DNA of 64,000 bases from Boletus sp. NGJ. Lineage: Eukaryota > Basidiomycota > Agaricomycetes > Boletales > Boletaceae. Numbering within the stretch: the first letter of the stretch is position 1; each line of letters starts with the position of its first letter. A program made the translations under genes and the position numbers. Under the pieces are notes generated by a model, which saw only the letters and a list, made by a program, of their open reading frames with translations, ran no database searches and had not been told where the DNA came from. The stretch lies in NCBI GenBank assembly GCA_019096195.1, contig JAGTXK010000229.1, forward strand, positions 186,001 through 250,000, read 5' to 3'. Below, piece after piece: positions 1 through 64,000 of this stretch.

Positions 1-79
1 GCACACCTGGCATGGCCGCTTAGGTCATGCGAACTACCGTGCAGTCCATAACCTTGCACGCACCGGCCAAGTTGAAGGT

Positions 80-2907
80 ATGCCCATCGACTTCTCCGTC
101 CATCCTGGCGCCTGTAACCATTGTGCACTCGGCAAACAGACCAGAACGAGTGTACCTAAGGTCAGGCTGGGGATTAGAGCAGATCACAGACTGGGCATTG
201 TACATGTCGACTTGATGGACTTCCCCGATCACGTCTCAGCGTCGGGTAACAAACATGTAATGAACATCATTGATGACTTCTCTTCCTACATTTGGTCCAT
301 TCCCATTGGTTCCAAGTCCAATGCCTACAATGCACTCCTCGCATGGGAGCGTGTGCGCGAGCTGGAAACCTCACTTCGCGTTGGCACTTACCGTTCCGAC
401 AATGGTGAACTGAAACGTAGTGACCTGCGAGAGTGGCTCCTCTCGCAGGGCTCTCAACATCAGTTCACCGCTCCTCACCTTCAGCCCACAACAGGCGTGT
501 TGAACGGGTACATCGCACTCTCATGGGCAAGGCGCATGTAATGCGTTCCGCATGTGGTATGCCAACCAACAGTTGGGATGAATTCATCGTGACTGCGTGC
601 TATCTGACCAATCGCACTCCTGTCAAATCGCAGCTCGGATATACCCCATTCGAACGGTGGTTTGGGACACGGCCTAACCTCTCTCATCTGCGTGAGATTG
701 GGTGTCGTGCGTTCGTACTTACTCAAAACGTACACAAACCTAAGGTTTATGACCGCTCGATCGAGTGTGTGCTGGTGGGGTACTCACTTGACTCTAAAGC
801 TTATCGACTTTACCACCGGACGAGTGGTAAAATGATCACCAGTTTTCATGTTTCTTTCATCGAATCCCATCAAAACACGAACCCGTCTCCGTCCCCCACA
901 TCATCTGATTCCGTTCCAGCGAGTAGCGAACCCGTTACTACGCCCTCGATCGCTGTTGTCCCTCCCAAAAGCCCTGACCCCGCAGTCCCCGAACTGCGTC
1001 GTTCCAATCGTGTCCCGATCCCCTCCGCACGACTACGTGCATCACTGGAACAGATCCACCTAACTCGTAACCATGCACTCTCGGTGTATGACACATCCAT
1101 CACCGACTTGGAGAAGGATTGTGATACAACCGTAGACGGTCTGACAGCACTGCTTTCGGTCGGATGTACGGACAGTGATGACGATGGCCCTCATCCCCCA
1201 CGGGTGCCCACCCATCCCGATTCTAATATACATTGTCCAACTGATCCAGGGTCTTACGCTGAAGCCATGGCTTCCAAGCATGCCGATGAGTGGAGATCCG
1301 CGTTACAGGAAGAATTTGACTCTTTGCAGCGTATGGGCGTTTACAAACTTGTCCCGCGCTCTGCAGTACCTCCCGGTCGTCGAATTATGCGGGGGCGAGC
1401 CATCTTCAAACTCAAACGTGACGCTAATGGTAACCCTGCACGTTTCAAAGCAAGATATGTTTGTCGGGGTTACTCAGCTGTTTTTGGCCAGGGTTACTTC
1501 AAGACCTCTTCGCCTACAGCGCGTCTCGAATCTTTCCGAATTCTTGCACACATTGGCGCTTCACTCGATTGGGAAATGGAACAACTGGACATCAAGACCG
1601 CATATCTGAATGGGTCTCTTGCTCCGGACGAGGTGTGTTTCATGGAACAACCTGATGGTTTCGCGGTACCTGGGAAGGAGGATTGGGTCTGGGAACTGCA
1701 AAAAGGCCTGTACGGAATGAAACAGAGTGGCCGCGTGTGGAATGAGACGCTACACTTATATATGAGCAATTGGGGTTTCCAACGTCTCGAGTGCGAGCAC
1801 CGCATTTACTTCCGTCAACAGGGCGAGGAGACCATCGTTGTCGCCATACACGTCGACGATTTCTTCCTTGTTGGCAACTCAAAATTTGCCCTTTCCAAAT
1901 TCCGCGACCAACTGCAAACCGTTTGGCAAATCTCAGACGTCGGAGACGCACATTTTTGCGTAGGCATCGCGTTATCCCGTGACCGCGGCAAGAGAACAGT
2001 TATGCTGTCTCAGACTGCGCTTATCGATCGAGTTGTTGAGCAATTCGGACTCGCTGATGCCCACCCTGTACCTACGCCCATGGACAGCAATCTTCGGTTA
2101 ACCCGACCATCAGATACCCCTTCCACTGATGAACGCGCTACGCTGGATCGGATCCCATACCGCTCACTAGTCGAATCGCTGATGTACATCGCAATTGGAA
2201 CACGACCCGACATTGCATATGCAGTACAACAACTCTGTCGTTATCTCGATTGCTATCACCGCATTCATTGGGAAGCTGCCAAACGCGTTGTTCGATACCT
2301 CAAAGGGACTCGCACTCTCGCGTTGTGCCTCGGGGGTGAACACCCTGCCCGGCTTTTGGGCCACACTGATTCGGACTATGCAGCCTGCATTAATACCCAT
2401 CGTTCATTGAGTGGGTACTGTTTCTCCTTGGGAGGAGGAGTCGTAACGTGGTCAACACGCCAGCAACATGTCATCGCACTCTCAACTTGCGAAGCAGAAT
2501 ATATTGCGGCGGGCGAGGCGACACAAGAACTCTTATGGCTACGCACATTACTAGCCTCTATCGGTTATCACCAATCAACTGCAACGCCTCTTCTATGCGA
2601 TAACCGCGGTGCAATTGTCACCTCGGAGGACCCTACTTTTCATGCGCAAATGAAACACATCGACACGCGTTACTATCACATTCGTCATCATGTCCGACAC
2701 TCGAGATTGCAGCTACACTATGTCCGGTCCGCGGATAATCTTGCGGACATCTTTACTAAAGCACTTCCCCGTCCTGCGTTCGTGAAATTACGTGCTTTAT
2801 TGGGCCTGTTGGATTCTCGACGCGAGGAGGAGTGTTGGAACGCGCTGAAGCCAGTATATACATTAATTTCGGACTTCCACCTTTTGGTATTCAAACCCTC
2901 TACTTAA
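80..2907 (+). pseudogene. copia pol remains (integrase, RT, RNase H)
   Basis: These are the coding remains of the copia polyprotein. The integrase lies at about 80-1000, followed by a Pro/Ser-rich linker at about 870-1050. The reverse transcriptase spans about 1330-2050 and RNase H about 2330-2800. Reading is open over most of this length, through the polypurine tract and a little way into the 3' LTR. It is treated here as a fossil and not reconstructed. Confidence 0.85.
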
Positions 2908-2986
2908 ACTCTTCAACCTCGCTTCATGCCTCTCATCCCGTTTCCATACGGTATTGAGAGACTTACCGTGTGCCTTAGTTCTAACA
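2833..2986 (+). repeat. 3' LTR of the copia element
   Basis: This 154 bp LTR is inferred from three signs. A purine tract (CGAGGAGGAG) ends at 2832. The LTR opens with TGTTGGAAC. It closes with GTTCTAACA, the near-perfect inverted repeat of that opening. The 5 bp after it (gtatt) would be the target duplication, but the partner lies outside the window and cannot be checked. Confidence 0.75.
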
Positions 2987-3189
2987 GTATTTAGTCTCAC
3001 CAGAGGAGTGGCACGGTCGTCAGTATCTTCAAAGTCTGCATGCATTGATAGATCATCACTTCGCTATGTAGTAGTACAAGTCAAATGTTTCTCCTTATAG
3101 ACTAAATATTGCCTTGCTCATTGAAGCATTGACTCGAATTTTCCAGCTATGCTTGAGCAAATCGCATCGCAAAGGCAACTTTGATGCTC

Positions 3190-4083
3190 CTAGATGACGA
3201 GATTATTCAGTACTGATGTGATCCTCGCTAAGAGAGAATATACCGGATTAAAGGTAGCCTGATGGCTCTGACGGTCCAAGAGGCGCGCAGCGTAGGCGTG
3301 GAATTTGGCATATCTTTCGCCAGTCAACACTGAGAGAAATTCACTACCCTGCCCGAACGGGAATTTTCCTATCTCGTTCGCGGAAGCGATCTTCAACCGA
3401 GCGATGAAGGGCGTAATGGCAATGTCTGCAATGGTGTATTGATTTCCCATAGCGTAGCTTCCAGTAGCTGGCAAGATGTTCTGGATTGTTTCAGCACACG
3501 TCAAGAGGTCTTCGTACCCCTCTCCACGCACGAGGAACTTCTTGAATGCAGGGACGAATTTGGAGCTGACAACCTCGATGAAAATTCGGGTTTGTGCGCG
3601 GAGAACCGGGTCCTTCGGGATAAGGTTGGCCTCCGGGAAGAGACTGGCGACGAATTCGACAAGGACGAGAGATTCAACGAGCTTCACAGACTCGGGAGAC
3701 GGGTTCTCTGGAGGAACGTCAGGACCGCCGTAAGCGATAGCGGGTACCTATTTCATGCAGGCGCTGGCTAAGAGGTCAGTCGTATTGTGGGCTAGAACGT
3801 CGAACTACCTTGCTTGCTAGGTTCACCTCGGGAGCATACCACTCGGGTTTGTTCCGCAAATCGATCTGGTAGGCTTTGAATTCGGCTTTGGCCTCTGCGA
3901 GTGCGATCTCGACCTTTCATTACAACTTGTGAGTACGCAATGCAACCGTGCGTCAGGACAACTTACCCTGTGTGCATAGGGGCAGGCCTGACCCACAGAG
4001 CGCGACACAAATTGGTCAGTAATGTAAAGATGCTAGTCTGTCGTCAAGTGTACCTTGGCAGTGTACAACGTGATTGAGCTCAT
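3190..4083 (-). CDS. Glutathione S-transferase, omega-like (GTO) class
   Basis: The protein is probably a cytosolic glutathione transferase/thiol transferase of the fungal omega-like type. Four exons, all in phase 0: 4083-4054, 3987-3967 (a 21-nt exon), 3913-3809 and 3747-3190, coding for 237 residues with GT...AG introns. The N-terminus MSSITLYTAK runs into ACPYAHRV, the thioredoxin-fold active site with a catalytic Cys (CPY) instead of the Tyr/Ser of classical GSTs. VPAIAYGG supplies the cis-Pro that contacts glutathione. The C-terminal helical domain includes YTIADIAITPFIARL, the typical N-capping Asp region. The start is the ATG directly before the beta-1 strand. Length and order match the family and I see no lesion. 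It stands alone between transposons; the physiological substrate is not evident. Confidence 0.9.
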
Positions 4084-5069
4084 GGTGGGATGCTTGCTTG
4101 ACCCAGTTTATCGTCTATTGCAGGTTATTATCTGTCATTCATATAATTTTGTCTATTTGTTCGTACACGAAGCCAACACTCAATTGACCTTCCCAAGCGA
4201 GGTGATAGTCCGCGGATCACATCGGGCTCTAATTGATAATAGCCTACCGGGTTTAGCGAGCCAAAATGGCACCTTTTAGGTGACCGTATTCAGCATAGCT
4301 CAAGTCCATGCTGTAAATTTCCTTTTTTCACCAGCCGTCCTCCAATCATAATTCTCGAAGGCCTGCGGTAGAGTCGTCTAGCAATAACGTTACATACCAC
4401 CTTTCAGATTAGTATGTCTCATCACCGACCCTACTGTACCTGTCTGTACGGAAGCAACCGGGAGGGTGAGTGTTACCCGTACCCGTGACTCCGAGTTAGC
4501 AACCGGTGACTGTCAATGGAACTGGCAGCCTGTTACAAGGTCCTTGACAATTTTGGTCAAGAGTGCCATATGGATGTTGTTCGGCGGCATCCGAGCATCG
4601 GTGATAGGTCAGAAGGACGATTTCGTTCGCAGCGTACGACGGCCGAGATTCGGAAATCGCTGAACGGTCAATTGTGCCTGGTATCAGCGGGATACGAAAG
4701 GGGCAGTCATGTCATCTCTAGCCTGGTACACGGCCAATTCAACGAGGCGTTTACCACATATTTGCCGAAAATTCTTTGTGTGTCCCATATACGATGACAA
4801 ACATGTCTCAACAGAGCAGTGTACAACCATTTGAGTCATCATTGGTTAGGCATCACTAATTGTATATCTGGTTTACTTGGAATGTCTGAGGTCCGTCTGA
4901 GGTCAGTGGTGGCACCAATAAGCCTTTATGTAATATTCGGCCCACGGTGGCACCCGTCTCGCCAGCATGTCACACGGGAGGTGTGATCAGCGGACGGCAA
5001 AAATGACATGGTAACACCACGCCATTTGTTCCACAAACACCATTGCTATGTCCGACGGACATAGGCGTT
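4084..5069. other. Intergenic stretch without a recognisable gene
   Basis: No protein family, splice pattern or RNA gene is recognisable here. The longest open stretch (4516-4797, + strand) has no recognisable motif and is probably spurious. A perfect 9-bp-arm palindrome, CTATGTCCG-A-CGGACATAG, lies at 5046-5064, five bases before the left LTR of the chromovirus compound. The five bases at 5065-5069 (gcgtt) probably form the left target duplication of that compound. Confidence 0.5.
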
Positions 5070-6108
5070 TGTTACGATTACTGAAGGGGGTACATCTTTT
5101 CCCCTTCCTTCTCCCCCCGTAGGACTATGGGACGACCTTTTCTTCGACTCTGACCAGGGATTCCCCCGCAACACCGACTCAGGCATCGCCCCATCCAGAA
5201 CTACCTTTCTAGGAAGTTACATGTAACTTCCTCTTTAGGAACCTACCCGTTTGGTATGGACACCGCCTTCTTATTTCATTTGATATATGCCTTCTTCCTT
5301 TTTGATCCGATCACAGACATTACCTCCTTGGCTATGTTCTCTCGCACATAGCCCAGTATTCCTACCTTCCCCTTTTGATTCATGCCTTGATCCACTTATA
5401 GTAATCTTTCGCCTGTGACTAACAATTACTATATTTGTTACGAAGCCTGCCCTAGACGGGTAAGGCCTATAAATAGGGACGCGGGCCCTTCATGTAACTC
5501 TAACCTAGATCTACACTCCTTCCCGTGTAATCTACTGCTTCTCCCGCTAAAGGTTCCACTTCACCTCAGAAGCCTTCTCCCGCGATCTGGAGGTGCTCGC
5601 CCTTGTGCTCGTGATCATCCTACTCATCACTTCGCACTTGTGTGCCGTCGTTGCCGTCACCCGCTTCTAAAGCTTCGGCAACTCCAACGACCAACAGAGG
5701 TTGGTCATCGTCGGTCAGGACTCCGCCACTGACCCAGCAAGACCGGGACTCTGCCACCGGCACTCGTAAAGCCCGAGACTCTGCCATCGGCATCGAAGAC
5801 TCCGCCATTCAATATTAGGCCCAGTAAGCCCTAGGAATCAGCAGACGGAAGGCTACTGCTCCTAGGCCTGCGCACCAGTCTGCCCCCTCCTCAGTGTAAG
5901 GATTGGGATTCCGTGGTAAATCCGAGACTCCGCCATCGGTCGTAGAGGTAACGAGAGGACTCTATGTAAAGCTAGCAGTGGTCCCCAGTCAGAGGGTATT
6001 TGGGCCTCTGGAGGTTAAGTAATCTCTTCCTCAAGCCTGCTAGTCCGGTAATCCAACAGGTGTTGGGATTATATGGGAACGTGTCACCAATTGTTACCCG
6101 GCATAACA
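5070..6108 (+). repeat. LTR-A (outer left, + orientation)
   Basis: A 1039 bp LTR bounded by TGTTACG...CATAACA. Orientation is set by the core promoter: TATAAATA at 5468-5475, then the inferred RNA start AACCTAGATCT at 5502-5512. It is the sister of LTR-C; they differ by one indel of about 21 bp and some 16-17 substitutions, nearly all transitions. Minus-strand gag sequence abuts its U5 end across ATTCC. Confidence 0.88.
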
Positions 6109-7330
6109 ATTCCTGTGCGGCAGCTTCGTGTACTCGTTCCAAAATGAGTCCTCGCTCATCCAGTCCCATGTTGTAGACTGTTTGCAGCGTTCTAAGAATG
6201 GTGTCTTGTCCGTTCTGTTTGGCGACTTCTGTGAGATATTTGTCCAAGGCATCTTGTGGCGTTTCTTGCGTGACGACCACCCTAGTGTGCGTTTCCTGTG
6301 GTTTCCTATATTCCTCTCTCCTAGCCGGTCGATACCCTGGGTGGTTCCTGGTACTGCACCCAGTCTTGTTGCAGATGAAGCATCTTTGCTCTTTCATCCA
6401 CTTGGCTCGTTCGATAGGAGATAATGTGATCCTGTCCACGTCCATGGCGTTTGAATCGTGGTGATTTCCTCGGCCTCTTCCAAAGGACGCAAAAGGTCCC
6501 TTCTGTATTCCTTCAATCCGTTGCCATGCCCCATGGATGTTGGCAGCTACTTTGTGGACCTCTTCCATTTTCTTGGCTTTTTGGAAGGTCTCGCTGTTAA
6601 CCATTTGTCGGGCAATGTGTGGGTCGATTCCCCTAAGGAAGAATTCGAGGATAGAGTGGAATTCTTGCAGTTCCGAGCGAACCACTAGCAATGAGAACTG
6701 GGAGATGAATTTATCAAATCCCTTCGGGTCCTTGGTGTTTTGTCGGAGGGACCCTAGGTCTGCCATTGCCAGGTTGCTGGTATTATGGGGAGTGAAGGTG
6801 AGGGTGAAGGCTTTCTTAATTTCGTTATAGGATTTGTCTGCGAGTGGCATGGTGTCGTCGAGTAGCCTGGTCAGCCAGGCTTCTGCAAACGCTTTTCCTC
6901 TTCCCTTGGACATCCGGTTCAGCAGGATGAGCCTCTTGGCTTCCTCGGTGAACTTCTCTGCGCCTCCTAGATGGAAATATCCTTCCATCGCCATGAGCCA
7001 TCTCTTGGCATTGTGTGTCTCCCCTGAGAACTCCTCAGGCAGGGCAGCTTTAATTTCAACCATATCGTCTTCATCGTCTGTGTCTTCTTCGGGCCGGGGA
7101 TTTCCTGGATCGGGACTAGATCTTCCGCTTGGGAATAGTGGGTTGGGTGAGTCTACTCGGATAGAGACCGGTTGGAATGCTGGCAGTGGGATGGGAGCGT
7201 CTGATGGGGTCGCGGTGCGAGAGTGGAGACCACCTGGAAAATCTGGTCGTCTGGATTGATCTGGAAATGCGTGGACGGGAGGGTCGTTGTAATGGGATGA
7301 TGACCCTGGGATCCTTCTTGATGAAGACAT
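6109..7330 (-). pseudogene. gag of the chromovirus (fossil)
   Basis: Gag-like protein whose reading starts at 7330 and runs open to the edge of LTR-A (and on into LTR sequence to 5972). A Pro/Ser-rich N-terminus of about 90 residues is followed by a Retrotrans_gag-type capsid domain (EEFSGETHNAKRWLMAME through FLRGIDPHIARQ). Near residue 315 comes a zinc knuckle of the CFICNKTGCSTRNHPG type common in basidiomycete gypsy elements. Upstream on the same strand are LTR-B and a primer-binding site, as expected for a 5' end. Its natural downstream partner, pol, lies at the other end of the compound. Confidence 0.82.
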
Positions 7331-7505
7331 ATCGGAGGTAGGAGTAGAAGCCCATGATGGTGTGGCTTCCTCTTCTCGATCTTCTCCTAGGAGATGGGAA
7401 AGGTTAATTCTGTGCAGTGCGTAGAGCGAGGGCCTATCCTCTGATAGGCAGTTTCGACTCCTTGTCGATGGGAGTTGCTAGACTGAATAGTCTTCGGCAA
7501 TTTAT

Positions 7506-7516
7506 AACCTAGATCT
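7506..7516 (-). promoter_or_regulatory. Self-priming primer-binding site
   Basis: Two bases beyond the U5 end of LTR-B (minus strand) lies AGATCTAGGTT. It is the exact 11-nt complement of AACCTAGATCT, which begins 34 nt after the TATA box in each LTR, that is at the expected 5' end of the RNA (8101-8091 in LTR-B). An 11-nt match between the RNA start and the PBS is the known hallmark of Tf1/sushi-type chromoviruses, which prime reverse transcription from their own 5' end rather than from a tRNA. The RNA start itself is inferred from the TATA distance. Confidence 0.75.
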
Positions 7517-7518
7517 TT

Positions 7519-8544
7519 TGTTACGCCGGGTAACAATGGTGACACGTTCCCGTATAATCCCAACACCTGTTGGATTACCGGACTAGCAGGCTTGAGGAAG
7601 AGATTACTTAACCTCCAGAGGCCCAAATACCCTCTGACTGGGGACCGACTGCTAGCTTTACGTAGAGTCCTCTCGTTACCTCTACGACCGATGGCGGAGT
7701 CTCGGATTTACCACGGAATCCCAATCCTTACACGAGGAGGGGGCAGACCGGTGCGCAGGCCTAGGAGCAGTAGCCTTCCGTCTGCTGATTCCTAGGGCTT
7801 ACTGGGCCTAATATCGAGTGGCGGAGTCCGGCTTGCTGATGCCGGTGGCGGAGTCCCGGTCTTGCTGGGTCAGTGGCGGAGTCCTGACCGACGACGACCA
7901 ACCTCTGTTGGTCGTTGGAGTTGCCGAAGCTTTAGAAGCCGGTTACGGCAACGACGGCGCACAAGTGCGAAGTGATGAGGAAGATGATCACGAGCACGAG
8001 GGCGAGCACCTCCAGATCGCGGGAGAAGGCTTCTGAGGTGAAGTGGAACCTTTAGCGGGAGAAGCGGTAGATTACACGGGAAGGATGTGTAGATCTAGGT
8101 TAGAGTTACATGAAGGGCCCGCGTCCCTATTTATAGGCCTTGCCCCTCTAGGGCAGGCTTCGTGACGAATATAGTAATGTCTAGTCGCAGACGAAAGATT
8201 ACTATAAGCGGATCAGGCATGAGTCCAATGGGGAAGGTAGGAGTACTGGGCTATGTGCGAGAGAGCATAGCCGAGGAGGCAATGTCTATGATCGGATCAA
8301 GAAGGAAGAAGGCATGTATCAGATGAAATAGAGAAGGCGAGTGTCCATACCAAACGGGTAGGTTCCTAAAGAGGAAGTTACGAATAACTTCCTAGAAAGG
8401 TAGTTCCGGATGGGGCGATGCCTGGGTTGGTGTCGCGGGGAATCCCAGGGGAATCCCTGGTCAGAGTCGAAGAAGAGGTCGTCCCATAGTCCTACGGGGG
8501 GAGAAGGAAGGGGAAAAGATGTACCCCCTTCGGTAACCGTAACA
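7519..8544 (-). repeat. LTR-B (internal, minus orientation)
   Basis: A 1026 bp LTR with TGTTACG...CGTAACA termini. Its promoter (TATAAATA, 8135-8128) fires on the minus strand toward gag. On its U3 side lie ORF3 and a polypurine stretch (GAGGAGGG, about 8549-8556), as for a 3' LTR. On its U5 side lie the PBS and gag, as for a 5' LTR. One LTR therefore serves both ends, as in a one-LTR circle. It is more diverged from LTR-A and LTR-C than they are from each other. Confidence 0.88.
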
Positions 8545-9903
8545 TTACCCTCCTCGTAGTCTTGAAGTTCCATCTCAAGAACTCCTATCTCCCTCGTTCT
8601 CCTCGTAGTTGGTAAGGTCCCAGGAGTCGTCGAAGACTCCCTGGCTGGGGCACGTCTGGTATCCGTGTCCCGTCCTCCACAGTACGTGCAAGTTCTTCGT
8701 GGGCAAGCATACTGTGGATGGTTGGGGGCAACCACCCTACAGTAGGGGCAGCGGTACTGGGGGCAGGCTGGCCGAAGGTGACCTTGACGTCCGCATTCGT
8801 AGCAGCGGATGCCGGCGAGGGGAGTTCGATGGTTATGAGGCGATCCGGCGCTGGGCAGGGGATTGGGATTACTAGCCATTGGGTCGGAATGGCTGGTAGA
8901 AGAGGCGCCTGCGGCGGCCCCAGGAATGGGAATGGCGGAAGGAGTAGGGCTCCTCGTTGTAGAGTTCCCCAGTGCGTGGAGAAGACCTCGGTTGTTGGGG
9001 CGAGAGGGAAGGCCGACCGAGAATACCATGGCTCCTCGTCGGCGGAGGGTTCTGGTGGGTCGGGAAACGGCTGGGGGAGGAACTGCGAGGATTGGTACTG
9101 GGGGGGTTCCTCGAGAGGAGGGGTTGGGACTTGTGGAGGAGGGGGAGGCGACAATGGTGTCGTCGGAGGACTGGGCTCTCCGTGTCTCTGGAGAGTTTCT
9201 ATCAACTCCGTTAGTGCTTCTGACTCCGTTGAGGTTCTCCATGGGTCGCTCCGCCACGGAAGGGTTTCGTCTCGGGGGAACGGGGTAGGAGGGCGTGGTG
9301 GTTGTAGAGGGGGCAAAGAAAACGCGACTTTCTTCTTCCGAGAGGGAGAGGATGGTGGGGTGGAGGAGGCGATCACGGGTGTTGATGGGTAAGAAGGGCG
9401 AGGGAGTAGTTGAACCCTCGATGAAAAGGAGGTCGAGAACAAGTTCGCGAATCTCGAGGATCCCTTCCGTTGCCCTTTCTTCTTCGGCAGTCTGTTGGGC
9501 ATTGGAGTCATGGGGACCTGCCGAGTTCCCATAGGTCCTGGAGAGAAGGGATCGAAGTGAGGAGTAGGATCTGTAGAGGGCGACGAGTTGGACGAGAGAG
9601 TCGTCGCAGGAGAAGAAGGGGATGGTCTGAAGGATCCGAACTGCGATGGGGTCGTCGAGGATGGCGGCATAGAGATTTCGGCGGTGAGTTGGGGGAGAGT
9701 CGGTTGAGGCGTACGGAAAGGGGGCGAGAGTCATCTACCAGGTGTGATGATAGGGGCAGTAATCGATCTTGCAGAAGCACCAGTGTTGTTCGATATGTTT
9801 GGGGATATCTAGGTCTGGGTATTGCTTCTGAAGGCGGGCTTGGGTGAGAGCAGCGGATACTCGGGCGAGTAGAATGAAGAGGGAGGTGTTGTCTTGGGGC
9901 ATG
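8319..9903 (-). pseudogene. Third ORF downstream of pol, zinc-knuckle protein (fossil)
   Basis: A Pro/Ser/Thr-rich coding region that starts nine bases after the pol stop (ATG at 9903) and runs to the polypurine tract and into LTR-B. Toward the C-terminus it carries a CCHC knuckle, CYECGRQGHLRPACP, followed by further CxxC pairs (CPYC, CTYC). No integrase, RT or membrane segment is visible and there is no envelope-like pattern. Position and zinc motifs suggest a nucleic-acid-binding accessory protein. I cannot name the family. The copy looks broken in about one place. Confidence 0.6.
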
Positions 9904-9911
9904 GGTTCGTC

Positions 9912-12900
9912 TCAAAGTTTGAGCCGCCTTTTATATTCCAGGAGAATCTTCTTGGCGTTTCCAAGATTGGCCTCGGGCTCCCAAGTTCGTTCTGCTGCGG
10001 AGTATCCTTTCCAGTGTGTCAAGTACTGCCTTTTTCCCGGTTTTCCCCGATGGTTGACGATGCTGTCCACTTCGTATTCCTCGTTGGTTCCGATAAGTTC
10101 CGGTGGTGGTTGAGTGAAATTGGGACCGTGTTCCGTAGTTTCCCGATACGGGGAAAGTAGGGATGCGTGGAACACGTCATGGATTTTCCACTGTTTTGGC
10201 AACTTGAGTCGGAACGCCACGGAGGATACCACTTGAGTAATTTCAAATGGTCCGGTTCGTTTGGGTGAGAGTTTTCGGGAAGGGACTTGGAGTTTTAGGT
10301 TTTTGGCGTCTAACCAAACCTTATCTCCGAGTTTCCAAGGTTTGAAGCGAGAGTGAACTCTCTCCTTCATTCGTAGTTGTGCCAGTTGATGTGCCGCTTC
10401 TGCTTCCTTTCTTGATTCTTCTAGGGAAGTGAGTCTTTCTTCCAAGGCTGGTAGGAAGGTTTTTCCGATAGGAGGATATGCTCTGGGTTCATATCCAAGG
10501 ATCAACGAGAAGGGCGATTTTCCGGTGACCGAATGGGTTGCGGAGTTATGGGCAAACTCCGCCATAGGTAGTAGTTCCAACCACTTCTGTGGTTGGCCGT
10601 CGCAGAATATCCGTAGGTAGGTTTCTAGTTCTTGGTTGTATCGTTCCGTTTCGCCATCGGTTTGTGGATGGTAGGCTGTGGAAAGGGCGACGTCATAGTT
10701 TAGGAGTCTGGCCAGTTCCCGAGCGAATGCCGATGCGAATTGTGGACCACGATCTGAGACCAATTTGTCATGTAAACCATACCGTAGGAAGACTTTTTCA
10801 AAGAAAAGACGGGCTATACCAGCCGCGTCCACCGTTTTTGTGCAAGGGGCGAGAATTACCCCCTTACTAAGCCCATGGTCGACCACGACCATGACTGAAT
10901 CGAAGCCCCCCACTGGGGGAAGGTCGGTGATTAAATCCACCGATAGATTTTGGAAAGGGCGGCGTCCTTGGAAGGCTAGGGGGGTGACCGGGGGAACCGT
11001 AGGGTGTGTTTGGACCTTGTTACTTTGGCAGATGGCGCAACCGGCGACGTATTTGCGAACGAATGTAGTGAGTCCTGGCCACCAGTAGTCTTTGGCGAGG
11101 AGTTGAGTGGTGCGGAGATGTCCGCCATGTCCTCCCTCGAACGAGGAGTGGACGGAGGAAACTAACTCCTGTCGTGCTGGGCCGGGGATGTACATTCGAT
11201 TTTTGTAGTAGAGGTTGCCATTGTCAAAGGTCCAGTCTTCCACATTGGACCGAGTGAAGAGGGGTTCTCCTTGTCCGACGCATTCCAAGGCAGAGAGTAC
11301 TAAGGGATCTTTCTGGGCGGATCCCTTGATTTTCTCGGCCAAGGCTAGTCGATCATTCGTACTTGGTGTCGAATGCATTGGATGGGAGGAGTTGTACGTC
11401 TTCATTGTCCTTGGAAGTATCGATTTCATCCCGACGGGATAGAGCGTCTGCTGGGGCCATTTTTGTTCCTGGTAGGGCTTGGTAGACCATATCATAGTCT
11501 TGGAGGAACAAAGCCAGCGTGCTTGTCGTCGGGATAGTTGACGGGGTTCCTTGAAGAACGTTAGGTTCTTGTGGTCGGTTAATACTGTTACTGGGTGGGG
11601 GGATCCAAGGAGGTACTGTCGCCATTCTTTCAATCCTCGTATGACAGCCAATAGTTCCCTGTCATAGATGTCGTAATTTCTCTCCGCCGGAGAGAATGTT
11701 TCTGAGAGATAGCCACACGGTTGCATATCTCCGTTGTCGTTGTTTTGCATGAGTACCGCTCCTGACGCCGTAAGCGAGGCGTCCGTCATGAGAGTGAAGG
11801 GTTTTGAAGTATCTGGGAAGGCGAGGACGGGTTTCTTGGTAAAGGCTGCTTGTAGGGTTCGGAACGACTTTTCCTGAAGGGGTCCCCAAGACCACGTTGT
11901 CGTTTGCTTTGTGAGGTCCAGCAAAGGACGTGCGATGTCGGAAAAGGAGGGGATAAACTTCCTGTAGAAGTTACAGAACCCAATGAAGGACCGTACGTCC
12001 TTTACGTTTACCGGAGGTTTCCACTGTTTGATGGCGTTGAGTTTGACTGGGTCCATCTGGACTCCGTCCTTCCCTACGATCATCCCGAGATATTCGACTT
12101 CATCGGCTGAGAAGGTACACTTCTCCAGTTTGAGGTACATTTCATGCTTTCGGAAGCGTTCTAGGACCTTCCGTGTCCTTTCGTCGTGGGTTTCCTGATC
12201 TGAGGAATGAATCAACAGATCGTCCATGTATATCACCAACCATCCCTCTGCAATGTAATCTCCAAAGAGATCATCCATAAATGCTTGGAACGTTGCTGGG
12301 GAATTGCACATTCCGAAGAACATGACATTTGGTTCAAATAGCCCGAACGGGGTGAGAAAAGCCGCCTTCCACCGATCTTCTGGTTTGATCAAGACATTGT
12401 TATACCCCCACCGTACGTCAAACTTGGTAAAGATTGACGATCCCTTTAATTTGTCTAGAAGGTCGGAAATTAAGGGGAGGGGGTAGGCGTTCTTGATCGT
12501 ATGGCTGTTAAGGTATCGGTAGTCTTGGCAGGGGCGGAGTTTCCCGTCTTTCTTCTGTACAAAGAAGAAAGGAGCGGCTTGGGGAGATTTTGATGGAGAT
12601 ATCTTCCCCGTTTTGAGGTGTTCGGCAATGAATTCCCGGCATGCCTGTTGTTCCAGTGGGTTGAGAGGGTACGCCTTGGCTCGTTTCGGCACAAACGAGT
12701 CTTTTAACTCGATGGCGTGGTCGTACTGCCTGGAGGGAGGTAGTTTGGTGATCGTCTTCTCCGTGAAGACGTCTTCGTATTCCTTGAACGCGTTCGGTAA
12801 TGCGCTCTTCTTCTTCTGCGCCTGTTGGGCGATCTCGGTAGACAGAGTGGTCCTTTTGATGACAAACTCTGGTACATCCCCATGCGCGTTGAAGAACCTG

Positions 12901-13554
12901 GCCCGTTGCAAGGGCGTCCAGTGGCGAAAGGTCTCGTAGAGTCCGTCTTGCACGTACTCCCTTTCGTCATGTTCCAGATACCTCAGTAGGTATCGCTGTT
13001 CGAGTGTTCCCGGTGGGTCACCTTGAGTCCACCGATAGGAAGACGGCACTATTGTTACCCGTCCTTCCGTCCAATTGATGTCAGGGTTCACTGCCCTGAG
13101 CCATGGAAGTCCTAGAATGACTTCATCCTTGCCGCAATTGAGGACATAGAGATCCCGCTGTTCTCGTATGCCTCCGTAATCCAACACGATGTTGGTCCTT
13201 TCCTTGATGGTCCCAGACTGGTTTAGGGTTCCATCGACGTTCCAAGCTCGGACCGGATTGTCCAGCTTCCATGTGGGTAACCCCATCTTCTCCACCGCAT
13301 GTCTTGAGATGAAGCATCCTGTTGCTCCACTGTCGATTAAGGCTTGTGTTCCAACGATTTTGCCATCCTGCTTCCAGATCGAGAGAGGAATACGAATAGA
13401 ATTACTCTTCGATCCGGAAATAAATACAGGTGCAATCGTGTAGGAAGAGGGTGACGTTGGTACATCTCTTCCACCTAAAAAGACGTTTGGTCTATGGGAG
13501 AAGGGGGAATTTGCGTAGCGGGTCCTAGGGCAAGAGAGTTGACGTTCTCTTCCC
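9912..13554 (-). pseudogene. pol of the chromovirus: protease, RT, RNase H, integrase, chromodomain (fossil)
   Basis: One long open reading runs from the LTR-C junction to 9912. Domains in order are an aspartic protease (ALIDSGATGCFIS), reverse transcriptase (YMDDLLIHSS), RNase H (LMTDASLTASGAVL), the integrase HHCC zinc region (HSSFEGGHGGH and CAIC), the integrase core with its D, D and E (LSVDLITD, VSDRGPQFAS, ETERYNQELE), and a C-terminal chromodomain (EYEVDSIVNHRG to WKGYSAAERTWEP). The chromodomain and the domain order place it among Ty3/gypsy chromoviruses. Its N-terminal edge is cut at the ATTCC/LTR-C junction, so the region that should join it to gag is separated. Confidence 0.93.
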
Positions 13555-13559
13555 ATTCC

Positions 13560-14577
13560 TGTTATGATTACCGAAGGGGGTACATCTTTTCCCCTTCCTT
13601 CTCCCCCCGTAGGACTATGGGACGACCTTTTCTTCAACTCTGACCAGGGATTCCCCCGCAACACCGACTCAGGCATCGCCCCATTCGGAACTACCTTTCT
13701 AGGAAGTTACATGTAACTTCCTCTTTAGGAACCTACCCGTTTGGTATGGACACCGCCTTCTTATTTCATTTGATATATGCCTTCTTCCTTTTTGATCCGA
13801 TCACAGACATTACCTCCTTGGCTATGTTCTCTCGCACATAGCCCAGTATTCCTACCTTCCCCTTTTGATTCATGCCTTGATCCACTTATAGTAATCTTTC
13901 GCCTGTGACTAACAATTACTATATTTGTTACGAAGCCTGCCCTAGACGGGTAAGGCCTATAAATAGGGACGCGGGCCCTTCATGTAACTCTAACCTAGAT
14001 CTACACTCCTTCCCGTGTAATCTACTGCTTCTCCCGCTAAAGGTTCCACTTCACCTCAGAAGCCTTCTCCCGCGATCTGGAGGTGCTCGCCCTCGTGCTC
14101 GTGATCATCCTACTCATCACTTCGCACTTGTGTGCCGTCGTTGCCGTCACCCGCTTCTAAAGCTTCAGCAACTCCAACGACCAACAGAGGTTGGTCATCA
14201 TTGGTCAGGACTCTGCCACTGACCCAGCAAGACTGGGACTCTGCCACCGGCACTCGTAAAGCCCGAGACTCCGCCATTCAATATTAGGCCCAGTAAGCCC
14301 TAGGAATCAGCAGATGGAAGGCTACTGCTCCTAGGCCTGCGCACCGGTCTGCCCCCTCCTCAGTGTAAGGATTGGGATTCCGTGGTAAATCCGAGACTCC
14401 GCCATCGGTCGTAGAGGTAACGAGAGGACTCTACGTAAAGCTAGCAGTGGTCCCCAGTCAGAGGGTATTTGGGCCTCTGGAGGTTAAGTAATCTCTTCCT
14501 CAAGCCTGCTAGTTCGGTAATCCAACAGGTGTTGGGATTATATGGGAACGTGTCACCAATTGTTACCCGGCGTAACA
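13560..14577 (+). repeat. LTR-C (outer right, + orientation)
   Basis: A 1018 bp LTR with TGTTATG...CGTAACA termini, TATAAATA at 13958-13965 and the inferred RNA start at 13992-14002. Its U3 end abuts minus-strand pol across ATTCC (13555-13559). The bases after it (gtgtt, 14578-14582) pair with gcgtt before LTR-A as the outer target duplication. Confidence 0.88.
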
Positions 14578-14728
14578 GTGTTGACATGCATTGGTATGAG
14601 GGATGTCGATGACATACGAGCTGATGTGTGGCAGCTGCAGAACAAACAACCGGAGTGTGACATCCAAGCCAAAGTGGGCGAAACAGGTTATGATTGACAT
14701 ACACAGTACAGTAGAAGAGGATACAAAG

Positions 14729-15288
14729 CTACGGACTGGAGCGGATTGATGTAGAAAAGAAATATTCAACGCTTTCCTTCAGTTCGTCCAAAATAAATTG
14801 ACAAACTGCAATGGACCCCTGGCTGTCCCTCAGCTGCTGCAGTCCAGGATCTCCGAGCCATGTTGTGATGAAAGTACCATCCATGTTGATGTGCACATCC
14901 CACTCATCCCATTTTCCGCCTGGGAAAGATGGATAAGTTGCAACAAATACCATCCAGAAAAAGTCCAGCATAAGTTCGGCGTGATCCCTGTCAATGTGCT
15001 TGGCAAATTCCAGGAGGGTGAGCTGAATTTCGTCCAAGAGGCAGCGCCAGTCTTGTTCATTCTGATGGTCAAAGTATCTTCTCAGTGGAAAAAAGGGGAA
15101 CATGTCCTGTGATGGGATTTTTTTGTGTCAATGCATTCTTCGGTCCTGATTTAAGACTTACTGCTTGGGGGCATAATCCGGCGTATTTGCGTTGTAATTT
15201 ATCGCTTGGAAAAGTGCTTTCTCCTCCAACGACGGGGAAGAGTTGCCCAGCGAATTCATCAGGAAGTTTGACAATTATTTGAATTGGC
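14729..15288 (-). CDS. Hypothetical protein, at least two exons, 5' end uncertain
   Basis: Two exons join cleanly on the minus strand. The upstream one reads PIQIIVKLPDEFAGQLFP and ends at 15162 with a GTAAGT donor (15161-15156). The downstream one (15106-14729) follows a TCACAG acceptor and encodes about 125 residues with FPLRRYFDHQNEQDWRCLLD and a Trp-rich centre (GKWDEWDVHI). A further open segment at 15527-15300 (IEPIFLDIHFSG) may be an earlier exon. I do not recognise the family and see no catalytic motif or membrane segment. It lies between the chromovirus compound and a CACTA-like transposon on the opposite strand, so it could be cargo of that transposon or a remnant host gene. Confidence 0.45.
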
Positions 15289-15892
15289 TGAGATGTTTGT
15301 TAGTTGGAGGAAGCCGATGTCGACACTAAACATACAACGCAGGAGGGTAGGAGCGTGACAATGCCAGAGAAGTGGATATCCAAAAAAATTGGCTCAATGA
15401 TGCATCCGTCATCAGAGTGAATAGTGTCAGCAAAGACTGTAATTGGTGACATGGCGCTGAGGGGGACGATGTTGTGTTGATCATCAGTTGACTGAAATAG
15501 CGTGGGGGGAAACGACAAATGGATCATGTGACTTGAACTGGCTCCGACCTTCCAGTCATGGTGGTGCTGATCAGATCATCATCGACATCCCCCATCCCCC
15601 ACCCTGTTTGCCCGGAAGGAATTGGAATTATTTTACGTACCAAACCTCGTGCAGACAGTAAGGCATGATGGCCTTGCAAATGCAGATTTCTGCTTTTTTT
15701 GCCAACTATACACTGATAGTGTCTCCTGCCAGGTCTATATCCAGCGCATTCAGCCTCCTGTTGCTGCCACGGTCTGATGCCCAAGTTGTTCAACACCAGG
15801 AACCATGATTCCCTTGATCCAAAAGGTATGTAATAAATGATTCCTCTTGCTGCTCCATAGAGGATCAGACCTTCCTTTGTCTAGTATTTGAT

Positions 15893-18800
15893 GTGTCCAT
15901 CTCAGGGCAAGTCAATTGCAAGGTTTGCGAGACGTTCACCGGTGTTTCACATTCGATGCGTCGCAACCATGTTTCTGGACACATTGAGATGAAAAAGCAC
16001 AAGCGCTCCCTTCAAGCTCTCCAGACTTCTTTCAACAACATTCCCATGAATATTCTCGCAGCTCCTGTTGAAAAACAGCCTAAATCTCCAATCTTCATTG
16101 GTCCCATGTTTCTCACTGACGACACATGCCCGAAACCACCCCATTCGATGTATCCACAAGCTGAGGAATCCCCTGATGATATGGAGCATCCGCTCGCAGA
16201 TCTCTGGGGCAATTCATTATCAGACCATATGTATGCGTTCACAGATTACTATGAAGAGATACAGAGTCAGATGGAGGAGGGGGAAACCCTCATAACGTGC
16301 TTGCTGCATCCAGGTGATGAGCTCGGTCTCAAGACAGACTGTGATACGATGGAAACAAGTGACGATAAAGATGGACTGTTCGATTTTCTTGTGCCAGGGA
16401 TTGAGGGTATAAGTGTGAATATTGACATGCAAGGTTTATGCTAACAACTGATCAGGTCCGTTGTTTGGAACAAATCATTGTTCTAGGATGCGGACAACGC
16501 ATGTGAGGGATGTTGTGGTCCCTTCTGATTCCCCATACTATCCTTGGTGTTCAAAGGCGGTACGTCGTGTCTACTCACTCTCGTATATTTCCTGATACTT
16601 TGATAGGAATTTATCACTCACTTACTGTTCGCTTCCCCTCGGACCCACTTTTCGGATCAGCAGAAGAAGGCCATCCTGGAGTGGGCGACAGCGCTTGGTG
16701 CACCAGATGTCCCCAGTCTTTATGCTGTGAAGTCGACACAAGACCGGATCTCCGAGCTCCTTCAACATCCAACTGAGAAAGTGATATCTTCATCTGGGAA
16801 CACGTTCTACTTGAACTCGATCAGCAAGGCTATTTCCCTTGTATGTGGGCTAATTGCTCTGATTTCAAATAATCCTAATCGACATTTTCACAGGATTTTT
16901 CCAACCCATTGACTCGATTAACCATGCAAGACTATCCCGAAGATGGACAGGGACAGATGTCTCAGGTGCAGCATGGCAGCAAGATGCTCGTGGATCTCCC
17001 CAACGATTTAGCTCCACCTTCTGTTTGGATCAATGGGAAGATCTTTTTCATCGACGAGCTGCTGCAACAGAGCAGAAAAGAATACTTTATCCCAAAGAAG
17101 CTGTTTCAGGCACGAGTTGGTCCAACGTCAGAGACTGAAGTTCTTTCCTTGGGCCATAGGGTCTCGCAGACTAATGTACGTAGTCAAATCTATCACTTCT
17201 CTCGATTTCACCTGAGCTGGTGCAGAAAGGATTTGCAGTCAATCCAGAGCAAGTCCTTGTCCTTGTCTCAACCTTTTCTCGCACTTTTGAGGAGCTTTCC
17301 AGTCATTTCGATGTGTCGGGAGTCACATTCACAGGTTCATTTCATATCTACTCTATTCACTGAAATGGGGGTTGATGGGATGGGATTATCAGAGTTGTCT
17401 ACTCATTTCCTAAAGACCATGCCCAATCCACTCTGCATGAAGTCAGGGGGCCGGTTGGTTCTTACTGTGCCCCTTATCATTTTTATGGATGACGTATCGG
17501 CAAACATTTCAAAGCAGTGGAACAAACATCATGTGGTCTACATGTCAAATGCTGCTATGCCACGTGAGATGCTGGAAAAGGAGTTCTGTGTGCGTTTTGT
17601 CTCGTCGTCACCACATGCGGCCCCTCTTGAGTTGATGCAGGGGTTTCGGGATTCCCTAAGGTATGACACTCCCTCTGCTAGGACTGGCAATTGTATTGAT
17701 ATATGGCACTCAAAGAAAAGCTGCTGAGACTGGAGTTCTCACGTGGGACTCAAAATATCAAGCAGAAGTCATGTTGATTCTCTACGACCTCTTTCATGCG
17801 GGTGACAACCCAATGCAAGCCAAGGAATACAGTCATGGGGGCCTGAAATGCAACTTCTTTTGTCGTACTTGCAAGGTTGGTGGAACGATGGCAGCCAAAA
17901 AAACAGACGATGGGTATACATCAATTTTCAACGTGAGTATTGGCTATTCTTGTCGTACTATCATAATACTTATTTGTTTCCAGTGCGGCAAGCTGCGGAC
18001 GACCGAAGAAATACTTGCAAATATTAAGGAACAGATCGACATGGCTAAACTGTCTGGCGGAACTGAAAAGGTCAGGAACAAAATCAGCACGACTGGCACG
18101 CATGACACCACAAGTGCTTCTATTTGAAAGGAACTTGCAATGAACAAAAGAAAGAACCTAAACCCAATATCTGAAGTGTTGCTAACTAAAGCAATATGCG
18201 ACAGAGAGAAGGGCAATTTCAAGGTTAGGGGAAACATGGTACTCTACCGGCTACTTATATACTACCGGTAGTGGTGCACGGACCGTGCTATGCTATGACG
18301 TCGTAGGGTACTGGGTATGACATCACAGGAACGAGGGAATGTTAGTGTCCAATGGCAAAAGAGAGAAACGATGGAACGAGATGCGCGTGGTATGCGCATG
18401 TAGGTGAGAGGTAGTCCGGAACGCTCTAGGCATGGCTACGTGTGATATGTCTAAAGGAGAACTAAATAGGAATGGGGAGCGAGGGTGAAATGAAAGAGTG
18501 ATGCGTAAGGCATCGCATAGGGTGACCGTGGGATCTGGTATCAAGACAAGATCATATCGGGTGATAGATTGGATCTTGTCTAGGGGTTGTGATCTGACGT
18601 TGGCCTGATCAGTACTTGGGTTAATCTAGCGTGGGCTTGATTAGTACTTGGCGACAGTATCGTGGGATAGCATCAGGAGTGATCTATGGCGTGAGCTGGG
18701 GATCGGGTGATCGGGGGATTCAGGAATCTGGAGGCGGGCTCCTGATTAGTACTTGTGTAGCATACCGAGCTCTGCATCAGGTACTATCTACGGGTGACAT

Positions 18801-21564
18801 GCGTGTAACGAGCGTATATGTGACAGAGGGGTTTCTGTCATCATACAGTGTTATGTCATGTGATGTGGTTACCAAGCGCTGCATCAGGTAGGTCCACAGG
18901 GAGTGGCGTAGTTTATAGGCGTGCGGGCCTTGCTTGTGACCGTGAGGCCGGGGTTTAGCCGTGGAGCTACTTGGTGTCATAGTGTAATGGCTACGGCGAG
19001 GGTACGACTAGTGAAAGTGTACATAGGTGTGTGCGGTCGTGTGGTGTATCGTATGGGGGAGGATACGGTGAGTGATTACTCTAGGTGTATGTGAGGTGAG
19101 GCTAGGATGGAGATTGGTGGTGGTGGGCGAGTGTATCGTCTATAGGTAGTGCGAAAGTGTAGGTAGGAGTGCTAATAAATAGGTAGTATAGTCTGTGATC
19201 GTTTCACTATTGTTCAGCATCTCCTGGAGCTTGAGAAGCGTCTGTGAAAACGGACTGCTGGAACGCCCCGCCTAGCTGAAAGTGACGTTCGTGCAGCCCT
19301 GGAGAAGGATCTAGAAGAGCTATTGAAGGGTAAACCAATTGACGACTACATCAACCCATTGCTTGGAATACCTGGTCTCAACATTCACAAGGACACCCCA
19401 ACCGAGATTCTCCACACAATCCTTCTTGGGATTGTCAAATATTTTTGGGGTCAAACGACATTTATCTTAGACAAATCCCATTCGCTTGGAACCCTCCAAG
19501 TTTGTCTGGATTCCCTTGCGAAGGATGGATTAGGAGACATAACACTTGGTGCCGATTATATCGTCCGATACAAAGGGAGTCTTATTGGGCGACACTTCAA
19601 GAGCCTGGCACAAGTTATGCCATATCTAATCTATGATCTCATACCACGTATGGTCTTGGACAGATGGACTATCATTGGGCGGCTTGTTGTACTTCTCTGG
19701 CACACGGAAATTGAGGACATAGAGACATATTTGGTTCATACTGACAATATCATACTGACATGGATACTGCTGACTTGACGTTACTGCAGGCAGATTTGTC
19801 GCATGCCATCGAGGACTTTCTGACGATCTTGGCACAGTGTGCACCCAGCATCCTCATCTCAAAGGCAAAATTCCACTTTCTTCTTCATCTCCCCATGTAC
19901 ATTTGGCGTTTTGGTCCTCCCATACTTTTCTCCACCGAGCGCTTCAAATCCTTTAATCATGTTTTCCAGCTGTCAGCAATCTTCAGCAATCACCAGGCTC
20001 CAAGTCGTGATACATGCCATATATTTGCTCGACAAGACGATGTGAAACATATTGTCACCGGAGATTTCTGGCTCGATCCAAATACCCATTGCTGGGTCCA
20101 AGCAGGCACACACATCCGGGCCTATATAAACGACCACCCAGGTCAGCAGAAATTAATTGGGATACCCGATCTTGCTCCCAAACAACCAGGTGCAACCCAT
20201 TTGCCAGCCCGAGTTGCAAATGGGAAGAGGGAAGTCATTTCTCCAGTCGAATGGCAGACGACTGAGGCAGGGAAACACTCTCAATTGGATGTATGTCAAA
20301 TCCAGGCAACCGAACTATTCTACCGTGTTGGTTCCATCGTGACCATGGACGGTGACAAAGTTCACCTGGGAGGCTATACCATTTTGCAACACTCATCCAC
20401 ATCTGAACAGTGGGTTGGGCGAGTGATCGAGATTCTCAGTCACCGCGACTCGCCGTACACCGCGTCCCACATAGTAGTCACTCGGCTCGAAATCCTCCCC
20501 AACCTACATCCTCGCCTGCAGGTTCCATGCCTTAGAGAAGCTGTACCTGAGCAAAGAATCGTCATTGCACCGAATGTAGGTCAATCGGCTTTTAATTCGT
20601 CTTCTTGATTGGCTAACAAGATATCAAGGAATTGTATTGTGCAGTAAACATTCAGCACGATTGCGAAACTTCTCACTGCAATGCCTTCCGTGATGTGCAC
20701 GGTTACCAGGAACGTTTGGCGTCAACACGGATGAAGAAGATTATCGAGCATTCTCCAACCGGCGCATACCTTCTCAACACTCACGCACTCCATAACTATC
20801 GCCAAGTTCTATCTGTCCTTTCCCCTGACCTTCGCAAACAACTCACAGCAGCTACTGTCACGAACCATGATAACCTGCGATTGCATGCTGCAACGTTGTT
20901 ACGTGCTGCAAAAGTAACTGAAGGAGAACCTGTTCCAACTGATTCCGCATTGGGTGCTTCCGAACAACTAGCGCCAGCATTTGTCAAAGTCACGGCGAAT
21001 GGAAAAAGAAAGGCATCCAGGACGGCGAAAGCGAAGGGGAAGGGGAAGGGAGGAACCCCCGAAGTTGCCCCAGATAACACTGCAGCACCGACCTCAGCCA
21101 ATCATGCCACTGTGGAGTCAATGTCCAATCCCAGTGCCCCCAGTGCCCTCCCCGTTCAGACATCCAATCCTACCACCACAGCATCAATATCCAGTCACAG
21201 TGCCTCAAGTGCTCTACCTGTTCTGGCCCCCCGTATTCCGGATGCCTCCAGCAACCCTGCCCCAGGTGGTTTGTTCCTTCCATCTTCATCTATTCAAGGT
21301 TCTGGTCACATTGTCTCGAGTGTTATACCCCCACAAACCTATTCTATTCCAGCGTATCTGGCTCCAGCCCACTATTATAGTCACAGAGCCTCAATCGCAC
21401 CGCCTGCACTTCCTCCTGGTTACATGGCTCCACCTCCTGCCCACTATTACACAATTCCCCCACACCTATCAGCACCAGGTTACTATACAATTCTACATCC
21501 CCATGCACCTGTGCCTCTACAGGTGCCTCCTGGTCAAGGGGGTTCTTACTTAGTTGGACCATAG
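15893..21564 (+). pseudogene. CACTA-like transposase, interrupted by a solo LTR
   Basis: The exon series starts with a C2H2-like zinc finger (CKVCETFTGVSHSMRRNH, 15920-15970). It continues through LTRLTMQDYPEDG (about 16910) and the presumed catalytic region LIIFMDDVSANISKQWNK (about 17475) with VYMSNAAMPREMLEKEF. Then come GDNPMQAKEYSHGGLKCNFF and FCRTC (about 17800) and PTEILHTILLGIVKYFWG (about 19400). The C-terminal block has VNIQHDCETSHC and NTHALHNYR (20640-20800) and a Lys-rich and then Pro-rich tail. The motif order resembles Tnp2-like transposases: an acidic pair before an NLP-type stretch, a DNP motif, then a CxxC. A 1082 bp solo LTR splits the gene at 18125-19206, so this copy cannot make a full transposase. 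Several exon joins are approximate. Confidence 0.6.
18125..19206 (+). repeat. Solo LTR inserted in the transposase gene
   Basis: A 1082 bp insert begins TGAAAGGAAC and ends GATCGTTTCA, giving TG...CA ends with a 5-bp inverted repeat. It is flanked by a perfect 5 bp target duplication CTATT (18120-18124 and 19207-19211). Transposase coding similarity stops at the left edge and resumes at the right. No coding region lies inside. Three short direct repeats of the type TGATTAGTACTTG (about 18607, 18639, 18743) and a TATA-like ATAAATAG (about 19172) fit a U3 region. The LTR family is not one of the other LTRs in this window. Confidence 0.75.
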
Positions 21565-21763
21565 CATACTTGTCCATTTCATATGTTTCCGCCATTGATA
21601 CATTGAGATTCGTTGTCCTACACTATCAACCAACGCTAGTATGTGCGAGTTTCAGTCAAAGGTCAAAGAATACATCCGCTCTTGACAGTTTCGAACATTG
21701 CGAATTCCAGCGCTGTGTTAGAGATAAGATAGACTAAAGTGCTTTTCATTTACTTATACCCAC

Positions 21764-23370
21764 GTGACCAGTTTGCCTGACGCAAACTTTGTCACCACAG
21801 TGACCACACCTTGGACACGTTTGCTGAGCGCCACAGCTTCCCGTCACCCTTGTTCACCCAACTCTGTCCTGTGGGTTACAATGGAGGGCAGCATCCTCAC
21901 TCGCTTCCAGTTGGACATGGGGCTGGCCAGTGACTCCGACAGTGATACTGGTCCTGGACAGAGTTGGGCGGCAAGTTCCAATGAGAGGCCTGTGCAAGAA
22001 AGGCACTCAGAGGGAACACACAGCAGTGATAGTGACCCCGAGGATGATTTTCCATTTACACCCACTCAATGTCATGCACATTCACTGTCAGACGAGGACC
22101 GGGTACCCGAACGTGAGCTGAAACGACGCAAAGAATTCGCACAGAAGACATGCACAGAGCTGGGCCTCGCTCCTGATGCACTCTCTGGATTTTCACAGGT
22201 CCATCAGCATTTTTAATTTTGTTTCGCCAGGTTGCATGCTAATGTGGAACAGTTGCAACATGCCGACATGTTCATTGAACTTCGAGCATCCATCATGGCT
22301 CTGAAACAAGAAAGTCAAAAGAATGAGACGCGAAAATATATCGCATCCGAAGAATTCAAGGACATCCTGAAGGAACGACTTTGATGCTGCCTGCTATCAC
22401 CAAACTTGACTGGGTATGTCATCGGAACGGCCCCTAACATATTGGTGAGTCCTGCTGCACATAAACCTAAATAGTATATTAACGACACTAGGAATATGCA
22501 AAGAAGAATATAGCAACATTCAAGATTCCAGAGAAAGCCATTCAAGACCCTGAGATGCTCGACAGCATTGCGACGATGGTCAAGGATTTATTGACATCGC
22601 AGCGTTCCAACATCAAGCAAAAGGTTCATTGTCACTGTTCTCGTGAATCCTTACTAATAGATGTCATGCAAAGCTTGCTAACAGCATGAAGTCGCAAAGC
22701 CACATATCCCTCCTTGGAAGGACATTGGCTCCGGGAACACACTTCGAGATCACTCTCAGTCACTGGGCGCGGTATGCCTTTTTGGTGCGTATCCATGTAC
22801 ATCAGCCTGACAAGTACTTATTTCTACCTTTCTCTATCGCTCCTCCTTTCCTGTTGAAACAACAACAGCGTTCTTCCATGACCATGTTCAGTCAGTTGGT
22901 GGATGAAGGCAAGCTAGCCACGGTAACATGCAATCAATCTTCACGGAGTACAAACACCGCTAGTGATGATGCGAATGGACCTGGAATGGAAGCAGCGGTG
23001 ACTGGTGGGGCTGGAGCGGCCAATGGGGTTGCCATCCAGACCAGCATTGAGAACTTGAAGATATGGACATACAACGAATTCTGGGAGTTTGTGGATACTC
23101 TTCTCAGTCAAAGTTGAGCAGCGGCAGTGGCACGGGAGGCTACAGTCCAGGGCCGACAGAAAATCCTAGAGACGTACGTCGTGGTTTTGATCCATCCGCA
23201 TCATCACCCCTGCTCACTATCCAATGTACAGGATGTTCATGAAGTGTCTCCAGGCTGATATGAAGGCATTTCCCCCCAATCCTTCCCAATCCTCTAACCC
23301 GCCTTCAGAGAAGGTCACTCTTCCGTGGCTGCATGACATTAACACCAACCTTATGTGGATCAATCCCTAA
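21764..23370 (+). CDS. Accessory protein of the CACTA-like transposon (TnpA-position)
   Basis: Four or more short exons follow the transposase in the same direction. The first carries acidic, Ser/Asp-rich sequence (SDSDTGPGQSW, SDSDPEDDFPF) and a basic stretch (ERELKRRKEFAQ). Later exons read LHANVEQLQHADMFIELR, EYAKKNIATFKIPEKAIQD, IWTYNEFWEFVDTLL and MFMKCLQADMKAFPP. The FWEFVD-type segment near the C-terminus is what I remember of the small proteins next to this transposase family in other Agaricomycetes. The role is unknown; by analogy with TnpA it may bind DNA. Whether this copy is still open throughout is uncertain. Confidence 0.45.
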
Positions 23371-24096
23371 TCCCGGGCCCTTACTTTTGTTACTCCGACG
23401 GACCACCTGTCACTTCGTCATACTAATCCATCATAGCTGTGGATATCTCTATTCCTCCCCATCATTTCATAGTAATTATCTCTGCTCAGCTGATGCATGA
23501 CCACTGTACCTAGCTACCACATAATGACAATGCATTCATTTTACTAATGTGCGAGCACTGACGAGCACACCTCACCACAACAATGCCCAAGCATCTGGTC
23601 AACATGATGAGTATGTTGCACCTGACATCTGTATGGGGTGAATCCTGGCACCCCATGTACATTGACTGCTTGGTTTTTTTACCATTGTTTCCAACACTTA
23701 CCATACATAGACTACACTATGGTTGGTGTATTCAGCCTGACCCTCGACTGACCTCAGATAGAACGACAACGAAACGAGTGACGTGAGGTTATCTAATTAT
23801 GTAGGCCCACCGTGGGGAAACCTAATTAAAAACCTCTGGACGAACCAGAAGTGACGACGGCAACCGGATGTTGAAAGTTAATGCTCAGCAGACACCACCA
23901 AACGCCGGCGGTTGCGGTGCGGGAAAATGCTTAAAGGAGGGCCGTAAACTAACATAATACTTATATACACCTCATGGACAGTAGGGTATTCGCCGGAAAT
24001 CCGCCGAGGAACCTGCCCTGATCCCATTAGGAACCTAATCCTCGCTTAGCCTCAGTGGAACCTTTACAACAACTGGCCGTGTAGAGAACGGTGCCA
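23371..24096. other. Intergenic stretch, nothing recognised
   Basis: AT-rich in parts, with no protein motif or RNA gene recognised. It lies between the end of the accessory transposon gene and the 3' end of the LysM gene and may contain the right transposon border, which I could not define. Confidence 0.4.
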
Positions 24097-24826
24097 TCAC
24101 GTAGATTCTGACTTTGGGGTGTATTCGGACGACGAAACACATTTGAATACGTACTCATCTTCTACATACTGAAGCCCATCCTTGACTTGTATCAACGCAC
24201 ATTCCCAGGTATGAGAATCGTTCAACGTGACTGGGTCGACGTAGATGGTGCTAGAGACACACAGGACCTGTGGAAATGATCAGCGACCTCTGGTCATCAC
24301 AATACATGTAAAGGCTTGACCTCCAGAGGGTAGATGTTGATGTTCGTGCAGCTCGGGTTCACGTTCGGGTTAGTCTGGAGGAGCGTACTCTCCGGAAGGT
24401 TGAACATGCCTGCGATGACAAGACAAGTGTCCCCGGACTGCACGACGTAGGTGGTTTCGCAATCTTGGCCGGTGAGGCCCAAGCAGATGACCTATAGAGG
24501 ATTCAGAGTTACTCGCGGATTACAACGGCGTCGTAGAGGCCTCACCTCGCCAACATAAAGGTTGGAACAGTAAACGTCGATGATTCCAGTATTCACAGCT
24601 GCGAGCTGGTAGCTGTGGGTTATTAAAAATGTGCGGTGAGTCATCGATACTCGCGGGACAACCCGTGGACTTACGTGGAGACACTGTACTGGGCAGATAT
24701 GGCGTTACAATCAGGATAATTGCAGCAAGACTGAGAACCAACAGTGAGGGCGCAACGTTGCAGCAACCACGCACCCTGGAAAATGGCTATAGTAGCGAGC
24801 GCAACAGTGGCAACGAGACCGAACAT
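24097..24826 (-). CDS. Secreted LysM-domain protein
   Basis: Four exons (24826-24675, 24612-24546, 24491-24321, 24267-24097) give 186 residues. The chosen start, MFGLVATVALATIAIFQGA, opens a signal peptide. A Cys-rich, degenerate first LysM follows (CNAISAQYSVSTYQLAAVNT to YVGEVICLG). The second, better LysM runs from YVVQSGDTCLVIAGMFNL through QTNPNVNPSCTNINIYPLE to VLCVS. Fungal LysM proteins bind chitin or peptidoglycan fragments outside the cell and can act as effectors or in self-protection. The last intron uses a GTCAAG donor. The short C-terminal tail has no further domain. No lesion is visible; specificity cannot be told from sequence. Confidence 0.85.
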
Positions 24827-25119
24827 GTCGAACAAGAAGCAAGTCTTTGGAGTTCGCGGACGACTGCCGTTTCCTCTGTAAAATGCGACAGCTTTTCTAC
24901 CCCCACTGAAGAATCCATGTGGTTTTTGTTTTTTCACGACGGCGATCACGAATCCCCGGTGACTTGAACTCAAAACACCGTTCTAGCATTACCCACGCCG
25001 TTCATGACATGGGAAGGCGTCAGGACGGGTACATGCATGGGATGCACAGCGGAAGCTGAGTACTGTGCGATGATCCAGCGTGCAATGTGAGCATAGACGC
25101 TACACGGGCCTGGCGCGCA

Positions 25120-25690
25120 ATTGTCAGGCGTGCTAGCAGGACTTATTCTTACTAGTGTGACAAAAATCTGTCAGAAAGAGAAATGTCAACATGGAATTGG
25201 CATATCACTAGACCATGATCAAAGTATCCCAAAGTCGCGGATGACCACTATATTGTACCAGGCGTCTACTACATGCTCCTCGAGTTTGCTGCGGGAGGCG
25301 ACCAGTTTGATCAACAAGATCGGTGGGTGTCATTTCAAGCGAGCGGTCGTATTAGGGGGTGTTCAAGTCTGCGACAGCCCCAGACGTAGGTGCCGGCTCG
25401 GAGGACGTGGCGCATCTGCATCTCAAGTAGTTGCTGGGCGTATTGGCACGTCCCTCATTCCCATGTCCTGTCGCGCCGCTCGCTCAATGTCGTACAGGAA
25501 ATTTCATTCACGGCGTGTGCCACAGAGACCGCAAACTCGAAAACCCACTTCTCGATGCCGCCAGAACGCTCAAGATCTCCGATTTTGGTCTTTCTGTCGT
25601 CTACAAACAAAAGGAGACCGGCAAGACGTGCCTTCTGACCGAGCGCTGTGGCAGCTTACCCTAGTACATCGCGCCTGAAGTGTGTAGCTA
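25120..25690 (+). pseudogene. Relic of a Chk1-like checkpoint kinase
   Basis: Pieces of a Ser/Thr kinase domain lie in order but in different frames. VTKICQKEKCQ corresponds to the N-lobe, followed by YIVPGVYYMLLEFAAGGDQF (hinge and helix D, about 25250). Next come GVCHRDRKLENPLLDAA (catalytic loop; the usual HRDLKPEN reads HRDRKLEN), LKISDFGLSVVYK (DFG motif) and LTERCGSLP followed by a stop where YIAPEV should continue. The AAGGD.FD hinge and the CGSLPY motif are typical of Chk1. Frame changes, an in-frame stop and altered catalytic-loop residues show it is dead. The source gene is presumably elsewhere in the genome. Confidence 0.65.
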
Positions 25691-27369
25691 CGTCTCGTTC
25701 CTTGACCTGTGTGCTCATCCAAAACGACAGCTGCATTTCGAGATACACTCGAGTTTGTGATAGGAAGTGGACAATGACAAAAAGCGCATTGAGTAGATGG
25801 GCACAATGATGTTCAAGGCAAAAAGGATCATCAATGACTCTGATCATCTGGGAGAATGTTCAGCCCAATTGCCTGGCCCAACAGCATCAAGCTTGCCAGC
25901 ACATAGAGAAGGCAGAAGCATGGAAGCACCAGTAGGGGAGGTGAAACATCCACCGCACACGAGTGCGCCACCCCCTGTAAGTGCGGGATTTGTGCTCTTG
26001 AAGCCATCGCCGATCAAGGAAGAGCCAGCATAAGGTATAGGTACGACGTCCAGGGGTCAACAACATCCCAAAACCAAGATCTCAAAAGCAAAAGGCTTCT
26101 GCTTATCACCATACCTCATCGTTGGGAACAGACGGTGAACTATTTAAGCATAGTTTTCCTAGCAACTACTTGCCAACAAAGATGAAGAGAATGATTCCGA
26201 GAATTGCATGGACGACTTTCTTGAACACACTCTGAGGCGACAGTAGTAGGTGGTGAGCAGGCGATAAACACAGCTCAACGAGGTGACAGCCCTACCACAC
26301 ACCCTATCTAGGCTGAATCTTCCTGCACAAGGCTACTGTACTGCGCCAAGAGGTTTTGGTACACTCTTTGCAATGCTTATTATGTTGGCAAGAAGGCAGC
26401 CCATAGCAGGGCTGGTCACTGGTTGTGTTTCATGATCAGCAGGCGCCGAGACTTGTGGTAAGCACGCCACCACCAAATGGGCCTATTATTACTCTCGGCT
26501 CAAAGTTGAACATGTTCGGCGATCCTCGTCCGACTTGGACCACGTCCGTCACGAATCACGATGGCTTGATGGCGCTATCCACTCGACCTGTTACCTCAGC
26601 TCGTGTCGAGTTTTGTTTCAATCTGGCCATTTTCTATCACGAAGAGAGCTCGGATGGTTGAATTTCCTTCTGGAGCAGTCTCGTCAAATTTCAAGGGTAA
26701 GCTTGAAGTCGTTTCTGTGTACATTGATCTCATTCGTCATAGGGGCAAAGCTGTATTATTTCTTTCGCGCAAGACTGTCAGGAATGTCGTTCCGACCTTC
26801 GGAGCACAAATTTCCTCAATAGCCTCTGATCGAGCCAATACGGCTTGTGCATGCCTGACAGCCTGAATATATTTGCAACAAGCATATGATCACGCTTAGA
26901 CTCGCTTATTCGCGTGAAGGAAGGTAGAAACTGGGTTTTACACGTATTACCTCACAGGCGACCTTGTTGTTTGGGCCCAAAAACCATTTTAGTTTCTGCT
27001 GATCACTCACAGGGGTTCAAAGGGTTTGTGAGCCTCACCTTAAGCGAACATGGAACTGGGGTTTCTAGCCTTTTGGAGGTTTCGGTCGTTCACGATTGGC
27101 TCTGCCAAAAGACGGTGTACAGGCATCACACATTTCCAATGCCGGAAGGTTTCGGCCTTTTGTATATGCCTCACACACATCGGTTTTCCCCCAAGAAACT
27201 CAGACGACATGCTTTTCCTGGAGTCGCTTCTCCGATCGAGTCATTGGGATCGTGACCATGTCCTATATATACGGCGTGGAAGTTCTCCGGAACGGCACAC
27301 CACTACTCAGCTGAGCAGTATTCCTGCACTTCCCCTGACATCTTCTGTTTACCACTTTTTTTCGACGTC
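25691..27369. other. Intergenic stretch with degraded coding-like scraps
   Basis: Short open pieces (for example 25797-26033 and 26603-26866, + strand) may be further decayed parts of the Chk1 relic, but none carries a motif I can name. The stretch 26890-27240 shows nothing recognisable. The last 100 bp form the transporter promoter. Confidence 0.35.
27264..27271 (+). promoter_or_regulatory. TATA box of the DHA1 transporter
   Basis: TATATATA lies 99 bp before the ATG of the transporter gene, at a typical fungal distance. No other element was recognised. Confidence 0.5.
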
Positions 27370-29782
27370 ATGTCAGGCGATGGTGCGGAGGGTACACTCT
27401 CAATAACATCTCCCGCCCCTACCGTGTTCGACCACGGAGAGAAGATCATATATGTACACTCTCCAATTACGTTCTACTAGCGCACGTCCCTCACCACTCA
27501 CAGGTCGAGTTTGAGGACGGAGATCAGCGAAATCCTCAGAATTTTCCTCTCCTCAAAAAGTGGGCCATCACTTTGACGACCTGTTACTTCACCGGAATGA
27601 CAGGTATACCCTGCCCTCATAACTTTTCACGATGCGCACTCACAGCAACGTTCAGCCGCTGCTTCATCCTCGTTTACCATTAGTACGCCGTCCATGACAC
27701 GTGATTTGCATTGTACCGAGTTGCAAGGGGCGCTCGGCCTCGGCCTCTACGCTATCGGATTCGGGGTTGTTCCGCTGGTCACCTCATCGTTTAGCGAGGT
27801 TCGTTATCATAACATCTTTTTGATTCACTGCTCAAGTCCTTCTAGGAAGTCGGTAGAAGACCTGTATACATATTTTCATCGATCATGTTCATCCTCACCC
27901 AGGTTATGGTTGCATTGTGAGAATTATGCCCTTGATCGCCCACATTGTCCACAATATCTAGCACACAGGGCACCAAACATCCAAACAGTGCTTGCTGGAC
28001 GCGCGCTGGGAGGAATATTTGGCTCCACAGGGGCCTCGCTTGTTGGGGGCAGTATCGCGGATATCTGGAAGCCACAGGAGTAAGTACTGTTTGAGTGACT
28101 CATCTCTTTCCACTCTCATTATACGTAGGCGAGGCCTGCCAATGACGGTGTTCGCTTTCGTCTCGCTTTTTGCGATCGGACTCGGATCGGTTATCGGAGG
28201 TGTGATTCAATCCAACCCCGCTCTTGGCTGGCGATGGGTTCAATGGATACATATCGTGTAAGGCAACACCTCCTATTCATTTCATTAGCACAACAACATG
28301 CTCTTTACAGCTTTTCTGGTATTTTCATCGTGCTCGTGTCGTTAGTGATGAGCGAAACGCGGTCCTCCATTATCCTTATTCAGATCGCACGGTCCCAACG
28401 TAAACTCACTGGCAACAATATTTATAAAGCCAAAGCCGAGATCGATAAGGAGGCCCTCTGGAGCCTGATCAAGACATCATGTACTCGGCCATTATGTGTG
28501 TCGTGCATGCTCCGTTCCCCAGCATAGTTCTGATCTTGATTTTTAATATTAGATTTTTTGCTTACTGAACCTATCGTACAAAGCATCAGTGTGGGTCCCT
28601 TCGGGCGTTGCATTCCCCCCTTTCGGCTGACACGCACGGTTATAGGTATGGAGTGGTTTCACATGGGGCGTGGTTTATTGCCTACTGGAGTATGTGACCT
28701 ACCCCAAAGCAAGAGATGTATCGACTCATTGAACCCTTAGAGCAATAAGTCCCATGTTTGAAGTGATCTATGGTTTCAACGTTCAGCAGACCGGATATGT
28801 GTATATAACAGCGATGTGAGTCGAGGCCATCTGCTAGTTTCGGAATGACACCCACACCACACAAGCGTCGGCGCCACGGTCGGATGCTTCGCCAGCCTGT
28901 ATCAAGATAGACTGTACAGGTGGGTATTTCTGGATGTTGTTCCAAGTATAGCTGAAGATGATGGGTATACTATAATCAGGAGACACTTTTCTCAGAGGAA
29001 GCAGGAAGCACGGCTATATCTCGTATGCGTCGCCGCGCTTTGGCTTCCGATTGGCATGTTTATCTTTGCCTGGACGGCGTCACCAAAAATACACTGGATC
29101 GTGCCAATCGTCGGACTGACGGTCAGCTGATATTCCTTCTTTGCTCATCCTCGACTATCTCCCTCATGCTGCCTCGAAGGTGTTCATGAGTGGGGTCATG
29201 GTCATCTTCCAAGTGGCGTTCCTGTACCTCGCAGACTGGTACGTTCCTCCCGACACCCTCGCGTGGATAGTCTCGCTTACAATTGACGACAAAACCAGTT
29301 ACAACACCTATGCATCTTCTGCCCAAGCGGGGCAGACTTTATTCCGTACGTCATCTATAGATTCGTGCCGTCTCAAGTGTATGCCTTCATTTCGGATATT
29401 GGTTCCTTTTTTTTTCCATAGGAAACACGATGGCCTTGGTATTCCCGCTCTTTACTCAACAAATGTTCGCCACGTTGACGTACAAGTGGGCGCTCACGCT
29501 CTTTGCAATTCTCGCCCTCTTGTTGGCCCCTACGCCATTCGTACGTCCAAGTCCCCTTCTTTCAGATAGGGATTTGAAACGGCGTCGACTGATTCCGTAT
29601 TCGTGGTTCTTGCGGTGGATTGATGTTACACATAGGTGCTCTTCTTTTACGGATCCAGGATACGTGCGCGCAGTATCGCCTCTCAAAAGATCTTGGCTGC
29701 AGATGCACAACTGCCACACGCCTTTTCCGAGTTGTCGTCGTCGACAACGACGCCACCACATCCAGGATTGGACAAGGTTTAA
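27370..29782 (+). CDS. Major facilitator transporter, DHA1 drug:H+ antiporter type
   Basis: A plasma-membrane MFS exporter. The start is ATG 27370 (exon 1, 27370-27453). The protein begins with EKIIYVEFEDGDQRNPQNFP, the usual cytoplasmic lead of fungal DHA1 carriers. About 13 small exons join in frame with canonical splice sites. Blocks in order are GLGLYAIGFGVVPLVTSSFS (TM2 region), VGRRPVYIFSS (the DHA1 loop 2-3 motif), LAGRALGGIFGSTGASLVGG (TM4-5), GLGSVIGGVIQS and GWRWVQWIHIV (TM6), a central loop ending YFLLTEPIVQS, FNVQQTGYVYITA, ADCYNTYASSAQAGQ and ALVFPLFTQQMFATL (TM11), and a Ser/Thr-rich tail ending at TAA 29780-29782. I found no lesion. Relatives export azoles, polyamines or other toxic compounds; the substrate here is unknown. 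It is convergent with the RecQ gene. Confidence 0.88.
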
Positions 29783-30058
29783 AACTCGCCTGACAAGCTC
29801 CCTTTTTTTTGGTCCCTCGCGAGTGGATACTGCAAGTTTTAGGTTGGAGGGGTGTACGTCGAACCTCGACTCTGCTGGTCCATGAGATTGGGGTTGTATG
29901 TATATTTAAGGCGTATTACTTTATTCTCTCATGGAAAATCGATGTGGGGGGAGGAGCTAATGTGATGTAATGGTCATAGAGAACATGCTTTCCTTGCATT
30001 TACGAGTTTCCGTCGAACGGGCTGCTAAATAGCGTACATGAAAGAAAAAGAACCTCTC

Positions 30059-33410
<3,352 letters not shown>

Positions 33411-34533
33411 CTCGTGTTTTCGAAGATAGGAGGGTTGTCCCGATTCTTTGGGTGTTTCAGCGATACCGAAGCCTTTATGATACTCATATCGAGACATCTC
33501 GAGGATGGCTTCCATCTGATGAGTCGAGATTGCACAATATGGCATGAGCACGGATTTGACTGAGCAAAGAGTGCTCACGCTTTCAGAACCAGCATAGTCA
33601 GAGTCGTATCCGTCCAACATGTTTTCTTTGCTCCGCAACCCAGTCTCCGTGTGCCCTGACACTTTTGGGGTGATGGGGATTTTACCGTACGTGTGAACGG
33701 GACGCGACGCGTCAATTTGGGAATGTTTTGAGTCCGTCTCGACGCCTGCGAACTTTATCTGAATTTTGGACTTGAAAAGCGTTTGAAGAGCCACTGGTGG
33801 ACATGGACCCTACTGCGGTACACGCCATGACCAGTGGCCTCGCTCGCGAAACGGCCACCAGCCACGCGAACGCCACAAGCGGAAACCGCGCCTCGCCTCA
33901 AGGCCTCAAGCGCGACAAATGAACGTGCAGCCATCCCCGCTGCCAACTGGGACTCTTCATCGTCATGCTCGGCTACCTCTGCAAACCATAGCAACTTCTA
34001 GTTCTTCCATCCCACTTGCGAGAACTGTCACTACTTCCCACATTTGATCAACCTCCGCCTCAACCTCTGAATCGGCCCCATTAATGGATAAAATCACTCG
34101 AGGCGATCGTCGCAAGTGGTCCCGATTTGGTGCTGCGCCGGGCTGATTTCACAGTGCTCATGGCGAAAACCAACATGATGGATCGCTTGAGTTCTCGGAT
34201 GTGAAGTGGGCCGAAGTTACTTGCAGGACAACACTGAAGTCTCGAAGAGTCAAAGGTGTATGAATTGGTCGATATGGAGGAGGCGACGACAAAGAAGTGG
34301 TCTGCATATGCTTTCGCGGTGGTAGAGATTACTCTCACTTCCCCCCTGGGAAACGCTGCACGGCTATCATTAGCATTCCACGAAGAAGCCTGTGACTTTT
34401 CAAACACTGACTGCACTACGGTGGCTTTGCGACCGCCGCGTAAGTAACAAAACACGAAGCACAAGTTCCATCTTCAGAAACTTCAGACCCGTTATTCGCT
34501 TGGCCTTGACTCCTCGGGTCACCGGCAACGTTC
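33411..34533. other. Divergent upstream region of RecQ and SLC35F
   Basis: The RecQ frame stays open upstream of the chosen Met to 33794, so a longer N-terminus is possible, but it has no motif. Unit 1 of the tandem duplication starts near 34063. The block 34077-34455 is absent from unit 2, where the flanking sequences are joined directly. No TATA box stands out. Confidence 0.4.
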
Positions 34534-36561
34534 ATGGATGGTATCGTCAGAGCACGTGAGTTCAACTTTGCATCGCTTTCCCCACGACCTATCTCACACC
34601 AAGACTCTTCGAACAAAGCAAATGCTGTTGCGCAATGGAAACAATGGCTCACATCGCAAGCTCAATCTCGTCGACCGGATCCGTTGCAGGACGAATACCA
34701 GCTCCTCGCCATGCACACCGAATCAACTTTCGGAATCAAAGAACCAGAGGAAGCTGGTAGTTCTTCGCTCCTCGATCACGTGTACCCCTCGGCGCAGCAA
34801 AATCGTCCTTCGATCGATTTTGACTCTCCAACATCGTTGGTCAAAACTCTATGCGCGCGTCTCCTCAGTCTTTGGACGCCGTCTTTCATGTATGCCCTTC
34901 TCGGTGGGCAATTACTGAGTCTCTGCGTTACCTGTGCGTCTGTCACAACCACTGAGTTGGTTGAGCGGCATTGGATCCTGCCTAGCACGCAAACGTTCGC
35001 CGCGTAAGTCGTACATCTCCTGTTGTCATTTGCGCGCCATTATATTTTTTTGGCGTCACAGTTATCTCTCCCTCTTCGTTGTATACACACCCTATACTAT
35101 CTATCGATGTGAGTACCGACCGCCAAGCTACCGCAAATCCACTCACCTCTCCAGATGGACTGGGTGGTTGGGGAAAGCTCATAATGCGGGATGGATGGAA
35201 ATGTGGGCGGTCCGGTTATAGCGTTTGACTCTTGTTCTTCCTCAAACCCTCCCGATCCAGACTTTCTCTTGGCGTTCGGTGATGCACAAGGAAACTTTCT
35301 TGCTGTCAAGGTGAGTGGTGCACGTTCAGCCTGTCTCTTTACCCGAAACTTGACATTTCTCCTGGAGAAAAGGCATATGGCTATACCGACCTTTTGTCGT
35401 GCATGTTGCTAGACGCGTGAGACACATTGTCAATGGCTATATTTGATACCGATCTCTCTTCGTAGCTGGGCTATCCCGGTGTGCCTGTTTTCCAGTTGGA
35501 TATATATGAGAACACAGTACCACTGGACGCAAGTATTGGTAGGTCTCGGTATGGTTCGCTTGGCGATGTTTCGTGTTGACTCAATCCTCCAGGGTGTCGT
35601 GATCTCCATCGGTGGGCTCTGCCTCCTCGTCGTGTCCGATTTGGCCACCGATAAAGATGGGCACGCTGACAACCGTGGCTTGGGAGACACCTTGATGGTC
35701 GTGGCTGCCACGATCTTTGGCATTTGTGCGTAGTTGGATGAACATACCATGAATCAGGTGGCTCACTCTTGGCGCAGCGAACGCGACAGAAGAATTCTTT
35801 GTGAGACGCTCACCGCTCTACGAGGTACGTACGTCATCCAGCACCTCCGTGATCCTGTTTGCGTGAACCTCCCAGGTCGTCGGACAACTTGGTATGTGGG
35901 CCACCCTAGTGAGCGGTGTCCAAGCATTCGTTTGGGAACGAAATTTGGTTGCGGATGCTCCGTGGAATAGTGAGACGAGTGCGTTGGACCCAAATCTTGC
36001 GTTGCAACACATTGACTCCATCGTAGTTGGACTTTGGTTCGCATATACGCTATGTAAGCCCTCTCTTTCTTATGAGGGATGGGTAAAAATTAACGCGGCA
36101 ACAGCCATGTTCCTGTTCTTCTCTGTGGCACCGTGGCTCTACCGCACGGCATCATCTTCCTACCTTAACATGTCACTACTCACCAGTGATTTTTACGGTC
36201 TCATTTTTGGTATGTCATCTCGCTCACATTTGGGCATGGATACTGACCACAGATGGACAAGGTCTCTTCCTATTTGTACGTACCTTGTCAACATCCCGAG
36301 CGTCTCTGATGTCACTTTTTTATTCCTTCGACAGCACTATTCCCCATACTGGCTATACTTTCCTGCATTCGCCGTGGTCATGATGGGCCTCGTCATATAC
36401 TTTTGGCATGCCACACGTGTGTCACATCCATGCATCCTTGTTGTCGGCATCGAAACTGACCTCGCTTGACACACCTTTCAGCTGAAGAACAAGGGAAATC
36501 TGACGTCCGGATACCTTCGTACGTATTGCATGGGGGTGACATGGAGGATATAGAACATTAG
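34534..36561 (+). CDS. SLC35F-type solute transporter (unit 1, intact)
   Basis: A ten-helix membrane carrier of the SLC35F family (Pfam SLC35F, drug/metabolite transporter clan). The chosen start MDGIVRAH is split by an intron within the His codon. Exons then join in frame through GGQLLSLCVTCASVTTTELV (TM1), YLSLFVVYTPYTIYRYGLGG, GKLIMRDGWKYFLLAFGDAQ, GNFLAVKAYGYTDLLSCMLL, DAWAIPVCLFSSWIYMRTQY, GVVISIGGLCLLVVSDLATD, GISNATEEFFVRRSPLYEVV, SMFLFFSVAPWLYRTASSSY and LNMSLLTSDFYGLIFDGQGL, ending HATPEEQGKSDVRIPSYVLH with TAG at 36559-36561. All splice sites are canonical and there is no stop. Human relatives are poorly characterised carriers; the substrate is unknown. A decayed twin lies at 44005-45878. 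Confidence 0.88.
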
Positions 36562-37175
36562 ACCGCATTCCTGTTTATTTATTTATTTAATCATGCAAAC
36601 TATCACCGTCTCTCCCCGTTTCCCTCCTGCTTTTTTTTCGTCGGGGAAAACCGTGCATCGTCGATGAACTGTCGCGGATTGCTACGAAGACGATGTGATG
36701 TAGCGCCATGTCCGTACCTTGTTCATCTCTCCGTCGGGACCACCTGGACGAGTTTGCGGAGAGGACCGGTCGGGACTCGTGGATACCAGCAAGGGATTCC
36801 GGTCGTCGTACCCTCCATTTCACGAAAGTACAGGTATGCCTCTAGGGGGAAACTGTCTCGGCGAATATTTGATCGGGTTCAACACGTTGGGCTGTCGTCG
36901 TCGTCGTCCAGCGTTCGTCCATGTCGCACGTCAATATGGTGTTCGGGCCCGCGTCTCTGTTCGAACCAAGTACAGTTCCAAGGAAAGGAATGGCCATATG
37001 TGCCGAGTTATCGCAATATTTGAGTCGCACATGAGTAGTTTGCATCTTTACCTAATCAGGAAATGGGAAGGAGAGTGGCCACACAGCGTTTTTCCACGGT
37101 CGTTGTTCGTATCCACCATCTACCAAGTTATCAGTCGTGTTTCACCCATCTCGCAGCTTTCTTAACACTTACGCA
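36562..37175. other. Spacer between SLC35F and GTPase, conserved in both units
   Basis: It begins with a T-rich stretch holding (TTTA)n that probably ends the SLC35F transcript, and it includes the GTPase promoter. About 300 bp (36710-37045) are nearly identical to 45975-46320 in unit 2. On the minus strand this block can be read as pieces such as HMAIPFLGTVLGSNRDAGPN and YLYFREMEGTTTGIPCWYPR, which may be a small gene, but its frame is interrupted in unit 2. I cannot name it. Confidence 0.35.
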
Positions 37176-40100
37176 ATGAAGGCCGTGAAGAAACAAATCG
37201 GACGCCTCCGATCCCATATCGCCAGTGGAGATTCGTCTCAAGCACGTTCCGACATACCCAACATGCAGCCAAGCGCAATCCCCAGCGACTTTAACATTTT
37301 CCAGACTCAGTCCAAAGACACTGGTGCTCTCGCTCTCGAGACACAGCATATAGATTCATATACGCACGAAGAACTGGTCTCATCCCCTGTCTCTCAGGCT
37401 CTCGAGCCACGCTCTGGCGACTCGAGCATTCCCAACGTGCAGACGAAAACCTCTGATATCACCGACGTCATGCAGCATGTTGACCCGGACCTCATGAAGA
37501 AATTTGGACGATTTAGGATTCTCATCGTCGGTAGGGCGAATGCTGGCAAGACGACCGTCCTTCAGCGAATCTGCAACTCGACGGAAGATCCGGAAATCTA
37601 CGATGATCAAGGAGGAAAGGTATGGTTTACCAATGCAGGGACATTCTAGCTACTAATATCATCAACATGCGATCAGGATGATTTTGTGATCAGGGGGTCC
37701 ACGGAGGTGAGTGTCACGGTGGCATGAATGTCGTTGTAGCCATTGCAACCCATCTCACTCTCCACAGCGTGGACTCCATGATATCAATCATGAAATGGTT
37801 TTCAAAAGCAACCAGAAATTCGTCTTTCATGACTCTGCTGGTTTCGAGGCTGGCCGTGAGGATGAGTTCGAGAAGATGAAGAACTTCATCACAGAGCGGG
37901 CCAATACAACATTGCTCAAGAGGCGGATTCATGCCATATGGTGAGTGGACATATACTGTGCAATGTTCTGACATCTTTAATACAAGCAGGTACTGTATTC
38001 CAATGGATCAACTTCATCGTGCTGTCACTTTTGCAGAGGAAAAGTTTTTTGGTGAATGTGACACAAGAAAAGGTGATGAATTCTTGATGATGATGTTTTC
38101 CGAGCTCATTGGTTTGGGTGCTAGTCCCAGTTGTGGTGCTATTCACTAAATGGGATGCACTGGTAATCCAGGCATTCCAGCCTGAAGACTTACTACTGCC
38201 TCTTGAAGATCAGCTTTTGAGGCAGAGGAAGTGTGCTGAAGAGGCATTTACCAAGAGAGATGTATGGGCAGATCTGTGCAAGATGGAATTTCCTCCACAG
38301 GCATTTGTACAACTGGAAAGTTTGTATACATATACTCTCATCTCCATTCTATTCTATTAATGATTTTACCAGACATGGATACATCTGACACTGGATGTAA
38401 CATATTGCTGGAACAGACTGCAGCTGCATTGGATGATAAATCATTGCAGATGTTGTTGATTACAGCACAGGAAAAGAATATCCAACTATGCATTCAGTAT
38501 GCAGTCAGATAGTGAGTGAAACAGTTTTTGTATTAATATATATATGTACTAATGCCATCAAGTGCCTTGGTACCTTATGTTGAATTGAGGACCACCTCAA
38601 AGAAAGTCCTTGATCTGGCTAAGGCATTGGCAAGTTGGTTTCCACACACAGAGGTGAGATTCTACACAGCAATAATATTAAAACCCAAAATATTTGAATA
38701 TTGATGTCTTGTTGGTCAGGTAATTATCATGAACATTAAATTGAAAAAGGTTTACTGATTTATTTATTTATTCTGTCCATGAAGACAGTATGTGACATAT
38801 TATGCATTGGAATGATGATAAACTGACATATTCATATTTTATCAAATCAACAGTATGTAAGTAGTTCATCAAAGCAAATATATATATTTGTCTTGACATT
38901 GTCTACTACTCTTCCATTAATAGCAAGTAAGTAATCAGATGGATATTTGATTGAGAGTGTTACTGATGAATTCTTGTTTATTCTTGTTTGAATTCAAAGG
39001 GAGTGAGTTGTATATGAATATTTCAAGATCAGCATGGTAGTAATGAATCTGTTTCATGCCTTACTGCTATTCTTTTATTCTTAGGCAGTAAGTGATCTGA
39101 AATGTAGTCAAAGGCATAGGCTAATGGATTGATATTGATAGGGGGTAAGTAGTCTAACTATATCTAAAAGACACAAACTGGAGAGTTTCATATATATTTC
39201 TGCAACAATATTGGACATGCAGCAAGTAAGTGCATCATTGACAAATACTTGTTCATCTCTCCAACTGCTATTCCAATAATAGTTTGTAGGTGACCATCCA
39301 TATGAAGAGGAAATGTATTGATCATGGAATTGTGTTCTGTGTTTTCCATTGATAGCTTGTAAGTGTTCCAATGGGGATATGACAACAAAACACTACTAAT
39401 GAATGTATTTTGCTGCTCTTCCATTAACAGTTTGTAAGTAGTATGTGTGGATTTGAAATGAAAATCCTACTGATGAGGATATATCCTACTGTTCTTCCAT
39501 TCATAGGGAGTAAGTGATCTGATATAGATTGAATTGAAATATTGCTGATGAGCATGCATCCTGGTGCTCTCCTATTGATAGGCTGTGAGTGATTTGATGT
39601 GGATTTGGAATAAGATTCCTCTTAATGAGCATGCATCCTCTGCTCTTCCATTAATAGCGAGTAAGTGGTCTGAGGTGCTTTCAAAATAAAAATCCTGCTA
39701 ATAAGCATGCATTTTATGCTCTTCCATCAATAGTTTGTAAGTGATCTGATGTGGATTTCAAATGAGAATTCTGCTAATGAACATCCATTCTGCTGCTCTC
39801 CCACTAATAGGGAGTAAGTGGCCTGATATGGATTTGAATAAAAATCCTGCTAATAAACATCCATTCTGCCACTCTTCCATTGATAGCGAGTAAGTGATCT
39901 AATATGGATTCAAAATGAGAATCCTGCTAACATGCATATATTCTATTGCTCTTCCATTGATAGTTTGTAAGTGATTGATGTGGATTTCAAATCAGAATTC
40001 TGCTCATGGACATGCATTCTGCTGTTCTTCCATTGATAGGGAGTGAGTGGTCTAATGTGGATTTGAATAAGGATCCTGCTAATGGGCATACATTCTGCTA

Positions 40101-42112
40101 CTCTCATTGATAGGAAGTAAGTGAGCTGATGGGTATTTGGAATGAGAATCCTGCTGATGTATATACACCCTACTATTCTCCCATTTATAGGATGTAAGTG
40201 GTCTGATGCGGATTTCAAATAAGAACTCCACTGACAATTTGCTGCTCTCTCATTGATAGGTTGTAAGTAATCTAATGTGGATTTCAAATGAGAATCCCTG
40301 CTGATGAACATGTACCCTGCTCTTCCATTGATAGGGAGTAAGTGGTCTAATGTGGATTTGAAATATATACTGATGAGTATGCATCCTGCTGTTCTCTTAT
40401 AATAGTTTGTAAGTGGTCTGATGGGTTTTGAAATGAAAATCCTGCTAATAAGAATGCATCCCACTTTCCCCAATTGATAGGGTGTGAGTGGTTTGATGTA
40501 GATTTGAAATAAAAATCCTGCTGATGAGCATACATCCTACTGCTCTTTCCATTGATAGGAAGTAAGTGGTTTGAAGCAGCTTTGAAATAAGAATCCTGCT
40601 AATGAAGCATGCATCTTGCTGCTTTCTCTTTAATAGCTTGTAAGAAGTTTAATGTAGATTTGACATGAAAATCCTGCTGATTATGCATTCTGCTGTTCTG
40701 CAATTGATAGGAAGTAAGTGGTCTGCCATGGATTTGAATTGTACACCTTGTTAATGAGCATGCATCCTGCTACTCTTGGATAGGCTGTGAGTGATCTGAT
40801 GTAGATTTGGAACTAAAGTCCTGCTAATGAGCATACATCCTGTTTTTCTCTCATCAATAGCTTGTAAGAGGTTTGATATGGATTTGAAATGAAAATCCTA
40901 CTGATGGACTTGCATCCTACTGCTCTCTCTTTGATAGTTTGTAAGCAATTTAATATGGAGTTGAAATGAGAATTCTGCTGACAAGCATGCATCCTGCTGT
41001 CCTTGTATTAATAGGCTGTAAGTGATCTAATGTAGACTTGAAAAAACAATACTACTGACAATACCTTTCTATTCTTTCTATTGCCATCACTATTCCACTG
41101 ATAGTTTGTAAGTGCTGTTGTAACTATGAGACAATGCTGATTGCTGATCATTTTATGTTCATGTTTTTCTATCACTATCCTCTTGATAGGAAGTAAGTAG
41201 TGTACTTTGAAATTACAGCAAGAATGTGACTTATCAATCAACATTTACTTGTATTTTTACAGAAGGTGAGCAATATATGTGAATTGACAATATGAACTAC
41301 TAATATACACACACATTGTACCTGCCTCAAATATTGTCTTCAAAAATAGAATGTAAGTGATCTAATATAGTGCAAATTTGAATTCTATTCATTGACTTTT
41401 CATTTTTCTTGTCAAATTCTATTATTGAAACTCCTGTATCCTTAGCTGGTAAGTGTTATTTTGCTCCTGTATAAATTGCACAATTATACATTGATATTGC
41501 TATAGGATGTAAGTTTAGTTTGCCATGCAACATTTCTATGTTGTTTACATCTATGTTTTGTTGACATTCAGCAGGTAAGATATTATATTTGTGTGATAAT
41601 TTTAATATTCTTATTTATGATTTGAATAGACAGTTAGTTTTTACCTTCAAGGTCAATATATTACAACTCATGTTTTCCAGATTGTCATGAAGCCTCAGTC
41701 CCACCCTGTTTCTCTTCCAACAACCAAGGCAATATCTTTGGTATGTATATTCATTGTGGGAATATTCATATTCATATTTTATGTATTTTAGACTGAGAAA
41801 ACAGCTGATGCATGGAAAGGGGTCCTTCAAAGTGGCATTGGCAAGCCAATTAAGTTAAAGTTTTGATGACTCTCATCTTTCTTAATAGATCTGATATTTC
41901 TTCTTCAATGTTCCTTCACTCTTGCCATCCAAAACAAGTCTAAGGACCCCTTTTCTCTGGCAGTACAAAAATACAAAGCATCTGGGATATCTGCTCAGAT
42001 ATCCAAGCAGCAGGATGAGCTCTTTGCCAAATATTCTACTGCCAATAATAGGGAGGAAAAAGTGAAAGTTGTCATGGATGTGATCTTGCATCATTCTTTG
42101 TGTAAGTTGTGA
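37176..42112 (+). CDS. P-loop GTPase with a 39-microexon array (unit 1)
   Basis: A GTP-binding protein of a family expanded in Agaricomycetes, about 530 residues if every microexon is used. Exon 1 (37176-37619) has a Ser/Thr-rich lead and the P-loop GRANAGKT (residues 119-126). Later exons carry the G3 motif HDSAG (DSAG about 180-183) and G4 TKWD (about 251-254). LAKALASWFPHTE ends at 38653. From there to 41680 the gene is only introns and 3-nt exons in phase 0. Then follow MKPQSHPVSLPTTKAISL, TEKTADAWKGVLQSG and the C-terminal block FLLQCSFTLAIQNKSKDPFS to stop TGA 42110-42112. The last intron has a GC donor (41841). The partner of the GTPase is unknown. The frame is open from end to end on this model. 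Confidence 0.8.
38654..41680 (+). repeat. Array of 40 introns separated by 39 single-codon exons
   Basis: The whole stretch parses as intron, 3 nt, intron, 3 nt and so on. Each intron starts GTAAGT or a close variant and ends TAG or CAG, and most have CTGAT or CTAAT about 30 nt before the acceptor. The distance from acceptor to next donor is exactly 3 nt in all 39 cases, while intron length varies from about 50 to 130 bp (mean 73). The codons include TTT seven times, GGA five and GAA four; none is a stop. The first is ACA (38785-38787) and the last is ACA (41630-41632). Central introns are clear copies of one another; flanking ones are diverged. See the findings. Confidence 0.85.
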
Positions 42113-42517
42113 AGTGACATAACTTTTCATATAGTAACCTGATCTTATATCATTGGCTAAATGTCATGACTTGTAGAATTTGCAGTTTCTTTTTCCTATA
42201 ATACAAGACAGTTGAAAAGTCCTCAAATTCTGTATTAGTAATAGCTGTGTTCAATGTAATTGGGTGTCGCTTCAAGGCCTCGTGAAAAAGCCGAGATGCC
42301 AGGTCGAATTTTTAGCTGAGAAAGGAAGAGATGAAATGCATAGATGAAGCGCACGAGAGAAAAAGGCATGAGATGACGATGCAAGACAGCGGATGAGAAA
42401 AAGAAAAGGGAGCGAGAAAGTGTGACAAGGTGGAGTGATGGGGCGTGGCGATCACGAGCATGGGTATCAGGGATCCAACAATGCGCTCGGGAACGATGAC
42501 GATGGTGCCCCCGGTGC

Positions 42518-43968
42518 TCAAATATCCATGCCTACCTCACCGAGTCCGAGTACGTGTGTCTGCGCCTTTTCTCGCGCACGGGCATGTCGTCGTCCGCGCG
42601 ACTCGCCTAAACGCTCCTCGCCCCGCTCTCTCGAGCCTTCCCCGGCCGCCGACTCCACACTGGCATCCTCCATCTCCAGGTCCTCTGTACAGTCTCCGCA
42701 CCGTTCCGCACGTCCGTGCGAATCCGCCAGCGAGGACGGTTGGGAAGATGCCGACGCATTCGACGAGGACATGGATAAGACGACTGAAGACGCCACCGAT
42801 GGCGAAGCGGACGAGGCAGACGATGCAGACGACAGTGGTGCAATGTCCCGCCCCTCATCACGGCCAACTCTCCCTCCAGTACCCGAGTACGTTCTTCCAA
42901 GTCTCTTCCCCTTGAAGCCTGGACCGACACGAGCTGTTGGAGGTATCGAATATACTCGACCGACTGTTCAACACGTCAGACACATGATGTATGCGCAGTA
43001 GCGCGGAGACCTACCTTGCTCAGAATCATACCCTTGTTGGCTTTGATCGTCGTTTGCTCAATGGCATTGATGCCAGTAACACCATTCGCGTTGCCGTTGG
43101 GAGTAAATGCAGAGATAGGCGACGTCGGGGCCAACGGCTCGCCTTCCTCGGTCGGGTTCTTTTTCACCATCGAAGCCTCTTCTGGTAAATCAGGCAATCC
43201 CTCCTCTAACGGCAGGACGTGCATCCCTGTTACACATCACAATCACCGCCACGCACGAAAATACAGATCACGTACCATTGTCGCCCAAGAGGCCAATCGT
43301 AAACAAGTCTTCGTGGCGTGGTACCCGGCACGACGAGCGGGCCGTCGCACTCGAAAAGGACGCCGGGAATGATTAATGAGGCTTGCCAGTTCGCCGATGC
43401 GCTCGTTAATGTTGTCACGCCTCCGGCGCTCGACAGCATTGTGGGATTCTCGTCGTCGCCGTCGTTTCTCGGAAAGGTGGGTGTCAGGATCGAGTTGTTT
43501 GGTCGCTGGTGTGGACGGGATGGCGGAAGGGGCGGGTTTCGAGAGGTTACTGACGTGCGAGGCAGGGAGGGAGGATGCGATATGGTGTGCGGTGATGCCG
43601 TTGATGGACATATTGTTGAGCGTCTCCACGTCGGTGGGGGAGATGCCCATGGTTGGTGTAGCGGGGCGATTGACAGACGGGTAAGCATAGTACGGCGAGG
43701 ACGGGGGTCTGGGCGGGGTAGGGGTACTGCTGCGAATGGGCATGGGCGTGTTGGAGACCAAAAGAGTGGGAGAGAGAGTCTGGGGTGGGGAGATTGTAGT
43801 CTGGGGGAGCACTGGTTCCGTTTGGGACAAAGAAGCCGCCCATGGGGTTTCCGCGGCCAGGGATGACGATGGCGTGGGGGGCTGGTATTGGCGACGTGCG
43901 AGATGGAGTTGGCAGTGGAGACGTGGGGGGTCTCGATGAGCTTGGCGAGCTCGTCTGCAAAGTCGATC
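42518..43968 (-). pseudogene. Truncated bHLH transcription factor (unit 1)
   Basis: Duplicate of the intact gene at 51851-53844. It lacks the first 60-70 codons, which lie beyond the duplication breakpoint (43968). It also lacks an internal block of about 330-350 bp matching roughly 53284-53602, and its frame shifts just after helix 1, where about seven bases are inserted (near 43370) and some 30 bases are missing a little further on. The second helix and acidic tail exons remain readable. Without a promoter or N-terminus it is dead. Confidence 0.85.
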
Positions 43969-44004
43969 TACTACCGTACAAAACCTCTGAATCGGCGAAG
44001 CACA

Positions 44005-45878
44005 AGTTCCATCTTGAACTTCTCAGACCCGTTATTCGCTTCAAGGGCCTTGTCTCCTCAGGTCACCGGGAACGTTCATGGTGAGTACCGCCTCTGAGAG
44101 TGCGACATGGGTTCATCGCATCGCGTTCCCCCACGACCTATCTCACACCAAGACTCTTTGATATTGCGCAATGGAAACAATGGCTCACATCGCAAACTCA
44201 ATGTCGTCGACCGGATCCGTTGCAGGACGAATACCAGCTCCTCGCCATGCACACCGAATCAACTTCCGGAATCAAAGAACCAGAGGAAGCTGGTAGTTCT
44301 TCCTCCCTCGATCGCGTGTACCCCTCGGCGCAGCAAAATCGTCCTTCGATCGATTTTGACTCTCCAACATCGTTGGTCAAAACTCTATGCGCGCGTCTCC
44401 TCAGTCTTTGGACGCCGTCTTTCATGTATGCCCTTCTCGGTGGGCAATTACTGAGTCTCTGCGTTACCTGTGCGTCTGTCACGACCGCTGAGTTGGTTGA
44501 GCGGCATTGGATCCTGCCTAGCACGCAAACGTTCGCCGCGTAAGTCGTACGTCTCCTGTTGTCATTTGCGCGCCATTATATTTTTTTGGTGTCACAGTTA
44601 TCTCTCCCTCTTCGTTGTATACACCCTATACTATCTATCGATGTGAGTACCGACCGCCAGGCTACCGCAAATCCACTCGCCTCTCTAGATGGACTGGGCG
44701 ATTGGGGAAAGCTCATAATGCGGGATGGATGGAAATGTGGGCCGTTCGGCTATAGCGTTTGACTCTTGTTCTTCCTCAAACTCTCCCTTTCTACACTTTC
44801 TCTTGGCGTTCGGTGATGCACAAGGAAGATTTCTTAAGGTGAGTGGTGCACATTCAGCCCCCGAAACTTGACATTTCTCCTGGAGAAAAGGAATTTGACT
44901 ATACCGACCTTTCGTCATGCAAATTGCTAGACGCGTAAGACTCTTTGTCTATGGCTGTGTCTGATACCGACCTCCCTTCGTAGATGGGCTATCCGGTGTG
45001 CCTGCTTTCGAGTTGGATATATATGAGAACAAAGTACCACTTGACGCAAGTATTGGTAGTAGGTCTTGGTATGGTTCTCTTGGCGATTATTCGTGTCGAC
45101 TCGGTCCTCCAGGCTGTCGTGATCTCCATCGGTGGGCTCTACCTTCTCGTCGTGTCCGATCACCGCTTTACGAGGTACGTACGTCATCCAACACCTCCGT
45201 GATCCTGTTTGCATGAACCTCCCAGGTCGTCGGACAACTTGGTATGTGGGCCACCTTCGTGAGCGGTGTCCAAGCATTCGTTTGGGAACGAAATTTGGTT
45301 GCGGATGCTCCGTGGAATAGTGAGACGAGTGCGTTGAACCCAAATCTTGCGTTGCAACACATTGACTCCATCGTAGTTGGACATATACGCTATGTAAGCC
45401 ATATCTTTCGTGTGAGGGATGGGTGAAAACCAACGCGGCAACAGCCATGTTCCTGTTCTTCTCTGTGGCACCGTGGCTCTACCGCACGGCATCATCTTCC
45501 TACCTTAACATGTCACTACTCACCAGTGATTTTTATGGACTTATTTTGGGGCATGGTTGCTGACCACAGATGGACAAGGTCTCTTCCTATTTGTACGTAC
45601 CTTGTCAACATCCCGAGTGTCTCTAATGTCACTTTTTTATTCCTTCGACAGCACTATTCCCCATACTGGCTATACTTTCCTGCATTCGCCGTGGTCATGA
45701 TGGGCCTCGTCATATACTTTTGGCATGCCACACGTGTGTCACATCCATGCATCCTTGTTGTCGGCATCGAAACTGACCTCGCTTGACACACCTTTCAGCT
45801 GAAGAACAAGGGAAATCTGACGTCCGGATACCTTCGTACGTATTGCATGGGGGTGACATGGAGGATATAGAACGTTAG
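44005..45878 (+). pseudogene. SLC35F transporter relic (unit 2)
   Basis: Copy of 34453-36561. The start exon no longer matches (ATGG followed directly by TGAGT), and the second exon begins with a short deletion. Part of the GNFLAVK exon is lost near 44825. About 165 bp covering ATDKDG to VRRSPL is missing near 45160, and the YTL exon is shortened near 45383. The 3' exons, including the HATPEEQ end and stop, remain almost unchanged. Confidence 0.85.
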
Positions 45879-46449
45879 ACCGCATTCCTGTTTATTTATT
45901 TATTTAATCATGCAAACTATCACCGTCTCTCCCCGTTTCCCTCCTGCTTTTTTTTCGTCGGGGAAAACTGTGCATCGTCAATGAATGTCCGTACCTTGTT
46001 CATCTCTCCGTCGGGACCACCTGGACGAGTTTGCGAAGAGGACCGGTCGGGACTCGTGGATACCAGCAAGGGATTTCGGTCGTCGTACCCTCCACTTCAC
46101 AAAAGTACAGGTATGCCTCTAGGGGGGAACTGTCTCGGCGAATATTTGATCGGGTTCAACACGTTGGGCTGTCTATCGTCGTCCAGCGTTCGTCCATGTC
46201 GCACGTCAATATGGTGTTCGGGCCCGCATCTCTGTTCGAACCAAGTACGGTTCCAAGGAAAGGAATGGCCATATGTGCCGAGTTATCGCAATATTTGAGT
46301 CGCACATGAGTAGTTTGCATCTTTACCTAATCAGGAAATGGGAAGGAGTGGCACGCAACTTAAATCTCACGGTCGTTGTTCGTATCCACCATCTACCAAG
46401 TTATCAGTCGTGTTTCACCCATCTCGCAGCTTTCTTAACCACTCCCGCA

Positions 46450-49400
46450 ATGAAGGTCGTGAAGAAACAAATCAGACGCCTCCGATCCCACTGGCACGTC
46501 GCCAGTGGCGACTCGTCTCCGAGTCGGGTACGTCCCGGAAATACATGCAACCAAGCGCAATCAGCGACTCTAACACTCCAGACTCAGTCCAAAGACACTG
46601 GTGCTCTCGCTCTCGAGACACAGCATATAGATTCAGATACGCACGAAGAATTGGTCTCAGACCTCGTCTCTCAGGCTCTCGAGCCACGCTCTGACGACTC
46701 GAGCATTCCCAACGTGCAGACGAAAACCTCTGATATCACCGACGTCATGCAGCATGTTGACCCGGACCTCATGAAGAAATTTGGACGATTTAGGATTCTC
46801 ATCGTCGGTAGGGCGAATGCTGGCAAGACGACCGTCCTTCAGCGAATCTGCAACTCGACGGAAGATCCGGAAATCTACAATGATCGAGGGGGAAAGGTAT
46901 GGTTTATCAACGCTGGCATACCTCCTAGGTACTAATGCCGTCAACGTGCGATCAGGTTGATTTTGTGATCGAGGGGTCCACGGGGGTGAGTGTCGTTGTA
47001 GCCATTGCAACCCATCTCACTCTCCACAGCGTGGACTCCATGATATCAATCATGAAATGGTTTTCAAAAGCAACCAGAAATTCGTCTTTCATGACTCTGC
47101 TGGTTTCGAGGCTGGCCGTGAGGATGAGTTCGAGAAGATGAAGAACTTCATCACAGAGCGGGCCAATACAACATTGCTCAAGAGGCGGATCCATGCCATA
47201 TGGTGAGTGGACATATACTGTGCAATGTCCTGACATCTTTGAATACAAGCAGGTACTGTATTCCAATGGATCAATATCATCGTGCTGTCCTTACTGCGGA
47301 GGAAAAGTTTTTTTGTGAATGTGACACGAGGAAAGGTGATTAACCTTCATTATGATGCTTTCTGAGCTCATTGGTTTGGGTGCTAGTCCCAGTTATGGTG
47401 TTATTCACTAAATGGGATGCACTTGTAATCCAGGCATTCCAGCCTGAATATCTACTAGTGTCTCAAGAGGACCAACTTGTGAGACAGAGGAAGCATGCTG
47501 AAGAGGTTTTTGCCAAGAGAAATATATGGGGGGATCTGTGCAAAATGGAATTTCCTCCACAGGCATTTGTAAAATTGGAAAGTGTGTATACATATGTTCT
47601 CATCTCCATTCTATTCTATTAATGATTTTACCAGACATGGATACATCTGACACTGGATGTAACATATTGCTGGAACAGACTGCAGCTGCATTGGATGATA
47701 AATCATTGCAGATGTTGTTGATTACAGCACAGGAAAAGAATATCCAGCTATGCATTAGGTGTGCAGTCAAATTGTGGGTGAAACAGTTTTTGTATTAATA
47801 TATATATGTACTAATGCCATCAAGTGCCTTGGTACCTTATGTTGAATTGAGGGCCACCTCAAAGACAGTCCTTGATCTGGCTAAGGCACTGGCAAGTTGG
47901 TTTCCACACACATGGGTGAGATTTTGTACAATAACATTAAAATCTAAAATGATTGAGTGATTGAATGATATTGATGTCTTGTTGGTTAGGTAATTATGAT
48001 GACATTTGAGTTGAAAGAGCTTGCTGATTTATTTATTTATTCTGACCATGAAGCTAGTAAGTGATATATTATGCATTGGAATAATGATAAACTGACATAT
48101 TTTATCATATCAATAGCATGTAAGTGGTTTATTAAATAAAAAGATTTGTTTTGACATTATCTACTACTCTTCCATTAATAGCAAGTGAGTAGTCAGACAG
48201 ATACTTGATTGGGAATGTTACTGATGAATTCAAAGAGAGTAAGTTGTATGTGAATATTTGCAGATCTGCATGGTAGTGATGAATTTGTTTCATGCCTGCT
48301 GCTCTCTTTTTATTCTTAGGCAGTAAGTGATCTGAAATGTAGTTAAAGGGAGTCAGGCTAATAGTTTGATATTGATAGGGGGTAAGTAGTTTCATTATAT
48401 CTGAATGACACAAACTAGAGAGTTCATATATATTCCTGCAACAATATTGGACATGTAGCACGTAAGTGTAATATGGATGAAAAATATAATTTCATTGACA
48501 AGTGTGTTTTCATCTCTACAACTGCTATTCCATTAATAGTTGGTAAGTGACCCTCCATATGATGAGGAAATGCATTGATCATGGAACTGTGTTCTATGCT
48601 TTCCATTGATAGCTTGTAAGTGTTCTAATGGGAACATGAAATCAAGACACTGTTAATGAACTGATTGCCTGCTGCTCTCCCATTAACAGTTTGTAAGTGA
48701 TCTGATGTGGAATTGAAATGAAAATAATATTGATGAGCATGCATCCTACTACTCTCCCATTGATAGGGAGTAAGTGGTCTAATGTGGATTTCAAATAAGA
48801 ATCCTGCTGATGAGCATGCTACTCCCTCATCAATAGAAAGTAAGTGGTCTGATTTGCATTGAAATTCTTGCTAATGAGCTTGCAATTTGCCACTTTTATA
48901 TTATTAGGGTGTAAGTGGTCTGATGTAGATTTGAATTAAAATCTTGCTGATGAGCATGCTTCTCCCTCATCAATAGGATGTAAGTGGTCTGATTTGCATT
49001 GAAATTCTTTCTAATGTGCTTGCAACTTGCTACTCTTATATTATTAGTGGGTGAGTGGTCTAATGCAGATTTGAATTGAAATCTTGCTGATGAGCATGCA
49101 ACTTGCTACTCTTATATTATTAGGGTGTAAGTGGTCTGATGTAGATTTGAATTGAAATCTTGCTGATGAGCATGCATTCTACTGCACTTCCACTAATAGA
49201 GAGTAAGTGGTCTGATGTAGATTTGAATTAAAATCTTGCTGATAAGCATGCATTCTACTTACCCTCCCATTGATAGGCTGTAAGTAATCTAATGTAGGCT
49301 TAAAATGAAAGTACTGCTAATAATACCTTTTATTCTTTTGCTATCATCATCATGTCACTAATAGTGGGCAAGTGCTGTTGTAATTTCCATGCTGATTCTC

Positions 49401-50417
49401 ATCATTTCATGTTAATTTTTTTTATTGTTTCCTCTTATAGAATGTAAGTAATGTACTTTGAAATTACAGCAAGAATGTGATTTATTAATCATCATTCACT
49501 TGCATTTTTATAGAAGGTGAACAATATATGTGTATTAATCCTATGGACTACTAATATACACATGCCTGTCCCTAATCTAATGCTTTCTCAAAAATAGGAT
49601 GTAAGTGATCTAATATATAGCACAAGTTTGAATTCTGCTCATTAAAGTTTTTTATCTTCTTGTCAAATCTTGACTATTATTTAAACTCTTGTATGCTTAG
49701 CTGGTAAGTATTATCTTGCTGCTGTATAAATTGTGCAATTATGTATTGATATTGCTGTAGGATGTAAGTTTAGTTTGCTATTTTCCTATGTTATTGATAT
49801 CTATACTTTGTTGACATTAAGGAGGTATGATATTTGTATGATAATTTTAGTATTTTTATTTATGATTTGAATAGACAGTCAGTTTTTACCTTCAAGATCT
49901 GTATAACAACTAATGTTTTTTTAGATTTTCATGGAGTCTCAGTCATATCCAGTAAATTTATAATCTAATTATACTGTTTATTTGCTAAATATTGATTTCT
50001 TTTCTTTTAGGATTCTTTTCCAACAACTGAGGCAATATCTATGGTATACATGTCCATCATGGAAATATTATCCATTCTTTATGTATTTTAGACTGCAAAA
50101 ACAGCCAATACATGGCAAGAGGTTCTTCAAAGTGGCATTGGTAAGTCAATCAATTTAAAGTTTTAACAACTCTCATCTTTCTCTACTTAGACCTGATATT
50201 GCTTCTTCAATATTCCTTCACTCTTGTCCAAAACAAGTCTGAGGACCCCTTTTCCTTGGCAGTACAACACTATAAGGCATCTGGGATATCTTCTCAGATA
50301 TCTGAACAACAGGATGAGCTCTTTGTCAAATATTCTACTGCCAGTAATAGGGAGAAAAAAGTAAAAGTTGTTATAGACATAATCTTGCATTTTTCTCAGG
50401 CTTTGTGTAGGTTGTGA
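46450..50417 (+). CDS. P-loop GTPase with a 26-microexon array (unit 2)
   Basis: Paralogue of 37176-42112. The start is ATG 46450 and the P-loop GRANAGKT is identical. G3 (HDSAG) and G4 (TKWD) are kept, and the frame is open on the same exon model. SWFPHTW ends at 47915; the array of single-codon exons runs to 49924; then FMESQSYP, an extra 59 bp intron (49952-50010) that the unit 1 copy lacks, DSFPTTEAISM, TAKTANTWQEVLQSG and the C-terminal block to TGA 50415-50417. The N-terminal lead has diverged most, with in-frame indels. Preservation of the frame through so many exons suggests it has been under selection since the duplication, unlike its neighbour SLC35F. Confidence 0.8.
47916..49924 (+). 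repeat. Array of 27 introns separated by 26 single-codon exons
   Basis: Same structure as in unit 1. All 26 spacings between acceptor and next donor are exactly 3 nt, from CTA (48054-48056) to ACA (49875-49877), with no stop codon. The mean intron length is about 72 bp. One intron has a GC donor (49368). The first eleven and last nine units align one to one with unit 1; the interior has 6 codon units against 19, so the interior copy number has changed. Confidence 0.85.
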
Positions 50418-51850
50418 AGTGACATAACTTTTCATCTACTAACTTGACTTGTAGAATTTGCAGTTTCTTTTTTCTTCAATACAAGATGGTTGAAGTTCTC
50501 AAATTGTGTATTAGTATTGTTGGCTTGTTGTCACAATGATTAGATCATGGCTCAAAACCCTTTCCATGTGATATATACTATATGTATGTCATGCAAAGCC
50601 ATGAGTATCATAAGCATCTCAGTAAGTATTTTTCAAACTTGGAATAACAATTACTTTGCTATTCATGTGGGAGATTTCAAGCACACATGATGTACTGCAT
50701 CAATGCCAGTGGCCTGCCAAAATGTGCTTTAAGCACAATGTTGTTTTGCTGGAACTGACTCGGTATGTGTCAATACTTTCTTTCTTTTCCTTTCACTGAC
50801 ATCCTATCTTACAAGTGAACAATATCACACTCCTCCCTGCACCCTTTGTGGTGTAGTACTGTACATCACAAGTCTGCCAATCCCTCCATTGACTTCTTCT
50901 TCTACATTTGTTTTCCCTTTCCCAAGATCTGAGCTGGCAGTCTGAGTATGCTGGGATGAAGATCATCATTGGAATGCTGGCCATTCTTTTCACTTATCTG
51001 TGAGAGGTTCTAATAGTTTCTTGTGATAAAATGTCCCTTGACAGAATGGCTGTCGACCGAGATGTCGTGCATGCATATCATAAACATTCATTACACATGC
51101 CAGAGCATCGTGCTTCCCTCAAGAAGACAAAATAGGTATAACTATACATGTACAAGCACACTCCGTTTCTCGTCGCCAAGTTCCTCGCTCACGAACAACA
51201 GGCGGTTACATGCAATACTTTTAGTAGTAGACGTATCGCACGGGGACGGAAACACAGATGAGTCGAAATTCCAAAATATAAAATTAAAGCAAAGAGAGAG
51301 AAAAAAAGAAACAAGGTCATATCCTCCCTCACACACTACATCGTACAACCCAGCTTCCGACGGTGAATGATATCCGGAATATGAAATGACGTGAAAGAGA
51401 AACAGCGATGACTGTGAATACATCATTCCAAGAGTGAGAAAGAGGATTGGTACACGAATGGTTGGGACGTGATGGTACATTTTTTTCAAATGAAAGATGG
51501 GGGGATAGGAATGGGAATTAAGAGTGGGAATGGGGGCATCGGCGTCGCTTTCGTGTTGCGCGTTCGTGTTCATGGATCGGCTAGATGGTGGATGTGGGTG
51601 GTCGATCGTTGGAGTGGTGTCGCTTCAAAGTCTCGTGAAAAAGCTGAGATGCCAGGTCGAATTTTTAGCTGAGAAAGGAAGAGATGAAATGCATAGATGA
51701 AGCGCACGAGAGAAAAGGGCATGAGATGACGATGCAAGACAGCGGATGAGAAAAAGAAAAGGGAGCGAGAAAGTGACAAGTGATGGGGCGTGGCGATCAC
51801 GAGGGATCCAACAATGCGCTCGGGAACGATGACGATGGTGCCCCCGGTGC
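50418..51850. other. 3' flanks of GTPase and bHLH (convergent), no gene seen
   Basis: AT-rich sequence after the GTPase stop, then the probable 3' UTR of the bHLH gene (about 51150-51850, minus strand). No coding motif was seen. Most of it (about 50520-51610) is missing from unit 1. Confidence 0.45.
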
Positions 51851-53844
51851 TCAAATATCCATGCCTACCTCGCCGAGTCCGAGTACGTGTGTCTGCGCCT
51901 TTTCTCGCGCACGGGCATGTCGTCGTCCGCGCGACTCGCCTAAACGCTCCTCGCCCCGCTCTCTCGAGCCTTCCCCGGCCGCCGACTCCACACTGGCATC
52001 CTCCATCTCCAGGTCCTCTGCACAGTCTCCGCACCGTTCCGCACGTCCGTGCGAATCCGCCAGCGAGGACGGTTGGGAAGATGCCGACGCATTCGACGAG
52101 GACATGGATAAGACGACTGAAGACGCCACCGATGGCGAAGCGGACGAGGCAGACGATGCAGACGACAGTGGTACAATGTCCCCCCTCATCACGGCCAACT
52201 CTCCCTCCAGTACCCGAGTACGTTCTTCCAAGTCTCTTCCCCTCGAAGCCTGGACCGACACGAGCTGTTGGAGGTATCGAATATACTCGACCGACTGTTC
52301 AACACGTCAGACACATGATGTATGCGCAGTAACGCGGAGACCTACCTTGCGCAGAATCATACCCTTGTTGGCTTTGATCGTCGTTTGCTCAATGGCGTTG
52401 ATGCCAGTGACACCATTCGCATTGCCGTTGGGAGTAGATGCAGAGACAGGCGACGTCGGGGCCAACGGCTCGCCTTCCTCGGTCGGGTCCTTTTTCACCA
52501 TCGAAGCCTCTTCTGGTAAATCAGGCAACCCCTCCTCTACCGGCAGGATGTGCATCCCTGTTACACATCACAATCAGTCACCGCCACGCACCAAAACGCA
52601 AATCACGTACCATTGTCGCCAAAGAGGCCGATCGTAAACAAGTCTTCGGCAGGGCTCGGACCGGGTGCCGAACCTGCCGGTGGCGTGGTACCCGGCACGA
52701 CGAGCGGGCCGTCGCACTCGAAAAGGACACCGGGAATGAGGCTTGCCAGTTCGCCGATGCGCTCGTTAATGTTGTCACGCCTTCGGCGCTCGACAGCATT
52801 GTGGGATTCTCGTCGTCGCCGTCGTTTCTCGGAAAGGTGGGTGTCAGGATCGAGTTGTTTGGTCGCTGGTGTGGACGGGATGGCGGAAGGGGCGGGTTTG
52901 GAGAGGTTACTGACGTGCGAGGCAGGGAGGGAGGATGCGATATGGTGTGCGGTGATGCCGTTGATGGATATATTGTTGAGCGTCTCCACGTCGGTGGGGG
53001 AGATGCCCATGGTTGGTGTAGCGGGGCGATTGACAGACGGGTAAGCATAGTACGGCGAGGACGGGGTCTGGGCGGGGTAGGGGTACTGCTGCGAATGGGC
53101 GTGGGCGTGTTGGAGACCAAAAGAGTGGGAGAGGGAGTCTGGGGTGGGGAGATTGTAGTCTGGGGGAGCACTGGTTCCGTTTGGGACAAAGAAGCCGCCC
53201 ATGGGGTTTCCGCGGCCAGGGATGACGATGGCGTGGGGGCGAGGCGGGGGGCTGGTGCTGGCGACGTGCGAGATGGAGTTGGCACGGCGGTCGCGGCGGG
53301 CGGATCTCGCCGGACCGACGGATGGAGCGCGAGAACGCGAGCGGGAACGATGGGTAGGAGAGGGGGAGTGGCGGTACTGGAATGCAGGGGACGGATCTGG
53401 GTGTGGCTCGTAGCGCATGGAGGAGTTGAGTGCGGGGAGGGTGGAGTTGAAGTGGGTATAGTCGTGCTGGTAGATGTCGTGATGGTGCTGCTGCTGCTGC
53501 TGCTGTTGAGCGGACGTAGGGGCAGAGATGTCGAAGATGTTGTGTCTGTACGTCTCATCGTTGGGGGAGCGTGAGTTGGTCGATCGCTCGTGGGAGGAGA
53601 CGTGGGGTGTCTCGATGAGGTTGGCGAGCTCGTCTGCAAAGTCGATCGGCTGTTGTTGGTGGGTTGGGTGGTGCGAGTGAGCCTGGGCGGGGAACCTTCG
53701 TAATGGGTCAGGGAGAAAAGAGATGTTGTGGGGCATGAAGAGCTGCTCGTCGCGGTCGTCGTCGGGGGTGGACTTTGGAGACGCAGTGTGGGCGGGGGAT
53801 GGCAGCTGGAAGCCATCCTGTCTGACGAGCGGTGGATATGCCAT
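51851..53844 (-). CDS. bHLH transcription factor with an extended loop
   Basis: Three exons (53844-52611, 52557-52346, 52294-51851) give 629 residues. The N-terminal half is Pro/Ser/His/Gln-rich with a polyglutamine run (CAG repeats, about 53490-53515). The basic region and helix 1 are ESHNAVERRRRDNINERIGE (about residues 336-355); His, Glu and Arg at the E-box-contacting positions mark a class B CACGTG binder. Helix 2, NKGMILRKSVEYIRYLQQL, comes only about 115 residues later, so the loop is unusually long and is crossed by two introns. The region after helix 2 (LEERTRVLEGELAVM) may extend as a zipper. An acidic Ser-rich tail follows. It is a nuclear regulator; targets are unknown. A truncated twin lies at 42518-43968. 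Confidence 0.88.
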
Positions 53845-56800
53845 CTGGCTCAGAGGAAGAAAAAGAAAAAGAATAGAAAAAAAAAAAAGGAATAAAAATA
53901 AGCCAAATGGAATAAAGTGCGAGCCAGCTCGTCGACCAAATATCTCTCGGGGTCTCGGTCCGACTATGGGAATGCCCAGGCACTCCGCACGTTATTTATT
54001 TACAAATATTTATTTTTCCCCACATTTTATTTTGGTGTGCGGACCCGACCTCGGACAAATCGAATTCGACAACTCTCTACGACCCCCCCGCGGATACACC
54101 CACAGTGTCCAAAACAACCACAGCACATTGCGCGAGATTCATCCATTCGGTTCGTCCCCGTCCCCACGCGCAAACCGGATAACCCCTCCCCCACAATGGA
54201 AATTTTATTTCTATCCATTGCGTCACTCTCTTTGATAACGCGGCCGTCTCATTGTTTTCCCGAATCCGCGCGCTTATTACTTCCCACACATGCGCCGGTC
54301 TCCACACCGACGAGTGCCTGATTCAGTCGCCGTACATACATCAATTCTGGGCCCCGCCGGATCGACCCTCCGCACAACCATCCACGACGATAATAACATC
54401 GCACGCGAACCTAGCCATTGTTGAAAATAAGATTATTGATCACTGTGTAACGGAACACAAACAAGTCACCGGCGTTCCCTCCCCTTCTTCGGTGGCGAGC
54501 GGGAAAACGAAAAAAACCGGTCCCCGCATCGACGACAGCAGACATGAATAAGGCGAAAACGGGACCGTACGTGAGTCTGATCCACTGAAACTATTACCAC
54601 TCCATTCACAGTCTAGTTCAGGCCCGAGGAATCTCTGTCAAATCATGAACCCCGGAAAAATCGTCTAGAACGAGGACCACCATCAAATACCACACCGCCA
54701 CATCCTTCCCGCCTCGCGGCGATGCCTGCTTCGACGCCATATCCGCGGGCCAAATCATGCTTCGAACCTGTGGGAGCGACAGATGGCGTCATTTATATTC
54801 AGCAGACGCGTACCGAGGACGTAGGACGAAAGGAATAGATGGAAAGGGAACGACCATCTTCCAATCGGCCTGGCGTTCTGGTCTACCCACCTGCAACGCT
54901 CGCACGCATACCCGGCCCGAATGAAACGCGTCACCAACGCCAACGATCGGTGTGAGTGGACATGTCGAGCCTTATCATTGCGTTGCGATCGCTCCTCGGT
55001 CCGGAGGGACATTGTACCATCACGTAAATGCCAGCCTTACGTACCGTGTACAAGTCCTGAGGGGGCAACCTTTTTCCACCACGCACATGGCAGCTCGTAC
55101 TCGGGCGTATCTATGCCTACTAGACGTCAACACGTTCCATCCACCTCGGAGCTCTGAGCGACGCTTGGACAAGCGCCATCCCGGCTCTCCGTACCGGAAA
55201 TCCCCAAGAATAAACCACGCGGGCAGCCGTTCCCATTATTTATGAAGGCGAGATGAACCCATGCGAATGAGAAAAATTGAATCAAAGAAACCAAAAGACA
55301 TCTTTGCGTCGCCTCCCCTGTGATGATGAGCGATGGAGGATGAGTGGGTATGGATTTCCGAGATGTTTTGGCCCCGTACCTCCCGCATCGATGACGTCGC
55401 GCGATAACAAATGGATGGTAACTACACGTGCGATAGCCATGGCAGGTGGCGTTTATAAAGTCCACCCTGGCGTCGACGTCTGACGAATTGCCGGCCAATA
55501 CAAATCCCATCATGATCACCAACGACACATAATTATGCAACATGTCCATCGCCCATCGATCTCCGACTATCCCCAGTCCCGCCCCCCCCCCTCCCCCTGA
55601 AAGGGGAATAAAACAATGAAAAATGTCATCATGTTACTTTACGCCGTCTTGGGTTCAGCAAACGTGCTCGCCTAGACCCTCCCGTTTCATGTATCGATCT
55701 CAAACCTTGTCCCCTGCGCCCCACCACCTTTTCCCCCCTTGTTCCGAAATCCATTTCGTCAAAATCTCTAGGTTGAAACGTCTCACCATACCCCACCAAT
55801 CGACAGACTGGCAAGGCCTCATCGCATCGATCACCAGGTTATAGCAAGCTAACAAGACACCAACCATGAAATAAACGCTGACGTAATCAACAAAAACGAC
55901 ACAGAACCCGACGGAACGGAAAGTTCGACATTGAACCTAGGTTTCGCCGAAGACGTGTGTGAGTCGCGTTTTGGAAAAAAAAAAAACGAATGGGGTAGTC
56001 TAGGCGATGCCTTTTTTTTTCATATTCCATATTCCATTTAGGGTAGTGTGCACCCGCGTGGATAGACCGGCGTTGACCAAGTCGCCGCCGCTGCCAGGTG
56101 TGCCGAGGTGGAGATATCATTGCATCGGGTCAACCGATGGTTTCTCCCATCGACGTCACGGCTTCTTTGGGTTTGACGCCATCGTCATCGTCAGGGAAAG
56201 GGGATGCGTCCGTAGGGATGTAGAGTATACCAACTTGCGAGAGAGCACAGGTCAGATCAGAATGAGCCGCCACAGAGGATGGAACAGATCCGTTCCGTGA
56301 GTCCAACGTGCTTTCGAACCCCCCAACAGACGACAACAGGTCGACGGATACACGTAAAAATAAAATAAAAAAGAACCCCACCTTAAATGAGGCAAGGCAC
56401 ACACCTCTAAGATGCACCACTGCCAAGATTCAAAAAAAAAGAAACGGTACACGCCTGCTTTAGAGACGGACCAAGCACGCTAAAATGTGACGGCGCGAAA
56501 GGACAAACAACACGTTCCGGTAACGTAGAAAGCCGGAAGCCGTACAGGGGCGGGGGACAGAGACGTGGATGTGTGAACGAGTCGGTGCGTTACCACGTAC
56601 GCCCGGGGATATGGAACATTGACTTGCTATCTTGGACGGGGGACATCGATCGATAGTCCTTGGTCGCCCGTTGAGGGGTTTAGATAATAGATGCGCCTTC
56701 AACCAAGGTTTAATCGATCTCGCTTGTGATTGGTTCTTGATCCTCCGTATAGCATCGTGGGAGTGGGAGGAGGGAAAACATAGTGCCGAGTAGCGGCCAA

Positions 56801-58560
56801 AAAAAAAGGTCTTCCAGGCCGACCTGAATGGACCGAGATAAACATGATGATGGCGTTGATGATATATGATGGGTTACGTTGACGATAAGTTGATAAGGAT
56901 GAAGGTGATGGCGCCGGCGGACGATGATGGCGCGTTTTTTCACACTTGGATTGATTTACATGCAAAGACTACAGATCAAAGAAAGGTAAGAATCAAAAAG
57001 GCCGGCCGCATTTCTCCCAAAGGACAGCGACTGGCGATCGTTTGCACACGTACCTCATAAAATCTACCCCAGCGAACTCTTTCGGCCAACGAGATCTGAG
57101 AGGACAGGGCAGACCCTTAATACCTGGTCCCTGGGAAATCATTGCGGTGTGCGTAAAACATGCGATCTCAACCGGCCGGCGAGCGTAAACGTGCTTGACA
57201 TCTCCCGTCCCATTCACGTTCATGATATATACTATAACCTATGGGAGAACAAGAGTAGCTCTGGATGTCTGCTGTGGATTCATTTATTCAAGCGAGTTTC
57301 GATGGGTGACTGTACTTGAATCGGCTTTCCGGTCGTCACGTCCATGAGTCTTGTTTGGTCGTTAAAGCGGCGTTTGACAGAAGTACAGCCGGAGAAATAT
57401 CGGGAAATTTTGGCATGGTGTTGGGGATTAGCGCTGTTGGGGAAAGACCATAAAAAGGAGGGGGGCGCCTAATCTGAACTGAGATGATAGTACCATCGAA
57501 TGCCAGACGCGAAACGAGAGGTGTCATTCACGTCCATGATCACATCAATAATAATGAATATGCGTTGCGACCTCGTCGTAAGTCGGACCCCCGGATACTG
57601 CGGGGTTGACGGATTATAATGGTGATGATTTCGTAATCACCGATGGTGACGGGCGCGTACCCTCCCGTGTGAGGGTACTTTGACAGCGATGTTTCGCTGG
57701 CGCACGCGTCCACGTCACTACGATCTTGCTCCCAAGGGGACGCAGCAGGGAGGGAGGGAGGGAGGGAGGGAGGGAGGGGGGGGGGGTTCCACGCGGTATC
57801 GAGTCGTCCGTGCAAAGCGTCCGGTGGAACAAACAATAACATGTTAGCGCGTACCTACCGCTCCGACGATCAAGCTGGGGACATTGTCATCGCCGTCGAC
57901 TGCGGACTTGGGAGTTTGGATTGTTGGGTATGAACCTTGACTGGACTGCGGACGAGGCACGGCGGAAGGCTCATCATAGGATAGGAGGCAGCATGTCGTC
58001 CCAAAGTACTTGTTGTTGTTGTTGTCCCGTAGGCCCGTCGATCGATTCACAGCTGGGAGCCTAGTCACCCTCAATGCTCGAAGATATATATAAAAAAAAA
58101 AAGGAGGCAGGAGGCAGGAGGCAGGCAATCAAACCTGACACTGACGAACCAGGAGACAGAAAAGAGAAAGAAAAAGAAAAGAGGGCAGGCAAACGTGAAT
58201 CACGTTCCGTCCCGTCTTTATCTTCGTTTGAGGCATCGCCCCCCTGCCGTCAACCGTGTTCACCTGACGCGGTCCACCAGACACGCCCCAGGTCACCTGC
58301 CTGTCCTTGTGTTCTCGCGCTCATGTTGACGCTCACGTTCGCGATAACATACTGTACATGTATGGTATGATTGAGATGCTCGTGCTGATGCTACGCACAC
58401 TGCGCAGCAGTAACATGACCGTAATAGGCTGAAACACGAGGTGAAACTCGAAGGATTGCACCTACGTGACGTTCAGCTGATAAGGCTTAGGCTAGGTCTG
58501 ATTTTGATACAAGGAACGTATGTCGAGGCACGCTACTAGGTAACCGACACACAACGCAAA
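53845..58560. other. 4.7 kb without an identifiable gene
   Basis: The first few hundred bases are the bHLH promoter and 5' leader, with an A-rich tract at about 53855-53905. Beyond that I find only short, coding-looking minus-strand pieces flanked by plausible splice sites: YDEPSAVPRPQSSQGSYPTI near 57950, and KHVYARRPVEIACFTHTAMI followed by KGLPCPLRSRWPKEFAGVDF near 57080-57200. They may belong to one spliced gene running leftward from about 58130, but I cannot join or name them. No tRNA or rRNA was seen. Confidence 0.35.
57746..57786 (+). repeat. (AGGG)n microsatellite ending in a G run
   Basis: About eight AGGG repeats run into a tract of roughly twelve G. On the + strand this G pattern could fold as a G-quadruplex. 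It sits inside the unassigned region described for 53845-58560. Confidence 0.8.
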
Positions 58561-58586
58561 TGATCTACAGCTAATATGTATCGGTA

Positions 58587-58711
58587 CAGTCAACTCCCTC
58601 ATAACACATACCGGACAGCCCTGAAGGTATGTGGCAAATTGACCTCGAAATTTCTATGAGTTATGAGCGGGGATATGTTATACTAGGTGGGTGTTATGAG
58701 GCAGTCGACGG
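58587..58711 (+). mobile_element. Pogo/Tigger-like MITE
   Basis: A 125 bp non-coding element between TA dinucleotides (58585-58586 and 58712-58713). Its ends are inverted repeats of about 22 bp: left CAGTCAACTCCCTCATAACA, right (reverse complement) CCGTCGACTGCCTCATAACA. The CAGTcrACTCCC start and TA target are what is known of pogo-type Tc1/mariner elements. It has no coding capacity. Confidence 0.6.
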
Positions 58712-58925
58712 TACCACTACGCTTTATCTAAGTAAGGATAGGAACGAACGTTCCAGGTAGTACCCCATCTGGTAAAGTAGTCGGGGTTTGATCTACAAAA
58801 GGAATGGTCATACCGCATGTAACCAGGTATCGAAATCCACCACCAGGCGTTCTACCAACGTCCGCAAGGGCGGAACGCCATCTATAAAACTGCGAGCATC
58901 GAACAACCCAGCTCTCACAAAACCG

Positions 58926-60063
58926 TCAATGATCACATTTCCCCCACAGGAGAATCCACGACATCGTCCAAATCCATCCCGCAAGTCCACACACCTTCCT
59001 TCCCGTCAACTGCTTGAACACATCTTCGGCAAACATCCCCGGGGCCATCATTCCAAACCCGACCAACACCCAAGGTCCGCTCGTGGTATCGACCGTGCTG
59101 AGCCCAATTTGGTGGCACACTCCGGAGGCAAGGAATGTCCCGATAACGAGACCCGTGCGACCAAAGATGAAGGAAAGCGGATAACCGCCCATAACGAGGA
59201 GAGTATGGCGCAGCCACTGGTGCCACCTGCGTCCCCAGAACTCAGCCAACGACGTGGAACGCCACGGTGCATCAAAGCCAGGGGGCCATTGAGCAGGGTC
59301 TTGTCCAAGGATAAGAATTCCCAGCACGGTGCACACATCGTAAGCCATCTGGAGGAGACTGTAGGTTGCGAGGGAACAGATGATGGTGATGATGCTCGAT
59401 CGGAAGTATCGTAAGTGGAAAGGTAGCGTTTCATCAAAGATGGATCCTCCCGAAATCGAACCGAGTCCCGCCGGGTAGAATGATCGGACGGCCATGCGCA
59501 TGGTGCCGCAGATGAGCGCATGGAGAGCTGCGGACAAAGTCGCATAGAGGACGAATCCAGTGCGGTTGGATGGGCGAGTTTCGGGCGGGAAGTACATCCT
59601 GCGTGACCAGTCCCAGCCATAACCGCGCTCGGTCGCGGCAAGATCAAGGGCATCCATGAGAGTCGACGGGGTACTGTTCTTGGGACGGATTTTCCTCACG
59701 AGCGGCTCTTTGGGGAATACCCAATAGAGGGAGCGGGTAACGATCATCAGCATCGGGTTCTGGCATTCAACGAGTTTTAGTTCCCCTCACGGACTTTGAG
59801 GAAATAGATTGTTCGGAAAAGCCACTTACCGCCAAATCGTTGTGGTATTTTCGTTCAAAATGACCGAGCGTCATATCCATATCCATGGAAAACGTTGCTC
59901 GCAACGCTAGCAGTACGACGAGTGGCCAGCATGCCATTCGAAAAACGCGCGTCTGCGGCGTAACGGCCAACACCGCCATAACGAAGTACAAAATAATAGG
60001 AGGCAGGACATACGATACAAACGTCGCGGCGTTGATGGAGCTTTGTTTGTTTGCGTCGTCCAT
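58926..60063 (-). CDS. Wax-synthase-like membrane acyltransferase (MBOAT type)
   Basis: Two exons (60063-59830 and 59759-58926) give 355 residues with several membrane segments. Exon 1 starts MDDANKQSSINAATFVSYVL and holds two to three helices. Exon 2 contains the family hallmark LAEFWGRRWHQWLRHTLLVM, the FW.RRWH motif of fungal wax synthase/MBOAT_2 proteins, and ASGVCHQIG, whose His is the likely catalytic residue. It ends GWIWTMSWILLWGKCDH. The family transfers acyl groups to alcohols, and fungal members also acetylate terpenoids in biosynthetic clusters. No partner terpene or PKS gene is in the window, so the substrate cannot be guessed. The intron is canonical and there is no lesion. Confidence 0.85.
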
Positions 60064-60304
60064 CTGCTGGCGAATTTAAATGATGGCGGTTACAGCGGGC
60101 GCAGAAGAATCAGGTTGCATGTTCCAACGATAAGGATTTATAATCGGAGGTATTTACGATTGGCTGTGCAGTAAACGCGTAAATAGGGCGCACCTCCGGA
60201 GAACCCCAGATCACACCTCCACCACCGCCCAGTGACTCGTGGTGAACGCGGCGGCGGCGAAGGTCGACTCGTTGAAGTCGTCGAAAGTCGTTGGCTATGG
60301 CTCA

Positions 60305-60850
60305 TCATGCGTGAAACCAAGGTCCGGTTCGTCGCGTGCTTGCTGGCAAACCGAGGAGGCTAAGAACGCGCTTGCTCGCTCGTGGGATCGTCGCGGTAGA
60401 GTGGGTGATGCTCGGCAGGGAAGGAGAGAAGTGAGTAGTAGGGTCAATGCATTTCGTGTAGAGGAACGTGGAGAGAAGATGGAAGGCTTCCGGTGCGGGG
60501 GTGCACAAGGGCACCACAGGCATGGATACAGTAGATCCCGGGACATCTGGGCAAACGACGTTGGATGTTAGTAGTAGTAGTAGGAAACGCAGCCTTGAGT
60601 CCGAGTCGCGAGAATGACGTTGTGGATGAGGAAGAGAGTCACGCGACGTTTGGTGGCAGCGGGAACGTCGCGAGAGTAAACTGCGAGCATGTTGTATGGG
60701 TATGTCACAAGAGAGGTCATTGACGACCACCGTGAGTTCTTTATGGAAGAACATTGGAGATGGCTTTGGCTTTGACCCCCGCAAGGACTCGGACTTGATG
60801 CATGCTACAGTGGTGAATGAGCGACTGAGGTTTACTACTCTAGAAACCAG
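60305..60850 (-). pseudogene. Clp1-like protein relic
   Basis: The most readable part is DVPGSTVSMPVVPLCTPAPE followed by AFHLLSTFLYTKCID, which resembles the conserved core of basidiomycete Clp1 proteins (required for sexual development in Coprinopsis). Upstream HKELTVVVNDL also resembles a Clp1 block. The region between and beyond is low in similarity and frames do not stay aligned, and the expected long N- and C-terminal parts are absent. I take it as a fragment or pseudogene. The assignment rests on memory of the family, not on a search. Confidence 0.45.
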
Positions 60851-60859
60851 CTGAACTCA

Positions 60860-61960
60860 CTCAGGTCCAAGGCACTGAATGCCTTCGTAGATTAGTAGTT
60901 CAATTCCGTGTCTGCCAACTCGGGCGCGACAGAGGTGCCAGTGATCGTCCCTTTTGCGATTCCACGGAAAAAAGGACGAGATAATAGATATCTCACGAGG
61001 GTCACATGGGACATGCATACAGCACAGGCCGAGTCGGACCGTTTCCACAGAGGGGGCGCTGGGGAAGCTCGATGTAAATCCGAGTCAGGCAGGGCTGGTG
61101 CTTAACGCTGTTCTTGTGCTTGGCATGTTCGACGGCATATTGAGAGTGAGGGTGATGAGATCGAGCATGGCGGTGATGAGAAGCACCCTGAATGCCACAT
61201 CGAAGTTTGGACTTTGCATTCGCAATAGTCAACTAATGCTTGATCTCACTGTGAGGCATTTCCGAGTCGGATGTTCATGAGTGTGAATTTTAAACAAGGG
61301 CCAAGGACTTTGCTTGCTCTGTATTTCATGTATTTATTTTCTCTATAAAATATTTATTCATTCCGACAGTCAGCCTATCTATCGACTGTGATCTATCCGT
61401 TCTCAACAACGAGAAGATTCGGTAATCATTATAGAATGGCTGGTTCTTGGTGACACTGGTGCAATAAATAAACACCAGAATATGAAATTTACACCAATAC
61501 TTGGGCTACAAATCAACGTCTGGAATGTGTGGTTTCACCGCCACGACACCACCAATTCAGTGTCATCAATGCTAATTGTTAGTAGCAAAAGTGTCGAAAT
61601 CAGTGTCAGTCCGTGACACTGGTTTCCAGTAATTGTTTATGATTTCGATCTACCTCGGTGCTACTTAACAATCCACCAGAGAATGATATTGGTTACTTTT
61701 TCTTCCCTCAGTGTTGCCCAATCACGTCTGTCCCATTTTCTCGTAATCATTTTTGTTCAACACGCATCACGTCGTTGGGTCGTTCCAAAGTTTATGAAGC
61801 AGTTGACTGTACCACTATGCTTTATCTATTACAGCTATTTGCAAATCTCTGTGGAAAACGAATTCTGAAAAGTCGCACCTCAGAGACAGCCGGGAAGGGA
61901 CCCCAGGTGCAGCTGAGTGGGTAGCCTGTGTAAGTGTAGCTTGCTGTAGCTACATGTTGG
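60860..61960. other. Intergenic stretch, repeat scraps only
   Basis: No gene recognised. A stretch near 61785-61830 (AAGCAGTTGACTG-TA-CCACTATGCTTTATCT) matches the right end of the MITE at 58587-58711 together with its outer flank, so a related repeat end is present. GTGACACTGG occurs directly repeated at about 61451 and 61612. Confidence 0.4.
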
Positions 61961-61969
61961 TTCAATTTG

Positions 61970-63329
61970 CCTAGTACTACCTCACTTGCATATCTGAACA
62001 ACCAGCTGAGAGGCAGTATGCCTTTACTGTTGCCCTCACTGTCTACTCTGCACTCAAGCAGTCATCCAAGGGCAAGAGTACTATCAAATGACAAGAGAAG
62101 TCCCTCAAAACCAAGGAATTGCTTTTTCTGCTCAATGAGGACAACTATCTTGAATTCCTTGAAAGTAGTCTCAAGAAGCATGGTCAGACTCAGTACAAGA
62201 TCTCTAGCAAGCAATGGTTCTCATTCAAGTTCACTATGGCAAAGACAAAGAGGTATTGTTCCTACTAGTACAGTTGTGCTGCAGGTTGCCTGGCTCACAA
62301 TTTTTTTAGCCAGCACACAAGTGAGGCAGTGGACGTCAATAATGAGTCAGACTACAAAGAGATGGTCCAAAAAATTCATGATGCAGCTGGTGCCAGTGAC
62401 CTTGGTGTAGCAACAAAAATTTTGATCAACATGAAGCATGTTGAGAAACTCCTGTCACATCAAGCAAACAGCTGCTCTAGAGACAAAGAGCCAAGTATAT
62501 CTGATGATAACCAAGTATTTATTTTTTTATCATAACCTGAACATTCTCTAATATGTTTTCTAACAAGCCCTTGCCATCCTAATCAGCTTCAGATCTAGAT
62601 GTGTGCCTTGCTTGATGGCATATGAAGCTTGCAAAGACACACAAGGATGGTGATGATGGCCACCTGACATATATTGCACCATTGAGTACCACTATCCCAC
62701 TTACTCCAATGATGATGCTCAACTGGGCCTGTGCTTGGATATAGTATATTCTGTAGATTCATGCTAAAAATATCTAATTTGTCCATAGGAGGAAGGCCAG
62801 GCAACATTGAACATGCTGCCTAACATTCCTTTGTTCAATGCCATCAACAAGGCAATGTTTCTACACCTGGCATGCAAGGCATAGGCTCAGAAAGCCACTT
62901 CACAACCCCCACCATCTCTGAGTTCAAATGTTATGCTGGACAGCAGCTCACTCACATCTGTCATTCTTCTTCAGACTTTAGCCAATCTTTCATCCAGAGC
63001 TTGTAATCCAACTATGGCCACAACTCCAATGGTTCCAACTCCAATGACACCCATTTGTTCTATCCCCAAAAGACCCACCTTTCCTCCAATTCCGTCCCCT
63101 TCCCAGCTTATGTGGTTTCTCAAATATGTGGAGACAGAGCTCCATGTTGAGAACACTACTGCATTTGAGTGGAAACTTGTAGGGCAGCACATTGGCTCCA
63201 ACATCCTCCTCGAAATTGATGACAGAATACTTGCTGTGGAGATTGGGATTCTGGCTGGCAATATAATCCATCTGAAAAAGGATTCTATTGCCTGGTGGAA
63301 TGGTCCTAATGCAAAGCATAAGTGTAGTA
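61970..63329 (+). pseudogene. Decayed hypothetical gene with a SAM-like C-terminal segment
   Basis: Coding-like pieces in several frames: TVYSALKQSSKG, ELLFLLNEDNYLEFLESSL, KHGQTQYKISSKQWFSFKF and DVNNESDYKEMVQKIHDAAG (62040-62400), then after a gap LMWFLKYVETELHVENTTAF and the end KDSIAWWNGPNAKHK (63105-63320). The last part looks like the SAM-like segment (FL...E..LGV, LRLKRG...WWNGP) that I recall from Agaricomycete hypothetical proteins. Frame changes and stops indicate decay, and a Tc1/mariner element is inserted in its 3' end. Function unknown. Confidence 0.4.
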
Positions 63330-64000
63330 CAGTGACTCCAAAAACCCTTTCCATGCTAACCCTCAATGTGGTGCGCGAAGCGCACCACCACACACTGTGG
63401 GACTTCCGCTTAGCTTTGGTGGAGTTATAAATAGTACATACTCTTGGCTATGAGATTGCTTCCTAGGTCATGTGATTTGGTCCACAGGCTGTGGAGATAT
63501 GATCAATGTGAAACAGTAATACCATGGAAAGGGTTTTTTCACTTTTGAACTGATGACTAGGATCTTAGTCAAATCATATCATATTTGCCATTGTTTGTTC
63601 ATGCAAACAAAGATATACATATAAATAGCATGTCTGAGCTTAAAAAAGTTCACACACTTCTTGATTCTCAACCACCACCATGGTCAAATCCCTCTCCCTT
63701 TCCCAACAAAGCACTATTCTCTCTTTGCTTGATTCTGGCTGCTCTGGTGAAGCCATTGCCAAGCAAACTGGTGTCAGCCCTTCTGCCATATCCAAGCTTC
63801 GCTCCAAAGAGCGTTCTGCCCTCTCCCAAAGCTCCTGGGGGTCGTCCTTCCAGGCTTTCTCCCACCAACATTTGTCATGCCCAACATCTAATCACCTCTG
63901 GGAAAGCTGAAAATGCTGTCCAAGTAACCAAAGCCCTCACCAATATCATCAACCAACCCCTCTCTGCCAATACTGTCCACCTCCACTTGAAGAAAGCTGG
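63330..64000 (+). mobile_element. Tc1/mariner element, 5' part, cut by the window edge
   Basis: It begins CAGTGACTCCAAAAACCC directly after a TA dinucleotide (63328-63329), the known target and a typical start of Tc1-like inverted repeats. About 180 bp inside, GGAAAGGGTTTTTTCA (63526-63541) is an inverted partial copy of the terminal AAAACCCTTTCC, and a GTGCGCGAAGCGCAC palindrome lies at 63372-63386. The transposase start follows. The right end is outside the window. Confidence 0.7.
63680..64000 (+). pseudogene. Tc1-like transposase, N-terminal DNA-binding part
   Basis: The start is ATG 63680. SLSQQSTILSLLDSGCSGEA and IAKQTGVSPSAISKLRSKER form the paired-type helix-turn-helix of Tc1 transposases. 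It is followed in another frame by PKAPGGRPSRLSP (GRP-type linker) and ITSGKAENAVQVTKALTNII (second HTH), then VHLHLKKAG at the window edge. The frame changes near 63825, where one extra base in CTCTCCC breaks the reading. The DDE catalytic domain lies outside the window. Confidence 0.75.

Follow-up and report, generated by a model that had tools for sequence, protein, structure and literature searches.

Runs of very small exons have been described in several lineages. According to the available excerpts of their descriptions, the micro-exon genes (MEGs) of Schistosoma carry 10-20 exons, mostly of 15 bp (range 6-81 bp in the main text and 3-81 bp in the abstract), separated by introns of 0.1-5 kb, and encode secreted proteins (PMC4350168, PMC10526429). 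Spliced exons of 1-3 nt are also on record, including single-nucleotide exons in Arabidopsis APC11 and Fusarium CYP621A and a 3-bp exon in Drosophila homothorax (PMC12940212, PMC7392893); as presented in the excerpts of these reports, such exons are isolated, one per gene, unlike the consecutive exons described below. The original prediction for this locus held that no known gene carries dozens of consecutive one-codon exons, and among the papers listed by our literature searches none likewise dealt with such a gene.

Here we analyzed a 64,000-nt stretch of DNA (the window) containing a GTPase gene, gene A, interrupted by a run of introns and single codons that we call array A (Table 1). The parse claimed for this region, from the first donor GTGAGA to the last acceptor TTCCAG, with 40 introns and 39 exons of 3 nt, all in phase 0 and none of them a stop codon, was confirmed. 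Intron lengths ranged from 48 to 131 nt (median = 73, n = 40), with the longest being intron 1. The branch-site motif CTRAY was found in 26 of 40 introns compared to 8.1 in shuffled sequence, and was absent from the other 14.

Table 1. Features of the array-bearing GTPase genes in the window (positions count from its first letter).
Feature	Position	Strand	Details
Gene A exons 5' of array A (n = 7)	37176..38653	+	Model read from DNA, no stop
Gene A 5' exons individually	37176-37619, 37677-37706, 37768-37940, 37990-38072, 38125-38319, 38373-38511, 38563-38653	+	
Array A	38654..41680	+	40 introns and 39 3-nt exons; peptide TYQGAGQFLFGARFGRFGEDVGFGELEALFAFEKNLDQT; from free-length parse
Candidate recursive (zero-length exon) site CAG/GTAATT in array A intron 1	38719..38720	+	Putative; picked by free parse
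Core of array A, tandem repeat	39411..41033	+	21.5 copies with a period of 76 bp; further periods of 153 and 229 bp; Tandem Repeats Finder (TRF)
3' one-codon exons of array A: CTG 41446, GAT 41506, CAG 41572	41446..41574	+	Same codons in C107 and C3b, which form the other array family; preceding introns saturated
Gene A exons 3' of array A: 41681-41740, 41792-41840, 41889-42101	41681..42101	+	C-terminal helical domain; 3' coding end provisional
Gene B, 5' of array B	47263..47912	+	91% identity to gene A 38000-38653
Array B	47916..49924	+	27 introns and 26 3-nt exons in forced parse; 22/26 exons of 3 nt in free parse

The one-codon architecture of array A is far beyond chance. When the parser was left free to choose any exon length between 0 and 60 nt, 39 of 40 exons came out at exactly 3 nt (score 238.6), the remaining one being a zero-length joint within intron 1; among 20 shuffles in two-base blocks, 17 could be parsed, only 8 of 419 exons were 3 nt long and the top score was 82.9. 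Array A contains 35 strict joints of the form YAG-NNN-GTRAG, 30 of them chained consecutively, and with other spacers (0-12 nt tested) the joint occurs once at 0 nt, once at 7 nt and otherwise not at all. The longest chain of 3-nt joints was 1 in 200 dinucleotide shuffles, and likewise 1 in the remainder of the window (+ strand). Single strict joints with a 0-nt spacer were found in arrays A, C, C3b and C107. Minor corrections to the claimed anatomy are that 2/40 acceptors depart from YAG and 1/40 donors from GTRNG (the last one, GTTAGT), and that intron 1 contains the candidate recursive site of Table 1. The spacing bears on a rival explanation that we regard as improbable, namely that the whole array is a single ~3-kb intron, or one removed in silent recursive steps, in which the 3-nt joints are ratchet points, none of their codons enters the mRNA and the repeat amounts to a minisatellite within an intron. 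Both flanks of array A are in phase 0, so skipping the whole array would keep the frame, as that explanation needs; a pure ratchet, however, has no need of a 3-nt spacing.

The ordinary exons upstream of array A encode a GTPase domain with the motifs GRANAGKT, HDSAGF and FTKWD, ending in ...ASWFPHTE, and are 379/385 identical in translation to Butyriboletus roseoflavus J3R82DRAFT_6414. The G1, G3 and G4 motifs (GRANAGKT, HDSxGF and TKWD/TKFD) place the family among MMR_HSR1-like P-loop GTPases, with the gene model of copy C107 barely exceeding the PF01926 profile cutoff (22 versus 21.9 bits). A fold search with the AlphaFold model returned general G-protein folds (TM by query ~0.3) and no particular GTPase subfamily. 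Downstream of the array, where one donor is GC (41841), the C-terminal part of gene A matches relatives P0002 and P0041. In the AlphaFold prediction, the linker stretch appears as a low-confidence segment flanked by two confident domains.

The same Boletaceae GTPase gene family has six array-bearing copies, on four contigs in total and with two different intron/unit families; the window holds two of these copies and the rest of the genome the other four. The arrays occupy the identical exon junction in all copies where this can be judged, C3a being judged from its 3' side only. Under a forced parse, they contain 39 (A), 26 (B), 28 (C, 3' of an inserted element), 18 (C3a), 50 (C3b) and 27 (C107) three-nucleotide exons, with introns of 44-176 nt, while the free parse yielded 3-nt exons in 177 of 192 cases over all six. 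Free parses were less clean for array B, which also has one zero-length joint, and for C3a (15/21 exons of 3 nt). Genome-wide, the joint pattern with a 3-nt spacer gave 47 matches compared to 0 in the reversed control, and 0 matches with a 4- or 6-nt spacer. Neighboring 3-nt joints were found in none of the more distant GTPase relatives encoded in this genome (on C22 in two places, C10, C125, C121 and C49). The tblastn matches of three of the nine queries spanned only about residues 59-179 of the relatives. Two of the copies are degraded: the array of C is interrupted by a retroelement and its P-loop exon contains a TGA, and C3a lacks the P-loop exon. These copies are what an assembly artefact or non-functional relic might look like, but we give that idea almost no credence, considering that the six loci are spread over four contigs and two unit families, that the ordinary exons of gene A are open, those on the 5' side showing a dN/dS of 0.40 against gene B and no stop across the 1,098 nt compared, and that in a separate B. 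roseoflavus gene model WFPHTE is likewise followed by this intron 1.

Array A is also a tandem repeat, consisting of head-to-tail copies of one unit. Identity between its introns reaches 0.88, whereas introns at both ends have a best identity to any other of at most ~0.67-0.68. A regular higher-order repeat was also considered. TRF reported a 229-bp period beside the 76-bp one, but mean intron identity in the core stayed at 0.73 for every lag from 1 to 5 and at 0.70-0.72 for lags 6 to 11, which indicates no strong order. The likeness of introns within one array would also be expected of introner-like elements, that is, mobile introns that entered the gene by repeated insertion. That origin is very improbable, since the exact one-codon spacing and the TRF periods of 76, 153 and 229 bp indicate tandem duplication, and since DNA searches, each querying part of a unit from one family, recovered only arrays of the same family among the best candidates scored, rather than similar introns dispersed over many genes, although a lack of matches in such a search is no proof of rarity.

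We then considered the codons themselves. No stop was present among the 188 array codons of the six arrays compared to a mean of 15.4 expected (0 of 20,000 column shuffles reached 0), although these shuffles take duplicated units as independent and the test weakens when repeats of a codon type are collapsed to one per array (5.6 expected, P = 0.0009) or to one across all arrays (2.0 expected, P = 0.07). Counts for shifted triplets ranged from 2 to 38 of 188, because such triplets fall in conserved intron motifs, and were given no weight. Near the 3' end, CTG and GAT are identical in A, B, C, C107 and C3b, and CAG is shared by four of these five, while the introns preceding these slots exceeded the 95% point of shuffles in 0 of 18 between-family comparisons (one was equal to it). 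At a fourth slot (AAT/GAT/CAT), introns were similar above shuffles in three of six comparisons, and we do not count it as evidence because the introns there are still alike. Both the absence of stops and the retention of CTG, GAT and CAG across saturated introns argue against a single large intron. Paired by order between A and B (11 codons from the 5' end and 9 from the 3' end, a pairing that may be wrong in places), the 20 codons show 12 differences, all of them nonsynonymous and none synonymous. Relative to the intron rate of 0.131 per site, this is an excess over nonsynonymous sites (12/47, P = 0.016) and less so over all sites (12/60, P = 0.087), a weak sign in these sequences of possible diversifying selection on the array codons; the latter figure, a divergence close to that of introns, also suits the one-intron explanation.

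Relatives in other fungi indicate what the mature product might look like. Five of them (P0002, P0004, P0033, P0041 and P0065), on contigs of 1.2-1.7 kb that we infer to be cDNA because introns are missing, have a linker of 44-68 residues from WFPH to the C-terminal domain. In two cases it ends much as our arrays do: ...EFANLDRA/VIP in P0041 resembles ...FEKNLDQT/IVM in array A, and ...WWWDLDME/LVDEHH in P0033, the sole match in a region-restricted protein search, resembles ...HLDQE/LLDDRH in C107. These transcript-like sequences suggest that codons of such arrays are joined into mRNA, and linkers with matching ends are difficult to reconcile with one large intron. That explanation does gain from two Suillus models (P0071 and P0104) in which WFPH is joined almost directly to the C-terminal domain. 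In two longer Suillus models (P0080 and P0119), the linker opens with the V-R stretch that also terminates truncated models; these were not used as evidence because part of the linker may be intron sequence. A few other relatives seem to stop within a retained array intron: their ends match the in-frame translation of such an intron, which begins after 8 and 9 residues past the exon end (P0019 and P0021) or after one residue (P0029, a Boletus edulis model). The retained-intron match was marginal for P0052 (46 versus 45), above shuffles in one test and not in the frame-0 test for P0046, and not above shuffles for P0028, P0030 and P0061. Among 76 named (non-JGI) relatives with a WFPH-type motif, 68 have fewer than 85 residues after it, and array-bearing genes seem to be lost in annotation.

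The five sister arrays, the absence of stops, the CTG/GAT/CAG conservation, the linkers of intronless relatives and the few relatives that seem to run into an array intron after joined residues all favor, at the level of sequence, the original reading of introns plus one-codon exons. We consider it very likely that array A consists of genuine exons and introns belonging to a protein-coding GTPase gene, in which ordinary one-by-one splicing would write a linker codon by codon. The unit would be one short spliceosomal intron (~73 nt) plus one codon, with introns removed by ordinary intron definition and successively, because a 3-nt exon is too small to engage both flanking introns simultaneously. 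The joined codons would form a low-constraint, probably disordered linker from the G domain, ending in WFPH, to the C-terminal helical bundle. As a tandem repeat, the array may expand, contract and homogenize, with turnover by unequal exchange; because each unit contributes precisely one codon in phase 0, the frame is preserved however many units are gained, lost or skipped.

Compatible with this explanation, and possible though rather unlikely, is mixed use, where the microexons are optional and one gene produces transcripts with many codon subsets. Every array exon is symmetric, so any subset stays in frame, and linker lengths differ among the transcript-like relatives (44-68 residues), yet these come from different genes or species, and in P0019 and P0021 the retained intron following joined residues looks like incomplete ordered splicing rather than chosen skipping. 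Slightly more doubtful is the proposal that the arrays serve to write and rewrite a surface loop of the GTPase codon by codon. Each unit would act as a self-removing spacer plus a codon, and unequal exchange from generation to generation and exon skipping from transcript to transcript could both alter the loop in length and sequence while the frame stays intact. The loop would be hypervariable, as in recognition proteins, a first, weak hint being that the A-B differences comprise 12 nonsynonymous and 0 synonymous changes.

If the codons are joined as we propose, a fungal spliceosome removes ~40 consecutive introns with a single codon between neighbors, a harsher test of minimum exon size and intron-removal order than the published isolated exons of 1-3 nt. 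The arrays would also represent a route for spliceosomal introns to multiply, as a tandem repeat with a frame-neutral unit. Intron gain by tandem genomic duplication similarly creates new introns (PMC4974935), but the arrays repeat whole intron-plus-codon units dozens of times at one place, beyond what the excerpted account describes. Recursive splicing resembles the proposed process in its stepwise removal with a regenerated donor; ratchet points, as the available part of PMC8605326 defines them, are adjoining acceptor and donor sites with a zero-length exon, whereas in array A 39 of 40 joints leave 3 nt and one zero-length candidate lies in intron 1. The aphid bicycle and megacycle genes are alike in having very many microexons (>100 in megacycle), but their exons are on average longer than a codon (118 exons, 2,092 aa), internal exons are nearly all in phase 2 and the products are putative effector proteins; the excerpted description contains no intron-plus-codon units (PMC9168663). 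Like Schistosoma MEGs, which the excerpts portray as having runs of tiny symmetric exons that allow in-frame alternative splicing and make annotation difficult, all six arrays contain many consecutive small symmetric exons. They differ from MEGs in that microexons make up only 117 of 1,633 nt of the gene A model, exons are 3 nt rather than mostly 15 bp and introns are short (44-176 nt), array A itself combining 39 exons of exactly 3 nt with ~73-nt tandem-repeat introns inside a GTPase.

On the forward strand, array A of the GTPase gene (gene A) runs from the exon ending in WFPHTE (38653) to the exon starting with IVMK (41681) and consists of 40 short introns separated by 39 exons, each 3 nt long. 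Using a codon-blind parser that scored donor, acceptor and branch site and left exon length open from 0 to 60 nt (free parse), we recovered 3 nt in 39 of 40 exons (score 238.6), compared to 8 of 419 exons after shuffling in two-base blocks (20 shuffles, 17 of which parsed; top score 82.9), confirming the originally predicted 40 introns and 39 one-codon exons. Strict joints (YAG-NNN-GTRAG) occurred 35 times, with 0 or 1 occurrence of each other spacer of 0-12 nt, and the array core is a tandem repeat with a period of 76 bp and 21.5 copies. A candidate zero-length recursive splice site (CAG/GTAATT) lies in intron 1 at 38719-38720, and the free parse of the array in gene B, a sister copy, also contains a zero-length candidate.

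Searching the 32.8-Mb genome for two joints at 3-nt spacing yielded 47 matches compared to 0 for the reversed pattern used as control; spacings of 6 nt or 4 nt gave no match genome-wide. The 47 matches fell in gene A, gene B, copy C and three more loci (C3a, C3b and C107) that a G-domain protein search also recovered. Over the six arrays, 177 of 192 free-parse exons were 3 nt long. C3a, C3b and C107 are built from another, longer unit (one intron plus one 3-nt exon), their median intron lengths being 81-85 nt. As in gene A, the WFPH exon lies directly 5' of the array in C3b and C107; it is deleted in C3a, which is probably a pseudogene. Copy C has a TGA within its P-loop exon, and the element inside its array looks by eye like a Ty3/Gypsy-type LTR retrotransposon. 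At about 1600-1920 of the C3b locus, two ordinary exons following the array (6, then ~16 codons) are tandemly doubled, introns included. Two distant GTPase loci on different contigs (C10:19620-19853 and C125:33060-33293) have the same match score, possibly reflecting recent duplication or an uncollapsed haplotype.

Arrays of one-codon exons in the Boletus sp. NGJ genome (free and forced parse; in the latter, exon length is fixed at 3 nt)
Copy	Location	3-nt exons, free parse	Codons, forced parse	Remarks
A	window 38654-41680, + strand	39/40	39	
B	window 47263-49924; array 47916-49924	22/26	26	duplicate of gene A, ~9.3 kb downstream; shorter array
C	contig C21, reverse strand	27/28 (only part 3' of inserted element)	28	array broken by inserted element just past WFPHTQ exon
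C107		26/27	27	
C3b	contig C3	48/50	50	
C3a	C3:526000-535999	15/21	18	no P-loop exon found; WFPH exon lost into array; 0 stops
Total			188	

The absence of stops originally noted for the 39 codons of array A held and extended to all 188 codons of the six arrays, compared to a mean of 15.4 expected when letters were shuffled within columns for each array; zero was reached in 0 of 20000 such shuffles. Counting codon types once per array, 5.6 stops were expected (P = 0.0009), and counting them once over all arrays, 2.0 (P = 0.07). A single change would turn 101 of the 188 codons into a stop. Five copies (A, B, C, C107 and C3b) share CTG and GAT at the 3' end of the array, and four of the five have CAG. 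Introns preceding these slots are saturated, with 0 of 18 between-family comparisons above the shuffle 95% point (one equal), so the retained codons are probably under selection; for introns preceding the next slot (AAT/GAT/CAT), 3 of 6 comparisons exceeded that point. Array codons away from the 3' end appear free to vary: 20 paired codons of A and B contain 12 differences, all nonsynonymous, which is no less than the rate in introns (0.131), compared to a dN/dS of 0.40 in the ordinary 5' exons. Only one of 188 codons has C in the third position, which the donor sequence next to it may restrict.

The 5' exons of gene A are identical at 379 of 385 positions to Butyriboletus roseoflavus J3R82DRAFT_6414 (Boletaceae). 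A C107-model search of 5.8 billion proteins gave at least 981 matches among 8000 scored candidates, and a profile search gave 1343 at E <= 1e-60; the best 120 were taken from each. The genera named among these relatives belong to the Boletales. Among the matches listed, the WFP[HQYN] motif was present in 89 of 163 relatives and absent in 74; the 89 comprise 76 named (non-JGI) and 13 JGI proteins. Within the same matches, 68 of the 76 named proteins stop <85 residues past the motif and eight continue. This pattern suggests that arrays or comparable structures are common across Boletales but overlooked in gene annotation. In 55 of the 76, one to three residues separate the motif from a V that precedes R, S or K, as if translation had read through into a GTRAG donor, and the Butyriboletus model P0056 matches translated intron 1 of gene A.

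Among the 13 listed JGI proteins with the motif, eight are short and five continue (P0002, P0004, P0033, P0041 and P0065). The latter come from intronless contigs of 1.2-1.7 kb, which we infer to be cDNA because six introns precede the array in each of genes A and C107. Their WFPH and C-terminal domain are separated by 44-68 residues, part of which would derive from ordinary exons. The P0041 linker end (EFANLDRA, then VIP) resembles the end of array A (FEKNLDQT, then IVM), and that of P0033 (WWWDLDME, then LVDEHH) resembles the end of the C107 array (HLDQE, then LLDDRH). In an AlphaFold2 model of P0004 (alignment of 32; mean pLDDT 74.2), the G domain and the helical bundle at the C terminus (helices 367-441) are both predicted with confidence. 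The pLDDT of the model is <50 at residues 300-329 and 339-364, most of the array-equivalent stretch, suggesting a flexible linker. Foldseek matched the model to general G-protein folds, and Pfam reported MMR_HSR1 only just at cutoff for C107. Together with the sister arrays, the lack of stops and the kept 3' codons, these linker-bearing relatives give good support to the predicted coding role of the array.

Other relatives end as if one array intron had been retained. The JGI protein P0019 reads WFPHFW, EYYYLGAG and then VSCALWHMA, where a C107 array intron translates to VSCALWHVA; frame-0 matches to array introns were also obtained for P0021 (JGI) and for P0029, a Boletus edulis model. All three outscored every shuffle in each of two tests (100 shuffles; 60 shuffles). 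P0046 (JGI), with 24 residues before the putative intron, exceeded the 100 shuffles in two frames equally and did not exceed the 60-shuffle test; P0052 was marginal in the latter (46 versus 45 in shuffles), and P0028, P0030 and P0061 had no match to array introns in the 100-shuffle test. Given these ends, such relatives probably carry arrays whose introns belong to the same family, and 8-9 residues would have been joined ahead of the one retained intron. These partial products would fit, indirectly, with ordered, one-by-one intron removal.

Splicing signals recur through the six arrays: of their 194 introns, 128 contain a branch-site motif, compared to 36.6 in shuffles, while the donor is GTRAGT in 150 and the acceptor is YAG in 183. 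Among the best candidates scored, unit searches of DNA matched only arrays of this GTPase gene family. Each short intron would be recognized as a unit and the introns taken out in sequence. Gain or loss of a unit would add or remove one codon in phase 0, so unequal exchange could lengthen the arrays with little penalty; the gene copies may have ended with different unit families as the 3' codons stayed. On sequence evidence, it is very likely that the arrays are spliced intron and one-codon units of a coding GTPase gene, turned over as a tandem repeat.

Isolated exons of 1 nt (PMC4674806, PMC12940212) and 3 nt (PMC7392893) are reported to be spliced; PMC4674806 suggests intron definition together with a recursive order. 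A title and abstract search reaching part of the literature found no description of consecutive one-codon exons or of these genes. Schistosome MEGs (PMC4350168, PMC10526429) and aphid bicycle/megacycle genes (PMC9168663) have many small exons, but are not known to carry one-codon exons in series. As microexon genes, the copies described here would be distinguished by exons one codon long, consecutive by the dozen and evolving as a tandem repeat.
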